Shown here: positions 1 to 64,000 of the stretch, piece after piece | How positions within the stretch are numbered: position 1 is the stretch's first letter | Layout of the letters: every line of letters begins with the position of its first letter | Source of the DNA: a virus | Length of the DNA stretch: 64,000 nucleotides | Direction: 5' to 3' (one strand) | Virus record (IMG/VR): IMGVR_UViG_3300042502_001732 | Span: 1 to 64,000 of that record | The notes under the pieces: generated by a model | Database searches by the model: none | The model's input: only the letters and a program-made list of their open reading frames with translations | Told to the model about the DNA's origin: nothing | Made by a program: the position numbers and the translations under genes

Positions 1-1278
1 ACAGTATATCAAACAATAGATGGAGTTATTCAATCTTCTTCAACTTGTCCAAATTCAATTTATTTGTATTTCGGATCTACAGTAGGAACTTCGTGTACTA
101 GTAATACTGGATCAACTAGATATTATATCGGCGCTCTTAGTGTAGGAAATACATTATATACAGATGCTGATTTAACCATAACTGTTCCTAATGGATATCA
201 TAGAAGTGGAAGTACAGTATATCAAACAATAGATGGAGTTATTCAATCTTCTTCAACTTGTCCAAATTCAATTTATTTGTATTTCGGATCTACAGTAGGA
301 ACTTCGTGTACTAGTAATACTGGATCAACTAGATATTATACAGGATCTTTCGAAATAGGAACTATATTATATACAGATGCTGATTTAACTACAGTAGTAT
401 CTGATGGATATCATAGAAGTGGAAGTACAGTATATCAAACAATAGATGGAGTTATTCAATCTTCATCTTCTTGTCCAAATTCTACTTATTTAGATTTTGG
501 ATCTACTGTAGGAAATGCATGTACTAGTAATACTGGATCAACTGTATATTATACAGGATCTTTCGAAATAGGAACTACATTATATACTGATGCTGATTTA
601 ACTGCTGTTGTTTCTGATGGATATTATAGAAGTGGAAGTACAGTATATCTAGTATCTAGTGGAGTTATTCAATCTTCTTCAACTTGTCCAAATTCAATTT
701 ATTTGTATTTCGGATCTACTGTAGGAACTTCGTGTACTAGTAATACTGGATCAACTGTATATTATACAGGATCTCTCGGAATAGGAACTGTATTATATAC
801 AGATGCTGATTTAACTAATGTTGTTTCTGATGGGTATTATAATTATTACGGAACGGTATTTCTAGTATCTAGTGGGGTTATTCAATCTTCTTCAACTTGT
901 CCAAATTCGATTACTTTATTTTTTGGATCTACTGCACAAATTTCGTGTGTTAGTGGTACTGGTACGACTGTATATTATACAGGATCTCTCGGAATAGGAA
1001 CTATATTATATAGTGATATCGATTTAACCATAACCGTCCCCGATGGATATTATGAAAACGGAAGCACAGTATATCTAACAAACGGTGGAGTTATTCAATC
1101 TTCTTCAACTTGTCCAAATTCGGATACTTTATTATATAATTTAGATAATTCTTGTTCTACTGGAACATCATCTATATTATATTATGCTGCTACTCTTGCT
1201 GTAGGAACTTTTGTATATAGCAATTTTGATAGAACCATACCAGCAGCTGATGGTTATTATAGAGAAAATATAAATGTT
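1..1278 (+). repeat. 213-bp tandem coding repeats (six units)
   Basis: The word ACAGTATAT or a near copy recurs at 1, 214, 427, 640, 853 and 1066, always exactly 213 bp apart. The first units are nearly identical at DNA level and later units diverge, the last being degenerate. Exact period and reading-frame phase mean copy number could change by recombination without breaking the frame. Confidence 0.9.
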
Positions 1279-2163
1279 GTTTATGTTGTTTTAAACGGAG
1301 TGATAACCAGCATTACAAAATGCAACTATCAAACCAGCACAACATCCACAACACTACCACCAACGCAACGCTGCCCTGGCAGAGCTATAGTTATACAAAT
1401 TTGCAATAGCAATGCTGCAAAAGATGATAATTTTGATATTTATGTAAATGGATATTATCTAGGTGGGCTTGATTTAAATTCAAATGCTCAAGTGGGTTCT
1501 ATATTTATAGGATCTGATATTCCAAATTTAACAATAGTAAATCAAGATTTTGCCTGTCCATTAAACCAAATGGTAGAATATAGATTTAATGAAAATATAT
1601 TAAATCTAGGAAATAACAATAACCTGTATATGAAAAATACGCAGGTTAATTTTAATGGCAATTTTGGAACAGTACAAATTAGAGCTTATGATATTATTGG
1701 AACTCTTTTGTTAAATCCAACTGTTATAGCAGATTTAACATATAGTGGAAGCAATGGTTCTGATTTTCTTTTTGAAAATGTTGATATTTTTTGCCCCACC
1801 ACAACAACCACAACATCAGCTCCTACTACTACCACTACTAGCACCACAACACTTGCTCCTGTCACCACTACTACTACCACTACCACTTCACCACCAACCA
1901 CTACATTACCGCCATGTCCTGTTCATACATCGCAACCCCCGCCATTTATCAATACTCCAAAAGGAATAGAATTAGAATCTATAATTTCTACAAATTCTCC
2001 CAGAAATATAACATTAGTTGAATCTTCAGATCCTTTAACTTCTGATATTATTTTAACAACTACCACAACTACTACCACAACTACCACAACCACGACTACA
2101 ACTACAATATATCCAACAACAATATTAAATTGTAACCCATATTGCAATAAATTGGGCTATTAA
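1..2163 (+). CDS. Repeat-rich tail fibre/adhesin, 5' end outside window
   Basis: The frame is open from base 1, so the gene begins upstream; only the C-terminal part (about 720 residues) is seen. The first ~430 residues are six or more copies of a 71-residue unit with motifs SNTGSTxYYTGS, LYTDADLT and SSSTCPNS, each with two conserved Cys. A non-repeated domain of about 150 residues follows, flanked by two Thr-rich linkers. No membrane segment is visible. Repeats plus Thr linkers suggest an extended surface fibre or adhesin, which is inference; no enzymatic motif was found. The protein ends at TAA just before the next late promoter. Confidence 0.75.
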   Translation, partial: TVYQTIDGVIQSSSTCPNSIYLYFGSTVGTSCTSNTGSTRYYIGALSVGNTLYTDADLTITVPNGYHRSGSTVYQTIDGVIQSSSTCPNSIYLYFGSTVGTSCTSNTGSTRYYTGSFEIGTILYTDADLTTVVSDGYHRSGSTVYQTIDGVIQSSSSCPNSTYLDFGSTVGNACTSNTGSTVYYTGSFEIGTTLYTDADLTAVVSDGYYRSGSTVYLVSSGVIQSSSTCPNSIYLYFGSTVGTSCTSNTGSTVYYTGSLGIGTVLYTDADLTNVVSDGYYNYYGTVFLVSSGVIQSSSTCPNSITLFFGSTAQISCVSGTGTTVYYTGSLGIGTILYSDIDLTITVPDGYYENGSTVYLTNGGVIQSSSTCPNSDTLLYNLDNSCSTGTSSILYYAATLAVGTFVYSNFDRTIPAADGYYRENINVVYVVLNGVITSITKCNYQTSTTSTTLPPTQRCPGRAIVIQICNSNAAKDDNFDIYVNGYYLGGLDLNSNAQVGSIFIGSDIPNLTIVNQDFACPLNQMVEYRFNENILNLGNNNNLYMKNTQVNFNGNFGTVQIRAYDIIGTLLLNPTVIADLTYSGSNGSDFLFENVDIFCPTTTTTTSAPTTTTTSTTTLAPVTTTTTTTTSPPTTTLPPCPVHTSQPPPFINTPKGIELESIISTNSPRNITLVESSDPLTSDIILTTTTTTTTTTTTTTTTTIYPTTILNCNPYCNKLGY
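1798..2109 (+). repeat. Two threonine-codon (ACN) low-complexity tracts
   Basis: Runs of ACA/ACC/ACT codons at about 1798-1911 (interspersed with Ser, Pro and Ala) and 2056-2109 encode poly-Thr linkers in the adhesin. The complementary strand gives artificial poly-Val frames. Confidence 0.8.
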
Positions 2164-2169
2164 TAAATA
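2163..2169 (+). promoter_or_regulatory. Late promoter element ATAAATA
   Basis: ATAAATA followed by 7 nt and then the ATG of the glycosyltransferase at 2177. It matches the T4 late -10 core TATAAATA and overlaps the stop codon of the upstream fibre gene. It implies a leaderless or nearly leaderless mRNA. Confidence 0.55.
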
Positions 2170-2176
2170 TGTCAAT

Positions 2177-3106
2177 ATGAGAAAATTGACCATTGGAATG
2201 GCGACTTATGATGATTATGATGGTGTTTATTTTACAATTCAATCAATTAGAATGTATCATAAAGAAGTTTTAAATGATATTGAATTTGTAATAATCGATA
2301 ATAATCCATCTGGAAATCATGCAAAACCAATCAGAGAATTGACTGATTGGATAAAAGAACCAGTTCAATACTTTCCATTTACTAAATTTAAATCAACCAC
2401 TGTAAAAAATAAAGTATTTGAAATAGCTGACACACCATATGTGATGTGTATTGATAGTCATGTATTATTAGAACCAGGAAGTTTAAAAAAATTAATAGAT
2501 TTTTATGATTCTGGTCTTGATAATGGCAATTTATTACAAGGTCCGCTTATATACGATGACTTATCAAACATCTCAACACACTTTGATTTAAAATGGAGCG
2601 GTCACATGTGGGGTACATGGGCTACTGATGATAAAGGAAAAGACATAGATTCGCCACCATTTGAAATTCCAGCACAAGGAATGGGTTTGTTTTCATGCAG
2701 AAAAAATTCTTGGTTGGGATTTAATAAAGAATTTCGTGGATTTGGCGGAGAAGAAGGATACATTCATGAAAAATACAGAAAAAACGGTAAACAAACGTTA
2801 TGTTTACCGTTTTTGAAATGGCTCCATAGATTTGGTAGACCATCAGGAGTTCCTTATGTTAATGATCTAAAAGATCGTTTTAGAAATTACATGATTGGAT
2901 TTATTGAACTTGATTTAGATACAACAGAACTTAAAAATCATTTTAGTCAAGCTTTATCTAAACAAGATATTGAAGCTATAGAGCAAGAAAGCATTCTTTT
3001 AAATAAAGAATTGGATAAAATTATAAATCCAACCAAAACTATAAAATGCATTGATGTTTGCTGTCAAGACAAAACACCCAATTCAATTTCTGTGTTAACA
3101 TCATGA
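2177..3106 (+). CDS. Family 2-like glycosyltransferase
   Basis: 309 residues with a GT-A nucleotide-sugar-binding N-terminus (LTIGMATYDDYDGVYFTIQS, then EFVIIDNN) and a central MCIDSHV segment in the place of the usual DxD metal site. A later GFGGEEGYIHEKYRKNGK segment resembles the acceptor-side ED motif of GT2 enzymes. Substrate unknown. It directly follows the adhesin gene behind a late promoter, so it may decorate virion proteins; that is inference. Its last 43 bp overlap a convergent small gene. Confidence 0.75.
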   Translation: MRKLTIGMATYDDYDGVYFTIQSIRMYHKEVLNDIEFVIIDNNPSGNHAKPIRELTDWIKEPVQYFPFTKFKSTTVKNKVFEIADTPYVMCIDSHVLLEPGSLKKLIDFYDSGLDNGNLLQGPLIYDDLSNISTHFDLKWSGHMWGTWATDDKGKDIDSPPFEIPAQGMGLFSCRKNSWLGFNKEFRGFGGEEGYIHEKYRKNGKQTLCLPFLKWLHRFGRPSGVPYVNDLKDRFRNYMIGFIELDLDTTELKNHFSQALSKQDIEAIEQESILLNKELDKIINPTKTIKCIDVCCQDKTPNSISVLTS

Positions 3107-3303
3107 AGCATTGCTGGATAGCGTTCTTCGATATAATGTTCAATAGCCACTGGTTTTAAAAAATTATCAACATCCAGCTTTAATTCTTCGGCTTTTCCTT
3201 GAATAAACTCAAGGGCTTCGATTAAACACGCCCATCTAGCGAAAGAAACGCTGCTCATTTGTTCAACTGTACCATTTGCTCGTTCGATTATTACTTTGTT
3301 CAT
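3064..3303 (-). CDS. Small hypothetical protein
   Basis: 79 residues, start ATG at 3303, mixed charge, no membrane segment or motif recognised. It follows the gene ending at 3313 on the same strand with a 9-bp gap, which supports it as the last gene of a three-gene minus-strand unit starting at 4141. Its 3' end runs 43 bp into the end of the convergent glycosyltransferase. Function unknown. Confidence 0.5.
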   Translation of the reverse strand: MNKVIIERANGTVEQMSSVSFARWACLIEALEFIQGKAEELKLDVDNFLKPVAIEHYIEERYPAMLHDVNTEIELGVLS

Positions 3304-3312
3304 GCCAGAATA

Positions 3313-3795
3313 TTATTCTAGTTTTTTATTAATCAAATTTTCAAAAATTGTATTATTATCAGCTGGTTGAGCAACCAATATACTGTCATAACTTATAAAA
3401 ATCTTATATTTTTCTTTACAATTTTTACATTCTGTTAAGTTTTCAGAATTTGGAAGAAGGATTCCTTGAAATAAATCACCACCACAATTACAAGGTATGT
3501 TTACAAACTGTTCATCTAATAATCTTTCATACTCTTGAATAACTTCATCTTTTTCATTTATCAATTCTAACAATTCCTCTGAATTTACATCATTGTTGTT
3601 GGAATTTTTGGTATTTTTAGTGAGATTTATTATAAAATGGATACCCGTTAGTAAAAAAATCAAAGAAATTAAAATAAAAAAAGAACTTTGGAATGGAATA
3701 GATAAAAAACTCAACCCATATGAAAATGCAGTTGTGAATATCAGACCAATACCAAAGACGAAAGAATGAAATTTAATATTACTTGTCATCAACAT
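3313..3795 (-). CDS. Membrane protein with C-terminal zinc-ribbon-like motif
   Basis: About 160 residues. The N-terminal half has two hydrophobic helices separated by a short loop, then a charged coiled-coil stretch (ELLELINEKDEVIQEYERLL). The C-terminal part carries CNCGG and CKNCKEK, a four-cysteine zinc-ribbon-like pair. The ATG at 3795 is preferred because AGGTGG lies 8 nt upstream, one of the few ribosome-site-like sequences in the window; GTG at 3807 and ATG at 3789 are alternatives. It overlaps the upstream gene by 17 bp. Function unknown. Confidence 0.6.
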   Translation of the reverse strand: MLMTSNIKFHSFVFGIGLIFTTAFSYGLSFLSIPFQSSFFILISLIFLLTGIHFIINLTKNTKNSNNNDVNSEELLELINEKDEVIQEYERLLDEQFVNIPCNCGGDLFQGILLPNSENLTECKNCKEKYKIFISYDSILVAQPADNNTIFENLINKKLE

Positions 3796-4141
3796 CCATT
3801 TTACCACCTATAGTGTGCTTGTCAAGGATATTATCAACGTTTTTAAAAAGATACATCACCAATTTGTCCATATTATTTTTTAAATTAGCCAATTCTTTTT
3901 TATCCTTGATATTATTAGATTCTAACAATGGTTCTATAATTTTTGATGCTTTTATAGCATTTTCTACTATCGTTGCGAAACAAATTGGCAATTCTCTCAA
4001 CTCATAAGGTAATAAATCTGGTGATTTATGTGTTTCTTTCTCTTCTTTTTTACGTTCTTTGAAATTTCTACTATCATTAAAATCAAAATTGATATTTGCC
4101 GATAAAAAACCAGTAGCGTATGGAGAATCTTTGCTTCGCAT
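3779..4141 (-). CDS. Hypothetical late protein
   Basis: 120 residues, hydrophilic, with a Lys/Glu-rich stretch near residue 45 and predicted helices after it. The start at 4141 (MRSKDSP) is chosen because ATAAATA lies 5 nt upstream of this ATG on the minus strand; a longer frame reaching 4231 would run into the divergent gene at 4170. Head of a three-gene minus-strand unit. No family recognised. Confidence 0.6.
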   Translation of the reverse strand: MRSKDSPYATGFLSANINFDFNDSRNFKERKKEEKETHKSPDLLPYELRELPICFATIVENAIKASKIIEPLLESNNIKDKKELANLKNNMDKLVMYLFKNVDNILDKHTIGGKMDVDDK

Positions 4142-4146
4142 ATTAT

Positions 4147-4163
4147 TATTTATCAAATAAATA
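4147..4163. promoter_or_regulatory. Divergent pair of late promoter elements
   Basis: ATAAATA on the minus strand (4147-4153) faces the ATG at 4141 with 5 nt between. ATAAATA on the plus strand (4157-4163) faces the ATG at 4170 with 6 nt between. The two elements are 3 bp apart and the two start codons only 28 bp apart, so neither mRNA can have a normal untranslated leader. Confidence 0.65.
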
Positions 4164-4169
4164 CTAAAT

Positions 4170-4607
4170 ATGAATATGAGCAATTTATACGCTAAGAGAT
4201 TCAAAATGATGTTAGAAGCTGATGAAGACATTTCATTAGAAAGAGACGCTATGGAAGCTTCATTGGATGATAATACAGACCCAGCTCAATTCGATGCTAA
4301 TATTGATGATATGGTGCAAGCGCAAACTGACATAGATGATGGCATTTCAAAAAGAAATGAGCAAATAGTAACTGAATTGCAAGGTTGGATTGATAATATT
4401 GATTCATTTTTGAAAATTCTTAATAGTGGAGATGGTGCAAGTATGCAATCCAGACTTGCAAATGCTGAACCCGACACTATTTTTGATAAAATGAAGCAGT
4501 CCCAACAAACTAAAATATCCAGAGTTGCATCAGACTTAGCTTCTCTTCATCAGGCATTCCTTGGATTTATGGCACAGACCAAAAATCCAAAATATAAATA
4601 TGTTTAA
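4170..4607 (+). CDS. Hypothetical late protein, possible capsid-internal protein
   Basis: 145 residues, acidic N-terminal half and mostly helical. The first 20 residues form a basic amphipathic stretch ending in MMLEADE, which resembles the N-terminal capsid-targeting/prohead-protease site (L/I/M-x-E) of T4 internal proteins. A late promoter immediately precedes it. The 3' end overlaps the end of the convergent primase gene by 4 bp. Function unknown; internal head protein is inference. Confidence 0.6.
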   Translation: MNMSNLYAKRFKMMLEADEDISLERDAMEASLDDNTDPAQFDANIDDMVQAQTDIDDGISKRNEQIVTELQGWIDNIDSFLKILNSGDGASMQSRLANAEPDTIFDKMKQSQQTKISRVASDLASLHQAFLGFMAQTKNPKYKYV

Positions 4608-5698
4608 ATTTTATTAAACAATAATTTAAATTTTAAAATAGCCGATGGTCCACATTGGCTATTTTTTTTGATAAAGTCTATAGGAACTTGATCTATTTTC
4701 TTATCAATACACAATTCATTGAAATCTTTAAACTGTTTATACTTCTCAGGCCAAATAAACACACATTCATCTTGTTCTAATAACACTATACTCTTTTTTC
4801 TTGCGGTTTCATCAATCCATTGATTGTCCAACACCCAAATCTTATTAAAGAACTTAAGTTCTTCCAATTGTTCCAACTGAATCGTTGTAAACTTGTGATA
4901 CCCCTCGTTGATACCCGCTACAGCTACTCCATTACGCACAAAACAGGCATCCAGCGGTCCTTCGAATATAAATACATCATCTAGTGAAGGATCTACCCTT
5001 TCTATCCCAAAAATTGATTTATCGGAGTTAATTTTTGATAAATAATTTGGTTTTTCATCCCATTTAACAAGTTTTCTGGTCTGATAATGAATAAATTTAC
5101 CAGAAGTATCTAAAAATGGTATAACTAATCTATTTTTATGATTAAAATCATTTAAAGATATATAAAATGCGCCTGGTTTATTGATTGCGGTGTCTAATCT
5201 ACGAGATTTTAAATAATCTAAAGCAGTTTGAACTATATTATTATCTTTATAATACTCTAATTGAATAGAATCGAATAAATTAATGCAATCATCTGGTAAA
5301 GATGGGCTTTTTTTAACTTTAACAGAGTCATTTATTGACATCACATCCAATAAATCATAAGAATCATCTGATATTTCACGACAAATTTCATCATAATTCA
5401 TCCCAGAAACACGCATAATCCATTTTAAAGGATTACTACTCCATCCACAGTTATGGCAATATATTAAATTATTTTCTGGTATATAAAAACAACGTTTCTT
5501 TTTTCCAAAACTTTTACCTTCTTTGCATATTGGGCAAGAACACTGATATGTATCATTGAATCTATTATGTTTTGGATAAAATCCCAACTCAAAAAACTTA
5601 GCTATTACATAATCAGTAGGTAATTCTTCAATTTTTTTCGTTTTCTTCGTGTTGAGCCCTCGCAATATTGCGGACAAATTTTGGGAGTCTTTCAACAT
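4604..5698 (-). CDS. 61: DNA primase, T4 gp61-like
   Basis: About 364 residues (T4 gp61 is 342). The N-terminal zinc finger is visible as CSCPICKEG and later IYCHNCGWS. The Toprim core is seen as FGIERV, then VFIFEGPLDACFVRNG, then KIWVLDNQ. The C-terminus (GPSAILKFKLLFNKI) resembles the end of gp61. In the T4 replisome this enzyme makes pentaribonucleotide primers with helicase gp41. It is the last gene of the minus-strand replication operon. ATG at 5698 overlaps the upstream gene by 71 bp, unusually long, so a later non-ATG start is possible. Confidence 0.9.
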   Translation of the reverse strand: MLKDSQNLSAILRGLNTKKTKKIEELPTDYVIAKFFELGFYPKHNRFNDTYQCSCPICKEGKSFGKKKRCFYIPENNLIYCHNCGWSSNPLKWIMRVSGMNYDEICREISDDSYDLLDVMSINDSVKVKKSPSLPDDCINLFDSIQLEYYKDNNIVQTALDYLKSRRLDTAINKPGAFYISLNDFNHKNRLVIPFLDTSGKFIHYQTRKLVKWDEKPNYLSKINSDKSIFGIERVDPSLDDVFIFEGPLDACFVRNGVAVAGINEGYHKFTTIQLEQLEELKFFNKIWVLDNQWIDETARKKSIVLLEQDECVFIWPEKYKQFKDFNELCIDKKIDQVPIDFIKKNSQCGPSAILKFKLLFNKI

Positions 5699-5894
5699 AC
5701 TCAATTATACCTTCGTTTAAAGCAAAGTCAAACTTATCTAATGGTACTTTTCTATTTTCCATCAGCGGAGATGCTAAAAAATCATAATCATCTTCATTTT
5801 TTGATATCAAAATAAACATTTGACCAGCATAATCACCAGTTTGGACTGCGTATACATCTCCAAATCTTGGACCTTTTTTAAAAAAGTTAAACAT
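5628..5894 (-). CDS. Hypothetical protein (SH3/KOW-like N-terminus)
   Basis: 88 residues from ATG 5894, which sits 2 nt beyond the stop of the upstream gene. The segment RFGDVYAVQTGDYAGQMFIL has the beta-turn-beta look of small KOW/SH3-type barrels, but this is only pattern resemblance. It lies between gp45-side genes and the primase in a tightly packed operon and overlaps the primase start. Function unknown. Confidence 0.6.
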   Translation of the reverse strand: MFNFFKKGPRFGDVYAVQTGDYAGQMFILISKNEDDYDFLASPLMENRKVPLDKFDFALNEGIIEYVERLPKFVRNIARAQHEENEKN

Positions 5895-5896
5895 AA

Positions 5897-6190
5897 TCAA
5901 CCATCCATTATTTTTCTGTTCATAAAATCTCCAAATTCTTCTATGAATGCATTGTCCAAAGCTGATTTATCCAGCTTTGTTTTGCTCATAGTGAGCCTAA
6001 CTGGATTTCCATCTATATCATAACCTATCAACTTAAAACAAGTTAAAAATTCACTCAGCGATGCTGTAATGGCTTGATTTAATATTACTTTAGATGGTTT
6101 TTTTCTATCATCTTTTAATTTTATTTTTAATGAATCTATTAAAAGTTTTTTAATTTCATCATCTGAATAATTGTCATCCCCATTATCCAT
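5897..6190 (-). CDS. Hypothetical protein
   Basis: About 97 residues from ATG 6190; GTG at 6208 is an alternative start. Acidic N-terminus, then a helical basic stretch (LKIKLKDDRKKPSKVILNQ). No motif recognised. It lies 24 bp downstream of its neighbour and 2 bp from the next ATG in the replication operon, so it is co-transcribed with gp45, gp32 and primase. Confidence 0.6.
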   Translation of the reverse strand: MDNGDDNYSDDEIKKLLIDSLKIKLKDDRKKPSKVILNQAITASLSEFLTCFKLIGYDIDGNPVRLTMSKTKLDKSALDNAFIEEFGDFMNRKIMDG

Positions 6191-6214
6191 ATAATTATTT
6201 AATCTCACACAATA

Positions 6215-6562
6215 TTAAATTGAAGATTCTTCTTTTTTAAAATATGTGTGATTATCGTACTTCTGAGGAACCATTTTTTCCAACAGTGTAGTGATTATAA
6301 TTTCCATTGAACTGGTTTTTAAATTATAATTCTTTGGAAAGAACGATCCACCATCGTTTATTTCAAACATGAGGTCTCCTTTAAATTCTTTATTTTGATA
6401 ACATGTTATCATGACGCTTCTTCCGCCAGGATCTATCATAACACTCCATTTTCTAGGATCTTGCTGTCCATAATCTTTAAATAATTTAATTGCAATGAAT
6501 CCCGAATCGCGGAGTCTTTTTAAGAAATAACTAAAGGTTGATATTTTATTTTTATTATTCAT
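6215..6562 (-). CDS. Hypothetical protein
   Basis: 115 residues. The N-terminus (FSYFLKRLRDSGFIAIKLF) suggests an amphipathic helix followed by beta strands (WSVMIDPGGRSVMITCY). The start overlaps the end of the sliding-clamp gene by 4 bp (translational coupling). T4 has regA near this place, but the sequence does not resemble RegA. Function unknown. Confidence 0.6.
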   Translation of the reverse strand: MNNKNKISTFSYFLKRLRDSGFIAIKLFKDYGQQDPRKWSVMIDPGGRSVMITCYQNKEFKGDLMFEINDGGSFFPKNYNLKTSSMEIIITTLLEKMVPQKYDNHTYFKKEESSI

Positions 6563-7281
6563 TTTACTAAACTTGATATAATATAATTTAGATAAACTTT
6601 TTCAAAATTCAAGTTTATATTAGCAACTCCAAACTTTGTATTGATTTTAAAATTAAAATCATTATCTTCTATGAAAGTTAAAAGACGTAAATTATCTAAA
6701 TTTATAATAAAATCAGATAATTCAAAATCTACATTTCCAGATGTTATACATATGACATCACTATTTGATGATGTTTTGTCTTGCAAACTCCAATATAATT
6801 GACCATCATTTGTATATATGTATAGTTTATTAGAATCTGAAAATGCAGAATTTGTCTTTAACAAATTCTTTATAAAATTTTTAGAAACATTAAATTCTAT
6901 ATCATAAGATATGCTTTTAATTTTCTCCAAACTCATTTTTGTTTTTGCAATGAGTCCATCTTCATATAGATGATATTTAAATTTTATCTTATTGCCTCTG
7001 TATTCTAAATTATTATTGTTTAAAATTAAAGTGATATCATCCGAACCATCGCACATTTTTAAAGCGCTTGATAGTTTAGAAACTGATGGGATGTTTAATA
7101 CTTTTTCCTCTTCAAAATCGATTTCTGTTCTTCCCCACAATATTAAAGATGCATCTTCACTGTTTGATATAAAATAAATTTCGCCATCCTTAATATTAAG
7201 AATGGCGGTATCATTTATTTTAGATAATGATTCTAATAAAAAGAGAAAGTTACTTTTATTAAGAGTTATCTTCTGATTCAT
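6559..7281 (-). CDS. 45: Sliding clamp, T4 gp45-like
   Basis: 240 residues (T4 gp45 is 228). Similarity to gp45 is low but the layout fits: alternating strands, and a C-terminal segment FIINLDNLRLLTF followed by closing strands comparable to gp45 FIINMANMKM. In T4 the trimeric clamp tethers gp43 polymerase and, with gp55 and gp33, activates late promoters. Its place between the gp32 gene and the primase gene supports the call. It overlaps both neighbours (22 bp and 4 bp). Confidence 0.75.
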   Translation of the reverse strand: MNQKITLNKSNFLFLLESLSKINDTAILNIKDGEIYFISNSEDASLILWGRTEIDFEEEKVLNIPSVSKLSSALKMCDGSDDITLILNNNNLEYRGNKIKFKYHLYEDGLIAKTKMSLEKIKSISYDIEFNVSKNFIKNLLKTNSAFSDSNKLYIYTNDGQLYWSLQDKTSSNSDVICITSGNVDFELSDFIINLDNLRLLTFIEDNDFNFKINTKFGVANINLNFEKVYLNYIISSLVK

Positions 7282-7702
7282 GTTGTATTAATGTGAGTAA
7301 TTTATCAATTTTTTTATTTAAATCTTCTAATATTTTATTCTGTTTTCTTAACAATTCATTCGTCACTTCTTGTTCAGATTTATTGAACTTTAATTCTAAT
7401 TGATTCTCATCAACTGTAGATTGTGGTTGAATTTGAACTGGTTGTGGTGTTTGAGGCATCACAGGTTGATATGTTTGAGCAATTTCAATAGACTGAGGTG
7501 ATATTACTGGCGGTTGACGCACTTGAGAGGATCTAAAATCTCTCTCAAGTGCAGTTTTAATACCGCTAGATATCCCGCCATCCCTCATGCCATCAACTTT
7601 CGGTTGCTGATCATTGAAATACATTGAGTCTATATCCTTACCCAATGCAAACATTGGACCAGCAAATTCAATCAATGCTTGTTTTTCTTCGGGAGTCAAC
7701 AT
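7259..7702 (-). CDS. Hypothetical protein with C-terminal coiled coil
   Basis: 147 residues. A Pro/Gln-rich, probably disordered middle (PVMPQTPQPVQIQPQ) separates a short N-terminal helical region from a C-terminal coiled coil (LLRKQNKILEDLNKKIDKLL). The gene sits 2 bp after gp32 and overlaps the clamp gene by 22 bp, so it may be a replisome accessory protein; this is from position only. Confidence 0.6.
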   Translation of the reverse strand: MLTPEEKQALIEFAGPMFALGKDIDSMYFNDQQPKVDGMRDGGISSGIKTALERDFRSSQVRQPPVISPQSIEIAQTYQPVMPQTPQPVQIQPQSTVDENQLELKFNKSEQEVTNELLRKQNKILEDLNKKIDKLLTLIQHESEDNS

Positions 7703-7704
7703 AT

Positions 7705-8616
7705 TCAGCTATCGAGTTGATCTAACAATGCATCGATTTCATCATCGACATCTTCGATTTGTGGTTTGGCTTTTTTAACTTCTTTCTTTGCAGGGAAATC
7801 AAAAGGGATTTCATCTTCTTCATCTTCTTGATCATATTTCGATGCTGTAGATTTAGCTACAACTGATGATGGTTTTGATTTTTCAACATCTGAAGATTTC
7901 CCAAAGAAATGAGTGTTTAAAATTTCTTCAAGCTCGTCAAATGTTTTAACTGGATAAATCTGTTCAAGATCGTGAACCTTTGAATAGATATCTTCAATTT
8001 CTTCATCATCAAGATTTAGAACTGGCTTGTTATAAAAGCCAGAAGATTCAAATGTGGTATAATCACCACGACCTTCTGCTTTGATCTTCAAATTAGCACC
8101 TTCTGGACCAAGATCAAAGATACGAGCGCCAAACTCATCAGCACCATCGCCAGTAAGAGCGTCATCAATAATCTTCTTAATTTGTGGTCCAATCTTCAGA
8201 ACTTTAACAGTCCCATTGTTTTCTGGATTTGATGGATCATCAATAACATAAATATTAACAAACCAATTTTCCTTACGACGAATGATTTTACCAAGTTCTT
8301 TTTCTGATTGATCTTCAGATTTAATAAGTTTCCAAAACGTTTCGGTAATTGGATCACGATCATTAAATGTTTGAAGAGATAGTGTTGAAATATAACTACC
8401 AGTCACCTTGCTTTTCCAACCATGAGTATAGTGGTGGAAAAATGTCTTCTCTGGATCATCCAAATTTGGAATAAGACGAACGGTATATGTCTTCCCAGCA
8501 GGAAACTTCATTACGTTCGCAAATGCACTGCTTCCAGATGATTCATTTGTTTTATTAAGAGCATCTTTGATTTTTTCAAACATGCTTGCATTGAATTTAG
8601 TTTTTGTCGTTTTCAT
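7705..8616 (-). CDS. 32: Single-stranded DNA-binding protein, T4 gp32-like
   Basis: 303 residues (T4 gp32 is 301). It has the basic N-terminal cooperativity region, the OB-fold core (FPAGKTYTVRLIPNLDDPEK, NWFVNIYVIDDPSNPENNG, GFYNKPVLNLDDEEIE) and an acidic C-terminal tail ending DDEIDALLDQLDS. The zinc-binding Cys residues of T4 gp32 are absent: the equivalent region (GSYISTLSLQTFNDRDPITE) has none. It coats ssDNA and recruits replication and recombination partners. Neighbours are a gp59-like loader upstream and the gp45-like clamp downstream. Confidence 0.92.
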   Translation of the reverse strand: MKTTKTKFNASMFEKIKDALNKTNESSGSSAFANVMKFPAGKTYTVRLIPNLDDPEKTFFHHYTHGWKSKVTGSYISTLSLQTFNDRDPITETFWKLIKSEDQSEKELGKIIRRKENWFVNIYVIDDPSNPENNGTVKVLKIGPQIKKIIDDALTGDGADEFGARIFDLGPEGANLKIKAEGRGDYTTFESSGFYNKPVLNLDDEEIEDIYSKVHDLEQIYPVKTFDELEEILNTHFFGKSSDVEKSKPSSVVAKSTASKYDQEDEEDEIPFDFPAKKEVKKAKPQIEDVDDEIDALLDQLDS

Positions 8617-8622
8617 AGATAA

Positions 8623-8817
8623 TTATTGTTTAATTTTTTTAATGATTTTAATTGTTAATGTTATTATTATTAATGCTAATATTGATATACCGATCAAAGT
8701 TAGGATTAAGAATAATATCGGTGACATCACCCACATCCAACTTATATTAAGGATACCAACTAATTTTAGAAAAGCAAGTGCGAATGTCAAATATATAGAA
8801 ACTTTAAATATTGTCAT
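8623..8817 (-). CDS. Small membrane protein
   Basis: 64 residues, almost entirely hydrophobic, with two predicted transmembrane helices separated by ISWMWVMSP and a basic C-terminus (KIIKKIKQ). Short two-helix proteins with a Trp-Pro turn are common in T4-like phages; role unknown. Overlaps the gp59-like gene by 14 bp and ends 6 bp before gp32. Confidence 0.6.
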   Translation of the reverse strand: MTIFKVSIYLTFALAFLKLVGILNISWMWVMSPILFLILTLIGISILALIIITLTIKIIKKIKQ

Positions 8818-9457
8818 GTTTGTTTAATGTTTGTTTTATTTTTTCTATTGCTTGTTTTCCAAAAACTTTCATTTTCTTAGAAGACTGATATTTATTTCTT
8901 GTAACTTGGAAGGTTTTCCAAAAATCTCCAAAAGCAAAATTCAGTATGTCTGAATCTACATCAATATTTGAAAATGTCAAGGCGTGTAAAGTGTAATAAT
9001 TTATTTTGTGAGATTTCAAATGATCTATGAAAGATGGTAAGGTTCCTGTAGAATATGTTTTATATTTTTCCAAAGAAATATCACAGTCTTTACAGAACTT
9101 CAATATAAATTTTAAAGAATTTGAAAATCTCACCAATGATTCTGAAGAATCTGGATCTTCAGAATTCAAAATTTTCATATAATTAGTATAACAAGTGATC
9201 GCCTTTAATGTAGTATAGTATTCCAAAGGAAAATAAGTTTCATCTGGATATATTTTATAAGGAGCAATAAAGAAATAATCAACAACCACAGTTTTATTAG
9301 AATTTAAAAATTTTTCTATTTTTTGTAAAACTATAAGTTTACTCTCTTCTAAATTATCAAAGTTTTGTTTTTGTTTAAATGGTAAATTTTTTACTTTTCT
9401 AGATATAGCCAAGTGGCAATTATAAATGCGCTTTTGATTATCGTTTAGTTTTAGCAT
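8804..9457 (-). CDS. 59: Probable helicase loader, T4 gp59-like
   Basis: 217 residues, exactly the length of T4 gp59. Pattern resemblance includes PSFIDHLKSHKINYYTLHAL (compare the gp59 region around SSYIFKLLQSNIISFETF), and the all-helical, Lys-rich composition fits. gp59 loads gp41 helicase onto gp32-covered forks. As in T4, the gene lies just upstream of gene 32. The call rests on length, synteny and weak similarity; a profile search would settle it. Confidence 0.6.
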   Translation of the reverse strand: MLKLNDNQKRIYNCHLAISRKVKNLPFKQKQNFDNLEESKLIVLQKIEKFLNSNKTVVVDYFFIAPYKIYPDETYFPLEYYTTLKAITCYTNYMKILNSEDPDSSESLVRFSNSLKFILKFCKDCDISLEKYKTYSTGTLPSFIDHLKSHKINYYTLHALTFSNIDVDSDILNFAFGDFWKTFQVTRNKYQSSKKMKVFGKQAIEKIKQTLNKHDNI

Positions 9458-9737
9458 TTTTTTTATTTTTATTACAACTGTTTAGATATTTTGTAACATA
9501 CTTGCTCTTTACAAGACTTGGATCGAATTCCAAAAACAGTTTAACAACTTCATAGTCAGTGTCAATAGATAAAATGTCTTTAAGTAAATTTTTCATTTTT
9601 TCATTTTGTAATGTGAAAACGAAGACGTTCTGAACTGACATTTTCTTACCTTGAATATTCATAATGAACGTGCAGTAACACATAAACAAATGCATTTGTT
9701 CATTTTCAATGAGTGTGGTGTACGGGGGAGCTATCAT
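9438..9737 (-). CDS. Hypothetical protein at the gene-33 position
   Basis: 99 residues. A strand-rich N-terminus (LFMCYCTFIMNIQGKKMSVQ) is followed by a helical region and a basic tail rich in Lys and Asn. In T4 gene 33, the late transcription co-activator, adjoins gene 59; this gene holds that place and the phage has a gp55 homologue, but no sequence resemblance to gp33 could be shown. Overlaps both neighbours slightly. Confidence 0.55.
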   Translation of the reverse strand: MIAPPYTTLIENEQMHLFMCYCTFIMNIQGKKMSVQNVFVFTLQNEKMKNLLKDILSIDTDYEVVKLFLEFDPSLVKSKYVTKYLNSCNKNKKNAKTKR

Positions 9738-10591
9738 AATTCAATTAATGTTGTTGTAAAATCTAAAAATTTTTGAGTAAGTTTCCCACCAGAAGAATTC
9801 ACACTTCCTCCTCCGTTGCAAAGATTCTCTGCCATGAATTTTATATCAGCTGATGAGTTTCTTTTCTTTCTAAAAGAAACAAACTGAGTATTAACATTTA
9901 CTATGATTGCAATTTCATAATCATAATTATCTAATAACGAATTGGCTATTTCATTAGCGCTTCCTTTAGCAAAGGTAGCAATTACACTGTGACCTTTGTA
10001 CTCTCCTTGATATAAAAATAAATTCTCAAGTTCAGAATTTAAATCTTTATAAAATGATGATGATAATCTTAATTCAGATTCTGACAACTCTTGATAACCA
10101 GACCAGAACTTGTTTACAAAGTTATAAAATCTATTATTTCCGCTCTTTCTAAAAAGACCATTTAATATTTTAGCCTCTCTTGTTTTTAATTCATAACTAT
10201 TGTAATCATCTACATAAACTATTAATTTTTTAAGGTCTGATGAAAATTCAAATTTATCTTTAAATTTTTTGTATAATAGTTTCGTACATGATGTTGTATC
10301 GTCATCTATCAATGTAGAATCATACACCTTTATATTTTCTTTTTTATCAGAAATAATAATAACTTTTTTATCATCAATTTTATTAATGGTATTTTGATCT
10401 AATGGAATTCCAACTATGAATATTTTATCATATTTATTCGAATTCTCATTGAACCATTCTGTGTATTTCTTTTCAAAGTCTCCGAAAAATACACATTGAT
10501 AATCAAAATTGGATTTAGCAAACGCATTACCCAAAATAATAGTAGATGCAACTCCATCTAAATCACAGTTTGTCCATAAAAATACATTCAT
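9734..10591 (-). CDS. DHH-family phosphoesterase-like protein, degenerate motifs
   Basis: 285 residues. The N-terminus LWTNCDLDGVAST matches DHH motif I (DxDG; D10, D12). The expected motif III (DHH) is replaced by IISDKKENI, and the C-terminal DHHA1-type glycine motif reads GGGSVNSSGG instead of GGGH. RecJ/NrnA-type enzymes cleave ssDNA or nano-RNA and need these residues for metal binding, so this copy may have altered or lost activity. It sits between helicase gp41 and the gp59/gp32 genes. Confidence 0.7.
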   Translation of the reverse strand: MNVFLWTNCDLDGVASTIILGNAFAKSNFDYQCVFFGDFEKKYTEWFNENSNKYDKIFIVGIPLDQNTINKIDDKKVIIISDKKENIKVYDSTLIDDDTTSCTKLLYKKFKDKFEFSSDLKKLIVYVDDYNSYELKTREAKILNGLFRKSGNNRFYNFVNKFWSGYQELSESELRLSSSFYKDLNSELENLFLYQGEYKGHSVIATFAKGSANEIANSLLDNYDYEIAIIVNVNTQFVSFRKKRNSSADIKFMAENLCNGGGSVNSSGGKLTQKFLDFTTTLIEL

Positions 10592-10608
10592 GTATTATAT
10601 GATTTAAT

Positions 10609-11925
10609 TTAATTTGCAAATTTTTCAAGTAATGAAAGATCTTCTTCGTTGATCATTTCTTCTTCTTCATCAGATTGAACGATACTCAATGTAGAATAAT
10701 CAATTTTCATGGGTTGAACCATTCCTCTCGGACCGTATCTATTTTTCATCATGCCCAATCTAATCAATCCCAATTCTTGATCTTCTTCATTTTGGAAAAT
10801 AGATACAATAACATCAGCGGTGGCTGCTAATCCTACAGATTCTGAAATTGTAGCCAAATCTGGATTGTCAGTATTGAAACCTGACTTGTTAAGCTGTGTA
10901 GCACTAATAATAGGACATTTAAATATATAACTCATAGCACGAACCTGCTCACATATGTATTTCACACGTTCATAAGAATTAGAACCTATAGTGGAATGAA
11001 GCAAGTTAACATAATCTATAACAATAGCATCTACTTTCTCGCCAGAATCTTGGAATTTTTTGACAAATGCTGTGAGTTGTTTCGGAGTAACTGTACTAGG
11101 AGGAAATTCTTTAATAAAAATTTTACTCTTTGGAAATTTCTCTTTCTCAGATTTCAAAAAATGCTGTAAAGATTTACAAGAAGATTGAAATTCTTTAAGT
11201 GGAATTTTTGTTATATTTGAACATATTCTTTTTGCATATAACATTTCACTCATTTCAAGTGAAATGACAAGAACTGTTTTATTTTGTTTAGCAATGTTTG
11301 CTGCTATATTACCAAGAAATATACTCTTGCCGATGTTTGTCTGTCCAGCGAAAATATATAATGATTTCCCATCTTCTCTAAATCCTCCACCCAATGCATT
11401 ATCTAACCACTCCCACTTTGATGGAATTGTTTTTTCAATATTTGTAATATCGTCAATGATACGATCAGAATCTGAGAATATTTCTAATCCATTGTCAGTT
11501 ACTAATTTAATATTGCATGATTTTTCAAACTGCTCAAGTATATTTGATGTGTCTACAACACCATCAGATACATCATTTGCAACTTTTAATAAAGTGTGAT
11601 ATACACTCTTCTCTTTTAAGAAAATTTCAGTGTTTTCATATAGTTCATCAATATCTAAATTTTTATCTAGATCTTTAAAAGATGCTATGAGTTGTTTAAA
11701 TCCTTCTTTCAGAGAATCTTCAACTAAGTATGACTTAATTTCCGTCATACTTGGCAATTTTTGCCTTTTATCGTAAAAATTTCTAACTATTTCAAAATAT
11801 TTCGAAATTCTTTTGTCTTCAAAATATTCGGGATTTATATAATCTGCAATTGCATTTAAATAAGTTGCATCAATTAAGCATTGTCTCGCTAATATTTTTT
11901 CAAAATGTTCTAAATCAAGATTCAT
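10609..11925 (-). CDS. 41: Replicative DNA helicase, T4 gp41/DnaB-like
   Basis: 438 residues (T4 gp41 is 475). Helical N-terminal domain, then a RecA-type core: Walker A GQTNIGKS at residues 194-201, KTVLVISLEMSEMLYAKRI (H1a), Walker B-like VDAIVIDYVNLL, and CPIISATQLNKSG (H3). The C-terminal tail is acidic. It unwinds the fork as a hexamer, loaded by gp59 and joined to primase gp61, both in this operon. The start overlaps the upstream glycosyltransferase by 11 bp. Confidence 0.92.
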   Translation of the reverse strand: MNLDLEHFEKILARQCLIDATYLNAIADYINPEYFEDKRISKYFEIVRNFYDKRQKLPSMTEIKSYLVEDSLKEGFKQLIASFKDLDKNLDIDELYENTEIFLKEKSVYHTLLKVANDVSDGVVDTSNILEQFEKSCNIKLVTDNGLEIFSDSDRIIDDITNIEKTIPSKWEWLDNALGGGFREDGKSLYIFAGQTNIGKSIFLGNIAANIAKQNKTVLVISLEMSEMLYAKRICSNITKIPLKEFQSSCKSLQHFLKSEKEKFPKSKIFIKEFPPSTVTPKQLTAFVKKFQDSGEKVDAIVIDYVNLLHSTIGSNSYERVKYICEQVRAMSYIFKCPIISATQLNKSGFNTDNPDLATISESVGLAATADVIVSIFQNEEDQELGLIRLGMMKNRYGPRGMVQPMKIDYSTLSIVQSDEEEEMINEEDLSLLEKFAN

Positions 11926-12577
11926 ATTTGTTCAAAAACCACTTTTCGGCTGCTTTCCACTCATCTGTAAACTCTTTTAATCCTGGAGATTCATGATTTA
12001 TATAGATATCTCCAACACCAACCTTATGACCCATATTATGGCAATTTAAAGAAAAGTCAAGATCATAAAAATGAGCCTTCGCTGGATTTGTAATATCAAA
12101 TCTTGCAGTTTCAATCACTTTACGATTCATTGCCATGAAAACACCATCCAACATAACCACTCTATGTGGATATGGTCCAAAACTTGTCATATTTTTAATC
12201 GTTTCGTTTCCATGCGCTACCGCACCATGGAGATTTCCTCCTCCAAACCCACCGCCCATGATGTGCCATAATGCTGGACTTTTTAAGTTTATTTGAGATG
12301 TTCCAGCCACTCCAATCAAATCATATTTTTCAAATAATTTTATTAGTTTTGGAGTGGGGTCATATTCTAACCAAATATCATCATGAGCTAATACCAAAGC
12401 GTCCCAATCTTCTTCTAATGCCTTATCTATGGCTTTATTATACGCCTTTGGTAATCCTTCACTATTGTTTAAATCAAAAGCTATATTTATATCTAAATTT
12501 ATTTCTTTTATGCTTTTTAATAAAGCGGTATCTTTAGGGTCGGTTTTTCTTGTCGCTGAAAAGAACGCAATTCTCAT
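11915..12577 (-). CDS. GT-A glycosyltransferase-like protein (StrF-like family)
   Basis: 220 residues. The Rossmann-like start (MRIAFFSATRKTDPKDTALL) leads to ALVLAHDDIWL, where DD takes the DxD place. Later HFYDLDFSLNCHNMGHKVGV matches the acceptor-side motif of the glycosyltransferase-2-like family seen in StrF-type proteins. It heads the replication operon behind an early promoter, which is odd for a sugar-transfer gene; it might act on phage DNA bases or host glycans, but nothing here decides that. Confidence 0.7.
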   Translation of the reverse strand: MRIAFFSATRKTDPKDTALLKSIKEINLDINIAFDLNNSEGLPKAYNKAIDKALEEDWDALVLAHDDIWLEYDPTPKLIKLFEKYDLIGVAGTSQINLKSPALWHIMGGGFGGGNLHGAVAHGNETIKNMTSFGPYPHRVVMLDGVFMAMNRKVIETARFDITNPAKAHFYDLDFSLNCHNMGHKVGVGDIYINHESPGLKEFTDEWKAAEKWFLNKYES

Positions 12578-12583
12578 ATTTAA

Positions 12584-12611
12584 ACGATATCAGATCTATT
12601 TAATTTGTCAA
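12584..12611 (-). promoter_or_regulatory. Early promoter of the gp41-gp32-gp45-gp61 operon
   Basis: TTGACA (12606-12611), 16 bp, TATCGT (12584-12589), then 6 nt to the ATG at 12577. The start codon falls about where transcription should begin, implying a leaderless mRNA. Confidence 0.6.
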
Positions 12612-12615
12612 TTTG

Positions 12616-12622
12616 CTAAATA
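12616..12622 (+). promoter_or_regulatory. Late promoter element CTAAATA
   Basis: CTAAATA then 5 nt then ATG 12628. It begins 5 bp beyond the -35 of the divergent early promoter, so early leftward and late rightward transcription share one short control region. Confidence 0.55.
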
Positions 12623-12627
12623 TATTC

Positions 12628-14463
12628 ATGAATTTGTTTAATTTTGAATATTTTACAGAAAGAGCTGAAATATTGACTGAAATGGCAAGACCATTTGTAT
12701 TGTTTGGTGCTGGAACACCAGCTAATGTGAAATATAAAGAATTAATGAATCAATTAGTTCAAGAATATCCAGGAAAACCTCCCACATCATATAGAATAAC
12801 ATTAGATAAGTATTTTCTAGACAAATTTAATGAAAAGTTTGAAATTTATAAATTTTCAAAGCAAGATTTATCAGATTATATAGAATCTAATTTAAGAAAT
12901 ATAGCTTCCGTAATGTTTGATGATGAAAATGCTTTAGATTTGACCGATGAAGAGATGCAAAGCTTTGAATTGAATTCAGATTCATCATTGGAAGGTGATA
13001 TTTTATATCATTTTGAAAAGAAATTGGATAAAAATGATTATAAAGCATTTAATAAGAATTTTTCAACTATGGTTAGAAACAACAATAAGTTGAAAATGTC
13101 TTTAAAAATGATCAAATCATTGATTGCAGAAGATGAAAATGAATATGTGTTGAGTGGAAATGAAATTGTCAGGTATGAATCCGACGGTTTAAGTGATGCA
13201 TCTGCATCCAGATCTACTTTAGAAAAAGTTTCAAGTGAAAATAAAGAACAATTTAATAATTCCGATTTTATAAACTCACTAAATTCAGAAGAGGCAATTT
13301 CTTATGCTGAAACCGCTTCAGAAAGATCAATAAGATCCAAGGGAATGGAAAAAGCCAGAGTGGAAACCACTGGTATAAAATTTAAAGATTTTTCTCAACT
13401 TGAAAATTATTTAAAACCTACTTTAAAACAATTGAATCGTGATATGCACACACGAAACATAAGTATTGGAAGAGGTGGAAAAGGAGGAACAAAAGCAGAA
13501 TCAGAAACAGTAGATTCTCAAGGATCTGATATTGGATTACCATTTTCTACTTTATATATAGATAACATTTTAGATATTTTATCTATATTGATATCAGAAA
13601 GAAAAAAATTACCAACAGAAACATCCAATGATATATGGGGTAAAAGAGATCAACAACTCGGATCATCTAATATTTCAATAAAGCCACAATATTTAAATTA
13701 TGAAATTTCTATTCCATCACAATTATTAAAATCATTCTCTGCTAAAGAAATTGAAGACATATATTTAGGATTTGAAAAAACATATGATAATTTCGAAAAT
13801 AAACAATTAGAATATACTGAAGATGATTTATCAAAAACTATAAACAAATTTAAAGATTCTCTTCCCAAATTATCAAATCTTTTAGAATTTTTCAAAACAT
13901 CATTATCTGGAATCGAAAAACAAAAAGATGAAATTGAACAAGATCAATCTTTCATAGGATATGATGATGATTTAGTTAGAAAATATTTTCCAGATACTGA
14001 AAGTGAAGAATTTAAAAATTTCACAAACTGGTATACAGCTAAAACAAAGTATGAAGAAAAATTAAAGAATGATCTTTTGGAAAGAATATTCAATTATCTT
14101 TCTAGTATGAAGGAAAAAGAATCACCAGACTCTGTTGAGAATGAATTTAAAGGAACTGATTCCGATTTAATGAAAAAATTACAAACTTATGAAAATAAAG
14201 TTAGAAGTTTAGAAAAAGCATACAAATATAGACCAACTGATCAATTAAAATCCGAAATAGATAATTTAAAAGAGATTATAGATTCAATTAAATCCAAGTA
14301 TAACATAGAAGAACCACAACAAGATGAAGAAGAATTAGCGGTCATGGATTATATGACAGAACAAGTTAAAAAAGATAAATTATTAAATTCAAAAGGACAG
14401 TTTGTTGAAAAAATGAACAAAAAACCATTAAACTATTGGCACTGGAGTCAAATAAATGGATAA
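12628..14463 (+). CDS. Large hypothetical late protein, likely virion component
   Basis: 611 residues, hydrophilic and Lys/Glu/Ser-rich, with predicted helices throughout and a coiled-coil-like C-terminal third (SDLMKKLQTYENKVRSLEKA). The N-terminus (FNFEYFTERAEILTEMARP) contains ILTE, the kind of L-x-E site cut by T4 prohead protease. A Gly-rich patch (GRGGKGGTK) is central. A late promoter in front and a terminator behind make it a single-gene late unit. ATG 12628 is chosen from the promoter spacing. No family recognised. Confidence 0.65.
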   Translation: MNLFNFEYFTERAEILTEMARPFVLFGAGTPANVKYKELMNQLVQEYPGKPPTSYRITLDKYFLDKFNEKFEIYKFSKQDLSDYIESNLRNIASVMFDDENALDLTDEEMQSFELNSDSSLEGDILYHFEKKLDKNDYKAFNKNFSTMVRNNNKLKMSLKMIKSLIAEDENEYVLSGNEIVRYESDGLSDASASRSTLEKVSSENKEQFNNSDFINSLNSEEAISYAETASERSIRSKGMEKARVETTGIKFKDFSQLENYLKPTLKQLNRDMHTRNISIGRGGKGGTKAESETVDSQGSDIGLPFSTLYIDNILDILSILISERKKLPTETSNDIWGKRDQQLGSSNISIKPQYLNYEISIPSQLLKSFSAKEIEDIYLGFEKTYDNFENKQLEYTEDDLSKTINKFKDSLPKLSNLLEFFKTSLSGIEKQKDEIEQDQSFIGYDDDLVRKYFPDTESEEFKNFTNWYTAKTKYEEKLKNDLLERIFNYLSSMKEKESPDSVENEFKGTDSDLMKKLQTYENKVRSLEKAYKYRPTDQLKSEIDNLKEIIDSIKSKYNIEEPQQDEEELAVMDYMTEQVKKDKLLNSKGQFVEKMNKKPLNYWHWSQING

Positions 14464-14466
14464 AAT

Positions 14467-14491
14467 AAAACCCCGCTTTCGCGGGGTTTTT
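14467..14491. terminator. Rho-independent terminator, probably bidirectional
   Basis: CCCCGC, loop TTTC, GCGGGG, flanked by AAAA and TTTTT. It lies 3 bp after the stop of the plus-strand gene and 4 bp from the stop of uvsX, so it can serve both convergent genes. The stem is strikingly GC-rich for this genome. Confidence 0.9.
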
Positions 14492-14495
14492 GTTA

Positions 14496-15623
14496 TTAAT
14501 CTTCTAATATCTCATCTTCATCTTCTTCAATTTCTTCTAAAGGAGGTTCTCCAACTTTATTACCATATGACCATTCTTGTTTTAAACGAGATTCAAGTTC
14601 TGGAAGAAGTTTATCCCATACAGATTGATCCTTTCTCCATGATTTATAAAATCCCAACTTTTCACCATTCCAGTCTGTATATGTAGATCCATTGGAAACT
14701 ACAACCCCCATTTCTTTCATGATATCAAGTAGACCATGATGTTTGTCCAAACCTGTGGCGAATGAAAGATACATCTCACCTTCAAGATATTGCTTGATAA
14801 AGCGATTTTTAACAGTGAGTGCTCTAATAATAACACCAGAGTAACTTTTCTGTCCAGCTGCTTTTGTATCCTCAATTGTTTTACCTCCATCATCTTTAAC
14901 TGGCTTTCTAGCTAATTGAACCGTTACAGAAGGTAAATAAATTGCAGCTTTGCCACCAGCAATATCTTTTTCAAGAGTTGGATACATTTGACCAGGATTA
15001 TCATAAACATGATTTGTCATCAAAATAGGAGTCTTGGTCAGTGTTGACATGTTTGTACATGTTTTCAACAAACTCTTGATACTTTTAGCAAAAGTTCCCA
15101 TATCAGAAGAAGTATTTTCTTTATCCATTCTACTGATTTCCAATTCACTTTGCAGGTTAGCCAAAGAATCAATTGCAATAATGAACTTGCCTTCTAATCC
15201 TTTTTCTTTTACTGATTTTAAAAGTTTGTAAATTGAATTTCTTGTATTTTCAGCAGTTTGAACATTTACTTTTTTTACTTTAGTGGTATCAAGACCCATT
15301 TTAGATGCGGTTTCGTCATCAATAGCACCCTCTGTATCATAAATTACAACTTGCATTCCTTTTTTTTGAGCGTTTGCTAAGATTTTAAGAATAAAACCTG
15401 TTTTAAATGTCTGACTTGGACCTACGAATTGTGTTACGCGACCTCTTGGAACACCACCATACAATGAACCAGAGATCAGCCCATTCAGCACCATCGATCC
15501 AGTGTCAATCCAATCATCAATTCCAGTTAACTTACTGTCACTTAGATATGATGAGTATGGTGTAATGTCATCAATGCTGCTCAATACATCATCAATGTCT
15601 TTTTGACTGCTGTTTTTTGCCAT
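14496..15623 (-). CDS. uvsX: UvsX, RecA-like strand-exchange protein
   Basis: 375 residues (T4 UvsX is about 390). Walker A GPSQTFKT at residues 68-75, QVVIYDTEGAIDD, Walker B-like FIIAIDSLANL, and loop segments around PILMTNHVYDNPGQMYPTL follow UvsX. The C-terminal tail is acidic (EEIEEDEDEILED). It forms filaments on ssDNA for recombination-dependent replication with mediator UvsY and gp32, both encoded here. Ends at the terminator shared with the convergent gene. Confidence 0.92.
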   Translation of the reverse strand: MAKNSSQKDIDDVLSSIDDITPYSSYLSDSKLTGIDDWIDTGSMVLNGLISGSLYGGVPRGRVTQFVGPSQTFKTGFILKILANAQKKGMQVVIYDTEGAIDDETASKMGLDTTKVKKVNVQTAENTRNSIYKLLKSVKEKGLEGKFIIAIDSLANLQSELEISRMDKENTSSDMGTFAKSIKSLLKTCTNMSTLTKTPILMTNHVYDNPGQMYPTLEKDIAGGKAAIYLPSVTVQLARKPVKDDGGKTIEDTKAAGQKSYSGVIIRALTVKNRFIKQYLEGEMYLSFATGLDKHHGLLDIMKEMGVVVSNGSTYTDWNGEKLGFYKSWRKDQSVWDKLLPELESRLKQEWSYGNKVGEPPLEEIEEDEDEILED

Positions 15624-15624
15624 A

Positions 15625-15969
15625 TTACAGATCGTTAATAGAGATTACTTTAGGTGAATTTTGAGCAACTGTGTCTTGAGGGGTATTAATCTTTTGGTAT
15701 TGAGAAACGATGCGATCATCTAGTTCAACATCTGAAATAGCGACGTTCGATTTAGTATATGTCCAAATATTCTTGTCACGGCTTTCTTTACTGATAAATT
15801 CAAAAAAGAATAGAGGAAATGTTTGGACTTGAAGTTGACCAGATGGTTCTGGTTGAACATGAATAATAACAGGATTATTAATACTAACGGTAGCTGCATC
15901 TTCAGATGCTAACACACCCATGATTGTTCTTCCGATTTGGTCTTGGATTACGATATGTTTTTCTTTCAT
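15625..15969 (-). CDS. Hypothetical protein upstream of uvsX
   Basis: 114 residues, strand-rich start (KHIVIQDQIGRTIMGVLAS) suggesting a small beta-barrel, and a C-terminal disordered part. It is separated from uvsX by 1 bp and has its own early promoter, so it is the first gene of the uvsX transcript. No family name can be given. Confidence 0.6.
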   Translation of the reverse strand: MKEKHIVIQDQIGRTIMGVLASEDAATVSINNPVIIHVQPEPSGQLQVQTFPLFFFEFISKESRDKNIWTYTKSNVAISDVELDDRIVSQYQKINTPQDTVAQNSPKVISINDL

Positions 15970-15976
15970 ATGATTT

Positions 15977-16004
15977 AATTTACCATATCTTATTCTGAAG
16001 TCAA
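15977..16004 (-). promoter_or_regulatory. Early promoter of the uvsX transcript
   Basis: TTGACT (15999-16004), 16 bp, TAAATT (15977-15982), then 7 nt to ATG 15969. It lies partly inside the 3' end of the upstream gene. Predicted leaderless start. Confidence 0.6.
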
Positions 16005-16412
16005 CATCTTTCGATGTTCTTTTAAAATTTTATTAAATGCTTTTCCGACATTGTGTTTTTTAGAAGCTAATAATATAAAATGTTTCATTAAAGATTCGAA
16101 CGTTTTTATAATTAAGTTATGTTTTTGTGAAAATTCTTTAATTTTAGTATATTTTTTTCCAAAAATAATATCTTCAAATATTTCTAATGTATACTCCATA
16201 TTTTCAGAAGAAATATTTTCAATTTTCTTTTCAATAATTTGAACTTTCACAGGCTTTTGTTTTTTAACTTGTAATATTTTTAAACGTAATTCTTCCATTT
16301 TTGGATTTATAAATGGAGTATCATTTACACCTTGCAATGCATTTGATAGTTTTTGATATGCTTCATTTTCAGCAACATCTAAACCTTTATTGTAAGCTTC
16401 TTGTGGGGTCAT
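15990..16412 (-). CDS. Hypothetical basic protein
   Basis: 140 residues, Lys-rich, mostly helical (for example YTKIKEFSQKHNLIIKTFES) with a middle segment KKQKPVKVQIIEKK. It begins 2 bp after the polymerase stop, so it is co-transcribed with gp43. High charge would fit nucleic-acid binding, but no motif is visible. Confidence 0.6.
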   Translation of the reverse strand: MTPQEAYNKGLDVAENEAYQKLSNALQGVNDTPFINPKMEELRLKILQVKKQKPVKVQIIEKKIENISSENMEYTLEIFEDIIFGKKYTKIKEFSQKHNLIIKTFESLMKHFILLASKKHNVGKAFNKILKEHRKMLTSE

Positions 16413-16414
16413 GA

Positions 16415-19003
16415 TTAATCTTCTGAAAATAAATCTAATAAATCAACTTTAACATTTTCATTTGGTTTTCTTAAAATCCAACCAACCGCTTCATAAAAAA
16501 AATCAATATTTCTATACATTAAATTTTCAAACATTTTTTCATAATCGATTTCAAATTCTTTTTTAAATTCTTCAGGATAATTACCACCATATCCAACAAC
16601 GTCAATATTATATCTGTTTGGCTTTTTAACATTGATATATTTTATTTTATCACCTTGTTTTAATTTTGGATATTTTCCCGATATTCCAAGCTTTTCAAGT
16701 AATACATTGTGATAATGAGCAGCCTTCATGTGCTCTTGCATTCCTTTAGCTATTTGATTAAATCCATCACAATCAGAACTATACTTATCAAATGTATTGA
16801 TTCCACTTATTCTGGATACCATTTCATAAGGTAATGTTTTGAAAGTCTCATATGCTTGGTTAAAAAGATCATCAGCAATATTTTTTCTTTTATCAATTAT
16901 CATGCTTTCTATGATTTCCTTCAAGTATGGTTTGAGTTTTTTAGGCATTGTAGTTTTAACTACTGACACACCTTTGTATTTAAATTTATCTACTTTAAAG
17001 CCTTCATCATCAATCATGTGAAGTACGTAATATTTTTTCTTTAAGAAAATTCCAGAATCGCATATCGTTTCTCTTTTAAAGACAAAACGAGGATCTAAAC
17101 TTTTCAATTCATTCTTTGCCCAGTTTGTCATTTCTGTGTTTATATAATTTTCAATATAATCACAGAAATTTAAAAAATCGGGATTGATCTCATCGTTTTT
17201 GTAAATTGGTATTCCTTTCTTATCTAAACATTTTAAAGAAACATATAAACTATCTGTATCATTGTATATGATAGAATCGTTCAATTCACATTGAGTTAAT
17301 TCTGGATATTTTTCAATTAATGATTTTTGAAAAACGTCATTTGAACTTTTAATAACAGCCTGTCCAGTTAGCGTTACTGAGGATGCAATATCATCATCTC
17401 CCATAGGGGCATATGCATTTCCCATATAACCATACAATGAATTCAAATTAATTTTGTACGCATATTGAATAGAATCATATCTATTTTGTTCAGATTGAAT
17501 AAACTCTCTTTCTTTTTTAGAAAGATTTTTATCTTCTTTCAATTTAGTTTTACAATCTTTCATCGCTTTTTGCATTTTCTTTCGTTCGGAATACAACCAA
17601 TCTAGATATTCGGGAACAATGCCTTTTCGTTTTTGAGAGAACAAAAATCCAGCTTTCGTAAATGCTATTTTTTCAGCAGCTATATAATTTTCGAATTTTT
17701 CCTTATCGAATTCATACACTCTACCAGTCACATGATATATCTTGTATGTGTTTTCAAATTCTTCATATCTTCCAATTTTTGTTTCTGGAGAAAGATTCAA
17801 AGAAATCATAACACTTGGATATAGAGAGTTGGCATCGAAACTTACCAAGTTCTCAGAAAGCCCTCTTTTCGGCTCTCTAACATATGCTCCTGGGTTTTTA
17901 CCATTTTTTATAGGTCTTATGAAGGTTGGTATTCTTTGATTTCTTTTTCTCGCTTGTACAGCCAAAGCTCCATTCATAATAGGAACTGTATCGATAGCCT
18001 TTTCAATATTAGTCAATCCAATATTTGCAAGGAATCTTAAAGTTTTCATATATCTCAATTCATCATCCAACCTTACAAGAAGTTCAACGTCGAGAATGTT
18101 ATAGTCCACAAAGGTTTTCCAATCTTTAATTGACAACTCCCACAATTGCCCTTCATATTCTATTTTATTTTTACCAAGCTCGACTTCAGCAATGTAATCT
18201 AACTTATACGATTCTTGCTTATCTAATTTAAACTTTTGATAAAGTACCATATAATCAACTGATGATACTCCTTCGATTACAATTTGAACAGGCGGCTCTC
18301 CAAATTTAATTCTTTTTTTAACTTTTTCATATATACGTCCTATTGGAGATAATCTCTTTTGCCATTCTTCATCTAATACAACAGCAATTCGATTTACCAA
18401 ATAAGGCATATCAAAACCAGAACTATTCCATCCAGATACAACGTCTGGATAATCATTTTCCCAAAATTTAATAAATGTTTTTAATAAAATTTCTTCACTT
18501 TTACAATGAATATATTTTATTTTTTTATCTGTAATGTGAGAAGCATCAAAAGGTTTCAATCCAAATGTCACATAACGTTCTCTTATAGAATCATAACATG
18601 TTATTAGGTTGATGATATCTTCTGGATTTTGAATATCTGGAAATTTTCCTTTGTTACTGAAAGTTTCAATATCTATAAACATTACTTTAAGAGGAAATTT
18701 GGAAAAATCCTCATCAGTATTTTGATGCCAATAATTATCAATTAAAAATTGCTGGGCTGGTGGTAAATTTTCAAAAACTCTTTTTATATTAGAATCTTTT
18801 AAAAATTTATTTCTTTCAAACCCAGAATCAAATTCTTTTTTTGTTAATTTGGTTTTGAATATGCTTTCTTCTTCCCCGTTGACCTTTTCCAGTAAAAGAT
18901 ATGGATTAAAATCCAAATCATACTTCACACGATTTCCATCGACATCCCAAGAAAACAAATGGACGCATCTTTCTTTATTGTTGTAAACGCAGTTTCTGTA
19001 CAC
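16415..19003 (-). CDS. 43: DNA polymerase family B, T4 gp43-like
   Basis: 862 residues (T4 gp43 is 898). Exonuclease motifs: Exo I MFIDIETFS (D111, E113), Exo II NSSGFDMPYL, Exo III YNILDVELL. Polymerase motifs: A DANSLYPSVM near residue 390, B KINLNSLYGYMG, C YNDTDSLY near residue 582. The C-terminus VDLLDLFSED could be the clamp-binding tail. A GTG start at 19003 is chosen because an early promoter lies at exactly the usual distance. It replicates the phage genome with the gp45 clamp. Confidence 0.95.
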   Translation of the reverse strand: MYRNCVYNNKERCVHLFSWDVDGNRVKYDLDFNPYLLLEKVNGEEESIFKTKLTKKEFDSGFERNKFLKDSNIKRVFENLPPAQQFLIDNYWHQNTDEDFSKFPLKVMFIDIETFSNKGKFPDIQNPEDIINLITCYDSIRERYVTFGLKPFDASHITDKKIKYIHCKSEEILLKTFIKFWENDYPDVVSGWNSSGFDMPYLVNRIAVVLDEEWQKRLSPIGRIYEKVKKRIKFGEPPVQIVIEGVSSVDYMVLYQKFKLDKQESYKLDYIAEVELGKNKIEYEGQLWELSIKDWKTFVDYNILDVELLVRLDDELRYMKTLRFLANIGLTNIEKAIDTVPIMNGALAVQARKRNQRIPTFIRPIKNGKNPGAYVREPKRGLSENLVSFDANSLYPSVMISLNLSPETKIGRYEEFENTYKIYHVTGRVYEFDKEKFENYIAAEKIAFTKAGFLFSQKRKGIVPEYLDWLYSERKKMQKAMKDCKTKLKEDKNLSKKEREFIQSEQNRYDSIQYAYKINLNSLYGYMGNAYAPMGDDDIASSVTLTGQAVIKSSNDVFQKSLIEKYPELTQCELNDSIIYNDTDSLYVSLKCLDKKGIPIYKNDEINPDFLNFCDYIENYINTEMTNWAKNELKSLDPRFVFKRETICDSGIFLKKKYYVLHMIDDEGFKVDKFKYKGVSVVKTTMPKKLKPYLKEIIESMIIDKRKNIADDLFNQAYETFKTLPYEMVSRISGINTFDKYSSDCDGFNQIAKGMQEHMKAAHYHNVLLEKLGISGKYPKLKQGDKIKYINVKKPNRYNIDVVGYGGNYPEEFKKEFEIDYEKMFENLMYRNIDFFYEAVGWILRKPNENVKVDLLDLFSED

Positions 19004-19010
19004 TACAACA

Positions 19011-19038
19011 AGTAAAACACGTTTTTCGAAATTGTCAA
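19011..19038 (-). promoter_or_regulatory. Early promoter of the polymerase gene
   Basis: TTGACA (19033-19038), 16 bp, TTTACT (19011-19016), then 7 nt to the GTG start at 19003. Predicted leaderless with a GTG start. Confidence 0.55.
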
Positions 19039-20237
19039 TTGAACTTCAGTATGTATTTTCTAGATGATGAACCGTATGGAGTGTCTAGAGCTTCCATGAA
19101 AGCTCCTATATTTTCTGGTCTTTCTAAAAATCTCGCTTCTCCAATTTTACGAAGTTCTGGGATTAATTGATAATATCTAGCTCTATTTTTCCAATTCAAT
19201 AATTCTTCTACTTTGTTTTCTAAATCTTCTCCTGTTTTAAATTTTAAAACATTCAGCGCATTTTCATATGTTGTCATATCTTGAACTAGACATGGGATTC
19301 CCAAACATGCAGCTTCAATGTATTTGATATCAGATTTACTTCTATTAAATGAATTATCTTGCAAGGGAGCTAAAAACAATTGAGCATTTAAACTATCTAA
19401 AAAGTTAGGGTATTCAATTAATGTCTTCCAAGGATGAAATTCAATTTTTCTATTTTCAACTAAATGTCTAATGGGAGGAGGTACAGCTCCGATAAAAACA
19501 AATTGATATTTATCAACATTTTTAGAAATAAATTCTATAACATGAGTAAAATCATCTTGTTGTTTTGTCTTATTTCCAACATCAAAATGTGCTCCAGATC
19601 CTGAATATACAATGCGAGGTTTCTTTTTATTTTTATCAAAATTATCAATGATTTTACGATAATTGAACTGATGACCGATCCACCAATATGGAGGGAAATT
19701 AGGTATTACCGAAATTTCTTCTTTACCAGTTCTTAATTTATATAAATCTCTCATGTGTTTACATGTAACTGTAACCTCATCAGACATATTAATCATATCA
19801 ATGCAGTTTTGGCGAATTTCATCATTATCAAACGCTGGCTTATAGATATTATAATCTGGAATGTCTTCTCTGAATACGACATCATCAACTTCATATATAA
19901 TTTTAAATCCAAGTTCTGGTTGTATACTTTTCAAAAACTCAAAAAACATTTTCTGTTCTTTACTTGCTTGTCTTTGAAGCTTAATAGTTTTTATATCTCT
20001 GTACCATTCTTTATCAAAAATCATTTTAGTAAGAGATGCTGAATCTCCCATGTTGGACATATTGATATGAAGTTCTGGCCAACCTATTCTCCACTGACCA
20101 CACCCCTGACGATCTGCCATGAAATTTAAATATCTAGCTGGTCCATTTGGAACACTATTGATTTCTGGTGCTTTGGAAATTACACTATTTGAAAATGGTG
20201 ATGTTGGAAACGGAGATGGAAATGGATTGGAAAACAT
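19035..20237 (-). CDS. GT-B glycosyltransferase (family 1-like)
   Basis: 400 residues. A Pro/Ser-rich N-terminus precedes a two-Rossmann layout: FKIIYEVDDVVF, then DEVTVTCKHMRDLY, ISVIPNF, and in the second half PRIVYSGSGAHFD and IKYIEAACLGIPCLVQD, the last matching the nucleotide-sugar-binding E-x-G-type motif of GT-B enzymes. Substrate unknown. It is inserted between gp46 and gp43 in the recombination-replication block with its own early promoter. Confidence 0.8.
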   Translation of the reverse strand: MFSNPFPSPFPTSPFSNSVISKAPEINSVPNGPARYLNFMADRQGCGQWRIGWPELHINMSNMGDSASLTKMIFDKEWYRDIKTIKLQRQASKEQKMFFEFLKSIQPELGFKIIYEVDDVVFREDIPDYNIYKPAFDNDEIRQNCIDMINMSDEVTVTCKHMRDLYKLRTGKEEISVIPNFPPYWWIGHQFNYRKIIDNFDKNKKKPRIVYSGSGAHFDVGNKTKQQDDFTHVIEFISKNVDKYQFVFIGAVPPPIRHLVENRKIEFHPWKTLIEYPNFLDSLNAQLFLAPLQDNSFNRSKSDIKYIEAACLGIPCLVQDMTTYENALNVLKFKTGEDLENKVEELLNWKNRARYYQLIPELRKIGEARFLERPENIGAFMEALDTPYGSSSRKYILKFN

Positions 20238-20245
20238 ATATATTG

Positions 20246-20273
20246 TAGTTATATTTTAATGTAAAAATGTCAA
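20246..20273 (-). promoter_or_regulatory. Early promoter (weak -10)
   Basis: TTGACA (20268-20273), 16 bp, TAACTA (20246-20251), then 8 nt to ATG 20237. The -10 matches poorly but the geometry equals that of the other early promoters. Confidence 0.45.
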
Positions 20274-20275
20274 TC

Positions 20276-22078
20276 TTATTGATAAACTCTTCTAGTTATT
20301 CCGTTTTCTTTTTCTAGGTTGACAATTTCACCATCTACATGTTTAATGGTTTCTTTTCTATGCGATATTGCATATACAGACATATTATTTTTATTAATTC
20401 TACTTTTCAAAACATTAATTAATAAATCCAATCCTCGTTCATCAAATGCACTATCGAAAATTTCATCATAAAATTCAAGATTTGAAGAAATTCCACTGAT
20501 TTTTCTTCTCATGTCTGAAAAACTCAATACGCATGCGATATCAACGCTTCTTTTTTCTGCTCCTGACAAATTACTGTATGAAAATTCATTTCCTTTTTCA
20601 GTAGAAATATGTTCATCAAAATATTCATCAAATTTACATTTAACATTCATTCCAAGATCAGTTATGTATGTTGAAATAGTAGAATTTAACATACATAATA
20701 ATTTCTTTATAACATAACTTTTAACACCCTCTTCGCCCAATACAAATTTACAAATTTCATAATCTGAATCCTTTTGTTTGAAGGTATTCAAATTTTCTTC
20801 TTGTTCTTTTTTTCTAGTTTCAGAATTTTTAATGTTTTCTTCGAATGAATCTGTAGATATGATAGAGTTTTTAAAATCATCATTTATATTTTTAAAAGAC
20901 TCTTCATATTCTTTTAAGATATTATTCAAGTTTATTCTTTTTTGAGTTGTATCTTTCTGTTTTTGAATTTCATTATGAACTTTTGAAATATTTTTTTGAA
21001 CTTTTGCTTTTTTATCTAACCAATCTTCTTTTTGATTATTAATTTCAGTTAAATTAATTTTATATTCACTTATATTATTTTGAATTTCTTCTTTTTTAGA
21101 ATTAATATACTTTATATGATCATGTGAAATGTTTTGAAAACACTTATCACATTGAACTTCATCAACGGAGTTCATTTTCATTAATTCTTTTTTCAAAAGA
21201 TCAAGATCTTTACTTATTTCAATATGTTTTATTTGAAAATTTCCAAGTTTACCATCGATTTTTTTCCAAGCATCTTCTAATTTTAAATATTGATTCTGTA
21301 ATTCGTCAATATTTTGATTTTCTGGCAATTCTTCAATTTTTATTTTAATATTTTGAATTTTATTTGTAATTTCTTCCTTACGTGTATTTAAAAGTTCAGT
21401 TCTTTCTTCTATCTGTTTCTTAATATCATCGAATTGTTTTTGATAAGTGGTGATAGATGTTTTTAATTCTTCGACACGTGCTAAAGATACACTCATATCG
21501 TTTTTATTTTCACTTATATATTTTTTAAGATCTTTCAACATCAAACCAAATATTTCAATGTTGAAAATATCTTCAATAAATTTTCTTTTTTCAGCAGCAT
21601 TCTTCAACATGAATGGTGTTGTGTCACTCAATGTCATTATATCGCAACTTTTATGGATAATTGGATTGGTTCCCAATAAATCACAAATATATTTGTTGGT
21701 ATTTGCAATACTATCCCTGGTAATATCTTCATCACCCCTCCAAAGTTCAACTTTGGTTGGCTTTACATGTCTGATAATTTTATAAGATTGTGTATTTTCA
21801 GTAGTTTCAACATCAAATTGCAATTCAATGCGTCCTTTACCTTTAGTTATATTATTTACAATATATTCATTCTTAATTTTTCCAATAGTTTCACCAAATA
21901 ATGCATAAAAATATGCAGACATGAGTGAACTTTTACCAACTGCATTTTTTCTTTCAGGATTATCAATATTTTGTCCAGTTATAAGGTTCAGACCTTCTTT
22001 AAATTCAATTTCTATAGCATCATTTCCAATACTTAAAAAGTTTTGAACAATTATTTTTTTATATTTTATTTTTCTCAT
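20276..22078 (-). CDS. 46: Recombination nuclease ATPase subunit, gp46 (Rad50/SbcC-like)
   Basis: 600 residues (T4 gp46 is 560). N-terminal FLSIGNDAIEIEFKEGLNLI and a Walker A ending NAVGKSS near residue 51; long coiled coils on each side of a zinc hook with CDKC; C-terminal ABC signature YSNLSGAEKRSVDIA and Walker B-like EFYDEIFDSAFDERG. With gp47 it resects DNA ends for UvsX-dependent recombination. Overlaps gp47 by 20 bp. Confidence 0.92.
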   Translation of the reverse strand: MRKIKYKKIIVQNFLSIGNDAIEIEFKEGLNLITGQNIDNPERKNAVGKSSLMSAYFYALFGETIGKIKNEYIVNNITKGKGRIELQFDVETTENTQSYKIIRHVKPTKVELWRGDEDITRDSIANTNKYICDLLGTNPIIHKSCDIMTLSDTTPFMLKNAAEKRKFIEDIFNIEIFGLMLKDLKKYISENKNDMSVSLARVEELKTSITTYQKQFDDIKKQIEERTELLNTRKEEITNKIQNIKIKIEELPENQNIDELQNQYLKLEDAWKKIDGKLGNFQIKHIEISKDLDLLKKELMKMNSVDEVQCDKCFQNISHDHIKYINSKKEEIQNNISEYKINLTEINNQKEDWLDKKAKVQKNISKVHNEIQKQKDTTQKRINLNNILKEYEESFKNINDDFKNSIISTDSFEENIKNSETRKKEQEENLNTFKQKDSDYEICKFVLGEEGVKSYVIKKLLCMLNSTISTYITDLGMNVKCKFDEYFDEHISTEKGNEFSYSNLSGAEKRSVDIACVLSFSDMRRKISGISSNLEFYDEIFDSAFDERGLDLLINVLKSRINKNNMSVYAISHRKETIKHVDGEIVNLEKENGITRRVYQ

Positions 22079-23081
22079 ATAAATCTTCGTTAATTTTTTT
22101 AATTCTGGCTAATTGATCATCATCTAATCCTAATTGATCATAAAATTCTTCAAACATTTCTTTAATATCAATAGAATCTATATTTTCTACATCATTTAAA
22201 GTCTTTGAATTCACATTATATTCGAAAGATATCTGCCAAGGATTGTAACTTTTGAATATATTTGATATTTTGGTAAATTCTTCTTCTGATAATTCAGAAT
22301 CGACAATCAATTTAATGATATTATTTTCAATTTCTGATTCTTCATATGATTCATATCCACTCAAAGCTAGTTTTATGAAACGAGGAGATGCGGTATTTTC
22401 GAAAAATTCAATAGACCCATCTTCAATATCTAAAATATGGTATCCTTTTGTGTTATTTTGGTCGCTGAAGTCTAAAGGAAAACAACTACCAACATAGTAT
22501 ATTGACCCCTCGTTGTATTTTTTACTATTTCTATTGTGAAAATGACCAGAAAATACAGCATTCGTCTTCTCAATAAGTATATCAACTGGGTTTAATCCAT
22601 GATTACATACTGTATAATTGTTCATTTTGAATGTTTGTATCTCAAAATGCCCAAAAATGTAGTCATATTTGCTGTTTGGAATATCATTATTCCATGGAAC
22701 AAACAAAAAACGCTTATTAAAAGCTTCAAATTCTAAATTTTTATCAATTAATGTGATATTTTCATGCCCTTTCATCATTCCAAGGCTATGAACATCACTT
22801 CTGTTCTTATAATATGCATCATGATTTCCAATAATCATGAAAACGTTAAATTTTTTAAACTTTTCTATAATTTTAGAAGCAACGTGTATAGTTTGAACAC
22901 TAATTTCGCTTCTATTATCAAAAAAATCACCCAAAAAGAATATATCTTTTATTTTTTTCTGATTTAATTCATCAACAATCCAATCAGCCCACGTTAAAGC
23001 TGTTTCGTGCCATTTTTCAGAATTTCCATATATTCCTAAATGAAGATCACTGAATATTGCAACTTTAGTCTTTTTAATCAT
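22059..23081 (-). CDS. 47: Recombination nuclease subunit, gp47 (Mre11/SbcD-like)
   Basis: 340 residues from ATG 23081, the length of T4 gp47 (339); a longer frame exists but would run back into gp55. Metallophosphoesterase motifs are in order: VAIFSDLHLG (D and H), FLGDFFDNR, MIIGNHDAYYKN, IFGHFE and VFSGHFHNRN. The catalytic partner of gp46. The start lies 4 bp after the gp55 stop. Confidence 0.93.
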   Translation of the reverse strand: MIKKTKVAIFSDLHLGIYGNSEKWHETALTWADWIVDELNQKKIKDIFFLGDFFDNRSEISVQTIHVASKIIEKFKKFNVFMIIGNHDAYYKNRSDVHSLGMMKGHENITLIDKNLEFEAFNKRFLFVPWNNDIPNSKYDYIFGHFEIQTFKMNNYTVCNHGLNPVDILIEKTNAVFSGHFHNRNSKKYNEGSIYYVGSCFPLDFSDQNNTKGYHILDIEDGSIEFFENTASPRFIKLALSGYESYEESEIENNIIKLIVDSELSEEEFTKISNIFKSYNPWQISFEYNVNSKTLNDVENIDSIDIKEMFEEFYDQLGLDDDQLARIKKINEDLYEKNKI

Positions 23082-23085
23082 ATTA

Positions 23086-23541
23086 TTAGTTTGAAAAATC
23101 GTATTGTTCATCATCATCAGAAAAACCTGATGGTTTGGTATATACATTTCCTTCAGATTCAATCATATTTTGCTCATAAAGCATTTGTTTATACTCTTGT
23201 AAACCTTCATGTTGCTTGTTTTCTTTCTTTATTCGGTTAGTAAACGCATTCCAAGCTATTTGATTGAAATAACTAAATGGATTATAACCAGAATCCATGT
23301 TATATTTCTTACCTTCCAACGCTGAATACATTTTTATAACAGCATCTCCTACCATTTCTTCTTTCCAAGACTTCGTATAATTAATAAATCGCCAATTATA
23401 ACTCAACCCTTCGGCTATTTTAACTACATTAATAGCTAATTCATCTGTCATTTTATCACTGTCGTAATATTCCTGGATCTGTCTTTTAAAATCATTGGAG
23501 TTTACGTATATACTTGCTTTTATTTCTGGATTAAGTTTCAT
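23086..23541 (-). CDS. 55: Late-transcription sigma factor, T4 gp55-like
   Basis: 151 residues (T4 gp55 is 185). The segment WKEEMVGDAVIKMYSALEGK followed by YNPFSYFNQIAWNAFTNRIK matches the sigma region-2-like core that contacts the late -10 element and RNA polymerase. The C-terminus lacks other sigma regions, as in gp55. Gene order uvsW-55-47-46 is as expected for T4 relatives. It explains the many NTAAATA promoters in this window. Confidence 0.88.
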   Translation of the reverse strand: MKLNPEIKASIYVNSNDFKRQIQEYYDSDKMTDELAINVVKIAEGLSYNWRFINYTKSWKEEMVGDAVIKMYSALEGKKYNMDSGYNPFSYFNQIAWNAFTNRIKKENKQHEGLQEYKQMLYEQNMIESEGNVYTKPSGFSDDDEQYDFSN

Positions 23542-24983
23542 AAATCTATTTCTATTTCTTTATATGGTATCTGTTCATCGTCGTAAATTTGTTTTCTTTC
23601 TTCAGCGTGGTTTGTCGAGTATTTTAAATTATCATATATATCAAAAATAACAAGTTTGGACTTGTTTTCATGCAATCTCAACCCTCTACCTATTCCTTGC
23701 ACGATACGAACGAAGCTTTTTCCACCAGATGCAAACACAATATTGTGTAAATTTTTAATATTTATACCTGTTGAAAATATACTACTCATTGCAATACACA
23801 CTATGTTATCACAAACTTCCATATTTGCAATAACTTCAACCCTTTCGTTCAACTCGACCTCGCCTTTTATAAAAACTACACTCTTATCATTCAACACATT
23901 CAGAGATTTTAAAAGCGCTTCCCCGTGTTCAAGGTGATTTACCAATATTAATGTATTGTTTGGTATCTTAGAAACTATTTTATATATGATATTGTTTCTT
24001 TTTTCAGAATTGTATATATAAGATAACTCTATATTATAATCTTCTGTTGGAGTTTTATCTTTATTTTTATTTTTTTTAGGAATATCTGAAGAAGAATGAT
24101 TCAATAAAATCATTTTAACCACCACATCAGTTAAAATATTTTCGTCTCTGAGTTCTTTACTGTTCTTTTCAAACAATAATGGACCAAATGTACCTAATAT
24201 TTTCCACACATCATATTGATCTTTTGGAAAAGTGCCTGTGAAACCGAAACGGTTCGGTGTTTTTATTTTTGTGATGAGCTTTGATATTTTACTAGTGCCA
24301 GTACATCTATGACATTCATCAACTATTAACAAATCTACATCTTTGATCCATGAATTATCATCAAATTTGGATACTAAATTTTCAGAATTGACTATTATTA
24401 CATCGGTATTTTCTAATTTATTAGTTCCAGTCCATCCCGAATATGAAAAATTAACTTTGTAAGATTCAAAATCTTTTTGAAGTTGTGATACAAGAGAAAT
24501 TCCAGGTACTACAACCAACACTTTGTATGTTTGCTTGGGTCTATTTGCCCAAAAGTTTTCAATCAATGATGCTATACAAAAACTTTTACCAGAACCTGTA
24601 GCACTTTTTATTGTACCTCGTCCATATTTCAAACACAATTTCACAATTTCCATTTGAAAGTCTCTATGAGGAAATGCAAAACCATCAAATACTGTTGTTG
24701 TTTTTATACCACAACTTAAAAATTGTTTAAATTCTTCAGTGTATTCTATATTTGTATATTGTTCTTGTATTAAGATATTGATTATCTCTTTATAAAGACC
24801 GAAATCGAATTTTCCAGATTTATCAATTGCATATTTTCTATCTGGAATTTTTCTTCCGTACTTTTTTGCAAATTTTGCAGCGTCATTCTTGACACTGAAT
24901 TTATTTTTTACGCAATAAAACGTGGCCTGATCACAAATAATCTGACCTTTGTTTGTTTTTGCATCGTAATGCAGCTTAATCAA
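23538..24983 (-). CDS. uvsW: UvsW-like SF2 DNA helicase
   Basis: 481 residues (T4 UvsW is about 500). A small N-terminal domain precedes helicase motifs: I ATGSGKSF, Ia VVVPGISLVSQ, II VDECHR, III GFTGTFP, V SSIFSTGINIKNL, VI RIVQGIGRGLR. UvsW resolves R-loops and branched DNA in T4 and shifts replication from origin to recombination mode. No ATG is near; TTG at 24983 is the best start, with a hairpin just upstream. Overlaps gp55 by 4 bp. Confidence 0.9.
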   Translation of the reverse strand: MIKLHYDAKTNKGQIICDQATFYCVKNKFSVKNDAAKFAKKYGRKIPDRKYAIDKSGKFDFGLYKEIINILIQEQYTNIEYTEEFKQFLSCGIKTTTVFDGFAFPHRDFQMEIVKLCLKYGRGTIKSATGSGKSFCIASLIENFWANRPKQTYKVLVVVPGISLVSQLQKDFESYKVNFSYSGWTGTNKLENTDVIIVNSENLVSKFDDNSWIKDVDLLIVDECHRCTGTSKISKLITKIKTPNRFGFTGTFPKDQYDVWKILGTFGPLLFEKNSKELRDENILTDVVVKMILLNHSSSDIPKKNKNKDKTPTEDYNIELSYIYNSEKRNNIIYKIVSKIPNNTLILVNHLEHGEALLKSLNVLNDKSVVFIKGEVELNERVEVIANMEVCDNIVCIAMSSIFSTGINIKNLHNIVFASGGKSFVRIVQGIGRGLRLHENKSKLVIFDIYDNLKYSTNHAEERKQIYDDEQIPYKEIEIDL

Positions 24984-24994
24984 AATTAATTAAT

Positions 24995-25012
24995 AAGTGG
25001 AAATATCCACTT
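24995..25012. other. Inverted repeat upstream of the uvsW start
   Basis: AAGTGGA, 4-nt loop, TCCACTT: a perfect 7-bp stem. On the minus strand it ends 11 nt before the TTG start of uvsW, in the 66-bp gap after uvsY. It may limit or time uvsW translation, or be a weak terminator between the two genes. Confidence 0.5.
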
Positions 25013-25049
25013 TTCGTTAATTCAAATTCCTTTATGTGTGGAACTTCTA

Positions 25050-25454
25050 TCATCCTTCTTGCAATTGAATAAATTTTATTATATTTTCAAAATCTTTGGC
25101 TATGTATTTTACACAGTCATAAATTCTTTCAAGTTGTTTAAAATTCAATTTTAATTCGTCTATTTGTAGATTTATTTCTTCAACATCTTGACTTTCTTCT
25201 ATTTTATCAAGTGTTGATTTATTTATTTTTATCTCCGAATTATCTATTAATTTTTTCTGTAATGTTTTGATTATATATTTCTTTTTTTGCTCAAGTGATT
25301 TAATTTCTTGTTCAGTTTCTGACAAGACGTTTGCCCAATATGATTTTTCTCCTGGAACTTGATTAAGTTTATCAGCTAAACTAAGCATATCGATATTTGT
25401 GGCAAATTCGGCATACTTTTTAGCATAAAACTTTCTTTTTTCAGAATTATTCAT
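25050..25454 (-). CDS. uvsY: UvsY-like recombination mediator
   Basis: 134 residues from ATG 25454 (T4 UvsY is 137). All-helical with the same internal order as UvsY: a YWANVLSETEQEIKSLEQKK segment, a Lys-rich helix, and a C-terminal amphipathic region (FENIIKFIQLQEG). UvsY helps UvsX displace gp32 on ssDNA. Adjacency to uvsW is as in T4 and raises confidence despite low identity. It heads the recombination operon; no clear promoter was recognised. Confidence 0.75.
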   Translation of the reverse strand: MNNSEKRKFYAKKYAEFATNIDMLSLADKLNQVPGEKSYWANVLSETEQEIKSLEQKKKYIIKTLQKKLIDNSEIKINKSTLDKIEESQDVEEINLQIDELKLNFKQLERIYDCVKYIAKDFENIIKFIQLQEG

Positions 25455-25472
25455 AATCAATTATTCTTTATT

Positions 25473-25479
25473 ATAAATA
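25473..25479 (+). promoter_or_regulatory. Late promoter element TATAAATA
   Basis: A full T4-consensus TATAAATA (25472-25479), 5 nt, then ATG 25485. Only 30 bp separate this ATG from the divergent uvsY ATG. Confidence 0.65.
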
Positions 25480-25484
25480 ATAAT

Positions 25485-25757
25485 ATGAGAATGTCAAGAA
25501 CTGATGCTACAAAATTAGAAAATATTTATTTAGAAATGACATCAGTTGGTGTAGTTGGCCCAGTCACTTCTATTGTGACTGATTTAGGTGCAGAAAATGT
25601 AGATTCATATGCTGAAAGAGACACCAGAATTCCAAAAGGACCAAAAAAGAAAAAAGGCAAACCAGAAATAGCTAGAAGAAATCTATCATTTGATAGTACA
25701 TTAGATTATCAAACTCCTGAAGTTAAAGCTAATATTAAAAATATTAGAAAACAGTAA
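25485..25757 (+). CDS. Small basic late protein, possible internal head protein
   Basis: 90 residues with a Lys-rich centre (IPKGPKKKKGKPEIARR). The first 18 residues (TDATKLENIYLEM) end in an L-x-E-like site, resembling T4 internal-protein leader peptides. Immediately preceded by a consensus late promoter. Function unknown; head-internal DNA-binding protein is inference. Confidence 0.6.
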   Translation: MRMSRTDATKLENIYLEMTSVGVVGPVTSIVTDLGAENVDSYAERDTRIPKGPKKKKGKPEIARRNLSFDSTLDYQTPEVKANIKNIRKQ

Positions 25758-25765
25758 AAAGGCAC

Positions 25766-25793
25766 TTGACAAATAAAAAAACCATATTATATA
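25766..25793 (+). promoter_or_regulatory. Early promoter followed by a long leader
   Basis: TTGACA (25766-25771), 16 bp, TATATA (25788-25793). Unlike all others here, no plausible start codon lies 5-8 nt downstream; the next gene begins at 25885, after a G-tract and an AT-rich stretch. Confidence 0.6.
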
Positions 25794-25794
25794 T

Positions 25795-25808
25795 GGGTGG
25801 TGGGTGGG
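25795..25808 (+). other. G-rich tract, candidate two-tier G-quadruplex
   Basis: GGGTGGTGGGTGGG, four G-runs with single-T loops, beginning right after the -10 hexamer, so it would be at the 5' end of the RNA. Unique in this AT-rich window. Confidence 0.5.
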
Positions 25809-25884
25809 ATTTGATATATATTATAATATATTATATATAATATTAATTTATATTGTATATTATTATTAATATTATAATTATTAT
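25809..25884. other. AT-only tract, possible DNA-unwinding element
   Basis: About 76 bp with only two G and no C, made of TATA/ATAT repeats with many short palindromes. It lies downstream of the promoter and G-tract and about 350 bp from the uvsY start. Could be the leader of the endonuclease gene, or part of a replication origin. Confidence 0.4.
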
Positions 25885-26316
25885 ATGTCAGAATGGATAA
25901 ATTTACCTGAAAATAAAAATAGTTTTCATGGATTTGTTTATATTATTAATAATAATCATCCAGATTCTAAAAAAAAGTATTATATTGGATGTAAAAAAAT
26001 ATTAAAAAGAATAAAAAGAAAACCATTAAAAGGTAAAAAGAGAAATAGAATAGACTATGTTGATAATAATGTAGATTCTTATTGGGGAAGTTCAGAAGAA
26101 TTGAAAAAAGATATAGAAATATATGGTTTGGAATATTTTGAAAGAAAAATTCTACACATGTGTGAAAATCAATGGGAAATGAAGTTTTTAGAAATGTACG
26201 AACAGATGAAATATAATGTTCTATTTGACAAAAGCTCATACAATGGCATAATAAATGTTAGAATTAACAGCGTTCCTAAATCTTTAGAGGAGAAATATAA
26301 AAATTTTAAATTTTAA
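25885..26316 (+). CDS. GIY-YIG endonuclease
   Basis: 143 residues. GFVYII (residues 16-21) and YYIGCKK (32-38) are the GIY and YIG motifs. The following YWGSSEELKKDIEIYGLEYF and NQWEMKFLEMYEQ segments, with a conserved Glu, match phage-type Seg-like endonucleases. Probably a mobile gene inserted beside uvsY. Its stop is followed directly by the next ATG. No DNA-binding repeat is seen, so it may be a minimal nuclease. Confidence 0.75.
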   Translation: MSEWINLPENKNSFHGFVYIINNNHPDSKKKYYIGCKKILKRIKRKPLKGKKRNRIDYVDNNVDSYWGSSEELKKDIEIYGLEYFERKILHMCENQWEMKFLEMYEQMKYNVLFDKSSYNGIINVRINSVPKSLEEKYKNFKF

Positions 26317-26859
26317 ATGACTTTTATTAAAAAAAATACAAATAATTTAACAGTTTCATTAATTTTTGAAAAAGAAAATAAAGAAATGGTGGATATTGAT
26401 TATATTTTTAAAAAAACCAATGATAATTTTTGTGTTTATTTAAATAATTTATCACTACCCATCAATTTTGATTTCAGAAATAGAGATAATAAAAAAATTT
26501 ACATGAATGAATTTATAAAAACGTTCACTCATTACGTAAAATTTAGGGAAAATAAAGAAAAGTTATATTTTTACAGCAATATCTTAACTAAAGATGATTT
26601 TAGAAATAAACTAGTTTTAAAATTAAAAACATTATTTGGAATTACTATTCTTGAGGACTACAAAAGTCTTGAAAATATATCAACATTGATGGAAATAGGC
26701 TGTTGTGATACTGTTACTAAAATTATAAATTTCTTGAATCAAGAAAGGAAAGTAAAATCATTCAAGCAAATTAAAAAATATTTAGAAAAAAATGGGTTTG
26801 TGTATTTGAATGATGTTTATTTCAATGATTTTTCTAATAAGCTGCGTTTATTTACATAA
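26317..26859 (+). CDS. Hypothetical protein following the GIY-YIG gene
   Basis: 180 residues, Lys/Asn/Phe-rich with alternating strands and helices and a C-terminal helix-turn-helix-like region (KSFKQIKKYLEKNGFVYL). It starts at the base after the endonuclease stop, suggesting co-transfer or coupling. Function unknown; a DNA-binding partner of the endonuclease is only a guess. Confidence 0.55.
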   Translation: MTFIKKNTNNLTVSLIFEKENKEMVDIDYIFKKTNDNFCVYLNNLSLPINFDFRNRDNKKIYMNEFIKTFTHYVKFRENKEKLYFYSNILTKDDFRNKLVLKLKTLFGITILEDYKSLENISTLMEIGCCDTVTKIINFLNQERKVKSFKQIKKYLEKNGFVYLNDVYFNDFSNKLRLFT

Positions 26860-26862
26860 ATA
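26856..26862 (+). promoter_or_regulatory. Late promoter element ATAAATA
   Basis: ATAAATA, 6 nt, ATG 26869. It overlaps the stop codon of the upstream gene. Confidence 0.6.
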
Positions 26863-26868
26863 TTATAT

Positions 26869-27255
26869 ATGAGTAAGTTTCTTCAATTAATTGAAGATTT
26901 TGATCCAACAAATGATCAAAATCTTGACGATGTTGCATATAATTTCGTTAATTTTTTAAAAAGTAATGACATAAAATATGGAAGAGTTAAATCAACTAAC
27001 ACTTTTTATGTTCATGATAAAGAAGATATGAATAAAGTCTTTGTTGTGGAAGTTAAAGATGTAGTCAATACAAAACCATCTGAGGAAGATGGAGAAGCTG
27101 AAACTGTTGTAGATTCTTTAGCTGACATAGACCCAAAAGCTAATAAAGCCAAACAGGCAAGAATGACTGTAGTTAAAGGATTGGCAAATAAAGTACTTCC
27201 TTCATATTTGAAGAAAACTGAACAATTAAAAAGTTTTAAAACTCCATCTTTATGA
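26869..27255 (+). CDS. Hypothetical late protein, possible internal head protein
   Basis: 128 residues. The N-terminus MSKFLQLIEDFD resembles short leader peptides of T4-like internal proteins. A strand-rich part (RVKSTNTFYVHDKEDMNKVF) is followed by an acidic linker and a basic helical end. First gene of a late cluster of five small genes; its end overlaps the next start by 4 bp. Function unknown. Confidence 0.6.
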   Translation: MSKFLQLIEDFDPTNDQNLDDVAYNFVNFLKSNDIKYGRVKSTNTFYVHDKEDMNKVFVVEVKDVVNTKPSEEDGEAETVVDSLADIDPKANKAKQARMTVVKGLANKVLPSYLKKTEQLKSFKTPSL

Positions 27256-27614
27256 AAAGTAAAACACTCCAACTCATAAATAAATATTCCCAAATTCTCA
27301 AAGAACAAGGAGAAATGGATGTTCAACCAACAGCCGATGCTGCTGTTGATGTTAATGATGTTACTCAAGAGCCAGTTGCTCAAGAATTACCATTCACAGC
27401 AGAGTCTGAAAATGATTATATCCTTCAAATGTTACATGCTGCAAAATTTGAACCCACTCCTGAACAAAATACAGAACTTGATAATCTTATTTACAAAATG
27501 AAAGATAAAGAGGTTAAAAATGCAAGAGCTGAAATATTACCAATTATACAAAAAATGATAAGTTCTCAAATTGATTCAAATCAAATTAGAGATCTTTCTG
27601 ATCAAGTAGATTAA
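27252..27614 (+). CDS. Hypothetical late protein, possible internal head protein
   Basis: 120 residues, acidic. The N-terminal amphipathic helix (KTLQLINKYSQILKEQGE) contains ILKE, an L-x-E-type prohead-protease site, and is followed by a Val/Ala/Asp-rich linker and a helical C-terminal half. Translationally coupled to the upstream gene. Function unknown. Confidence 0.6.
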   Translation: MKSKTLQLINKYSQILKEQGEMDVQPTADAAVDVNDVTQEPVAQELPFTAESENDYILQMLHAAKFEPTPEQNTELDNLIYKMKDKEVKNARAEILPIIQKMISSQIDSNQIRDLSDQVD

Positions 27615-27617
27615 ATA
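27611..27617 (+). promoter_or_regulatory. Late promoter element TTAAATA
   Basis: TTAAATA overlapping the stop codon of the upstream gene, 5 nt, ATG 27623. Confidence 0.5.
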
Positions 27618-27622
27618 ATACT

Positions 27623-28171
27623 ATGAATTTCAAATTAAAAGAAAATGGACTTATTTGGGAAAATTACGCTAACATCCCAAGTATTCAAAAACGTCAAAAC
27701 TATTCAGATGAATCTGAAGAAAAGGAAGACCATGGATTGGACGTTGAGAAGTCAGATCTTAATGATGACGGTGAGCTTTCTGAATATGAACAGGCGAGAG
27801 GATCTGCTGTAGCTAATGCTATGGGAGATGACTCGGAAGATGCAGAACATTTTCACGGTGATGAAGAATTAGATGATGTTAAAAATGTCGTAATGTCATT
27901 TGATACATCCGAACCAGTTAAACCAGAATACAAAGAAGAAGATCTTGATGAAGATGATCATGAAAGAAATGAAATGATCAAATCTGAAATTAAAAAACTC
28001 TGTGAATTTGCCAAACGATTAGAAAATATGGTATGTGATGCTAATTTTGAAGAATGGATGGCTGCTAAAATTACCAAAGCTGCTGATTACACTTCAGATG
28101 TATATTTTAGATTGAGCGCTAAAGCTGATTATGCTAATGGCTCACATGAACATTCAGAATATGAATATTAA
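27623..28171 (+). CDS. Late acidic protein with an EF-hand-type calcium loop
   Basis: 182 residues, strongly acidic. Residues 45-56 read DLNDDGELSEYE, a textbook EF-hand loop with D at 1, N at 3, D at 5, G at 6 and E at 12, followed by a helix (QARGSAVANAM). A second acidic linker (EEDLDEDDHE) leads to a C-terminal helical domain (WMAAKITKAADYTSDVYFRL). Calcium binding is predicted, not shown. Sits in the cluster of small putative head-internal proteins. Confidence 0.7.
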   Translation: MNFKLKENGLIWENYANIPSIQKRQNYSDESEEKEDHGLDVEKSDLNDDGELSEYEQARGSAVANAMGDDSEDAEHFHGDEELDDVKNVVMSFDTSEPVKPEYKEEDLDEDDHERNEMIKSEIKKLCEFAKRLENMVCDANFEEWMAAKITKAADYTSDVYFRLSAKADYANGSHEHSEYEY

Positions 28172-28173
28172 AA

Positions 28174-28620
28174 ATGGATAATTTCGAATCATTTTTTTAT
28201 GAGAAATATGTCATTGGATTAATAGAAGATATCCATATTGAGGATCTTGGGACAATTTCTTCAAAAATAGATAGCGGCAACGGTGCTTATAATGTTCTTC
28301 ATGGTAATGATATTGAAATAGATGAAAAGAATAAATTGGTTAGATTTACAACAGTGCATTCTATTTCTTTAGAAAAAGAACTGATAGATCAGATAACAAT
28401 AAATATAGGGGCTGGAAAAATGGAAAAGAGACCAGTTGTCAATTTCAATTTAAAAATGGGAGATCGAACATTCGAAAATATACCATTCAGCATAGGAAAT
28501 AGATCATCAAATACTCATAAAGTTTTAATAGGTAAATCCTTTATTGAAAATGAATTGGATGCTTTAATTGATGTGAGTATAAATAATATTGCAGATAAAA
28601 ATTTTGAAGTTGATTTATGA
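28174..28620 (+). CDS. Retropepsin-like aspartic protease fold protein
   Basis: 148 residues. ISSKIDSGNGAYNVLHG (residues 28-44) with D33-S34-G35 matches the flap-side active-site motif of the RimB/ATP-dependent zinc-protease family of single-domain aspartic proteases, and VLIGKSFIEN matches the conserved second motif. Such proteins would act as dimers. A late gene among head-internal candidates, overlapping the next by 4 bp; possible role in virion maturation is inference. Confidence 0.6.
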   Translation: MDNFESFFYEKYVIGLIEDIHIEDLGTISSKIDSGNGAYNVLHGNDIEIDEKNKLVRFTTVHSISLEKELIDQITINIGAGKMEKRPVVNFNLKMGDRTFENIPFSIGNRSSNTHKVLIGKSFIENELDALIDVSINNIADKNFEVDL

Positions 28621-29048
28621 AAAAATATTCACAGAAAGAACTATTAAATGAAGGATTCTGGAAAGGGATCGGTAAAGTAATTGGAGGAGTAGCTAGAGGG
28701 GTTGATTATACATTAGGTAAAGTTGCTCCCGAATTACAAAGCCTTTATAAAGACCCTTACAAAGCAGCTGTTGGTTTAGGCAGGGCTATCAAAGGATCAC
28801 CATCTGGGGAGGATAAACAAGGCTATACAACTAATAATACACCCCAAAAAACTAATTATGCAAGTCCTCAAGAGACTGCAAACATAAGACAAGGATTGTC
28901 AAGTAAAAATATAACTTTATTAAACAATCCAACTCTTAGTTATATTGATTCAAGAACAAGAATGAAATATTTCAATGTTGAAATTGAAAATCAAGGTAGA
29001 AAAATGAATATTATAGTGGATTCGAATGGTAATTATTCAAACCCCTGA
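28617..29048 (+). CDS. Hypothetical late protein with capsid-targeting-like N-terminus
   Basis: 143 residues. The start KKYSQKELLNEGFWKGIGK contains LLNE followed by a Gly-rich helix with a GxxxG pattern, a form often seen at the N-terminus of T4-like virion-internal proteins. Middle part is Thr/Asn/Gln-rich; the C-terminus is strand-rich. Coupled to the upstream protease-like gene. Function unknown. Confidence 0.6.
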   Translation: MKKYSQKELLNEGFWKGIGKVIGGVARGVDYTLGKVAPELQSLYKDPYKAAVGLGRAIKGSPSGEDKQGYTTNNTPQKTNYASPQETANIRQGLSSKNITLLNNPTLSYIDSRTRMKYFNVEIENQGRKMNIIVDSNGNYSNP

Positions 29049-29076
29049 TTGACATTTGGTTTATATTTATTAAAAT
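29049..29076 (+). promoter_or_regulatory. Early promoter
   Basis: TTGACA (29049-29054) directly after the upstream stop codon, 16 bp, TAAAAT (29071-29076), 6 nt, ATG 29083. One of the best matches to the class. Confidence 0.7.
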
Positions 29077-29082
29077 ATAATT

Positions 29083-29298
29083 ATGAAGATTGAAATTCAA
29101 GCAACAAATGATGAATCATTTTCTCTTGTAAATCCAGAACAAGAAGTTACAGAAACTACGAATGTAGAACCTGAAATCAGTATTACATCAGCAGAAACAG
29201 TAGAAGAAGTTACCAGTGTTGCTAATAAAGTACCAAGAGCAGCACCTATTGAAAATAACAAAGGTGCTGGTTGGTTTTCTGGTACAAGTTGGGGGTGA
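29083..29298 (+). CDS. Small acidic early protein
   Basis: 71 residues, rich in Glu, Thr and Val, probably disordered, ending in an aromatic/Gly tail (KGAGWFSGTSWG). A strong early promoter with leaderless geometry supports it as real. Its stop abuts the end of convergent phoH. A disordered body with a short aromatic tail would fit a host-protein-binding peptide, but that is speculation. Confidence 0.55.
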   Translation: MKIEIQATNDESFSLVNPEQEVTETTNVEPEISITSAETVEEVTSVANKVPRAAPIENNKGAGWFSGTSWG

Positions 29299-30042
29299 TT
29301 AAACCTTTAAAACTTGCGTAATATGTTTTAATATAGGACTTCTTACAACATCATCAGAATCAAATTTCATACAATGTATGTTATTTTTTCTTGAATGTTC
29401 AGTATTGAATAATTGATGGATTTTTTCAAATCCTGAATCTTTAATATCACATTGTTTAGCATCTCCACAAACGATATATTTGCTATTTCTGCCAAATCTG
29501 GTTAAAATAGTTGTTAATTCTCCTCTACTCATGTTTTGGGCTTCATCGACAATAACAAATGAATCATGGAATGTTAATCCTCTGACAAAATTTACAGGTA
29601 TTGCTCTTATATATTTTTGAGTTAATAACATATGAGATACTGTTGGATCAACAATTTCGTTCAATTTATCCATTAACGGCATGGTATAAGGGCTGAATTT
29701 TTCATCAAGTTCCCCAGGAAGAGCGCCCATGCTTCTAGATGAGCTTTCTACGACAGATCTAATATAAATTATTTGATCCACTTTAGATTCTTTTAGATGC
29801 TCTAAAGCCGCATATACAGACATATAAGTTTTATTTGTACCTGCGAGACCATCAATAAACATAATATTTGTATTAGGATCGTTTATTGTATAGTAACACT
29901 GGGTTTGATTTTCCGTAAATGGGAAGTGTTTTTTTAAATTAACTTTCTCGAAATCGAAATTTTTCTTATAAGATTCGATAAATTCTTTTTCAAGATCCAA
30001 CGAGGTTTCCTTACGCTTGCGCGTAGATTTTTTTGTGCTCAT
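29299..30042 (-). CDS. phoH: PhoH-like P-loop ATPase
   Basis: 247 residues. Walker A GLAGTNKT at 65-72, the RSVVESSSRSMGALPGELDE segment typical of PhoH, Walker B SFVIVDEAQN (D167, E168) and the sensor region IVCGDAKQCD. PhoH family proteins are common in T4-like phages of aquatic hosts; the role is debated, with RNA- or phosphate-stress-linked ATPase or helicase activity proposed. Preceded by TTAAATA at late-promoter distance. Confidence 0.9.
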   Translation of the reverse strand: MSTKKSTRKRKETSLDLEKEFIESYKKNFDFEKVNLKKHFPFTENQTQCYYTINDPNTNIMFIDGLAGTNKTYMSVYAALEHLKESKVDQIIYIRSVVESSSRSMGALPGELDEKFSPYTMPLMDKLNEIVDPTVSHMLLTQKYIRAIPVNFVRGLTFHDSFVIVDEAQNMSRGELTTILTRFGRNSKYIVCGDAKQCDIKDSGFEKIHQLFNTEHSRKNNIHCMKFDSDDVVRSPILKHITQVLKV

Positions 30043-30049
30043 GTATTAA

Positions 30050-30056
30050 TATTTAA
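30050..30056 (-). promoter_or_regulatory. Late-type element before phoH
   Basis: TTAAATA on the minus strand, 7 nt, ATG 30042. Confidence 0.45.
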
Positions 30057-30125
30057 TTGATAATTGAAGGCCCGTATTGCATTTTTGATAGTGATCTAAA
30101 TGACTAAATAATATAACCTATTGGC

Positions 30126-30152
30126 TTGACTTTTATTAAAAATATGTAAAAT
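30126..30152 (+). promoter_or_regulatory. Early promoter of the kinase/glycosylation island
   Basis: TTGACT (30126-30131), 15 bp, TAAAAT (30147-30152), 6 nt, ATG 30159. Spacer is one shorter than in the others. It could drive the tightly packed genes that follow. Confidence 0.55.
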
Positions 30153-30158
30153 ATTTGA

Positions 30159-30893
30159 ATGAGAATAGCAATAAGCGGTGCTTCAAATTCTGGCAAATCA
30201 ACATTAATAAATTCATTTCTTCGAAGATGGCCAATGTATTCAACTCCGATGAAATCTTACAGAGATATTCTAAAAGAACATAATTTAGAGCATTCGACTA
30301 AAACAAATGAAGAGACTCAATTATTAATATTAGATTCTATGATGAAAGTCCAAGAAGGATTTAAATCTACAGATAATATAATTTTCGATAGATGCACGTG
30401 GGATAATCTAGCATATACATTAGTTGCTAATTCTTATGAACAAGTTTCCGATGAAGTCACAGCAGCTTCTATTTCTTTTGTAAAAGAAAGCATGAAAGAT
30501 ATAGATATCATATTTTGGTTAGAATATGATTCAGATATTAAAGTTTTAGATAATGGCACAAGAGATACTAATACTGATTATATCAAAGAAGTTGATGGTG
30601 TTTTTAAACAATTATATGAACATTATTCTAATGATTTAGAAACTGATATTTTCTATCCAAAAGAAGATTGCCCAGCTATTATTCCAGTAGAAGGAAAAAC
30701 CGTCGATGATAGAATTTTTTATATTTCTCAATTTATTGATGATACAGGTAGATTAATCGAGCCTGATAGTTCTTTGTTTAGTGAAGAAAATCTTCAAATA
30801 TTAGAACAAATGCTTACTGATCAAACTAAAGCAAAAAATGATGATGCTGAAGTTATAAATTTAATGAAAGAAATTAGCAAATTTAAAAAATAA
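30159..30893 (+). CDS. P-loop nucleotide/nucleoside kinase-like ATPase
   Basis: 244 residues. Walker A GASNSGKST at 7-15, then NIIFDRCTWDNLAYT in the lid/Walker-B place and DIDIIFWLEYD; resembles the AAA_28/deoxynucleoside-kinase-like family. The C-terminal 60 residues are acidic and helical. It may phosphorylate a nucleotide or nicotinamide riboside; the substrate cannot be read from the sequence. Its stop overlaps the next ATG (TAATG). Confidence 0.65.
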   Translation: MRIAISGASNSGKSTLINSFLRRWPMYSTPMKSYRDILKEHNLEHSTKTNEETQLLILDSMMKVQEGFKSTDNIIFDRCTWDNLAYTLVANSYEQVSDEVTAASISFVKESMKDIDIIFWLEYDSDIKVLDNGTRDTNTDYIKEVDGVFKQLYEHYSNDLETDIFYPKEDCPAIIPVEGKTVDDRIFYISQFIDDTGRLIEPDSSLFSEENLQILEQMLTDQTKAKNDDAEVINLMKEISKFKK

Positions 30894-31714
30894 TGTTAAA
30901 TGATAAGAAAATAGGGGTTGGTATTATCACTTACAATAGAATTGACAACCTTAGAAAATTACTTGATTCATTAAATCAATGCGAATCAATTATTGATGAA
31001 TTGATAGTTGTAAATGATGGAGAATCTATTAATGATTTTTCAAAATTTCAATTTCCTATTCTAAATAGCAACTGGGTTAATAACCCGCAAAATCTTGGGG
31101 TGGGTAAGTCTAAAAATATAGCTCTTAAACATTTACATGAATCTGGATGCGATCATCTATTTTTAATAGAGGATGATATTTTTATTAAAAATAAAAATGT
31201 ATTTGAAAGATATATAGAATCATCCAAGATATCAGGAATACAGCATTTTATGTATTCTCAACACGGCGTTATGAACAAATCATGGCATAGTGGAAATGCA
31301 AATCCTATAATGATAATTGATTATGGAACTTTGAAAATTCCATTATATCCAGCAGCCGTTGGTGCGTTTTCTTATTTTTCCAAACTTTGTATAGAAAAAG
31401 CAGGATATTTTGATGAAAGATATTATAATGCATGTGAACATGTAGATCATACATATGAAATTATTAAAAAAGGCATGCATCCTCCATTTTGGTATAATGC
31501 GGATATTGAAAATTCTTGGGAATATCTAGAAGACGAAGCTTGGAGTATGGAACAATCTACAATTTCATCTAAGCCTAATTTAAATCAAATCGTCTCTAAA
31601 TCTGATGAAATTTTCTTTTTGAAGCATGGAACTGTGCCAACAGCTGTTCCTTTTTCTAGAGAAGAAGAAGTAATACAATCTATTAAAAAAATTAAAAAAG
31701 AATATGGACAATAA
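30893..31714 (+). CDS. Family 2 glycosyltransferase
   Basis: 273 residues. GVGIITYNRIDNLRKLLDSL and IDELIVVNDGE are the donor-binding GT-A start; DHLFLIEDDIFI carries the acidic DxD-like site; later YNACEHVDHTYEIIKKGMHP is the acceptor-side motif. First of a run of sugar-transfer genes. Overlaps both neighbours by 1 and 11 bp, indicating one transcript. Confidence 0.8.
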   Translation: MLNDKKIGVGIITYNRIDNLRKLLDSLNQCESIIDELIVVNDGESINDFSKFQFPILNSNWVNNPQNLGVGKSKNIALKHLHESGCDHLFLIEDDIFIKNKNVFERYIESSKISGIQHFMYSQHGVMNKSWHSGNANPIMIIDYGTLKIPLYPAAVGAFSYFSKLCIEKAGYFDERYYNACEHVDHTYEIIKKGMHPPFWYNADIENSWEYLEDEAWSMEQSTISSKPNLNQIVSKSDEIFFLKHGTVPTAVPFSREEEVIQSIKKIKKEYGQ

Positions 31715-32267
31715 TATTTGGGAAATAGCTAAAAATAAATATAAAATTCAACAAATCCAAGAGGAATGGTTTTGGTTGATTGACACTGCAATTGTAACAC
31801 CATACAAAGATAAGAAAATCAACATTTTTGAAATCGGTTGTTATGATGGAGGATCGACTTATTATTTGAGTAATTTTGCAAAAAATATGATAACTGTGGA
31901 TAATAATAATCCATGCCGTTTCGATCCTTCAAGTATCCCAGCGAGTGAAAGTTATCAATATTTTGGTGGTGACAGTCACGATCCAAATATAATAAAAAAT
32001 GTAAGTAAATTTGATTGGGATTTTGTTTTTATTGATGGCGATCATTCATACGAAGGAGTCAAAGCTGACTTTTATAATGTTTTACCGTACCTTAAAAAAG
32101 GAACGCCTGTCGCATTTCACGACATTGCCATTTCACATTTTCATCATACACATGGATGCTATGTCGGTGAGTTTTGGAGAGATTTGAAAAATGAATACAA
32201 AGCAACTAAATTTGAAGAATACCAAACTGATAAAGAATGGGCTGGAATAGGTCTACTTTTCGTATGA
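31704..32267 (+). CDS. Class I SAM-dependent methyltransferase
   Basis: 187 residues. NIFEIGCYDGGSTYYL is the SAM-binding motif I, MITVDNN the acidic loop, and DFVFIDGDHSYEGVKADF matches the Methyltransf_24/cephalosporin-hydroxylase-like group. AFHDIAISH supplies further conserved residues. Embedded between glycosyltransferases, so a sugar O-methyltransferase is a reasonable guess. Confidence 0.75.
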   Translation: MDNNIWEIAKNKYKIQQIQEEWFWLIDTAIVTPYKDKKINIFEIGCYDGGSTYYLSNFAKNMITVDNNNPCRFDPSSIPASESYQYFGGDSHDPNIIKNVSKFDWDFVFIDGDHSYEGVKADFYNVLPYLKKGTPVAFHDIAISHFHHTHGCYVGEFWRDLKNEYKATKFEEYQTDKEWAGIGLLFV

Positions 32268-32272
32268 AAAGA

Positions 32273-32279
32273 CTAAATA
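32273..32279 (+). promoter_or_regulatory. Late-type element CTAAATA
   Basis: CTAAATA, 5 nt, ATG 32285. It gives the endonuclease its own late promoter inside the island. Confidence 0.5.
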
Positions 32280-32284
32280 TATGA

Positions 32285-33040
32285 ATGGGACAAGGAAGAT
32301 ACTCAAAATATCCAAACAAGGCGGGGATTTATAAATTCAAATGCATTATCAACGATAAGATTTACATAGGAAAATCTATAAACATTAGGGATAGGATAAA
32401 CAGTCATAGATATACACTATCAGAAACAAATAAAAGAAAAAAAGGATATTTTGAAAGTGCTATCAAAAAATATGGATGGGATTCTTTTGAATTTGAAATA
32501 TTAGAGATTGTGGAGGATTTTGATAAACATAAAGATAACGATGATCTCTTAAAGAGAGAAGCATATTACATAAAGTTATTTGATTCTACTGATCCAAATA
32601 AAGGGTATAATTTATGTAAGTATTCAAGTGATAGAACTGGGGTTCCGTGTTCGGAAGAATCTAAAGAAAAATTAAGACAGGCTAATTTGGGAAAGAAACA
32701 CTCAGAAGAAACCAAACTTAAAATGAAAGAAAGCTCTGCTAAATTAACTAAAGATAAACAAAAAAGACAATCTGGTAGACCTCTTCCAGAGGAAACCAAA
32801 AGAAAATTATCTAAAATTAATAAAGGAAAGACACCATCTAAAAATACTATAGATGCTATTAAAAATAGAGTTCGTAAAAGGTATAAAGTCCAAACTCCCA
32901 GCGGTGATTGTGTTGAAATTGTTAATATGGCTAAGTTTTGCAGAGATGAAAAATTAGGAAGGGATAGTATGGATAGGTTAGTTAGAGGGATTATAACTAA
33001 CTATATGGGGTGGACATTTATAGAAGCTGTGATAATATAG
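32285..33040 (+). CDS. GIY-YIG homing endonuclease with NUMOD3 motifs
   Basis: 251 residues. GIYKF (14-18), IYIGKS (26-31) and R35 form the nuclease domain. From about residue 118 there are NUMOD3-type repeats (SEESKEKLRQANLGKKHSEE, then PEETKRKLSKINKGKTPS), ending in a small helix-turn-helix module (MAKFCRDEKLGRDSMDRLV). This is the layout of I-TevI-like and Seg mobile endonucleases. It interrupts the glycosylation island and is followed by a homologous fragment. Confidence 0.88.
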   Translation: MGQGRYSKYPNKAGIYKFKCIINDKIYIGKSINIRDRINSHRYTLSETNKRKKGYFESAIKKYGWDSFEFEILEIVEDFDKHKDNDDLLKREAYYIKLFDSTDPNKGYNLCKYSSDRTGVPCSEESKEKLRQANLGKKHSEETKLKMKESSAKLTKDKQKRQSGRPLPEETKRKLSKINKGKTPSKNTIDAIKNRVRKRYKVQTPSGDCVEIVNMAKFCRDEKLGRDSMDRLVRGIITNYMGWTFIEAVII

Positions 33041-33057
33041 GAATTATTAAAGATCCG

Positions 33058-33141
33058 ATGTCAGAAAAACATAAAGAAAAAATTAAACAGTTAAATTTAA
33101 GAAAACCTAAATCTAGAAAAATTAAAAATGTAAAAATGTAG
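33058..33141 (+). pseudogene. Fragment of a homing endonuclease (NUMOD3 remnant)
   Basis: A 27-codon frame, MSEKHKEKIKQLNLRKPKS plus a basic tail, reads like a single NUMOD3 repeat of the gene just upstream. Reading back in frame gives GIIKDP before it. With no catalytic domain it is best seen as the eroded end of a second endonuclease copy. Confidence 0.5.
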
Positions 33142-33176
33142 AAATATTAGCAAATGAATAATATAAAAAATAAAGT

Positions 33177-33920
33177 ATGGACTTAACATTAATAACTTGC
33201 AATTATAATACGCCGATACAGATAGTAAGACTGTTGCAAAGCGTAAAAGAAACATCGTCACAGTTACCGAAGGTTATTGTGATGAATACATCAACAACCC
33301 AAGATTCTGATAAAATTTTATCAGATAATGATATACCTTATTATAATTTTAGAGGAGGATCGCATGGTGAATCTGTTAATTTAGCCTTTAAAAAAGTAAA
33401 AACTAAATATGTTCTATTGGTGGATTCTGATGTAATATTTTTAAAAGATTTTCTCCCAGCTTTTGAAAAATTCAAATCTTCAAATTTAACTCTTATGGGT
33501 AAAGTTGTCGGCAATGTCGCTGGTAAAAATCTGTATGAAAGAGTGGAACCTTGGTATTGTTTCATGAATTATGAAATTTTGAAAAATAAAAAAATTGAGT
33601 TTTTCGATAGAGAAAGAGTTAAGAAAAGCAAAGAGGACAATATAAAAGTATATGATATAGGTTCTACAATGTTTGAAGATGTTGAAAAATCTAATCTACT
33701 GATTGGAGATGTAGATTTAGAAAACAAATATTTTAAACATTACGGAGGAATGTCATGGCATTGTCAAAAATATAATTCTTCAGAAGATGATACTGATATT
33801 GATTTTGGTGGAACTCATCCACATGAAATTCTTTGGAATATTGGTCAACAAAGAAAAAATCAATACGATATCGAAACAGAATACTTAAAAGATATAGATA
33901 TTAAATCTTGTTTTAAATGA
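33177..33920 (+). CDS. GT-A glycosyltransferase-like protein
   Basis: 247 residues. LTLITCNYNTPIQIVRLLQS and KVIVMNTST form the donor-binding start, and KYVLLVDSDVIFLKDFL contains DSD as metal site. The C-terminal half has a HYGGMSWHCQKY segment. The endonuclease and its remnant occupy the space before it. Overlaps the next gene by 4 bp. Confidence 0.75.
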   Translation: MDLTLITCNYNTPIQIVRLLQSVKETSSQLPKVIVMNTSTTQDSDKILSDNDIPYYNFRGGSHGESVNLAFKKVKTKYVLLVDSDVIFLKDFLPAFEKFKSSNLTLMGKVVGNVAGKNLYERVEPWYCFMNYEILKNKKIEFFDRERVKKSKEDNIKVYDIGSTMFEDVEKSNLLIGDVDLENKYFKHYGGMSWHCQKYNSSEDDTDIDFGGTHPHEILWNIGQQRKNQYDIETEYLKDIDIKSCFK

Positions 33921-34669
33921 ATAAATGTTTTGTAAAAGTTGGAGGTGGGTTAGGAAATCAATTGTTTCAAATAGCCGCCGCTTATTCTTATTGTAAGAAA
34001 TATAATAAAAAATTATATATAGATATATCAGATTGGAGCGCATCTCAAGGAGTTAATCCAATAAAATATAAAGATTCAATATTTAAAAATTTTGAATACC
34101 ATTTATATTCTACTCCAGAAACTACAAAAATTGAAGAAGAAAGTTTAATTTATAAAGAACTTCCATATCATGATGGGGATGTATCGTTTCATGGCTATTT
34201 TCAATCTGATAAATATTTTATAGAACATAAGGATGAATTTGTAAATTGTTTAAGTTTGCCAAATCTTGATAGTTCCTTTATGCAAGAAAAAAATGTTGCA
34301 TTTCATATAAGAAGAGGAGATTATATTAGTTATTCTCATATATATAATGTGTGTAATACTGATTATTTTAATAAACAATTTGAAGCATTTAAAGATTATC
34401 AAATAAATGTTTTTACTGATTCTCCCGACTTTATATGTAATGAATTTAAAAATCAAAAATTCAATTTAATAATATCACATTCGGAATTAGAAGACTTGAC
34501 TTTAATGAGTTTGCATACAAATATAGTATGCAGTAATTCATCATTTTCTTGGTGGGCATCTTTGCTAGGCAAAGAAAAAGATAACATAATTGTTCCAAAT
34601 AGATGGTTCAATAATTCAGAAAATCATTATGACATATACAGATCAGACTTTACAAAAATCGAAGTATAA
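33917..34669 (+). CDS. Alpha-1,2-fucosyltransferase-like (GT11)
   Basis: 250 residues. GGGLGNQLFQIAAAYSY is the GT11 N-terminal motif, HIRRGDY at 130-136 the H-x-R-x-G-D-Y donor (GDP-fucose) site, and VCSNSSFSWWASLLG the C-terminal motif. Typical bacterial members transfer fucose to O-antigen or capsule. The actual sugar is not provable here. Overlaps the next gene by about 41 bp. Confidence 0.85.
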   Translation: MNKCFVKVGGGLGNQLFQIAAAYSYCKKYNKKLYIDISDWSASQGVNPIKYKDSIFKNFEYHLYSTPETTKIEEESLIYKELPYHDGDVSFHGYFQSDKYFIEHKDEFVNCLSLPNLDSSFMQEKNVAFHIRRGDYISYSHIYNVCNTDYFNKQFEAFKDYQINVFTDSPDFICNEFKNQKFNLIISHSELEDLTLMSLHTNIVCSNSSFSWWASLLGKEKDNIIVPNRWFNNSENHYDIYRSDFTKIEV

Positions 34670-35414
34670 TTTAACTGAAACATCATTCATAATACATTTT
34701 AGAAGAGATTCCGATGATAGAATTTTCAATCTTAAATGTATTTTAAATTATTTTGATACTTATATTGATTATAAAGAATTATTCATAATTAATGATGATT
34801 CTGAACTTGATAATGAATTAAAAAATCTTAAAGAAAAATATCCAAAAATATCTATAGGTTTTTTTAAAAATGATGATGTTTATCAAAGAACTTTATGTTT
34901 CAATAAAATTGCAAAAATAGCAAACGGTAAAGTGTTGTGTTTTTATGATACTGATGTTTTGGTAAAGCCAGAATGTTTACAACATGCTCAAAAATTAATT
35001 ATAACTGGAGAGTTGGATCATGTTTATCCATACAACGGATTATTTGTAGGTGTTAAAAAACCACATAGAGATTTATTAGTAAATTTTGAATTTAATAAAT
35101 TAGAATCATTATTATTAGAACGTCATATAGGTTATGACAATGAATATATGGCAGTTGGACACGATCACTCCGTTGGAGGGATGCACATGATGTCTAAAGA
35201 AGCATTTAATAAAATTGAAGGATACAACGTTAATTTTATCGGTTGGGGATGTGAAGATGTTGATATTTATACTAGATCAGGCCAGAAAAATAAAGTAGCT
35301 GGTATCAGTTCCCCTGATGCGATATGTTGGCATATTGATCATGATAATACTATAAGAACTGAGAATAAATACTATCAAAATAATTTAAATTTATTATACA
35401 GAAATAATAAATGA
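34629..35414 (+). CDS. GT-A glycosyltransferase with GWGxED motif
   Basis: About 261 residues from ATG 34629; a longer frame from 34590 would overlap the fucosyltransferase more. ETSFIIHFRRDSDDRIFNLK and CFYDTDVLV (DTD) form the donor site; FIGWGCEDVDIYTR is the acceptor-side motif of GT7-C/chondroitin-synthase-like enzymes. Part of the continuous sugar-transfer transcript; overlaps the next gene by 4 bp. Confidence 0.78.
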   Translation: MTYTDQTLQKSKYNLTETSFIIHFRRDSDDRIFNLKCILNYFDTYIDYKELFIINDDSELDNELKNLKEKYPKISIGFFKNDDVYQRTLCFNKIAKIANGKVLCFYDTDVLVKPECLQHAQKLIITGELDHVYPYNGLFVGVKKPHRDLLVNFEFNKLESLLLERHIGYDNEYMAVGHDHSVGGMHMMSKEAFNKIEGYNVNFIGWGCEDVDIYTRSGQKNKVAGISSPDAICWHIDHDNTIRTENKYYQNNLNLLYRNNK

Positions 35415-36127
35415 ATTTAAAAAAACGACCCAAATTATCAGTTGCCATTCCATGTTATGAAATGAGTGGTAAGGGTGTTGAATTTTTAGAAAAATCTTTA
35501 AACATTATTAAAAATCAAAATGTAGATTTTTCTGAAATTGAAATTGTAATATCTGATCATTCTATAAATGATGATATAAAAAAATGCTGCGATAAGTATA
35601 ACAATATAAATTTAAAATATTATAAAAATGAAGAATGCAGAGGTTCAATGTCTGGAAATATTAATAGTTGTATTAGACAGAGTTCTGGGGAATATATAAA
35701 ACCATTATTTCAAGATGATTTTTTAAATTCTTCAAATTCTCTAAAAGCTATTTTGGATAATTTGAATTCCCCATGGATAGCTCATGAATATACTCATTTA
35801 GATCTTTCGACAGATTCATTTTATAATCAAAGAACTCCTTTCTATAATGATAGAATTTTAGAAGGAATTAACACAATTGGACCTCCAACAGTGACAGCTT
35901 TTTTGAATGATAATAATTATTTCGATGAAAATTTATTATGGTTTATGGATATAGAATTTTATCACAGAATGATGATAAAATATGGTCATCCTACAATTTT
36001 AAAATGTAATGACCCTATAGCTACAGTTACAACATGGAGTGGACAAACTACAGAAACATCAATCAATCAAGTTTTAATTGACAAAGAAACCAATTATATT
36101 AAATTAAAATATAATGAAAATATCTGA
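35411..36127 (+). CDS. Family 2 glycosyltransferase
   Basis: 238 residues. KLSVAIPCYEMSGKGVEFLE and EIEIVISDHS are the GT2 start; KPLFQDDFLNSS has the DD site; the later FMDIEFYHRMMIKYGHPTIL is the acceptor-side motif. Overlaps the methyltransferase behind it by 14 bp. Confidence 0.82.
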   Translation: MNLKKRPKLSVAIPCYEMSGKGVEFLEKSLNIIKNQNVDFSEIEIVISDHSINDDIKKCCDKYNNINLKYYKNEECRGSMSGNINSCIRQSSGEYIKPLFQDDFLNSSNSLKAILDNLNSPWIAHEYTHLDLSTDSFYNQRTPFYNDRILEGINTIGPPTVTAFLNDNNYFDENLLWFMDIEFYHRMMIKYGHPTILKCNDPIATVTTWSGQTTETSINQVLIDKETNYIKLKYNENI

Positions 36128-36689
36128 GTTATTTTTAAAATATCAAAGTGATAAAAATGAAGGATCTTTATATCCTTCAGATCATCTTAGGGGTCACACA
36201 TATGGAAAATCATATGATAAAATATTTGAAAAATTTGATAGAAAATCAAATTTCAATATATTAGAAATTGGAATTCAAAAGGGTGGTAGTATGCTGGCAT
36301 GGAAAGATTACTTTGAAAATTCTAACATTTATGGTGTAGATATAGTAGATTGTATTTTACCAGAATATAGACGAGAGGATTTTAATTATATATTTGATGA
36401 TATTAAATCTGATAATGTTACAAAAATTTTAAGTAATTTAACTTTTGATATTATTATAGATGATGGAAGTCATTTTTTGAGTGATGTTCTATTTACAGTT
36501 TCCAATTATCTATCAAAACTTAACGATGGCGGTGTTTTAATTATAGAAGATTGTCAGCACCCAGAGGGATGGATAGAAGAAATAGGAAAGTTGGTTGATG
36601 ATAATTATAGAATAATTACAGCTGATTTGAGATATGATAGAGGTCAACCTCAATACGATAATTTTCTAATTATTATAGAAAAACAATAA
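36114..36689 (+). CDS. Class I SAM-dependent methyltransferase (CmcI-like)
   Basis: 191 residues. FNILEIGIQKGGSMLAW is the SAM-binding motif, IYGVDIVD the acidic loop, and FDIIIDDGSHFLSDVLF the catalytic-side motif; GGVLIIEDCQ follows. The family includes sugar O-methyltransferases acting on antibiotic or surface glycans. Substrate unknown. A second methyltransferase in the island suggests methylated glycans. Confidence 0.78.
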   Translation: MKISELFLKYQSDKNEGSLYPSDHLRGHTYGKSYDKIFEKFDRKSNFNILEIGIQKGGSMLAWKDYFENSNIYGVDIVDCILPEYRREDFNYIFDDIKSDNVTKILSNLTFDIIIDDGSHFLSDVLFTVSNYLSKLNDGGVLIIEDCQHPEGWIEEIGKLVDDNYRIITADLRYDRGQPQYDNFLIIIEKQ

Positions 36690-36709
36690 AATTTATAATT
36701 TTAATTTAA

Positions 36710-37621
36710 ATGATAACAACCAATTTAACTGGTAATTTAGGAAATCACATGTGGCAATACGCTGTATGTAGAATGATAGCCGAACATAAAGGTTATGATT
36801 GGGGTATAAATTCAACACCAAGCCATGATTATTTTAATGGTAAAAGCCAAATGGAATTCATGGAGATTGATTATGGAAAACCTGTTGATGGTATAATTAA
36901 TTCATTTCATGAAAGATGGATTCATATACAACATGTGGATATAGTTAACATCGCGATGTTGGACAAAAGAATCTATGATATTGAAGATAACACGGTACTA
37001 TTAGGAGAAAATGGTGCATATGGTGGATTGTTTCAATGTGAAGATTATCTAATAGATAGAAAGTCTGATGTTGAAAAATGGTTTTCTATAAAACCAGAAT
37101 ATAAAAATCAATACGATAATAAATTAAAAGAATTAGGTATTGAATTGGATGAAAATTTATGCGTTATTAATTTCAGAGGGGGGGAATATAGAGGAATTTC
37201 CACGTGCTTGTTGAGAAAAGAATATTGGAAAGATGCTACCAATCATATGTTAGCAATCAATCCATTTATGGTTTTTTTAGCAATAACTGATGATCCTGAG
37301 CTGTGTAAAGAATATATGCCGTTTGATATTCAAACGTTGCATATTGATGCAGGTTTTGATTTTTATGTAGTTAATCAAGCTCATTGGTTGATAATTTCAA
37401 ATTCATCATTTGGATGGTGGGCTGCTTGGTTAAACAAAAAATCCAAAAAAACTATAGCTCCTAAATATTGGGCTAGACATAATGTCAGCAATGGGTATTG
37501 GGCTCTTGGTAATTCGTATACAAGAGGATTTACTTTTATGGATAGAGAAGGTAAATTATTCAATTATGATGATTGTTTAATTGAAGCAACTGAATTTTAT
37601 AAAAACCATAATATCATATAA
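36710..37621 (+). CDS. GT11-like fucosyltransferase family protein
   Basis: 303 residues. TTNLTGNLGNHMWQYAVCRM matches the GT11 start; the donor motif reads INFRGGEYRG in place of HxRxGDY; LIISNSSFGWWAAWLN is the C-terminal motif. The changed donor motif could mean a different nucleotide sugar. It shares the family but not close identity with the one at 33917. Confidence 0.78.
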   Translation: MITTNLTGNLGNHMWQYAVCRMIAEHKGYDWGINSTPSHDYFNGKSQMEFMEIDYGKPVDGIINSFHERWIHIQHVDIVNIAMLDKRIYDIEDNTVLLGENGAYGGLFQCEDYLIDRKSDVEKWFSIKPEYKNQYDNKLKELGIELDENLCVINFRGGEYRGISTCLLRKEYWKDATNHMLAINPFMVFLAITDDPELCKEYMPFDIQTLHIDAGFDFYVVNQAHWLIISNSSFGWWAAWLNKKSKKTIAPKYWARHNVSNGYWALGNSYTRGFTFMDREGKLFNYDDCLIEATEFYKNHNII

Positions 37622-37623
37622 AT

Positions 37624-38487
37624 ATGAGAAAAATTTACGACTGTTTTATTTTTTTTAATGAATTGGATTTACTTGAATTAAGATTAAATGTTTTAGATTC
37701 TTATGTTGATTATTTTGTTATTTGTGAAGCTTCCGTAACACACAGCGGAATTAATAAAGAATATATTTTTGAAAATAATAAACATAGATTTTCAAAATTC
37801 TTACATAAGATTATTCATTTGAAAATTGATGATATTCCTACAAATTTTTCCAATCTTCCAATTTCATCAAACGTAAATACATTCGATGAGGAATGCGTTA
37901 ATGATATTCATTCATTTATAAATGAAACAACTCTGTTTAATAAAATAACAGAAAGTCATTTTGGTAGAGATTTTTTTCAAAAAGAATCTCTCAGAAGAGG
38001 TTTAGAGAATTGTGAAGATGATGATATTGTAATATTATCTGATTGTGATGAAATTCCAAATCCTAAAGTTTTAGAAAAAGTCGATAAGTTTATCAAAGAT
38101 TATGAATTTTTTACATTTAATCAAAAGACTTATTATTATTATATAAATCTATTGAAAGAAACTTCATGGAAAGGTTCTAGAATGGGGTTATATAAAAACT
38201 TAAAAAAATATTCATTCAATAAATTAAGAGCGCAACAAAATTGCGAAATTTCTGAAGGTGGGTGGCATTTTAGTTTCATGGGAGGTTCTGAACAAGTTAA
38301 ATTGAAAATTAAATCGTATTCACATCAAGAATTGAATACTTCAGAATATATAAATAATGTTGATAAAAACATAGAAAATAATATAGATCCATTTTTTAGA
38401 GGATCTTTGACGAAAGTTGATATTGATTCATCTTATCCAGAATATATTTTAAATAATTTGCAAAAATATCAACACATGATAAAATAA
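37624..38487 (+). CDS. GT17-like glycosyltransferase
   Basis: 287 residues. KIYDCFIFFNELDLLELRLN followed by YFVICEASVTHSG is the signature of GT17 (beta-1,4-GlcNAc-transferase-like) proteins. DIVILSDCDEIPNP gives the acidic DxDE site, and GGWHFSFMGG the C-terminal motif. GT17-like proteins occur in several aquatic phages; acceptor unknown. Confidence 0.82.
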   Translation: MRKIYDCFIFFNELDLLELRLNVLDSYVDYFVICEASVTHSGINKEYIFENNKHRFSKFLHKIIHLKIDDIPTNFSNLPISSNVNTFDEECVNDIHSFINETTLFNKITESHFGRDFFQKESLRRGLENCEDDDIVILSDCDEIPNPKVLEKVDKFIKDYEFFTFNQKTYYYYINLLKETSWKGSRMGLYKNLKKYSFNKLRAQQNCEISEGGWHFSFMGGSEQVKLKIKSYSHQELNTSEYINNVDKNIENNIDPFFRGSLTKVDIDSSYPEYILNNLQKYQHMIK

Positions 38488-38491
38488 ATTT

Positions 38492-39136
38492 ATGTTAGAT
38501 TTATCAAATGTAACGCTTATAGCGATGACATCTGTGAAAATACCTCAAACTATAAAAGCATTGCAATATAGTTCTAGAGATATAAAATTTGGAGCTATAA
38601 AAATTATTTCAGATATTAAACCAGATGATCTTCCTAGTGATATTATCCATGAATATACTGAGAAAATGTCTAATATAGATGATTGGAATTATTCAATTAT
38701 CTATAAACTTGGGAAGCATATAGATACCGAATTTGCTATACTTATTCATGATGATGGTTTTATTATAAATCCTAAATCTTGGAGACCAGAGTTTTTTGAA
38801 TATGATTATATTGGAGCGCCTTGGCCGTTGCCGATGGATGATTTTTCTTATAGAGATATAAATGGTGAAATTATAAGAGTTGGTAATAGTGTATCATTAC
38901 GAAGTAAAAAATTAATAGATTTACCTGTAAAATTAAATTTAGAATGGAAACCATTTCATGGCTATTATAATGAAGACGGTTTTATTTGTGTAAATTATAG
39001 ACATATATATAAAGAACACGGTATTAAATTTGCAGATATAGATGTTGCTAAATATTTTTCACACGAAACCCAATTACCAGAAACTTTTGGAATCGAACCA
39101 TTCGCCTTTCATGGAAAGAAAGGATTATTTGATTAA
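38492..39136 (+). CDS. DUF5672-like putative glycosyltransferase
   Basis: 214 residues. NVTLIAMTSVKIPQTIKALQ, FAILIHDDGFIINP, YDYIGAPWPLP and GNSVSLRSKKLID are the conserved blocks of the DUF5672 family, found next to glycosyltransferases and thought to be GT-A enzymes. HDDG would be the metal site. The terminal gene order continues without gap. Confidence 0.7.
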   Translation: MLDLSNVTLIAMTSVKIPQTIKALQYSSRDIKFGAIKIISDIKPDDLPSDIIHEYTEKMSNIDDWNYSIIYKLGKHIDTEFAILIHDDGFIINPKSWRPEFFEYDYIGAPWPLPMDDFSYRDINGEIIRVGNSVSLRSKKLIDLPVKLNLEWKPFHGYYNEDGFICVNYRHIYKEHGIKFADIDVAKYFSHETQLPETFGIEPFAFHGKKGLFD

Positions 39137-39137
39137 T

Positions 39138-39815
39138 ATGAAAAAGGAAATAGTGATAGCCGCATATGATAAAGATTTACATTGGTTAAGTAGATTAAAT
39201 TCCGATGTGAAGAAAACTATATATCGAAAAGGAAACAGAAGTGAGGATATAAATGAAATTTATATAGAGAATAATAAAGGAAGATGTGTGCATACATTCT
39301 TTAATCATATTTTTGAAAATTATAATAATCTTTCTGATGTAACATATTTTGCACAAGATTATCCTTTCGATCACTGGGAAAATATAATAGAAATTATAAA
39401 TGATATTCCAACTATACAAAAAGAACAATTAAAAATAGGAGGTTATTGCGGATATCATTGGAATAGTATACAGACACCATCATCAAGTGGTGGTATTATG
39501 TGGGAATTATATCCATCCATTCATCATGGAAATGGTAATATACTTTCATGTGATAGCAAAGGACATCCTCATGCATCTGCTGATTTTCATATTGATGCTG
39601 ATAAATATTGGAATTTATTTTTTAATAACAAACCTCCTAACTTTTATGAATTCATTCCTGGGGGTCACTTTTCAATAACAAAAGAACACGCTCATTTAAG
39701 AACTAGAGATTTTTATAAAAAAGTTGTAGATTTTTTAATAGATTATGAATTTGCACCCTGGATTGTTGAAAGATTAGAGTGTTATATTTTCAATCCAAAA
39801 TATTCAACTATTTAA
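39138..39815 (+). CDS. DUF3431-like protein of the glycosylation island
   Basis: 225 residues from ATG 39138, directly after the upstream stop. KEIVIAAYDKDLHWLSRLN, RCVHTFFNHIFENYNNLSDV and VTYFAQDYPFDHW match the DUF3431 family, whose members sit in polysaccharide clusters and are probably transferases. C-terminal FIPGGHFSITKEH is also conserved. Last gene before the early promoter at 39821. Confidence 0.65.
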   Translation: MKKEIVIAAYDKDLHWLSRLNSDVKKTIYRKGNRSEDINEIYIENNKGRCVHTFFNHIFENYNNLSDVTYFAQDYPFDHWENIIEIINDIPTIQKEQLKIGGYCGYHWNSIQTPSSSGGIMWELYPSIHHGNGNILSCDSKGHPHASADFHIDADKYWNLFFNNKPPNFYEFIPGGHFSITKEHAHLRTRDFYKKVVDFLIDYEFAPWIVERLECYIFNPKYSTI

Positions 39816-39820
39816 ATGAT

Positions 39821-39848
39821 TTGACATTTCAAAAAAATTTGGTAGATT
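39821..39848 (+). promoter_or_regulatory. Early promoter of the dideoxysugar genes
   Basis: TTGACA (39821-39826), 16 bp, TAGATT (39843-39848), 7 nt, ATG 39856. Confidence 0.65.
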
Positions 39849-39855
39849 TTAGAAT

Positions 39856-41145
39856 ATGATTTTAAAAGAAGATATTAAAACATTGGTAGGTAATCACGTT
39901 TCACCTTATATCTACAATGCAAAGGAATTTAAAGCTGGTAAAACACCGATATATTATTCTGGTCCATATTGGGACAATCAAGAGACAGAAGCTGCTCTAG
40001 ATTCATTTTTAAATGGTAAATGGATCACTGCTGGTGAAAAAGTTCATAAATTTGAAAGTCAGTTTTCCAAGAGGTTCAATACCAAATATGGTCATATGGT
40101 AAATTCTGGAAGTTCGGCCAATTTAATTTTAATTTCTGGTTTAAAGAGAAGATTTAATTGGCAAGATGGTGATGAAATCATTGTATCACCTGTTGGATTT
40201 GCAACTACAATTTCTGTAATTTATCAAACCAGACTAACCCCAGTTTTTGTAGATATCGAATGGGACACTTTGAACTTTGATATTGACCAAATTGAATCTA
40301 AAATAACAAACAAGACGAAGGCTATTTTTATATCTCCAGTTTTAGGAAATCCTCCAGATATGGATAGATTGATTGAAATTAGCGAAAAGCATGGAATTCA
40401 ACTTGTAGGGGATAACTGCGATAGTCTTGGAAGCAAGTGGGATGGAAAATATCTAAATGAATATTATGTAGCTTATTCAAATTCTTTTTATCCAGCCCAT
40501 CATATTTCAACAGGTGAAGGCGGTATGGTATGCACTGATGATGTCGATCTTAAAAAGCTTTTCGTTAGTTTAAGCTGGTGGGGTCGTGATTGTTATTGTG
40601 TAGGATCTGCCAATCTTCTACCATGCGGTACTTGTGGAAATAGATTCGATAACTGGCTTGAGAATTTTGATGGTGTGATTGATCATAAATACGTATTTTC
40701 TGAAATGGGATACAATTTAAAACCATTGGATATGCAAGGTGCTATCGGGTTGGTTCAGCTTGAAAAATTAGATGAAATTGAAAATAATAGAAGAATTTCT
40801 AGAGATACAATTTCTAAAATTTTCTGTAACAATATTCCGAATGTTAAAATTCCTAAAACCTTAGATAAGGCAGATCCTTGCTGGTTTGGAACTCCGTTCA
40901 TTTGTGAAGAAAGTGGATTAAAACCCGAATTAGTCAAATACTTAGAGGATAATAAAATACAGACTAGAAACTATTTTGCTGGTAATATTTTGTTACATCC
41001 AGGATACAAACACTTGGATGATTATAAAAAATATCCAGAAGCGAATAAAGTTTTAGATAAAGTATTTTTCATTGGTGCTGCTCCTCATTATACAACTCCA
41101 GTGTTTGAATATATTGAAGATGTAATTTCAAAATTTAGAAAATAA
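39856..41145 (+). CDS. rfbH: RfbH-like iron-sulfur PMP-dependent sugar 3-dehydrase
   Basis: 429 residues of the DegT/aminotransferase fold. The Schiff-base Lys is replaced by His in SFYPAHHISTGEGG (H215), the hallmark of CDP-6-deoxy-hexulose 3-dehydrase (E1/RfbH). C188, C246, C248 and C260 form a [2Fe-2S]-type set: C188 to C246 is exactly the 57-residue spacing of E1, and TCGNRF matches its CGKRF end, with a short insertion before the last Cys. The family removes the C3 hydroxyl in 3,6-dideoxyhexose synthesis using a reductase partner, not seen here. Confidence 0.85.
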   Translation: MILKEDIKTLVGNHVSPYIYNAKEFKAGKTPIYYSGPYWDNQETEAALDSFLNGKWITAGEKVHKFESQFSKRFNTKYGHMVNSGSSANLILISGLKRRFNWQDGDEIIVSPVGFATTISVIYQTRLTPVFVDIEWDTLNFDIDQIESKITNKTKAIFISPVLGNPPDMDRLIEISEKHGIQLVGDNCDSLGSKWDGKYLNEYYVAYSNSFYPAHHISTGEGGMVCTDDVDLKKLFVSLSWWGRDCYCVGSANLLPCGTCGNRFDNWLENFDGVIDHKYVFSEMGYNLKPLDMQGAIGLVQLEKLDEIENNRRISRDTISKIFCNNIPNVKIPKTLDKADPCWFGTPFICEESGLKPELVKYLEDNKIQTRNYFAGNILLHPGYKHLDDYKKYPEANKVLDKVFFIGAAPHYTTPVFEYIEDVISKFRK

Positions 41146-41148
41146 TTT

Positions 41149-41964
41149 ATGATATCGGTTTTTGGAGGTACTGGATTTGTTGGTAGTGAATTTTGCCAGC
41201 AATTTAAAGATGAAGTTGCAATTATAGATAGAAATTCTTTTATCCCTATCAGTGATAAAGTTTTATATTTTATAAGTACGGTAGATAATTACAATGTATT
41301 GACAGATTCTAAAAAAGACATCAACACTAATTTAATTCATCTTATGAATGTATTGGATGAATGTAAAAATAAAAATATAGAATTTACATTTATAAGTTCA
41401 TGGTTCGTTTATGGAGAGACTGATTTACCAGCAACTGAAAGTTCTATATGTAAACCTAAAGGATTTTATTCAATAACCAAATACGCTGCAGAATTATTAT
41501 TAGAATCTTATTGTAAAACATTTAATATAAAATATAAAATCATAAGGCTTGGAAATGTTTTGGGAAATTCTGATGGTAAAATTTCTAAAAAGAAAAACGC
41601 TCTTCAATTTTTAATAAGTGAGATTAAAGAAAATAAAGATATAAATCTTTATAATAATGGCAATTTTTATAGAGATTTTATACACGTTAGTGATGTTGCC
41701 AAAGGTATCAAATATGTAATGGAGCGTGGCAACTTCAATGAAATATATAATTTAGGGTGCGGAATTCCTATAGTTTTTAAATCTATAATTGATTACGCTG
41801 TTGAAAAAACAAATTCAACTAGTAAAATTGGAATTATGGATGCTACTGATTTTCATAAAATAGTTCAAGTCGAATCTATGTACTTAGATACTAATAAGTT
41901 GAATAGTTTGGGATTTAAACCAGAAAAAAACATCTATCAAATTGTAGATGAATTATTGGAATAA
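41149..41964 (+). CDS. SDR-family nucleotide-sugar reductase/epimerase
   Basis: 271 residues. FGGTGFVGS at 5-13 is the NAD(P)-binding motif; ISSWFVYGE supplies the Ser region; Y107-x3-K111 (YSITK) is the catalytic pair; FIHVSDVAKGI is conserved later. Just 3 bp after the rfbH-like gene, so a C4-reductase role like CDP-paratose or CDP-abequose synthase is plausible but inferred. Its stop overlaps the next start by 1 bp. Confidence 0.78.
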   Translation: MISVFGGTGFVGSEFCQQFKDEVAIIDRNSFIPISDKVLYFISTVDNYNVLTDSKKDINTNLIHLMNVLDECKNKNIEFTFISSWFVYGETDLPATESSICKPKGFYSITKYAAELLLESYCKTFNIKYKIIRLGNVLGNSDGKISKKKNALQFLISEIKENKDINLYNNGNFYRDFIHVSDVAKGIKYVMERGNFNEIYNLGCGIPIVFKSIIDYAVEKTNSTSKIGIMDATDFHKIVQVESMYLDTNKLNSLGFKPEKNIYQIVDELLE

Positions 41965-42311
41965 TGTTTAAAGCAATAAATCATATATTATTTGAAAATC
42001 CTTCTAAGGAAATAGATTCGGAAACTTTAGAAGAGTTTGTTCCTTATATGGTAACAAGATATTTTTCATTTTATGAAAATGGAAAATATATAGATTATAT
42101 TAATTCTACAATTAATAAATATCAAAATATTTTTTACACTAAAGAAGATGAATATAAATTTTATGAAAATGTAATTCCTAAATTAAAAAATAAAAAGATT
42201 AATTACATTAAAAAAAATAAAAAGGAAAAGACAAAAAAAGATATTGTCGAAGCAGTTCCTGATTTTTATTCAAGAAAAGAATGGGAAAACTTGACATCTA
42301 ATGATATATAA
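41964..42311 (+). CDS. 62: Probable clamp-loader small subunit, gp62-like
   Basis: 115 residues. FVPYMVTRYFSFYENGKYID, then EYKFYENVIPKLKNKK and a Lys-rich end resemble the phage clamp-loader A family (short gp62 forms of cyanophages, with a conserved PF-x-N/T-R-x-L/F-S block). T4 gp62 itself is longer (187). The partner gp44 is not in the window. Its position at the end of the dideoxysugar genes, far from the replication operons, is unexpected. Confidence 0.55.
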   Translation: MFKAINHILFENPSKEIDSETLEEFVPYMVTRYFSFYENGKYIDYINSTINKYQNIFYTKEDEYKFYENVIPKLKNKKINYIKKNKKEKTKKDIVEAVPDFYSRKEWENLTSNDI

Positions 42312-42318
42312 TTAAATT
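42291..42318 (+). promoter_or_regulatory. Early promoter
   Basis: TTGACA (42291-42296, inside the end of the gp62-like gene), 16 bp, TAAATT (42313-42318), 5 nt, ATG 42324. Confidence 0.65.
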
Positions 42319-42323
42319 TATAT

Positions 42324-42746
42324 ATGTCAGTTTCAATAGATGTTTTAGCTCCTCAAAAATCACACATAGATCTTTCAGATAAAATGCTACCCAGTGATTT
42401 TGGGTTAGATGATTATCAATTATCAAATTTATTTGATGATGTTATATTAATCGAATATTGTGATTTACATGGTGGTGAAGACGGTTCGGAGTATATTTTA
42501 AGAGGAGGAATTGCAGTTCCTATAAATCAAGTTCACAATGCTTGGAGAAAAGGAAAGGTTATCCTGAATGGACCCAGAGTTCAATATGCTAAAGTTGGAG
42601 ATGTTGTAGTGTTCCCTAATAATATGGGAATTCCAATTACCAATTTAGAAGTTGAAGGTTATGGTAAAATTAAAAATGGACTGTTCATAAATGAACAGAG
42701 GATGTTTGGAATTTGTAAAGTTAACGATAAAGCTAACAATAAATAA
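42324..42746 (+). CDS. Possible GroES-like co-chaperonin (gp31 analogue)
   Basis: 140 residues. The part from about residue 45 is strand-rich: SEYILRGGIAVPI, KGKVILNGPRVQYAKVGDVV and VFPNNMGIPITNLEV have the look of the GroES barrel, where V-x-x-V/G-D-x-V-x-F/P is typical. T4 gp31 replaces host GroES for folding gp23. No mobile-loop motif is certain, so this is a fold-level guess. Confidence 0.4.
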   Translation: MSVSIDVLAPQKSHIDLSDKMLPSDFGLDDYQLSNLFDDVILIEYCDLHGGEDGSEYILRGGIAVPINQVHNAWRKGKVILNGPRVQYAKVGDVVVFPNNMGIPITNLEVEGYGKIKNGLFINEQRMFGICKVNDKANNK

Positions 42747-42751
42747 TTTAG

Positions 42752-43240
42752 ATGGATCTTCCTAAATTATCTGATATTGTAAAAACAGCATTTGAATTTT
42801 TTAAAAATACAAAAAATTCAATTTTAACAAATATCAATAATAGAAGTAGAAGAAAAATAAGCAGATCTGAATTAAAAAATCTAGTAAGTTCTAACGTTTG
42901 TGAAATTATCTTTTTAAGAAGAACTCCAGAGAGAGCCCCAGTTCCACCTAGAGCGCAATGGAGAAGAATGTTATGTACAAACAGTATTGAAATTTTAAAC
43001 AGTACAAATGGAAAGATATCTTTAAACTTTCGTTTTCCTAAAACTCCTAGAAGGATAGATGAAGTAAAACATAATATAGTTGTAGCTTGGGACATTATAA
43101 TGCAAGATTATAGAAATATAAGTATGGAAAATTGTTATTTGATTCAAACTATTCCAGGAGATGAAACCTTTTGGAAGTATTATAATGAAGTTCTTTATAC
43201 TATGACACCTGCTCAAAAAATGAATTTCATGGATACTTAA
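42752..43240 (+). CDS. Hypothetical early protein
   Basis: 162 residues. N-terminal helical basic region, then conserved-looking blocks ERAPVPPRAQWRRMLCTNS, SLNFRFPKTPRR, HNIVVAWDIIMQDYRNISM and AQKMNFMDT that suggest a compact domain widespread in T4-like phages. No catalytic motif recognised. Lies 1 bp before the next gene. Confidence 0.6.
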   Translation: MDLPKLSDIVKTAFEFFKNTKNSILTNINNRSRRKISRSELKNLVSSNVCEIIFLRRTPERAPVPPRAQWRRMLCTNSIEILNSTNGKISLNFRFPKTPRRIDEVKHNIVVAWDIIMQDYRNISMENCYLIQTIPGDETFWKYYNEVLYTMTPAQKMNFMDT

Positions 43241-43241
43241 A

Positions 43242-43568
43242 ATGAACAATATCGATCAACAATTAAAAAAATGTATTTTAAAAAATGTCAATTTTACTAT
43301 TGATAATAAATGTGTACGTTCTGGAAAAGTTAAAGTTTTTAATATAAAGCAATTTTTTATAAAATTTAAAATTTTATCCGACAATATAGAAAAAGAATAT
43401 GAACTTCCATACCCATTTAAATTGGTTGAACTTGAAGATGGCTTTTTGTTTGATTACAGCTTGAGTGCATTTTGCCCACCATCAAATGAAAATTATTATA
43501 AAATGTTAGTTTACGATAAAGGCAATGCATCTAAATTATACAATAATTATCTGTTTATGAAGTTTTAA
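43242..43568 (+). CDS. Hypothetical protein
   Basis: 108 residues, mixed strands and Lys-rich segments (KVFNIKQFFIKFKIL), with a hydrophobic/acidic centre (FKLVELEDGFLFDYSL). It ends just before the helicase promoter. No family recognised; included because of tight same-strand packing. Confidence 0.55.
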   Translation: MNNIDQQLKKCILKNVNFTIDNKCVRSGKVKVFNIKQFFIKFKILSDNIEKEYELPYPFKLVELEDGFLFDYSLSAFCPPSNENYYKMLVYDKGNASKLYNNYLFMKF

Positions 43569-43572
43569 CAGT

Positions 43573-43600
43573 TTGACATTTTTCCATTTCAGGTTAAGCT
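43573..43600 (+). promoter_or_regulatory. Early promoter of the helicase gene
   Basis: TTGACA (43573-43578), 16 bp, TAAGCT (43595-43600), 7 nt, ATG 43608. Confidence 0.6.
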
Positions 43601-43607
43601 ATTTGAA

Positions 43608-45224
43608 ATGTCTAACTTAATACTTAATTTTCCAGAATCATATACTCCATCATCGTCACAGGTTAAGATTCTAAAAAAAATAGAACAGTCTATTTCAAAC
43701 GGTGAGAAATTCATAGTCTGCAACGCTCCAACAGGATCTGGTAAATCTTTTTTCGCACCAACACTAGCAAAATACATAGGAGGACCAAGCGATACTTGGA
43801 AATCAAGGGTTGATGATTATAGTATTTTTGGAGATAAGGGATCTGAATATGTAAATGAAGAGGATTTGTTCGGAGTTTATGCTTTGACTATTACGAAATC
43901 GTTACAAGATCAATATAAAAGCTCGTTCGATTTTGCATCTGTGTTGAAAGGTCAATCAAACTATCAATGTAATTATGATGATATGTTGACTGTTGATGTG
44001 GCTCCTTGTATATATATACCAACATTAAAAAAAGAATGCTGGAGTTGTAATAGATGTAGTTATTACAACGATAGAAATAAAATGCTCAAAAGTGAATTTG
44101 CAACTTTGAATTATAGTATGTATTTTTCATTACCTGATCATTTAAAGAAAAGAAAAATATTAGTATTAGATGAGGCATCAGAGCTAGAAGAACAATTGGT
44201 AAATCAATTTACATGCGAAATTGATTTAATCTTTTTAAAGAAAACATCAATTAAAATATCAGCTTTTCCATCTGAAGAAAAAGCCATCAATGTGTTGTCT
44301 TGGCTTGGTAATTTATTATCCGAAATAAAAATAAACATTGATTTATATTTGGATTATTTTAAAAACAAAAAAACTAAAAATTCAGAATTTCATAAAAAGA
44401 AATCCGAATATTCTAAACTTTTAAATATTTCTAAAAGTATAGAATTATTAATTGAAACTTATTATGATAGTCAATATATAATCGAACACGGCGATTCTAT
44501 TTTAAAATTCATACCTCTTAAAATTGATAAATTGAGTAAATATTTGTTTGATAATGCGGATCATGTGATACTTTTAAGTGCTACTATAATCGACCCTGTT
44601 AATTTTTGTAATACGTTGGGAATTGCAAAACATTCATATATTGAAGTAGATTCTATTTTTGATTCTGAAAAATCACCTATTTATATTTTAGCGACACAAA
44701 AAATAAATTATAGTAATCTTAAATCATTATTGCCAAAAATTTGTAAACAAATTGAAGGCATTTTAGAAGAACATAAAGAAGAAAAAGGAATTATTCACAC
44801 CCATACTCAATTTATATCTGATTATATTAGAGATAATGTAAATACCGATAGATTTTTATGTAGAGAACTTGGGATATCTAATGATATTATTTTAGAAAAA
44901 CATGTTAAAACTTCAAAACCTACAGTGTTGGTATCACCATCCATGACATATGGTGTAGATTTGAAAGGAGATTTAGCCAAATTTCAAATTGTATTAAAGG
45001 CTCCTTGGTTGCCTACAAAAGATCCAAGAGTTGAAAGAATGATGAAAATTGATAAAAATTGGTATTCTAATAAAATGTTGTGTAATTTAGTTCAAGCCTG
45101 TGGAAGAGGAGTAAGATCTACAGCGGATGAATGCATTACTTATATTTTAGATGGTAGTATATTTGATACTATTGCTAAAAATAAGAAAAAATTACCCAAA
45201 TACTTTTTAGACAGGCTTCAATAA
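43608..45224 (+). CDS. DinG/XPD-like SF2 DNA helicase
   Basis: 538 residues. Motif I APTGSGKS at 40-47, motif II VLDEASELEE (DEAS instead of DEAH), HVILLSATI (III), VSPSMTYGVDLKG (V) and LVQACGRGVRS (VI). Between I and II the sequence NYQCNY, then VAPCIYI, then CWSCNRCSYY, followed by FATLNYSMY, fits the four-Cys iron-sulfur domain of XPD/DinG helicases. Likely an accessory helicase of phage DNA metabolism, transcribed early from its own promoter. Confidence 0.82.
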   Translation: MSNLILNFPESYTPSSSQVKILKKIEQSISNGEKFIVCNAPTGSGKSFFAPTLAKYIGGPSDTWKSRVDDYSIFGDKGSEYVNEEDLFGVYALTITKSLQDQYKSSFDFASVLKGQSNYQCNYDDMLTVDVAPCIYIPTLKKECWSCNRCSYYNDRNKMLKSEFATLNYSMYFSLPDHLKKRKILVLDEASELEEQLVNQFTCEIDLIFLKKTSIKISAFPSEEKAINVLSWLGNLLSEIKINIDLYLDYFKNKKTKNSEFHKKKSEYSKLLNISKSIELLIETYYDSQYIIEHGDSILKFIPLKIDKLSKYLFDNADHVILLSATIIDPVNFCNTLGIAKHSYIEVDSIFDSEKSPIYILATQKINYSNLKSLLPKICKQIEGILEEHKEEKGIIHTHTQFISDYIRDNVNTDRFLCRELGISNDIILEKHVKTSKPTVLVSPSMTYGVDLKGDLAKFQIVLKAPWLPTKDPRVERMMKIDKNWYSNKMLCNLVQACGRGVRSTADECITYILDGSIFDTIAKNKKKLPKYFLDRLQ

Positions 45225-45236
45225 TGGATGAAAATC

Positions 45237-45243
45237 TTAAATA
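45237..45243 (+). promoter_or_regulatory. Late promoter element TTAAATA before a GTG start
   Basis: TTAAATA, 6 nt, GTG 45250. Same spacing as at ATG starts; it supports the GTG as the true start. Confidence 0.55.
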
Positions 45244-45249
45244 ATTTTA

Positions 45250-46446
45250 GTGATTAAATATTCTTATCATCGTGAGCAGTTAGATTTATTGATGCTTTTT
45301 ACATCAGCATTCGATGATACGTTTGTATATAGATATGATTTCAATACCAAAACGCCAGAATCTAAAATTCAAGTTAGATATATTCATGGTCCAAAACAAC
45401 GAGTAATCCATGACATAGTAACAAAAGAGAAAAATCTCACATTACCAGTGGTTTCAATAGAACAAACTGGATTATCGAGAGATCCAGATAGAGTAGTTCA
45501 CAAACATCAAAATATCTATAGACCATTATTAGGAAATGTTTCAAAAGTTGGTAAAATTCCAATGCCTATACCTGTAACTATGGATGTCAAAGTATCTATA
45601 ATTGCAAAATATAAAGAAGATATTGATCAAATTATTCAAAATTTTGCAACCGTTTGCAATCCCTATTTTGTTGTTTCTTGGAAAATTCCAGAAGAATTTG
45701 GATTAGATTTTACTGATGAATTGAGAGTTCAAATCGAATGGGCTGGAAATATTTCATATACAACTCCAACAACATTAGGAATAGATGACAAATATAGAAT
45801 AAGTGCTGATACAACTTTCACTATCAAAGGTTGGCTTTTTCCATCTTTACAAAATCCAGAAGCTCCCATTTATGTTGTCAATACTAAATTTATAAATCAA
45901 AATTTAGCATCAAGAGTAACAGGATACGACGATTATCCATCGTTATCTGCGTCATATGTTGAATCGGATACTGTTATGGTATCGGCATATCCAGAATTTA
46001 CTAATTTTTATTATTCTGTATCTGGTGATATAATACCCTTATTAGCACCTGCAAGATTTAATTATACAGTAAGAAATAATTTCTTGATATTAGGAAAGAG
46101 ATTTGGGTATAATAATACTTGGTATTTGAGTTCTTCAAAACAGGAGTTTTTATTAGACTTTGTAGAAATTAAAACTGCCAAGTTCCCAATCATATCAGCT
46201 TATAAAATTCCTGAGAATTTAATAACTACTTATACAGATAATAATGTAACTATTTCAATTCCAGAAAACTTTTTATCAGGATCATCTGGAGATTTTACTA
46301 TAGTAACTGCCAACAGTGCTGGATGGACATCTTCCAAATATAAATTTTCTATAGATGACATTAATAATAAAAATATGTATATTCAACCAGATTTGATTAG
46401 TACATATTATCAACCAAACAGTGCAAATACATATATTAGACCTTAA
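45250..46446 (+). CDS. 15: Tail terminator/sheath stabiliser, T4 gp15-like
   Basis: 398 residues (T4 gp15 is 272). The first ~200 residues follow gp15: KYSYHREQLDLLMLFTSAFD, VRYIHGPKQRVIHD, PMPIPVTMDVKVSIIAKYKE with DQIIQNFATVCNPYF, and TTFTIKGWLFPS. gp15 caps the tail tube and sheath and joins the neck. The C-terminal ~190 residues are extra and strand-rich, perhaps an exposed decoration domain. GTG start chosen from the promoter spacing. Confidence 0.72.
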   Translation: MIKYSYHREQLDLLMLFTSAFDDTFVYRYDFNTKTPESKIQVRYIHGPKQRVIHDIVTKEKNLTLPVVSIEQTGLSRDPDRVVHKHQNIYRPLLGNVSKVGKIPMPIPVTMDVKVSIIAKYKEDIDQIIQNFATVCNPYFVVSWKIPEEFGLDFTDELRVQIEWAGNISYTTPTTLGIDDKYRISADTTFTIKGWLFPSLQNPEAPIYVVNTKFINQNLASRVTGYDDYPSLSASYVESDTVMVSAYPEFTNFYYSVSGDIIPLLAPARFNYTVRNNFLILGKRFGYNNTWYLSSSKQEFLLDFVEIKTAKFPIISAYKIPENLITTYTDNNVTISIPENFLSGSSGDFTIVTANSAGWTSSKYKFSIDDINNKNMYIQPDLISTYYQPNSANTYIRP

Positions 46447-46449
46447 ATA
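46443..46449 (+). promoter_or_regulatory. Late promoter element TTAAATA
   Basis: TTAAATA overlapping the stop codon of the gp15-like gene, 5 nt, ATG 46455. Confidence 0.55.
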
Positions 46450-46454
46450 TAATT

Positions 46455-46913
46455 ATGTCAGATATTGTAGTAAGCCAACATATTGATGATCTTTTAAGAA
46501 GTTCAAGCGCTTCTGGATCTAGAAATGTATTAAATGTTCCTAGTGTATCGGAAGTTCCAACTATTCAAAGTTTCAACGCACTTTCTGAATCTGTAGCTAG
46601 AATAGATGGATCTCTTATAAACGTTCTTAGTCTCAGTGGAGATACTTATACATTACAATTATCTAATTTAGGAGCTTACATAAGAAAATTTCATAGTTCT
46701 CCTCATACTATTATCATACCTAATTCATCTGATGTTTCGTTTCAGGTTGGTAGTACGTTTGTAATTAGAAACACAAGTTCAAGCAGCTTAACCATATCAA
46801 GCGGACCTACAGTATCATTAAGTTATTTTGCAGACTTGAGTGCTAATATATTAGATCAATATGCTTCTGCTCAAATAGTTTGTGTTGGAACAGATAACTG
46901 GGATATAATTTAA
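46455..46913 (+). CDS. Virion protein, fibre-associated (hypothetical)
   Basis: 152 residues, Ser/Thr-rich and strand-rich (HTIIIPNSSDVSFQVGSTFV, then IRNTSSSSLTISSG), the pattern of short tail-fibre or fibre-base beta-helix domains. It ends 1 bp before the ATG-bearing frame of the large propeller protein, so the two are co-translated late products. Function inferred from composition and place. Confidence 0.6.
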   Translation: MSDIVVSQHIDDLLRSSSASGSRNVLNVPSVSEVPTIQSFNALSESVARIDGSLINVLSLSGDTYTLQLSNLGAYIRKFHSSPHTIIIPNSSDVSFQVGSTFVIRNTSSSSLTISSGPTVSLSYFADLSANILDQYASAQIVCVGTDNWDII

Positions 46914-46914
46914 T

Positions 46915-49884
46915 ATGAGAATATCAACAGCTTCTAGATACAAGTTTTTAAAAGATTATAGAATAGGAGTTCCTGAATTATTGTCAGAAACATCCTATAG
47001 TGGTAATATTATTTTTAATGAAAGTGATTTAAGAAAAAGCATTGGATGGTTAGCTAATACCGCTGTAAGACAAGTCGGTACCACTTTCACTGGATTGTTT
47101 TTTCTCGATAGACAGGGTGATGCTGTATCAATTAATACTGAGGGTGATGTTGTTGCTGTAGGAGCTTCAAATGGTAGAACAACAGATATCGGATATACCA
47201 GAATATTTAGACTTACTTCTTATTCTGGTAATGGGTCTTGGGGTCAAATAGGGCAAACTATTGATGGTGAGGCATCGGGAGATTTCAGTGGTTTTTCTGT
47301 TTCTTTAAACAATATTGGTGATAGAGTAGCTATAGGAGCAAGGGGGAATGATAATATTGGTGGAGTTGATAGTGGACATGTGAGAGTATATCAATTAAGT
47401 ACATTTGGTAGTAATAATTCCTGGGTTCGGTTGGGTCAAGATATCGACGGGGAAGCTGCGGCAGATCAATTTGGATCTACAATAGATTTGAATGGTGAAG
47501 GGAATATATTAGCAACGGGTACACCTTTTAATGATAGTTATGGTTCTAGTTCTGGTCGCGTAAAAATATATCAATTAAGTTCATTCGATGTTAATAATTC
47601 TTGGGTGCAAATTGGACAAAATATAGACGGTGAAAGTGGAGATAGTGCAGGAACAAACGTGTCCTTAAATAACGCAGGTGATAGAATAGCTGTATCCTTC
47701 CCTTACCGCGCAGTTAACGGCTTTAATAATTCTGGAATAGTTAAGGTTTTTAATTTAAGCGCATATAGTGGCAATTATACTTGGGTTCAAGTAGGGCAAG
47801 ATATAACAGGTATTGCAGAAGAGTATGGATACTTCGGTATCGGTGGTATATCAATGAATTATAGTGGTGATAGGATAGCTATAGGTTCTAATCAAAGTGG
47901 TAATGGATTAGTAAGTGTTTATGAATTAAGTGGTAATAATTGGTTACAGGTAGGCCAGTTTATAACTGGGCAGCAGACTAATGAGAGTTTTGGTAATGAA
48001 ATATCTATTAATGATGCTGGAGATAAAATAGCAGTGACTTCAAATCTTTATGTATCTGATAGTGGATATCAAAGTTGCTTGAGATTATATCAATTAAGTT
48101 CTTACAACAATTTAAACACTTGGGTGCAAGAAGGATTAACTTTAGATTCTAACACAAATAACGGTGAATTTAATAAAATTAAGATGAATGGTTCTGGTGA
48201 TACATTTATTGTAGGTGGTCCATTTGCAACTTCACGTGGTAATGCGAAAGTATTTAAAACCTATTCGCAAAAAACAGATAATTTATATACAGGATTTAAT
48301 GATGATCTTATACAGGCTTCTAGACCAAGATGGAAATATCCAAACAATTTAAATATATATGGAGGTTGGTATAATAATTATACAAATAGCTTTTTAACAG
48401 ACCTGCAAAATATAACATTTTCTGCTCCTACAAGTTCGAATTTTTTTACGGAAATACCAGCGTTAACAGCTATAAATCAAGCTCAGGGTATAAAGTGGGT
48501 AGAAATAGCAACTAAAAAAAATACTTCAATTACATTATCTTCAACTCCATCTTCAGCAATATATTTTAAAAGAAATGGATTTAATATTAGATTAAAAACA
48601 ACACCTCAAGTATCATGGATTTATAATTCGAATTTATATAAAGATACTGCACTAGGTTTTTCTCTTGGTGTTGAATACGCGCCAGATATAGTAGTCAATA
48701 ATATTTTTTGTAATCTAGCTCCATTAAACACCACCTTTTCTGCCTTTAGCGCAAATTATGATAACTGGTTTGTAAATTTTTCTTCGGAAATTCAACCCAT
48801 TTCTGGTGTTGATAGATGGCTTCTAAACAATACAAATTACATTAATTCAAAAACCATAACTCTAACAGCCAACAACCAATATATACGCTATCAACCACTA
48901 GGCATCTCTTATAAAAACTTATCATCTTTATCTGCATCTAGTGAATTTAATGTATATGTAAATTCAAATATATTAGATTTTGGTTTAAAATCAACATCAT
49001 CGCTACGATCAAGACTTACAAGCGTCACTCCATTAACATCTACAAGAAATGTATTTACAACTTACAACCGAACAACTAATACCTTTATAAGAAATCCAAA
49101 TCTTTGGTGTGCTGATTTAACAGATCAATTAACAGCTCTTGTTGTTCAAAAATTGGGAGAAGCTGTATTTTCATACGGCGGTACTCTAATAACACCAAGA
49201 CACTTATTATATGTTCAACATGCTTTTCCTAGAACTGACAGAGTAAGATTTGTAAGATCAGACAATACTGTTATTTCAGCAGCGCCATTAGCATCTTCTG
49301 ATAGTACAACGTATAAAAATGATTTTCCAATAGCATCGCTCTCCTCAGTAGATAGTCTATATACAGATATTGGTATTGTTGTACTTGATAGAGATGTATC
49401 TTTATCTGGTATTCATGTAATGCCGATAGCAGCGATTACTCCAACAGAAAGAGAAATATTAAATCAACAATTTATACCTACACTTTTGTGTACGCAAGCT
49501 CCAGGTAGATCTACTGGGTCATCAAATCCAAATGCGGTTAGTGCGAGCGATATTCAGATGACTATAAGTTCAACTAACTTTTTAAATATGACCACAGCAT
49601 GGGAATCTCAAAGCGCAAACCCGTTTTTAAATTGGGATGTGATGGGAGCTGGAGGATCAGGGTATACTATTTGGGACGGTGACAGTGGCAATTCTCATTT
49701 ATTATTCTGTAATGATAAACTTTATGTTTATAGCATTACTTTTTCCTTTACAGGTAGAGGTGCTATTGTTTCAGCACTTTCGGGAGCTATAAACTACTTA
49801 ATAGACAAAGCAGATCAATTAGCGGGTATTACTACTAATATGAAACCAACATATTACACTATAGAGCAGATTGCGAATAGATGA
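46915..49884 (+). CDS. Fibre/adhesin with seven-repeat beta-propeller and trypsin-like domain
   Basis: 989 residues. From about residue 60 to 465, seven imperfect repeats of ~60 residues (pattern: VSLNNxGDRVAIG, then GxVRVYQLS, then SWVQxGQDIDGE) resemble FG-GAP-type propeller blades. After a strand-rich middle, the C-terminus holds GGTLITPRHLLYVQHAF (H769), SLYTDIGIVVLD (D818) and WDGDSGNSHLL (S924), in the order and spacing of trypsin-fold proteases (His57, Asp102, Ser195). An attached protease on a receptor-binding protein could cut host surface proteins or the fibre itself; activity is inferred. Confidence 0.72.
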   Translation: MRISTASRYKFLKDYRIGVPELLSETSYSGNIIFNESDLRKSIGWLANTAVRQVGTTFTGLFFLDRQGDAVSINTEGDVVAVGASNGRTTDIGYTRIFRLTSYSGNGSWGQIGQTIDGEASGDFSGFSVSLNNIGDRVAIGARGNDNIGGVDSGHVRVYQLSTFGSNNSWVRLGQDIDGEAAADQFGSTIDLNGEGNILATGTPFNDSYGSSSGRVKIYQLSSFDVNNSWVQIGQNIDGESGDSAGTNVSLNNAGDRIAVSFPYRAVNGFNNSGIVKVFNLSAYSGNYTWVQVGQDITGIAEEYGYFGIGGISMNYSGDRIAIGSNQSGNGLVSVYELSGNNWLQVGQFITGQQTNESFGNEISINDAGDKIAVTSNLYVSDSGYQSCLRLYQLSSYNNLNTWVQEGLTLDSNTNNGEFNKIKMNGSGDTFIVGGPFATSRGNAKVFKTYSQKTDNLYTGFNDDLIQASRPRWKYPNNLNIYGGWYNNYTNSFLTDLQNITFSAPTSSNFFTEIPALTAINQAQGIKWVEIATKKNTSITLSSTPSSAIYFKRNGFNIRLKTTPQVSWIYNSNLYKDTALGFSLGVEYAPDIVVNNIFCNLAPLNTTFSAFSANYDNWFVNFSSEIQPISGVDRWLLNNTNYINSKTITLTANNQYIRYQPLGISYKNLSSLSASSEFNVYVNSNILDFGLKSTSSLRSRLTSVTPLTSTRNVFTTYNRTTNTFIRNPNLWCADLTDQLTALVVQKLGEAVFSYGGTLITPRHLLYVQHAFPRTDRVRFVRSDNTVISAAPLASSDSTTYKNDFPIASLSSVDSLYTDIGIVVLDRDVSLSGIHVMPIAAITPTEREILNQQFIPTLLCTQAPGRSTGSSNPNAVSASDIQMTISSTNFLNMTTAWESQSANPFLNWDVMGAGGSGYTIWDGDSGNSHLLFCNDKLYVYSITFSFTGRGAIVSALSGAINYLIDKADQLAGITTNMKPTYYTIEQIANR

Positions 49885-49933
49885 TAAACTATTTTTATTA
49901 GTATAATTCGGAATTGATATTTAGTAATTTAGC

Positions 49934-49940
49934 CTAAATA
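49934..49940 (+). promoter_or_regulatory. Late promoter element CTAAATA of the portal gene
   Basis: CTAAATA, 6 nt, ATG 49947. Confidence 0.6.
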
Positions 49941-49946
49941 AGATAT

Positions 49947-51779
49947 ATGGCAGGGTCTGACAGTTCCACAACAGCAAATTCAAATAGAAATTTTGTATCC
50001 AGAGATGGGAGAAGTGCAACTTTTGACAGATCCATGACTTCTTATTTGAATTCAAGAAGTACAAATTCTTATGATATTTTAGATTCTGACGAAAATAAAA
50101 ATACAAAATACAAGTATTTCAAAAAGGTTGGAATGCGAAGAGCGGAAGCAATTTCCAAAAATTCAATAGCATTAAGCAACGATTTTAATAACACTGCATA
50201 TGGAATGATGCATAAAGATTCATCATTCGGTGATGTGATGTATGCAACCGTTTCAGAAGATAAACCAGGAAGATTAAGAGATTATAGATCAATAGCTGCA
50301 TATTCTGAAGTTTCAGATGCATTAGATGAAATTTGCGACGAGTGTGTAAATTATGATGAAAATTCAAATATATTGAAACTTTTATTTGTAAATGATAATT
50401 TAAAGTCTATTGAAAAAGAAAAAATAGCCGACGAATTTGATAAATTTATAGATCATTTTGATTTTAAAAATAAAGGATGGAGATATTTTAGACAATTCTT
50501 AATAGAAGGTGAACTGTATTTTGAAAATATAATCCACGAAGATTATACAAAACAAGGCATTTTAGCTGTTCAAAATTTACCAGCCGATAATATAGATCCT
50601 GTATATGCTAATATACAAAACATGTTGATTAAAGGATTTTTATATAAAAAACCTGTTTTTGATCCAAACGATCCGAAAAAAGTTGAAAGATTTGAATATA
50701 TACCATTTGAAGAAAATCAAATTATATATGTCAACAACGAAGCTTACAATGAAACAAAAGAATTTGTAGTTCCATTTGTTGAAAATTGCAGACGCGCATA
50801 TCGTCAATTATCAATGATTGAAGATAGTGTTGTTATACATAGATTAGTACACGCTCCTCTTCGTTTTATGTTTAATGTGGACGTTGGTAGAATGCCAGTT
50901 CCACAAGCAGAATCATATCTTCGTAAATTACAACAACAATATTGGTCTACAAAAACATTTGATTCTGATCAAAATGATATTGTTAAAAAATATAATCCAC
51001 AGTCAATGTTGGATAGTTATTGGTTTGCAAAACGTCAAGGTCAAGAAGCTACATCAGTTCAAACTTTCGGAGGACAACCAAGCGATGGCAATTTAGATGT
51101 TTTGGATTGGTTCCTTAGAAAGCTTTATCGTTCTTTAAAAGTACCAACAAGTAGATTGAAAGATGATAGCGGATTATCAGACGGTTCTCAAATTTTAAAT
51201 GAAGAATTGAAATTTGCAAAAATGATAGTTCGCCAACAACAAAAATTTGCAGCAGCTATTAAAAAAGGATTTATTACTCACATCAAACTTCGTGGAATGT
51301 TCGACGAATATGATGTCGAAGAACAAAACATCGATATTTCTTTTGTTCCACCTGGAACATTTTTCGAAATGAGAGAAAATCAAAAGAAACAATTGAAAGT
51401 TGAAATGTATGGTAGTGTTATGAATACACAAAATATTTCTGACACTTTTGCAAAGAAAAAATATTTGGGCTGGAGTGATAAAGATGTGTTGGCTGATAGA
51501 GAATTTAGACGATCTGATGCTGCATTTACTTGGGAACTTCAACAAATTTCATCAGCTGGACCAAATTGGAAAGCACAATTATTACAAGGTGCTGCAGAAC
51601 CAGCGGCGGCTGGAGAAGCTCCAGAAATGGGCGGCGGTATTGGTGGTGGAATGCCTCCTGATTTTGGAGGAGGTCCAGCGGCAATTGGTGGAGAGACAGG
51701 AGCACCACCTCCTCAAGAAGAACCATTTGGAGGAGAAACTAATACAGAACCACCACCTGGAGAAGGAACCCCAGCTTAA
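49947..51779 (+). CDS. 20: Portal protein, T4 gp20-like
   Basis: 610 residues (T4 gp20 is 524). The portal core is clear: RSIAAYSEVSDALDEICDEC, GWRYFRQFLIEGELYFENII, HRLVHAPLRFMFNVDVGRMP, WFLRKLYRSLKVPTSRLK and VPPGTFFEMRENQKKQLKVE. The dodecamer forms the DNA channel at the head vertex and nucleates head assembly. The last ~60 residues are a Gly/Pro/Ala-rich tail, probably disordered. Its stop overlaps the end of a convergent small gene by 4 bp. Confidence 0.93.
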   Translation: MAGSDSSTTANSNRNFVSRDGRSATFDRSMTSYLNSRSTNSYDILDSDENKNTKYKYFKKVGMRRAEAISKNSIALSNDFNNTAYGMMHKDSSFGDVMYATVSEDKPGRLRDYRSIAAYSEVSDALDEICDECVNYDENSNILKLLFVNDNLKSIEKEKIADEFDKFIDHFDFKNKGWRYFRQFLIEGELYFENIIHEDYTKQGILAVQNLPADNIDPVYANIQNMLIKGFLYKKPVFDPNDPKKVERFEYIPFEENQIIYVNNEAYNETKEFVVPFVENCRRAYRQLSMIEDSVVIHRLVHAPLRFMFNVDVGRMPVPQAESYLRKLQQQYWSTKTFDSDQNDIVKKYNPQSMLDSYWFAKRQGQEATSVQTFGGQPSDGNLDVLDWFLRKLYRSLKVPTSRLKDDSGLSDGSQILNEELKFAKMIVRQQQKFAAAIKKGFITHIKLRGMFDEYDVEEQNIDISFVPPGTFFEMRENQKKQLKVEMYGSVMNTQNISDTFAKKKYLGWSDKDVLADREFRRSDAAFTWELQQISSAGPNWKAQLLQGAAEPAAAGEAPEMGGGIGGGMPPDFGGGPAAIGGETGAPPPQEEPFGGETNTEPPPGEGTPA

Positions 51780-52072
51780 CTACAAAATTTTACACAATTG
51801 AATGAGGATGAATAATAAAATCCAGTTCCATTATTTGATGCGAAATTAAATCCTGGTGTGCTGGCATCAACACATTGATAAAAATAATACGTTGTTCCAT
51901 TGTTTGAAGATACATGATTATATCTGGTTGATTGTCCCCATAAAATAAAATCATTGGCTGAGAGATAATAATATCTGGAACCATTATTTGCTTGTAAATC
52001 GATACCTATTTGACTAAGAACTCCGCAAGATATCGGAAAATAGAAAGTTCCATTATTATCGGTTATTGCCAC
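51776..52072 (-). CDS. Small NNGT-repeat protein on the opposite strand
   Basis: 98 residues made of four ~25-residue units, each with an NNG(T/S)xxYY-type motif (DNNGTFYF, ANNGSRYYYL, SNNGTTYYFY, SNNGTGFYYS), with Cys between units. This resembles the SNTGSTxYYTGS part of the adhesin at 1-2163. TTAAATA lies 5 nt before the GTG start, the same geometry as the other late genes, so it is probably expressed although it opposes all neighbours. Could be a fibre-tip or small adhesin; function unknown. Confidence 0.6.
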   Translation of the reverse strand: MAITDNNGTFYFPISCGVLSQIGIDLQANNGSRYYYLSANDFILWGQSTRYNHVSSNNGTTYYFYQCVDASTPGFNFASNNGTGFYYSSSFNCVKFCS

Positions 52073-52077
52073 AATAT

Positions 52078-52104
52078 TATTTAATTAAAGCAATAGATTA
52101 AATA
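52078..52104. promoter_or_regulatory. Second divergent pair of late promoter elements
   Basis: Minus strand TTAAATA (52078-52084), 5 nt, GTG 52072. Plus strand TTAAATA (52098-52104), 5 nt, ATG 52110. Only 37 bp separate the two start codons. Confidence 0.6.
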
Positions 52105-52109
52105 CATTT

Positions 52110-53252
52110 ATGTCTCAATTGTGCCAAATAAGTCCGATATCAGCATTCATGTCAACGAATTTAAATTCAAAGATAGAATGTTTTCAGCAATTGGGAGAGC
52201 GTATCATGAGAATGTTGGGACATCCAATTATAAATGTAGAAATTCATCCTGATCAATTATATGATTCTATTTCAATGGCAGTTGAGTTTTTTACAAAGTA
52301 TGCTGGTTACACTCAAGAATATTTGATATTTGATAGTAATTTATACGAATCAAACAAAGGTATAAGGCTTGATCATTTATTTACAGTTGCAAATACTGGA
52401 TTTACATTGAGTCAAAAATTACAACAACCAAATAGATCAAATCCAGATTTTACTGTTGATATTCCAGAAGCATTGTATGTATCATTATCTTCAATTCCAC
52501 AATCTTATTTTTCAGCGAGTAGTGCATTGAGTTCTGCAGTTGCATCAGATGGAATTTACGAAATGCAAATAATTAACTCTGAAATATATAATCAATTTAT
52601 ATCATACAATCCTCAGCTGAGTGCGCATTTTAAAATGTCTCCTCAAAGAAAGATATCTTCTCAATGTCAAAACATAGAAAATGCAACTCAATACAATAAC
52701 ATGTTTGATTATGATGTGATGGATTATAGAAAAGTAATGTCTGTTACTGATTTTGAAGAAGGAAGCAATCAAGGTATAAATACATTATTCACCTTAGAAC
52801 AAACACTTGCACAACAAACATATTTTAGTTATGCTATGGGTAATTATGGTTTTGATTTACTTTCATGGCATACTATGAAAGATTGGATTGAAACAAGAGA
52901 AAAGCTTTTAGCAATTCGTAGAGATATACATTTTGATGCAAGAACACAATATCTAAAATTCTATCCGCAACCAAAAAATACAAGATTCTATGGTGTAATT
53001 TCTTGTTATGTTGAAAGACCAATAAGAGACATAATCAAAGAAAAATGGGTATTGGAATACAGTGTAGCATTAGCTAAAGTAATGTGGGGAAGAATCCTTA
53101 CAAAAATAACAGGAGTTTCATTACTTGGTGGTGGAAATTTCAACGGTGATACTATTCTCGCAGAAGGTATCAGAGAAAAAGAAGCATTGGAAACAATGTT
53201 GGTCGAAGGTGGATACGGAGATTTTGCACCTGTCTCGCTACTAGTTGGATAA
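52110..53252 (+). CDS. 13: Neck protein, T4 gp13-like
   Basis: 380 residues (T4 gp13 is 309). STNLNSKIECFQQLGERIMR, GHPIINVEIHPDQLYDSISM and the C-terminal WVLEYSVALAKVMWGRILTK with SLLGGGNFNGDTILAEG match the conserved ends of gp13-family neck proteins. A Ser-rich central insertion may be exposed. It seals the packaged head and joins it to the tail. The portal gene lies upstream and the head-completion gene downstream. Confidence 0.72.
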   Translation: MSQLCQISPISAFMSTNLNSKIECFQQLGERIMRMLGHPIINVEIHPDQLYDSISMAVEFFTKYAGYTQEYLIFDSNLYESNKGIRLDHLFTVANTGFTLSQKLQQPNRSNPDFTVDIPEALYVSLSSIPQSYFSASSALSSAVASDGIYEMQIINSEIYNQFISYNPQLSAHFKMSPQRKISSQCQNIENATQYNNMFDYDVMDYRKVMSVTDFEEGSNQGINTLFTLEQTLAQQTYFSYAMGNYGFDLLSWHTMKDWIETREKLLAIRRDIHFDARTQYLKFYPQPKNTRFYGVISCYVERPIRDIIKEKWVLEYSVALAKVMWGRILTKITGVSLLGGGNFNGDTILAEGIREKEALETMLVEGGYGDFAPVSLLVG

Positions 53253-53253
53253 T

Positions 53254-53706
53254 ATGCTTCCTTTAAAAAGAGACAAAAGATTCCGTCAAGGAATTTACAA
53301 ACCAAAAAATCCTAAAAAATTTATTGGAACTACTGCAATTTATCGTAGTGGTTTAGAATGTAAGTTTTTTATGTTTTGTGACAATAATAGTAATGTTATA
53401 AAATGGGGAAGTGAAAATATAATAATACCTTACGTTTCAAAAATTGATGGAAAGTGGCACAAGTATTATGTGGATAATTATGTTGAAATAATGGAAGGAA
53501 CTAAATTAGTGAAATATTTAGTGGAAATAAAACCACACAAACAGACTTTAAAACCAGAAGCGAAGCAGGGAAAACGAAAAAGTAGTTTGCTGTATGAACA
53601 AACACAATGGATCATAAATCACGAAGGTAAATGGCCAGCAGCTAGAAAATTTTGTGAAAGTAAAGGATGGAAGTTCCTTATTTTAACAGAGAAGGAATTG
53701 AATTAA
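53254..53706 (+). CDS. 4: Head completion nuclease, T4 gp4-like
   Basis: 150 residues from ATG 53254, the length of T4 gp4. GTTAIYRSGLECKFFMFCD, VIKWGSENIIIPYVSKIDGK, HKYYVDNYVEI and KYLVEIKPHKQT carry the PD-(D/E)xK-like nuclease residues (E, D, E-x-K) of the TnsA-like gp4 family. In T4, gp4 is needed for joining heads to tails. Begins one base after the upstream stop. Confidence 0.85.
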   Translation: MLPLKRDKRFRQGIYKPKNPKKFIGTTAIYRSGLECKFFMFCDNNSNVIKWGSENIIIPYVSKIDGKWHKYYVDNYVEIMEGTKLVKYLVEIKPHKQTLKPEAKQGKRKSSLLYEQTQWIINHEGKWPAARKFCESKGWKFLILTEKELN

Positions 53707-53717
53707 AAATTCTTTTA

Positions 53718-53724
53718 ATAAATA
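53718..53724 (+). promoter_or_regulatory. Late promoter element ATAAATA
   Basis: ATAAATA, 6 nt, ATG 53731. Confidence 0.6.
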
Positions 53725-53730
53725 AGATAA

Positions 53731-55719
53731 ATGAGGATTTTTACGGAAAATGTCAATTTTATCTCCACATCGGGGGATAAAAATATTCTTCAAATAGAAA
53801 ATTATGAAGAAGTATTTTTTGATGTTTATGAAATATCAATAAATGGTAAAAAATTCATTTCTGAAAAAATAGGAGAATATGAAAAAAAACCTATTGTAAA
53901 AATACCCGTGGAAATCGACGGGATTAAAAAAGAATACCCATTTATATTAAACGAAGGTAAATTTCAAATAGTGTTCAATGAACAAAATGAATTGATTCAA
54001 GAATCTGTAGAAGAAAATATTCCAGCGATAACTGAAGAATTTGATGAGGTTGAAGAATATTCCAAAGAATCGTTTGAAAAAGAACTCATAGATATTCAAG
54101 AAAAGAAAAATAAAATTCTGGAATATATAGAAAATGTTAAAAAAACTGCAAAACAGCAAACTGATGAATATAATAAAAACCAGTTAAAAATTCTAGAACA
54201 GCAAAAAGAAGAAAATAAAAAAGAATTAAAATCTTTATTGGAATCTTCTAAGCAATCATGGTTTGAAGAATTTGTCGATGTATCAGATAAAATTAAAAAA
54301 GAATTATTTGATAGATTGAATATTAATAATTCTGAAATTTATGAATCAATTGATTTGAAATTAGAAATCATTTCTGATGATTTTAAGAAATTAATTGAAG
54401 AAGATTTTTCAAATACCGAAAAAATATTTGAAAATAAAATAAAAGAATTAATAACAGAAATTTATAATAATCAGGTTATCAAAGTCATCAACGATGGTAT
54501 TGATAAAATTTCACAACAATCAGAAGTTTCTTTTGAAAATATAAAAAATGATTTTGATTTGGCTCTTTCTGAAAAAGCAACCAGCGTTGATTTAAAAAAT
54601 GTCGAAGATAAGTTAGAAACTGAAATTTTATCAGTACAAAAAGAATCAATTGAATTACACGATTTAATTTCAAAAAGCGTATCATCAAATAAAAAATCAA
54701 TAACATATATTGAAAATAAAATTGATGAAACTCAAAAAGAATTAAAAGAGAACATCATAAAAATAATTGATGAAAAGATCGAAGAAAACGAAGATAGCAT
54801 AACAACATATTACAATGAAAAACTTGACGTTGTTGAAAATAAACTTATAGATCTTTCAGACGAAAACAGACAGTATTTCATTGGATTGATAAACGAAAGC
54901 AGAGATAATCTCTTAAAAGAAATCAAATCCATTAAAGAAAATAAAGCAATAGAATATATTGTTGAAAATAAAAAAACTGGGGAAAAGAAAGAAATTGATA
55001 TTAATTCAATAAAAAGCGATCTCCAGAAAGAAATATCAAATAAAATCTCAAATGAGATAATCTCTCTTAGAAAATATACAGCATATCATGGCGGCGGTGG
55101 AGGTACTGTAGCTCAACAATTTGCAGATGGTGGAACCATGAACGGATCATTGAATATCAATGGTCAAATATTAAGTGGTGGTGTTGATATAGCTACATTA
55201 TTTACAATTGGGGGAACTTCAAATTTCGCAACTTATGATTTTGTAAATAATAATTTTTTAAATTTATCAGGAGGTATAATTACTGGAAGTACACGCTTCA
55301 ACAGTAATGTAACAATTTACGGTAATCTTACCGCTACTGGCACTACAACATTTAACAATACGATATTCTCTGTTACAAGTGCATTAAGTGTTGTTCATAT
55401 AGGTGAGGGTCCAGCAGTGTGGGTAGGTAATAGCGGCCTTGGTGATATAGCTTCTTTCAATGATATAGATACAGGGCTTGAAGTATTACACGTTGGCGGT
55501 AGTAACGGCGCATTCCCCAATGTCGGCGTAAAGACTAGTACACCTAATGTTGATTTTACGGTTAATGGTCAAATTAGCGCTTCCAATACAATTTGGAGTT
55601 CTGGTGGTAATTCTAATAACTGGAATAGTACTTATAGTATGGTAAACGCTTTAAGTGCTACATGGAGTTTAGGTCCTGATGACTCAAATACAATTATAGG
55701 TCTTTCAATCTTTTTATAA
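53731..55719 (+). CDS. Tail fibre protein with long coiled coil
   Basis: 662 residues. An N-terminal globular part of about 110 residues is followed by a long Glu/Lys heptad region (to about residue 445), a Gly hinge (HGGGGGTVAQ) and a C-terminal strand-rich tip with repeated NGSLNINGQ, YGNLTATGTTTFNN and VNGQISASNT motifs typical of phage fibre shafts before a peptidase S74-type end, which is missing here. Probably a trimeric fibre; attachment and receptor unknown. Confidence 0.78.
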   Translation: MRIFTENVNFISTSGDKNILQIENYEEVFFDVYEISINGKKFISEKIGEYEKKPIVKIPVEIDGIKKEYPFILNEGKFQIVFNEQNELIQESVEENIPAITEEFDEVEEYSKESFEKELIDIQEKKNKILEYIENVKKTAKQQTDEYNKNQLKILEQQKEENKKELKSLLESSKQSWFEEFVDVSDKIKKELFDRLNINNSEIYESIDLKLEIISDDFKKLIEEDFSNTEKIFENKIKELITEIYNNQVIKVINDGIDKISQQSEVSFENIKNDFDLALSEKATSVDLKNVEDKLETEILSVQKESIELHDLISKSVSSNKKSITYIENKIDETQKELKENIIKIIDEKIEENEDSITTYYNEKLDVVENKLIDLSDENRQYFIGLINESRDNLLKEIKSIKENKAIEYIVENKKTGEKKEIDINSIKSDLQKEISNKISNEIISLRKYTAYHGGGGGTVAQQFADGGTMNGSLNINGQILSGGVDIATLFTIGGTSNFATYDFVNNNFLNLSGGIITGSTRFNSNVTIYGNLTATGTTTFNNTIFSVTSALSVVHIGEGPAVWVGNSGLGDIASFNDIDTGLEVLHVGGSNGAFPNVGVKTSTPNVDFTVNGQISASNTIWSSGGNSNNWNSTYSMVNALSATWSLGPDDSNTIIGLSIFL

Positions 55720-55724
55720 AAAAA

Positions 55725-55731
55725 ATAAATA
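55725..55731 (+). promoter_or_regulatory. Late promoter element ATAAATA
   Basis: ATAAATA, 5 nt, ATG 55737. Confidence 0.55.
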
Positions 55732-55736
55732 AAATC

Positions 55737-56102
55737 ATGGCAACATATACAAAGCAATTATTATCACAAAGCACAAATGGCAAGTCTATTGTTATAGCTG
55801 CCAGTGGTGCTAACACTACAACAATACACACAACACAAGCATCATCAAGTGTAGTTGATGAGGTGTGGTTATACGCTACAAACTCTACAACATCAGATAT
55901 AATGTTTAATTTATTATATGGAGGTACAGATTTTTCAACTGATATTTTATTTGAAGGTGTTATTGAGGCTTATGCTGGAAATACATTAATCTGCCCTGGT
56001 TTAATTTTACAAGGAGATGGAACTACGGGATCTTCTATATATGGAAATGCTAGTGTATTGAGTGGCATTAATGTTTTTGGCTATGTAAATAGGATAAGTT
56101 AA
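55737..56102 (+). CDS. Small virion/fibre-associated protein
   Basis: 121 residues, Ser/Thr/Gly-rich and strand-rich (KSIVIAASGANTTTIHTTQ, VWLYATNSTTSDIMFNLLYG), like the small beta-sandwich proteins found beside fibre genes in aquatic T4-like phages. It ends 1 bp before the BspA-repeat protein and shares its late promoter. Function inferred from composition only. Confidence 0.6.
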   Translation: MATYTKQLLSQSTNGKSIVIAASGANTTTIHTTQASSSVVDEVWLYATNSTTSDIMFNLLYGGTDFSTDILFEGVIEAYAGNTLICPGLILQGDGTTGSSIYGNASVLSGINVFGYVNRIS

Positions 56103-56103
56103 T

Positions 56104-58773
56104 ATGAGTATTCGTTACGGAAATAAAGTTGGACCGTTAGTCTCACGTAAGTCTTCTTTTTTTAAAAAGGATAGATTTGATCGACTGCGTATAAAACAAC
56201 CAACAGCAGCAGCAACTCCAGCCACACCGTCTCCATGGGTTCGTCCTGCTGATTGGTTGACAATGCCGACTATAATATCTTCAGAGCAAAAAATAGCTTT
56301 GTTGATGCCAGTGTTTCCGCAACAATCTAACTTTCTCGCTTTTACAATATCTGGAGCATATACAGTTGATTGGGGTGATGGTGTAACAGAAAATGTTGCA
56401 TCTGGTGTTAAAGCTCAACATGAATACTCTTATACCGACCCAGATTTAAATGCCACCGTTGCAAGTGATGGTTATAAAATGGCAGTTGTAGTCATTACTC
56501 CTCAAGCTGGTCAAAATATAACAAGTGTAAACTTTAACCAAAAGTATGCACAAGCAGGATCTACATTTCCCGATTCATCTCCTATATTAGAAATAGCTTT
56601 ATCTTGCCCAAGTTTAACAGGTTTAACTCTTGGTAATACAACCGCTTCTTTGGCTTTTTGTAAAAATTTAGTTAGTTTCACTGGAGTCAATATAGGATTA
56701 TTAACTGACTTATCTAGTTCATTTGCAAATTTAGTTTCATTAAAAAATGTATCTTTTAATGATCTTACTAATATTACTAATATGAGTAGTATGTTTCGGA
56801 GTTGCTCTTCTCTTACAACAGTACCGCTTTTTAATACAGAGAATGTTATTAATATGACTAGTATGTTTCAGAGTTGCACTGCTCTTACAAGCGTACCTCT
56901 GTTTAATACATCAGCTGTTACTAGTATGAGTGGTATGTTTAGTAGTTGCACTGCTCTTACAAGCGTACCTCTGTTTAATACATCAGCTGTTACTAGTATG
57001 AGTAGTATGTTTAATGGCTGCACTACTCTTACAACTGTACCGCTTTTTAATACAGGGGCCGTTACTAATATGGGTAGTATGTTTAATAGTTGTACTACTC
57101 TTACAACTGTACCGCTTTTTAATACAGGGGCCGTTACTAATATGGGTAGTATGTTTGCCTCTTGTTCCCGTCTTCAGACTGTACCATTATTTAACACGCA
57201 AAATGTTACTACTATGGGAGGTGCTTTTCCACCAAATGGAATGTTTTCTGGCTGTAGATCACTTATAACTGTACCACTATTCAATACAGTAGCTGTTACT
57301 GATATGGGTGGTATGTTTTTTAGTTGCTTTTCTCTTACAAGTGTACCGCTTTTTAATACAGTAGCTGTTACTAGGATGTCTTTTATGTTTGCTAGTTGTT
57401 CCTCACTTACAAGTGTACCACTATTCAATACAGCAGCTGTACAATTCATAAATAATATGTTTGCTAGTTGTTCCTCACTTACAACTGTACCACTATTCAA
57501 TACAGCAGCTGTTACTAATATGAATAGTATGTTTAATAGTTGCACTACTCTTACAACCGTACCGTTATTCAATACATCAGCTGCTACTGATATGGGTAGT
57601 ATGTTTTCTAGTTGCACTACTCTTACAACCGTACCGTTATTCAATACAGTAGCTGTTACTAGTATGAGTGGTATGTTTAGTAGTTGCACTGCTCTTACAA
57701 GCGTACCGTTATTCAATACAGTAGCTGTTACTAGTATGAGTAGTATGTTTAGTAGTTGCACTGCTCTTACAAGCGTACCTCTGTTTAATACATCAGCCGT
57801 ACAATTGATGAATAGTATGTTTAGTGGTTGCTCTTCTCTTACAAGTGTACCGTTATTCAATACAGCAGCTGTTACTAATATGAATAGTATGTTTTCTAAT
57901 TGCACTACTCTTACAAGTGTACCTCTGTTTAATACAGCAGCTGTTATTGATATGTCTAGTATGTTTAATGGTTGTACTTCTCTTACAACTGTACCACTGT
58001 TTAATACAGCAGCTGTTACTAGTATGAGTAATATGTTTAACGGTTGTACTTCTCTTACAACTGTACCGTTATTAATTTCAGGTGCTGGAACAAATACAGG
58101 AAAGTTTGGTGGTATTTTTGCAAGTTGTATATCACTTACAAGAGCAGCATTGAATGGTTCTGAATATTCAATAAGTTATAGTGGTTGTAAATTATCAAAA
58201 GAAGAATTAGAATCTATATTCAATTATCTAGACACAATAGGTGCTGCTTCTCAAACAATAACAGTATCAAATAATTGGGGAGCGCCGACACCTGTAACTC
58301 TTACAGGAACTACAACTGTTGGTAGCACAACAATAAGCATGGCAAACACCACTGGTATTGCTGTAGGTATGCAAATTACAGGAACAGGATCACCTCTTAC
58401 ATCAACTAGAGCAGTAACATTTACCGATGCAGGTGATTTAGTCAACCTTGCAAGTCATGGATTAAGTAATGGAGATGAAGTTTCTTTTGCAACTAGAGTA
58501 ACAACGACTGGTATTGTTATTAATACGATTTATTATGTAGTTAATGCTACGGCAGGTACATTTCAAGTAGCAGCAACTCTAGGTGGTCCAGCATTAGCAT
58601 TAACGACAAACGGTTCTGGAACCTTACGCTATCGTACACAGGTTGTATCAATTAACCCCAACGTAAGCATCACAGTATCACGACAAATGGCTGCGGGGGG
58701 TGCAAATAGTTTAACATTTAGACAATTAAGAACTGGAACAGCCCTATTAAAAGGCTGGGCAGTAACAGCATAA
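56104..58773 (+). CDS. BspA-type leucine-rich-repeat adhesin
   Basis: 889 residues. After a basic N-terminus there is a PKD-like domain (YTVDWGDGVTENV), then about 17 copies of a 24-residue repeat, consensus LTSVPLFNTxAVTxMxxMFxSCT, the BspA/DUF285 type seen in bacterial surface proteins. A phage-type C-terminal domain follows (SHGLSNGDEVSF, IYYVVNATAGTFQVA). The stacked repeats would make a rigid solenoid; host-receptor binding is the likely role. A long antisense frame over the repeats is an artefact. Confidence 0.8.
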   Translation: MSIRYGNKVGPLVSRKSSFFKKDRFDRLRIKQPTAAATPATPSPWVRPADWLTMPTIISSEQKIALLMPVFPQQSNFLAFTISGAYTVDWGDGVTENVASGVKAQHEYSYTDPDLNATVASDGYKMAVVVITPQAGQNITSVNFNQKYAQAGSTFPDSSPILEIALSCPSLTGLTLGNTTASLAFCKNLVSFTGVNIGLLTDLSSSFANLVSLKNVSFNDLTNITNMSSMFRSCSSLTTVPLFNTENVINMTSMFQSCTALTSVPLFNTSAVTSMSGMFSSCTALTSVPLFNTSAVTSMSSMFNGCTTLTTVPLFNTGAVTNMGSMFNSCTTLTTVPLFNTGAVTNMGSMFASCSRLQTVPLFNTQNVTTMGGAFPPNGMFSGCRSLITVPLFNTVAVTDMGGMFFSCFSLTSVPLFNTVAVTRMSFMFASCSSLTSVPLFNTAAVQFINNMFASCSSLTTVPLFNTAAVTNMNSMFNSCTTLTTVPLFNTSAATDMGSMFSSCTTLTTVPLFNTVAVTSMSGMFSSCTALTSVPLFNTVAVTSMSSMFSSCTALTSVPLFNTSAVQLMNSMFSGCSSLTSVPLFNTAAVTNMNSMFSNCTTLTSVPLFNTAAVIDMSSMFNGCTSLTTVPLFNTAAVTSMSNMFNGCTSLTTVPLLISGAGTNTGKFGGIFASCISLTRAALNGSEYSISYSGCKLSKEELESIFNYLDTIGAASQTITVSNNWGAPTPVTLTGTTTVGSTTISMANTTGIAVGMQITGTGSPLTSTRAVTFTDAGDLVNLASHGLSNGDEVSFATRVTTTGIVINTIYYVVNATAGTFQVAATLGGPALALTTNGSGTLRYRTQVVSINPNVSITVSRQMAAGGANSLTFRQLRTGTALLKGWAVTA
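56811..58080 (+). repeat. 72-bp tandem repeats of the BspA-type region
   Basis: Units of 72 bp (24 codons) recur about 17 times, sharing words like CTTACAA-GTACC and TTTAATACA. Several neighbouring units are almost identical at DNA level, for example those starting near 56881 and 56953. One unit carries an in-frame insertion (near 57220). Confidence 0.85.
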
Positions 58774-58777
58774 TTTT

Positions 58778-58969
58778 ATGACATCAGGATTTTACAAAAA
58801 AGATAATGAGGAACTTTTCTATGCTCCAAACATAGTAGAAGGAAATGGGTTTGTGTTAGTAGCTCAAGACAAAGATCAATATGAATATCCAGTAGATGGA
58901 TGGTATTGGTTTGATAGTGAAGATGAAGCAGAAGAGGTTTTCAATATTTTTAATGAAAACAAAGTGTAA
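58778..58969 (+). CDS. Small hypothetical late protein
   Basis: 63 residues, acidic and aromatic (GFYKKDNEELFYAPNIVEGN, DGWYWFDSEDEAEEVF). It starts 4 bp after the adhesin stop on the same strand. No motif recognised; may be a fibre chaperone or decoration peptide, which is only a guess from position. Confidence 0.5.
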   Translation: MTSGFYKKDNEELFYAPNIVEGNGFVLVAQDKDQYEYPVDGWYWFDSEDEAEEVFNIFNENKV

Positions 58970-59013
58970 ATTAATAAAGATATTAATAATATTAGATTTT
59001 TTATAATAAAAAG

Positions 59014-59020
59014 ATAAATA
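59014..59020 (+). promoter_or_regulatory. Late promoter element ATAAATA of the head operon
   Basis: ATAAATA, 6 nt, ATG 59027. Confidence 0.6.
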
Positions 59021-59026
59021 ATTTAT

Positions 59027-59692
59027 ATGTTAAAATTAAGATTGATTGCGGAGAACCCAGACCTCTTAGAAAGATTTGAAATTGTTGAAGAACAAGACAA
59101 TTTAAAAAAAGGCAGCTCTTTATATGTAAAAGGTCCATTCATAGGATGTAATCAAGTTAATAAAAATCGTCGCATGTATAATTTAGATGAAACACGCGAA
59201 GAAGTTAATCGTTATATCAGTGAAATGGTAACTCCTGGCAGAGCTATGGGAGAACTCAATCATCCATCAAGTGCTGAAGTTAATCTTGAAAGAGCATGTC
59301 ATTTAGTCACTGAACTTTATGAAAGCGACAATGCTTTTTTCGGCAAAGCTAAAGTTTTATCTACACCAATGGGTCAAATTTTAAGAGCATTGATAAATGA
59401 TGGTGTTAAAGTTGGAATGTCCACAAGAGCATTGGGATCATTGCAAGAAGAATCATCATACAATCTTGTAAAAAACATGAAGCTCGTAGCTATTGATGCA
59501 GTAGCAGATCCATCATTTCCAAAAGCATTTGTTAATGGTATTTTAGAATCAAAACAATGGGTAGTTTCTGATAATGGCAAGTATGAAGAAATTTATGAAA
59601 ATTTTGAAAAATCAATAGGTAAATTACCTAAACATGATATGGGTTCTTATCTTAAAGATCAAATTTTAAAATTTATTAATTCACTTAGTTAA
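59027..59692 (+). CDS. 21: Prohead protease, T4 gp21-like
   Basis: 221 residues (T4 gp21 is 212). The herpes-assemblin-like catalytic set is visible: GELNHPSS (H79), VGMSTRALG (S132) and AIDAVADPS (D157/D161). It cleaves scaffold, internal proteins and gp23 after Glu in L/I-x-E sites. Immediately upstream of the core and capsid genes as in T4. Confidence 0.93.
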   Translation: MLKLRLIAENPDLLERFEIVEEQDNLKKGSSLYVKGPFIGCNQVNKNRRMYNLDETREEVNRYISEMVTPGRAMGELNHPSSAEVNLERACHLVTELYESDNAFFGKAKVLSTPMGQILRALINDGVKVGMSTRALGSLQEESSYNLVKNMKLVAIDAVADPSFPKAFVNGILESKQWVVSDNGKYEEIYENFEKSIGKLPKHDMGSYLKDQILKFINSLS

Positions 59693-59695
59693 ATA
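59689..59695 (+). promoter_or_regulatory. Late promoter element TTAAATA
   Basis: TTAAATA overlapping the gp21 stop codon, 5 nt, ATG 59701. Confidence 0.5.
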
Positions 59696-59700
59696 CTGTT

Positions 59701-60186
59701 ATGCCATTAAAAAAAGGATCATCAGATAAAACAATTTCCGCTAATATAGCAACGGAAATGAAATCTTATAAAAAGACTGGAAAGATCGGAACATCTAAAC
59801 CAAAGTCAGACAAAGCTGCTCAAAAGCAAGCAGTTGCTATTGCATACTCCAAAGCTGGTAAAAGCAAAAAGAAAAAAGAAAAACCAGAAGAAGATGCTGA
59901 ATCCGTTGTCAAGCAAATGAAAAAAAATAACGGAAAGATGTCATTTAAAGGTCCAAAAACAAAAGAACGTAAACATTCTGCACCTCCTGTTAAAGTACAT
60001 AAAACCAAGAAAGGTAAAGGATCTTACAACAGAAATCAAGAATTGCACGAAAATAATGACATTACTGCATTTATTAATTGTATTTTTGAAAAAAATTACA
60101 ACGCTGCGAATAAATATTTAACAGACGTTCTTAATTCAAAGATACAACAACGTATTGAGAATGAACTATCAACTCCCTTATTCTAA
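59701..60186 (+). CDS. Basic prohead core protein (DUF6496-like plus gp68-like end)
   Basis: 161 residues, very Lys-rich. The N-terminus (SDKTISANIATEMKSYKKTG, then QKQAVAIAYSKAGKS) resembles DUF6496. The C-terminus (FINCIFEKNYNAANKYLTDV) resembles the end of small T4-like prohead core proteins gp67/gp68. Lies between protease and scaffold, where core components are expected (in T4, 67 and 68 precede 21). Probably packed in the prohead and cleaved. Confidence 0.65.
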   Translation: MPLKKGSSDKTISANIATEMKSYKKTGKIGTSKPKSDKAAQKQAVAIAYSKAGKSKKKKEKPEEDAESVVKQMKKNNGKMSFKGPKTKERKHSAPPVKVHKTKKGKGSYNRNQELHENNDITAFINCIFEKNYNAANKYLTDVLNSKIQQRIENELSTPLF

Positions 60187-60189
60187 TTT

Positions 60190-61065
60190 ATGAAAATAAC
60201 AGATCTATTAAACGAAGAAGTCGTAAGCGTAATCGGTGAAGAATCACTAGTTGCAATTCAAGAAGCTTTTGAAAAGAAAGTTGAATTAACAACCGAAGCA
60301 GCGCTTATATCACAAGACGAAGTTTATGCTGAAAAACTTGATCAACTTATTCAAGCAATTGATAAAGATCATAGTACAAAGATGAAGAGAGTTGTAGAAG
60401 CTGTTGATGCTGACAGAACTCAAAAACTTCTTAAAGTTGTCAACAAATACGAAAGAGCGTTGAACGAAGATTCAGCTACTTTCAAAAAGCAAATGGTAGG
60501 TGCAGTTAGTGCATATCTTGATGAGTTTTTAGAAGAATCAATTTCAAAAGAAGATTTAGCAACTGCTGTTAAAAACAAAAGCGCATATAATGTTTTAGAA
60601 AAACTTCGCGGTGTTTTAGCTGTTGATTCAGTATTAATGAAAGAGTCTGTTCAAGAAGCTGTTCTTGACGGCAAGACTCAAATTGATAATCTTCAATCTG
60701 AAAATTCAGAATTGAAAAAGCAACTTTCATCATTGCAAGAAAGCTTCAACAATATTAGAGTCAATGCTTTAATTGAAGAGAAAATTTCCAATATGGAAAC
60801 TGAGAAAAAGTCTTTCATAAGAAAGACTCTCAAAGACAAATCATTCGATTTCGTTAATGAAAATTTTGATTATGTTTCTCGTCTTTTTGATAAAAAAGAA
60901 AAAGAAAAAATCAAATCAATCACCGAAGAAGCAAAACAAAAGAAAATGGATGTAGATTTCATTCCAGAATATCAGAAAGTTGTTTCAGAAAGTGTAAATA
61001 ATACAACCGATGATTCATACAACAGCTATGTTGAAGAATTATCAAAAGTTTTCGGTAAGAGATAA
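60190..61065 (+). CDS. 22: Prohead core scaffold, T4 gp22-like
   Basis: 291 residues (T4 gp22 is 269), nearly all helical and highly charged with coiled-coil heptads (IDNLQSENSELKKQLSSLQE). Placement between gp21 and gp23 is as in T4. gp22 forms the core around which gp23 assembles and is then cut to small peptides by gp21; several L-x-E sites are present. The C-terminal YVEELSKVFGK is typical of this family. Confidence 0.88.
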   Translation: MKITDLLNEEVVSVIGEESLVAIQEAFEKKVELTTEAALISQDEVYAEKLDQLIQAIDKDHSTKMKRVVEAVDADRTQKLLKVVNKYERALNEDSATFKKQMVGAVSAYLDEFLEESISKEDLATAVKNKSAYNVLEKLRGVLAVDSVLMKESVQEAVLDGKTQIDNLQSENSELKKQLSSLQESFNNIRVNALIEEKISNMETEKKSFIRKTLKDKSFDFVNENFDYVSRLFDKKEKEKIKSITEEAKQKKMDVDFIPEYQKVVSESVNNTTDDSYNSYVEELSKVFGKR

Positions 61066-61129
61066 TTTTCACCAAGAACCATGAGGTCTTATGACCTGAA
61101 TATAGAAACAGAAAATATACGTAAAACAT
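61066..61129 (+). other. Leader of the capsid gene with a short hairpin
   Basis: 64 bp between gp22 and gp23 without an NTAAATA element at the usual distance. It holds AGGTC-TTAT-GACCT (61084-61097), a 5-bp stem, followed by an A-rich stretch up to the ATG. The capsid gene is therefore read from upstream promoters or by a different signal. Confidence 0.4.
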
Positions 61130-62581
61130 ATGAAACCTAATTCCCCAGTTAACGAAAGCAGAACTGACGCTCTTGTAAAGAAGTGGTCAAAGGTTCTGGA
61201 TTATAGCAGCAATGCTATCCCAGCAATCCGCGACGAGCACACTTACAGAACTACAGCTATGCTTCTCGAAAACCAAGAACAATGGTGCATCCAAGAAGCG
61301 AATACTGGTACTGGTATCTTTGGCGCTACTGGCGCTCAAGGCCCATCAACCATTCCTAACACTGACGGTTATGCCGCTGGTGATAGTCGCCTTCCAAAGA
61401 TTCTCATTCCTATGATCCGCCGTACTTTTCCTGAGTTGATTTCCAACGAAATTGTTGGTGTTCAGCCAATGGGTGGTCCAGTTGGACTTGCTTTCGCCCT
61501 TCGTTATGCCTATCAGCAAGAGACTCTCGGTGCTGATGGTGTCGATGGTCGTGCATTTGATACTGCTAACCGCGCTAATGGCACTGCTTACCTTTCTGGT
61601 GCAGACGGCCTGAACGCTACCGAACTTGGTTATCAACTTCTTGACACACGATTCACAGGTACTTCTTCAAGTGCTCTCTCTGGTAACGGAGAGTGGACAT
61701 TTGCAGATGCAGACCGTGGTGTTGCAGAACTTCTTTCAAACTACGAACTGACAGGTAAAATCCCTCAGATCGAGATGAAGTTCGAAAAGACCGCTGTCGA
61801 AGCTGGAACTCGCAGACTTGCTACTCGCTGGTCTGTTGAGCTTGAGCAAGACCTTAAGAACATGCAAGGTATCGATATCGACGGTGAACTCACTAATGCT
61901 ATGTCATATGAGATTCAAGCCGAAATCGACCGTGAGGTTGTGATTCGTATGATTCAGTCCGCCATGAATGGTGGATTCGGGGCTGGTTACTCCTTCTGGA
62001 GCCCAGTAAGTTCAGACGGTCGTTGGACTGCAGAGCGTAATATCACTTTCTATCAAAAGCTACTCATCGAAGCTGGTCGTATGGCCGCTCGTAACCGTAG
62101 AGGCGCTGCTAACTTTGTTATCGCAACTCCTCGCGTTTGCACCATCCTTGAAATGCTTCCTGACTTCAAGACATTTGAAATCACTGGAAACGTTACAACC
62201 GCTGGTGTCGGAGTATCCAAGGTAGGAACTGTAGGAAGCCGCTTCACAGTATATCGTGATACACGTACCGAAGTACAAAATCAAACTCTCTATTCACCGA
62301 ACTACTATCGCAATAGTCCAAATTCTGGACAAGGCGTTGAGTATGCTCTTCTTGGATATAAGGGTTCTGAGTACTACGACACTGGTATCATCTATTGTCC
62401 TTACATTCCGATCATGGTTCAAAGAACCATCGGACCAAATGATTTCGCTCCTCGCGTTGGTCTCATGACCCGTTATGGAATCGTTAATAATATCTTTGGT
62501 GCGAATCTTTATTACCATCTGATCATTGTTAAAGGTCTTGGTGCAGCATTTACTCCTGGTACAGTTTCCACATACTTATAA
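61130..62581 (+). CDS. 23: Major capsid protein, T4 gp23-like
   Basis: 483 residues (T4 gp23 is 521). RTTAMLLENQEQWCIQEANT contains the predicted gp21 cut after E56 (IQE/A). PMIRRTFPELISNEIVGVQP matches the conserved gp23 block around the VGVQPM motif; later VIRMIQSAMNGGFG and GIIYCPYIPIMVQRTIGPND also fit. Codons end in C much more often than in neighbouring genes, a sign of selection for high expression. Followed by a strong terminator. Confidence 0.95.
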   Translation: MKPNSPVNESRTDALVKKWSKVLDYSSNAIPAIRDEHTYRTTAMLLENQEQWCIQEANTGTGIFGATGAQGPSTIPNTDGYAAGDSRLPKILIPMIRRTFPELISNEIVGVQPMGGPVGLAFALRYAYQQETLGADGVDGRAFDTANRANGTAYLSGADGLNATELGYQLLDTRFTGTSSSALSGNGEWTFADADRGVAELLSNYELTGKIPQIEMKFEKTAVEAGTRRLATRWSVELEQDLKNMQGIDIDGELTNAMSYEIQAEIDREVVIRMIQSAMNGGFGAGYSFWSPVSSDGRWTAERNITFYQKLLIEAGRMAARNRRGAANFVIATPRVCTILEMLPDFKTFEITGNVTTAGVGVSKVGTVGSRFTVYRDTRTEVQNQTLYSPNYYRNSPNSGQGVEYALLGYKGSEYYDTGIIYCPYIPIMVQRTIGPNDFAPRVGLMTRYGIVNNIFGANLYYHLIIVKGLGAAFTPGTVSTYL

Positions 62582-62619
62582 TGTGAACTGACTGAAGTAA
62601 GTACTTCAAAAAGTCTATC

Positions 62620-62655
62620 AAACCATGGGGGCCGAAGACCCCATGGTTTCTTTTT
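62620..62655 (+). terminator. Rho-independent terminator after gp23
   Basis: AAACCATGGGG, 8-nt loop, CCCCATGGTTT, then CTTTTTAT. An 11-bp perfect stem 38 bp after the capsid stop; ends the late head operon. Confidence 0.92.
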
Positions 62656-62668
62656 ATATATTTAATAA

Positions 62669-62698
62669 TTGACAATATATTTGGATGTAATATAAATA
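62669..62698 (+). promoter_or_regulatory. Combined early/late promoter of the endonuclease
   Basis: TTGACA (62669-62674), 16 bp, TATAAA (62691-62696), 7 nt, ATG 62704. The -10 is also a full TATAAATA (62691-62698) 5 nt from the ATG, so both classes of polymerase could use it. Confidence 0.6.
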
Positions 62699-62703
62699 AT
62701 TAT

Positions 62704-64000
62704 ATGGATATAAAAACTATCATTCAAAAAGAATCTGATGAAAAGTACAATGGATCTTTTAGATTTTTCAAAGAACAAAACTTAAAAAAGTTGGTAAGTG
62801 AAAAGGGATTTAAATATATCAAATCTAAAATTTCTGAAGATTTACATTTTCCTATATCTTTAATGGTATATTGTTTTGTGAATGACATATACAAACATCC
62901 CACATGTGTCTGCGGAAATAAACAAAAATTCAACACTGCTAAAAAAGAATTTTCAAAATATTGTTCTAATAAATGTAGATATGAAAATTTTTCAGATATT
63001 ATATCTGTTAGACAGCAAACAAATTTAAAAAAGTACGGATCTACTAATGTATTAGCCAGTGAATATGGTAAGAAAAAAATATTAGAAACTAACTTATCAA
63101 AATACGGTGTTTCTAATTACACAAAAACTAAAGAATTTAAAGAAAAAGTTAAAGGTAAAAGTAATTTAACTTCCGATGGTAAGAAAATGTTAATTGAAAA
63201 AATAAAAAGAAAACATTACGATTCCATTTTTACAAAGTATACAAATTTTATTCCATTGTTTAAATTTGAAGAATATGATGGAGTAAAAGGATATAAAAAA
63301 TATCCATGGTTTTGTAAAACATGTAACTCTAATTTTATATCATCTTTTGATAATGGTTGTGCTCCTATATGTGATAATTGCAAACCTAAAGGAACAGATT
63401 TAGAAATATTCATTAAGAAGTTTTTGGATAAATATAAAATTGAATATATATTCAGATATAGAAAATTAGAATCTGGAAGAGAAATTGATTTTTACATACC
63501 TTCTAAGAATTTAGGAATAGAAACCAGCGGATTATATTGGCATTCAACTGCAAATAAAACATATTCAAAAAATGATCATATTTCTAAATTAGAAGAATGT
63601 GAACATCAAGGAATAAATTTAATAAATATTTTCGCTGATGAAATTTATAACAAACCTAAAATTGTAATTAATAGATTAAAAAGTAAATTAAGTCTTGTAA
63701 AAAGAAAAATACCAGCCAGAAAATGTCAAGTTGGAAAAATTAGTAATATTCAATGTGAACATTTTTTAAAAAAATATCACATACAAGGAAGTATCAAAAC
63801 AAATATTAAATATGGCTTGTTTTATAAAACTCGTTTAGTTGCAGTTATGACATTTAACAAAGGAAGATTAGCAACTGGTAACAAATCAATAAATGGAATT
63901 TTTGAGCTTGGTAGATATGCAACAATAGCCAATTTTAATATTGTTGGAGGTGCTGGTAAATTATTATCTTTTTTCAAAAATCAACACAGTCCAGAAAAAA
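62704..64000 (+). CDS. Homing endonuclease (Vsr/EDxHD-like), 3' end outside window
   Basis: 432 codons are open to the window end. An N-terminal zinc-finger-like part (PTCVCGN, YCSNKCRYEN) is followed by KYGSTNVL and KYGVSNYT repeats and a second CKTCN/CDNCK set. The nuclease core at about 255-285 reads GREIDFYIPSKNLGIETSGL then YWHS, matching Vsr-like phage homing endonucleases; YHIQGS and LGRYATIANFNIVGGAGKLL form a C-terminal domain. It sits just after the gp23 terminator with its own promoter, a classic site for a mobile gene. Confidence 0.82.
   Translation, partial: MDIKTIIQKESDEKYNGSFRFFKEQNLKKLVSEKGFKYIKSKISEDLHFPISLMVYCFVNDIYKHPTCVCGNKQKFNTAKKEFSKYCSNKCRYENFSDIISVRQQTNLKKYGSTNVLASEYGKKKILETNLSKYGVSNYTKTKEFKEKVKGKSNLTSDGKKMLIEKIKRKHYDSIFTKYTNFIPLFKFEEYDGVKGYKKYPWFCKTCNSNFISSFDNGCAPICDNCKPKGTDLEIFIKKFLDKYKIEYIFRYRKLESGREIDFYIPSKNLGIETSGLYWHSTANKTYSKNDHISKLEECEHQGINLINIFADEIYNKPKIVINRLKSKLSLVKRKIPARKCQVGKISNIQCEHFLKKYHIQGSIKTNIKYGLFYKTRLVAVMTFNKGRLATGNKSINGIFELGRYATIANFNIVGGAGKLLSFFKNQHSPEK

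Follow-up and report, generated by a model that had tools for sequence, protein, structure and literature searches.

Most of the enzymes known from phage tails break down glycans or peptidoglycan, the tail depolymerases being glycan lyases and hydrolases. Peptidase S74, the intramolecular chaperone of endosialidases and tailspikes, is a protease domain found at the C terminus of a phage attachment protein; it relies on a Ser-Lys dyad in a fold different from that of trypsin and removes itself. The gp21-like head maturation proteases (phrog_207) are phage proteases encoded within structural gene clusters. Serine proteases of family S1 (PA clan; PF00089 Trypsin, PF13365 Trypsin_2) and FG-GAP propellers (FG-GAP_2, PF14312, and those of integrin alpha) are both known kinds of module, but their union in a phage appears to be undescribed: we found no description of the domain analysed below, of a phage propeller-protease union or of the family's size in literature searches whose coverage left out most subscription journals.

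The window considered here, a stretch of 64,000 nucleotides from a T4-like phage whose full record runs to 143.9 kb, contains an open reading frame in which a chymotrypsin-fold serine protease is joined to a seven-repeat propeller. This architecture and the gene span had been put forward in the original prediction; the span is exact, open from ATG to stop, and the architecture is strongly supported by profile searches, fold prediction and the invariance of the catalytic triad. Like S74, the protease domain lies at the C terminus of a putative phage attachment protein, but its triad is the H-D-S of the trypsin fold, and Pfam gave no S74 match; like the gp21-like enzymes it is encoded in a structural cluster, but it belongs to an unrelated family. 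The features of the locus are as follows.

45250-46446, plus strand: gp15-like tail sheath stabiliser (context; Pfam and PHROGs searches)
46455-46913, plus strand: 152-residue ORF directly upstream of the 989-residue ORF, with weak matches to PHROGs that have no assigned function
46915-49884, plus strand: ORF of 989 residues, ATG to stop, comprising propeller, linker and trypsin-fold protease
47092-48270, plus strand: seven-bladed FG-GAP-like propeller, residues 60-452 (repeats, homology to P0005, 28 predicted strands); repeats at residues about 51-108, 109-169, 170-229, 230-289, 290-342, 343-402 and 403-452
48271-49029, plus strand: middle region or linker, residues 453-705, without a confident fold in AlphaFold2
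49030-49881, plus strand: trypsin-fold serine protease domain, residues 706-989 (profile, predicted fold, triad invariance)
49219-49221, plus strand: codon of catalytic H769, invariant in 81 sequences
49366-49368, plus strand: codon of catalytic D818, invariant in 81 sequences
49678-49689, plus strand: GDSG motif, residues 922-925, with the codon of catalytic S924 at 49684-49686
49947-51779, plus strand: gp20-like portal protein (context; Pfam and PHROGs searches)
59027-59692, plus strand: gp21-like head maturation protease (phrog_207, E 1.1e-56)

The propeller-protease gene thus has the gp15-like gene and the 152-residue ORF, perhaps encoding a partner of its product, on one side and the portal gene on the other. 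Three other IMG/VR contigs are 100% identical at the locus over 9.8-12.9 kb, and a fourth has its first part; since those three carry the identical locus, the fusion cannot be put down to misassembly, and we reject a chimera.

Taken alone, the window protein gave no match in the PDB by phmmer, no significant match in PHROGs and, in Pfam, a sub-threshold FG-GAP_2 hit but no protease; neither Trypsin nor Trypsin_2 matches its domain above the Pfam cut-off. The family search was opened by a remote relative in L004. A profile built from a 23-row alignment, whose members are 22-36% identical to the window domain, retrieves trypsin-family PDB chains (factor Xa, bacterial trypsins) at E 1.7e-5, and their His, Asp and Ser align in register with those of the family; Pfam Trypsin and Trypsin_2 give weak matches in 3 and 2, respectively, of 23 relatives. 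The residues named beforehand as the triad, H769, D818 and S924, do sit in LLYVQHAF, YTDIGIVVLD and WDGDSGNS, in chymotrypsin-like order and spacing (49 residues from His to Asp, 106 from Asp to Ser) and in register with factor Xa; in the numbering of the 290-residue domain they are H70, D119 and S225. All three are invariant throughout the 23 rows, in which only two of the window domain's four His, two of its 17 Asp and one of its 30 Ser are so conserved, giving a chance of about 0.002 that three pre-named residues would all be invariant given their residue types.

Loss of the triad in homologues would have spoken against a working protease, and among 81 distinct sequences we found none: H769, D818, D923 and S924 are invariant in 81/81, a set fetched with the peptide patterns RNPNLWC, GTLITPRH, PRHxLYxx, DQEEKA and TVWTxGGA, none of which includes a catalytic residue, and which relatives lacking all five patterns would escape. 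G922 is kept in 76 of the 81. Clustering 29 domains at 60% identity yielded 19 clusters. Close pairs of the domain are under purifying selection, with dN/dS of 0.13-0.23 in six of seven pairs and 0.59 in the remaining one.

Structure prediction and comparison with trypsin-fold proteins recovered the trypsin fold, so that neither of the refuting outcomes named beforehand came up. The AlphaFold2 model of the window domain is of moderate confidence (pLDDT 68.7, pTM 0.78, with domain residues 163-224 poorly predicted), and within that limit it matches S1 proteases in Foldseek at E 6.4e-7, probability 1.00 and TM about 0.5. We regard the catalytic, trypsin-type fold of the C-terminal domain as near certain. 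Triad order and spacing, the GDSG motif, the profile match and the predicted fold are those of S1 peptidases, but the window domain lacks a Pfam match, has VQHAF in place of TAAHC and lacks Asp189; it is phage-borne and propeller-fused, and its upstream RNPNLWC motif is specific to its own family. The epithet 'trypsin-like' therefore holds for the fold, on profile, prediction and triad, but not for specificity: position 189 of the S1 pocket, six residues before S924, is Thr in the window protein and varies across the family, so that trypsin specificity is not expected.

At the other end of the chain, the seven FG-GAP-like repeats of about 60 residues that had been described are present, starting near residues 51, 109, 170, 230, 290, 343 and 403; the first of these has no W and was positioned by eye. 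The window protein scores 16.3 bits against FG-GAP_2, below the Pfam cut-off of 23, while its relative P0005, which aligns to the N terminus at 36% identity (E 9e-32), scores 85 bits. The full-chain AlphaFold2 model has seven four-stranded blades, 28 strands in all, in a ring closed by strand 60-66, with block-mean pLDDT mostly between 70 and 96. Its structural matches are led by Gbeta and other WD40 propellers and also include integrin alpha. Seven repeats of this length, FG-GAP_2 homology and seven predicted blades are thus shared with the FG-GAP_2 and integrin alpha propellers, but the window repeats fall below the Pfam cut-off and are missing the calcium-binding DxDxDG loop seen in integrin blades, for which P0001 gave no match. 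Between the two modules, a search for relatives of residues 453-705 returned only the identical contigs, and a visual resemblance of this region to the N-terminal part of L014 gave no homology on comparison.

We asked how widely the protease domain occurs. Family loci number 37 in viruses and eight in bacterial genomes, and a further viral scan gave 104 loci, of which 80 were kept; IMG/VR thus holds over 100 loci with the domain, and more copies lie in PVC-group bacteria and prophages. Of 50,697 deposited phage records, a single one, which is metagenomic, yielded a detectable copy; a search at E 1e-5 found no P0005-like FG-GAP protein in any of them, and tblastn of the window protein against INPHARED gave no match. 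A genome scan with P0002 returned no relatives; one with A3 found them. The bacterial genomes that carry the domain (L042-L048) all belong to Verrucomicrobiota, Kiritimatiellota or Lentisphaerota, and may hint at the hosts of related phages. Some of these copies look chromosomal and secreted (L045-L047), with signal-peptide-like N termini in the chromosomal relatives L046-L048, and for this reason the domain cannot be called virion-specific.

The domain keeps varied company. The tree places the window domain in a group with L009/L011 and L013/L014 (98/97 support), which L017 then joins. It is internal in L027, L028 and L037 and C-terminal in others; it stands nearly alone, in proteins of 285-330 residues, in L009, L011 and L016, and follows N-terminal regions without a family match in L013, L021/L023, L024 and L038. 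In L035 the part before it matches a minor tail protein weakly (phrog_290, E 0.014) and includes a Pro-Glu linker, and in L039 (4043-5347) it is fused behind a BspA/DUF285-type repeat region, so that the protease has the propeller and BspA modules as alternative partners. Phages of the L011 type encode a stand-alone protease, two small ORFs and then an FG-GAP protein, the two modules that are fused in the window phage. The C-terminal half of L028 also looked propeller-like, without confirmation from Pfam. The L019 protease (5863-7407) differs from the near-identical L009/L011 in an insertion of about 180 residues that separates the catalytic His from the Asp and may be a lectin-like module.

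The placement of the window gene between the gp15-like and portal genes has counterparts in these relatives. The protease gene neighbours neck, gp15 and terminase genes in L024, a terminase gene in L017, tail fibre or tail protein genes in L023 and L038, a baseplate wedge gene of opposite orientation in L030, tape measure genes in L037 and prophage L044, and, in MW202510, genes for internal virion proteins and for a lyase. Signal-peptide-like starts, odd for tail-module genes, occur in genes beside the tape measure in L037 (3280-7083) and in the L048 prophage protease (2670-4448). The name 'fibre protein' given to the window product draws on this virion-gene neighbourhood; no PHROG or Pfam match assigns the protein to a fibre family or fold, and its sequence does not establish the name.

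The best explanation, and one that we consider somewhat probable, is that the protein is an adhesin associated with the particle and that its protease is active and cleaves a protein of the host surface; catalysis, particle location and host-surface substrate are all things we infer. The product of the ORF would be a late protein of a T4-like myophage, probably associated with the particle, its propeller serving as a binding module that touches particle or host and its C-terminal 280 residues acting as a serine endopeptidase of the PA clan (S1, trypsin-fold) that is catalytically competent via H769-D818-S924. The protease would cut a protein on the host surface—a receptor, S-layer, pilus or matrix protein—and cleavage would aid adsorption or release. 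This role would be the proteolytic counterpart of a tail depolymerase: the proposed likeness is that an enzyme close to the attachment apparatus breaks down a barrier on the surface, but by cutting protein, not glycan. Support comes from the invariance of the triad and D923, the profile and fold matches and the purifying selection, from virion-gene neighbours in several unrelated phages, and from the separate FG-GAP and protease genes of L011-type phages together with the varied, partly adhesive partners, such as the BspA-type region in L039. Against it stand the moderate pLDDT and TM, the missing fibre family match, the apparently chromosomal and secreted relatives in PVC bacteria and the fact that FG-GAP propellers also act as structural or assembly modules.

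Those same structural clusters, found in several phages, would also suit a protease that cuts its own chain or adjacent tail and fibre proteins during particle maturation, as proteolytic maturation is known for other phage proteins, but we think such a role rather unlikely. Stand-alone versions exist, the domain may be C-terminal or internal and so offers no constant cut geometry, and the head of the window phage is served by a separate gp21-like protease, whose presence led us to reject a role in head maturation. The original prediction had named a protein receptor, removal of host surface proteins and self-cleavage as possible meanings of the protease; we favour cutting at the host surface, and self-cleavage is the least favoured because of the stand-alone forms. 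It seems quite unlikely, too, that the protein works outside the particle, as an intracellular or lysis-released effector that cuts host or competitor proteins: late genes are often not structural, the window protein matches no fibre family and L046-L048 look secreted, but the window protein itself has no evident signal peptide and virion genes flank the domain in several unrelated phages. Very improbable is a trypsin fold kept only for binding; the oxyanion-hole Gly is Tyr in 5/81 sequences and the window GDSGNS lacks the usual Pro, yet invariance of H, D, D and S in every one of the 81 is expected only under selection for catalysis.

Over a hundred other phage sequences have the domain, and those compared never lose its catalytic residues; beyond the adhesin-protease proposed for the window phage, this suggests that a means of cutting proteins belongs to the particle or attachment proteins of some phages. 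More tentatively, there may be a widespread and unannotated phage-particle family of trypsin-fold proteases, exchangeable units that are fused to adhesive modules (FG-GAP propellers, BspA-type repeats) or lie next to them in uncultivated T4-like phages, podovirus-type phages and PVC-group prophages, forming the protein-cutting counterpart of polysaccharide depolymerases. A conserved protease module in many uncultivated phage lineages would point to protein receptors or surface layers as a barrier in their hosts, an idea testable with a single purified domain, and would be a source of new phage-borne proteases.

Three further proteins in the window have repetitive or fibre-like sequences. At 64-2163 lies a 699-residue repeat protein whose sequence contains runs of threonine and recurring YYTGSFEIGT-LYTDADLT units; it had no match in PHROGs. 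A 662-residue protein at 53731-55719, fibre-like by eye, starts with a long stretch resembling a coiled coil and is beta-rich in its C-terminal part; it likewise found no match in a PHROGs search. Amid the T4-like head genes, positions 56104-58773 encode an 889-residue leucine-rich repeat protein of BspA/DUF285 type (Pfam E 1.9e-81), a predicted second adhesin-like protein of the same late cluster as the propeller-protease.
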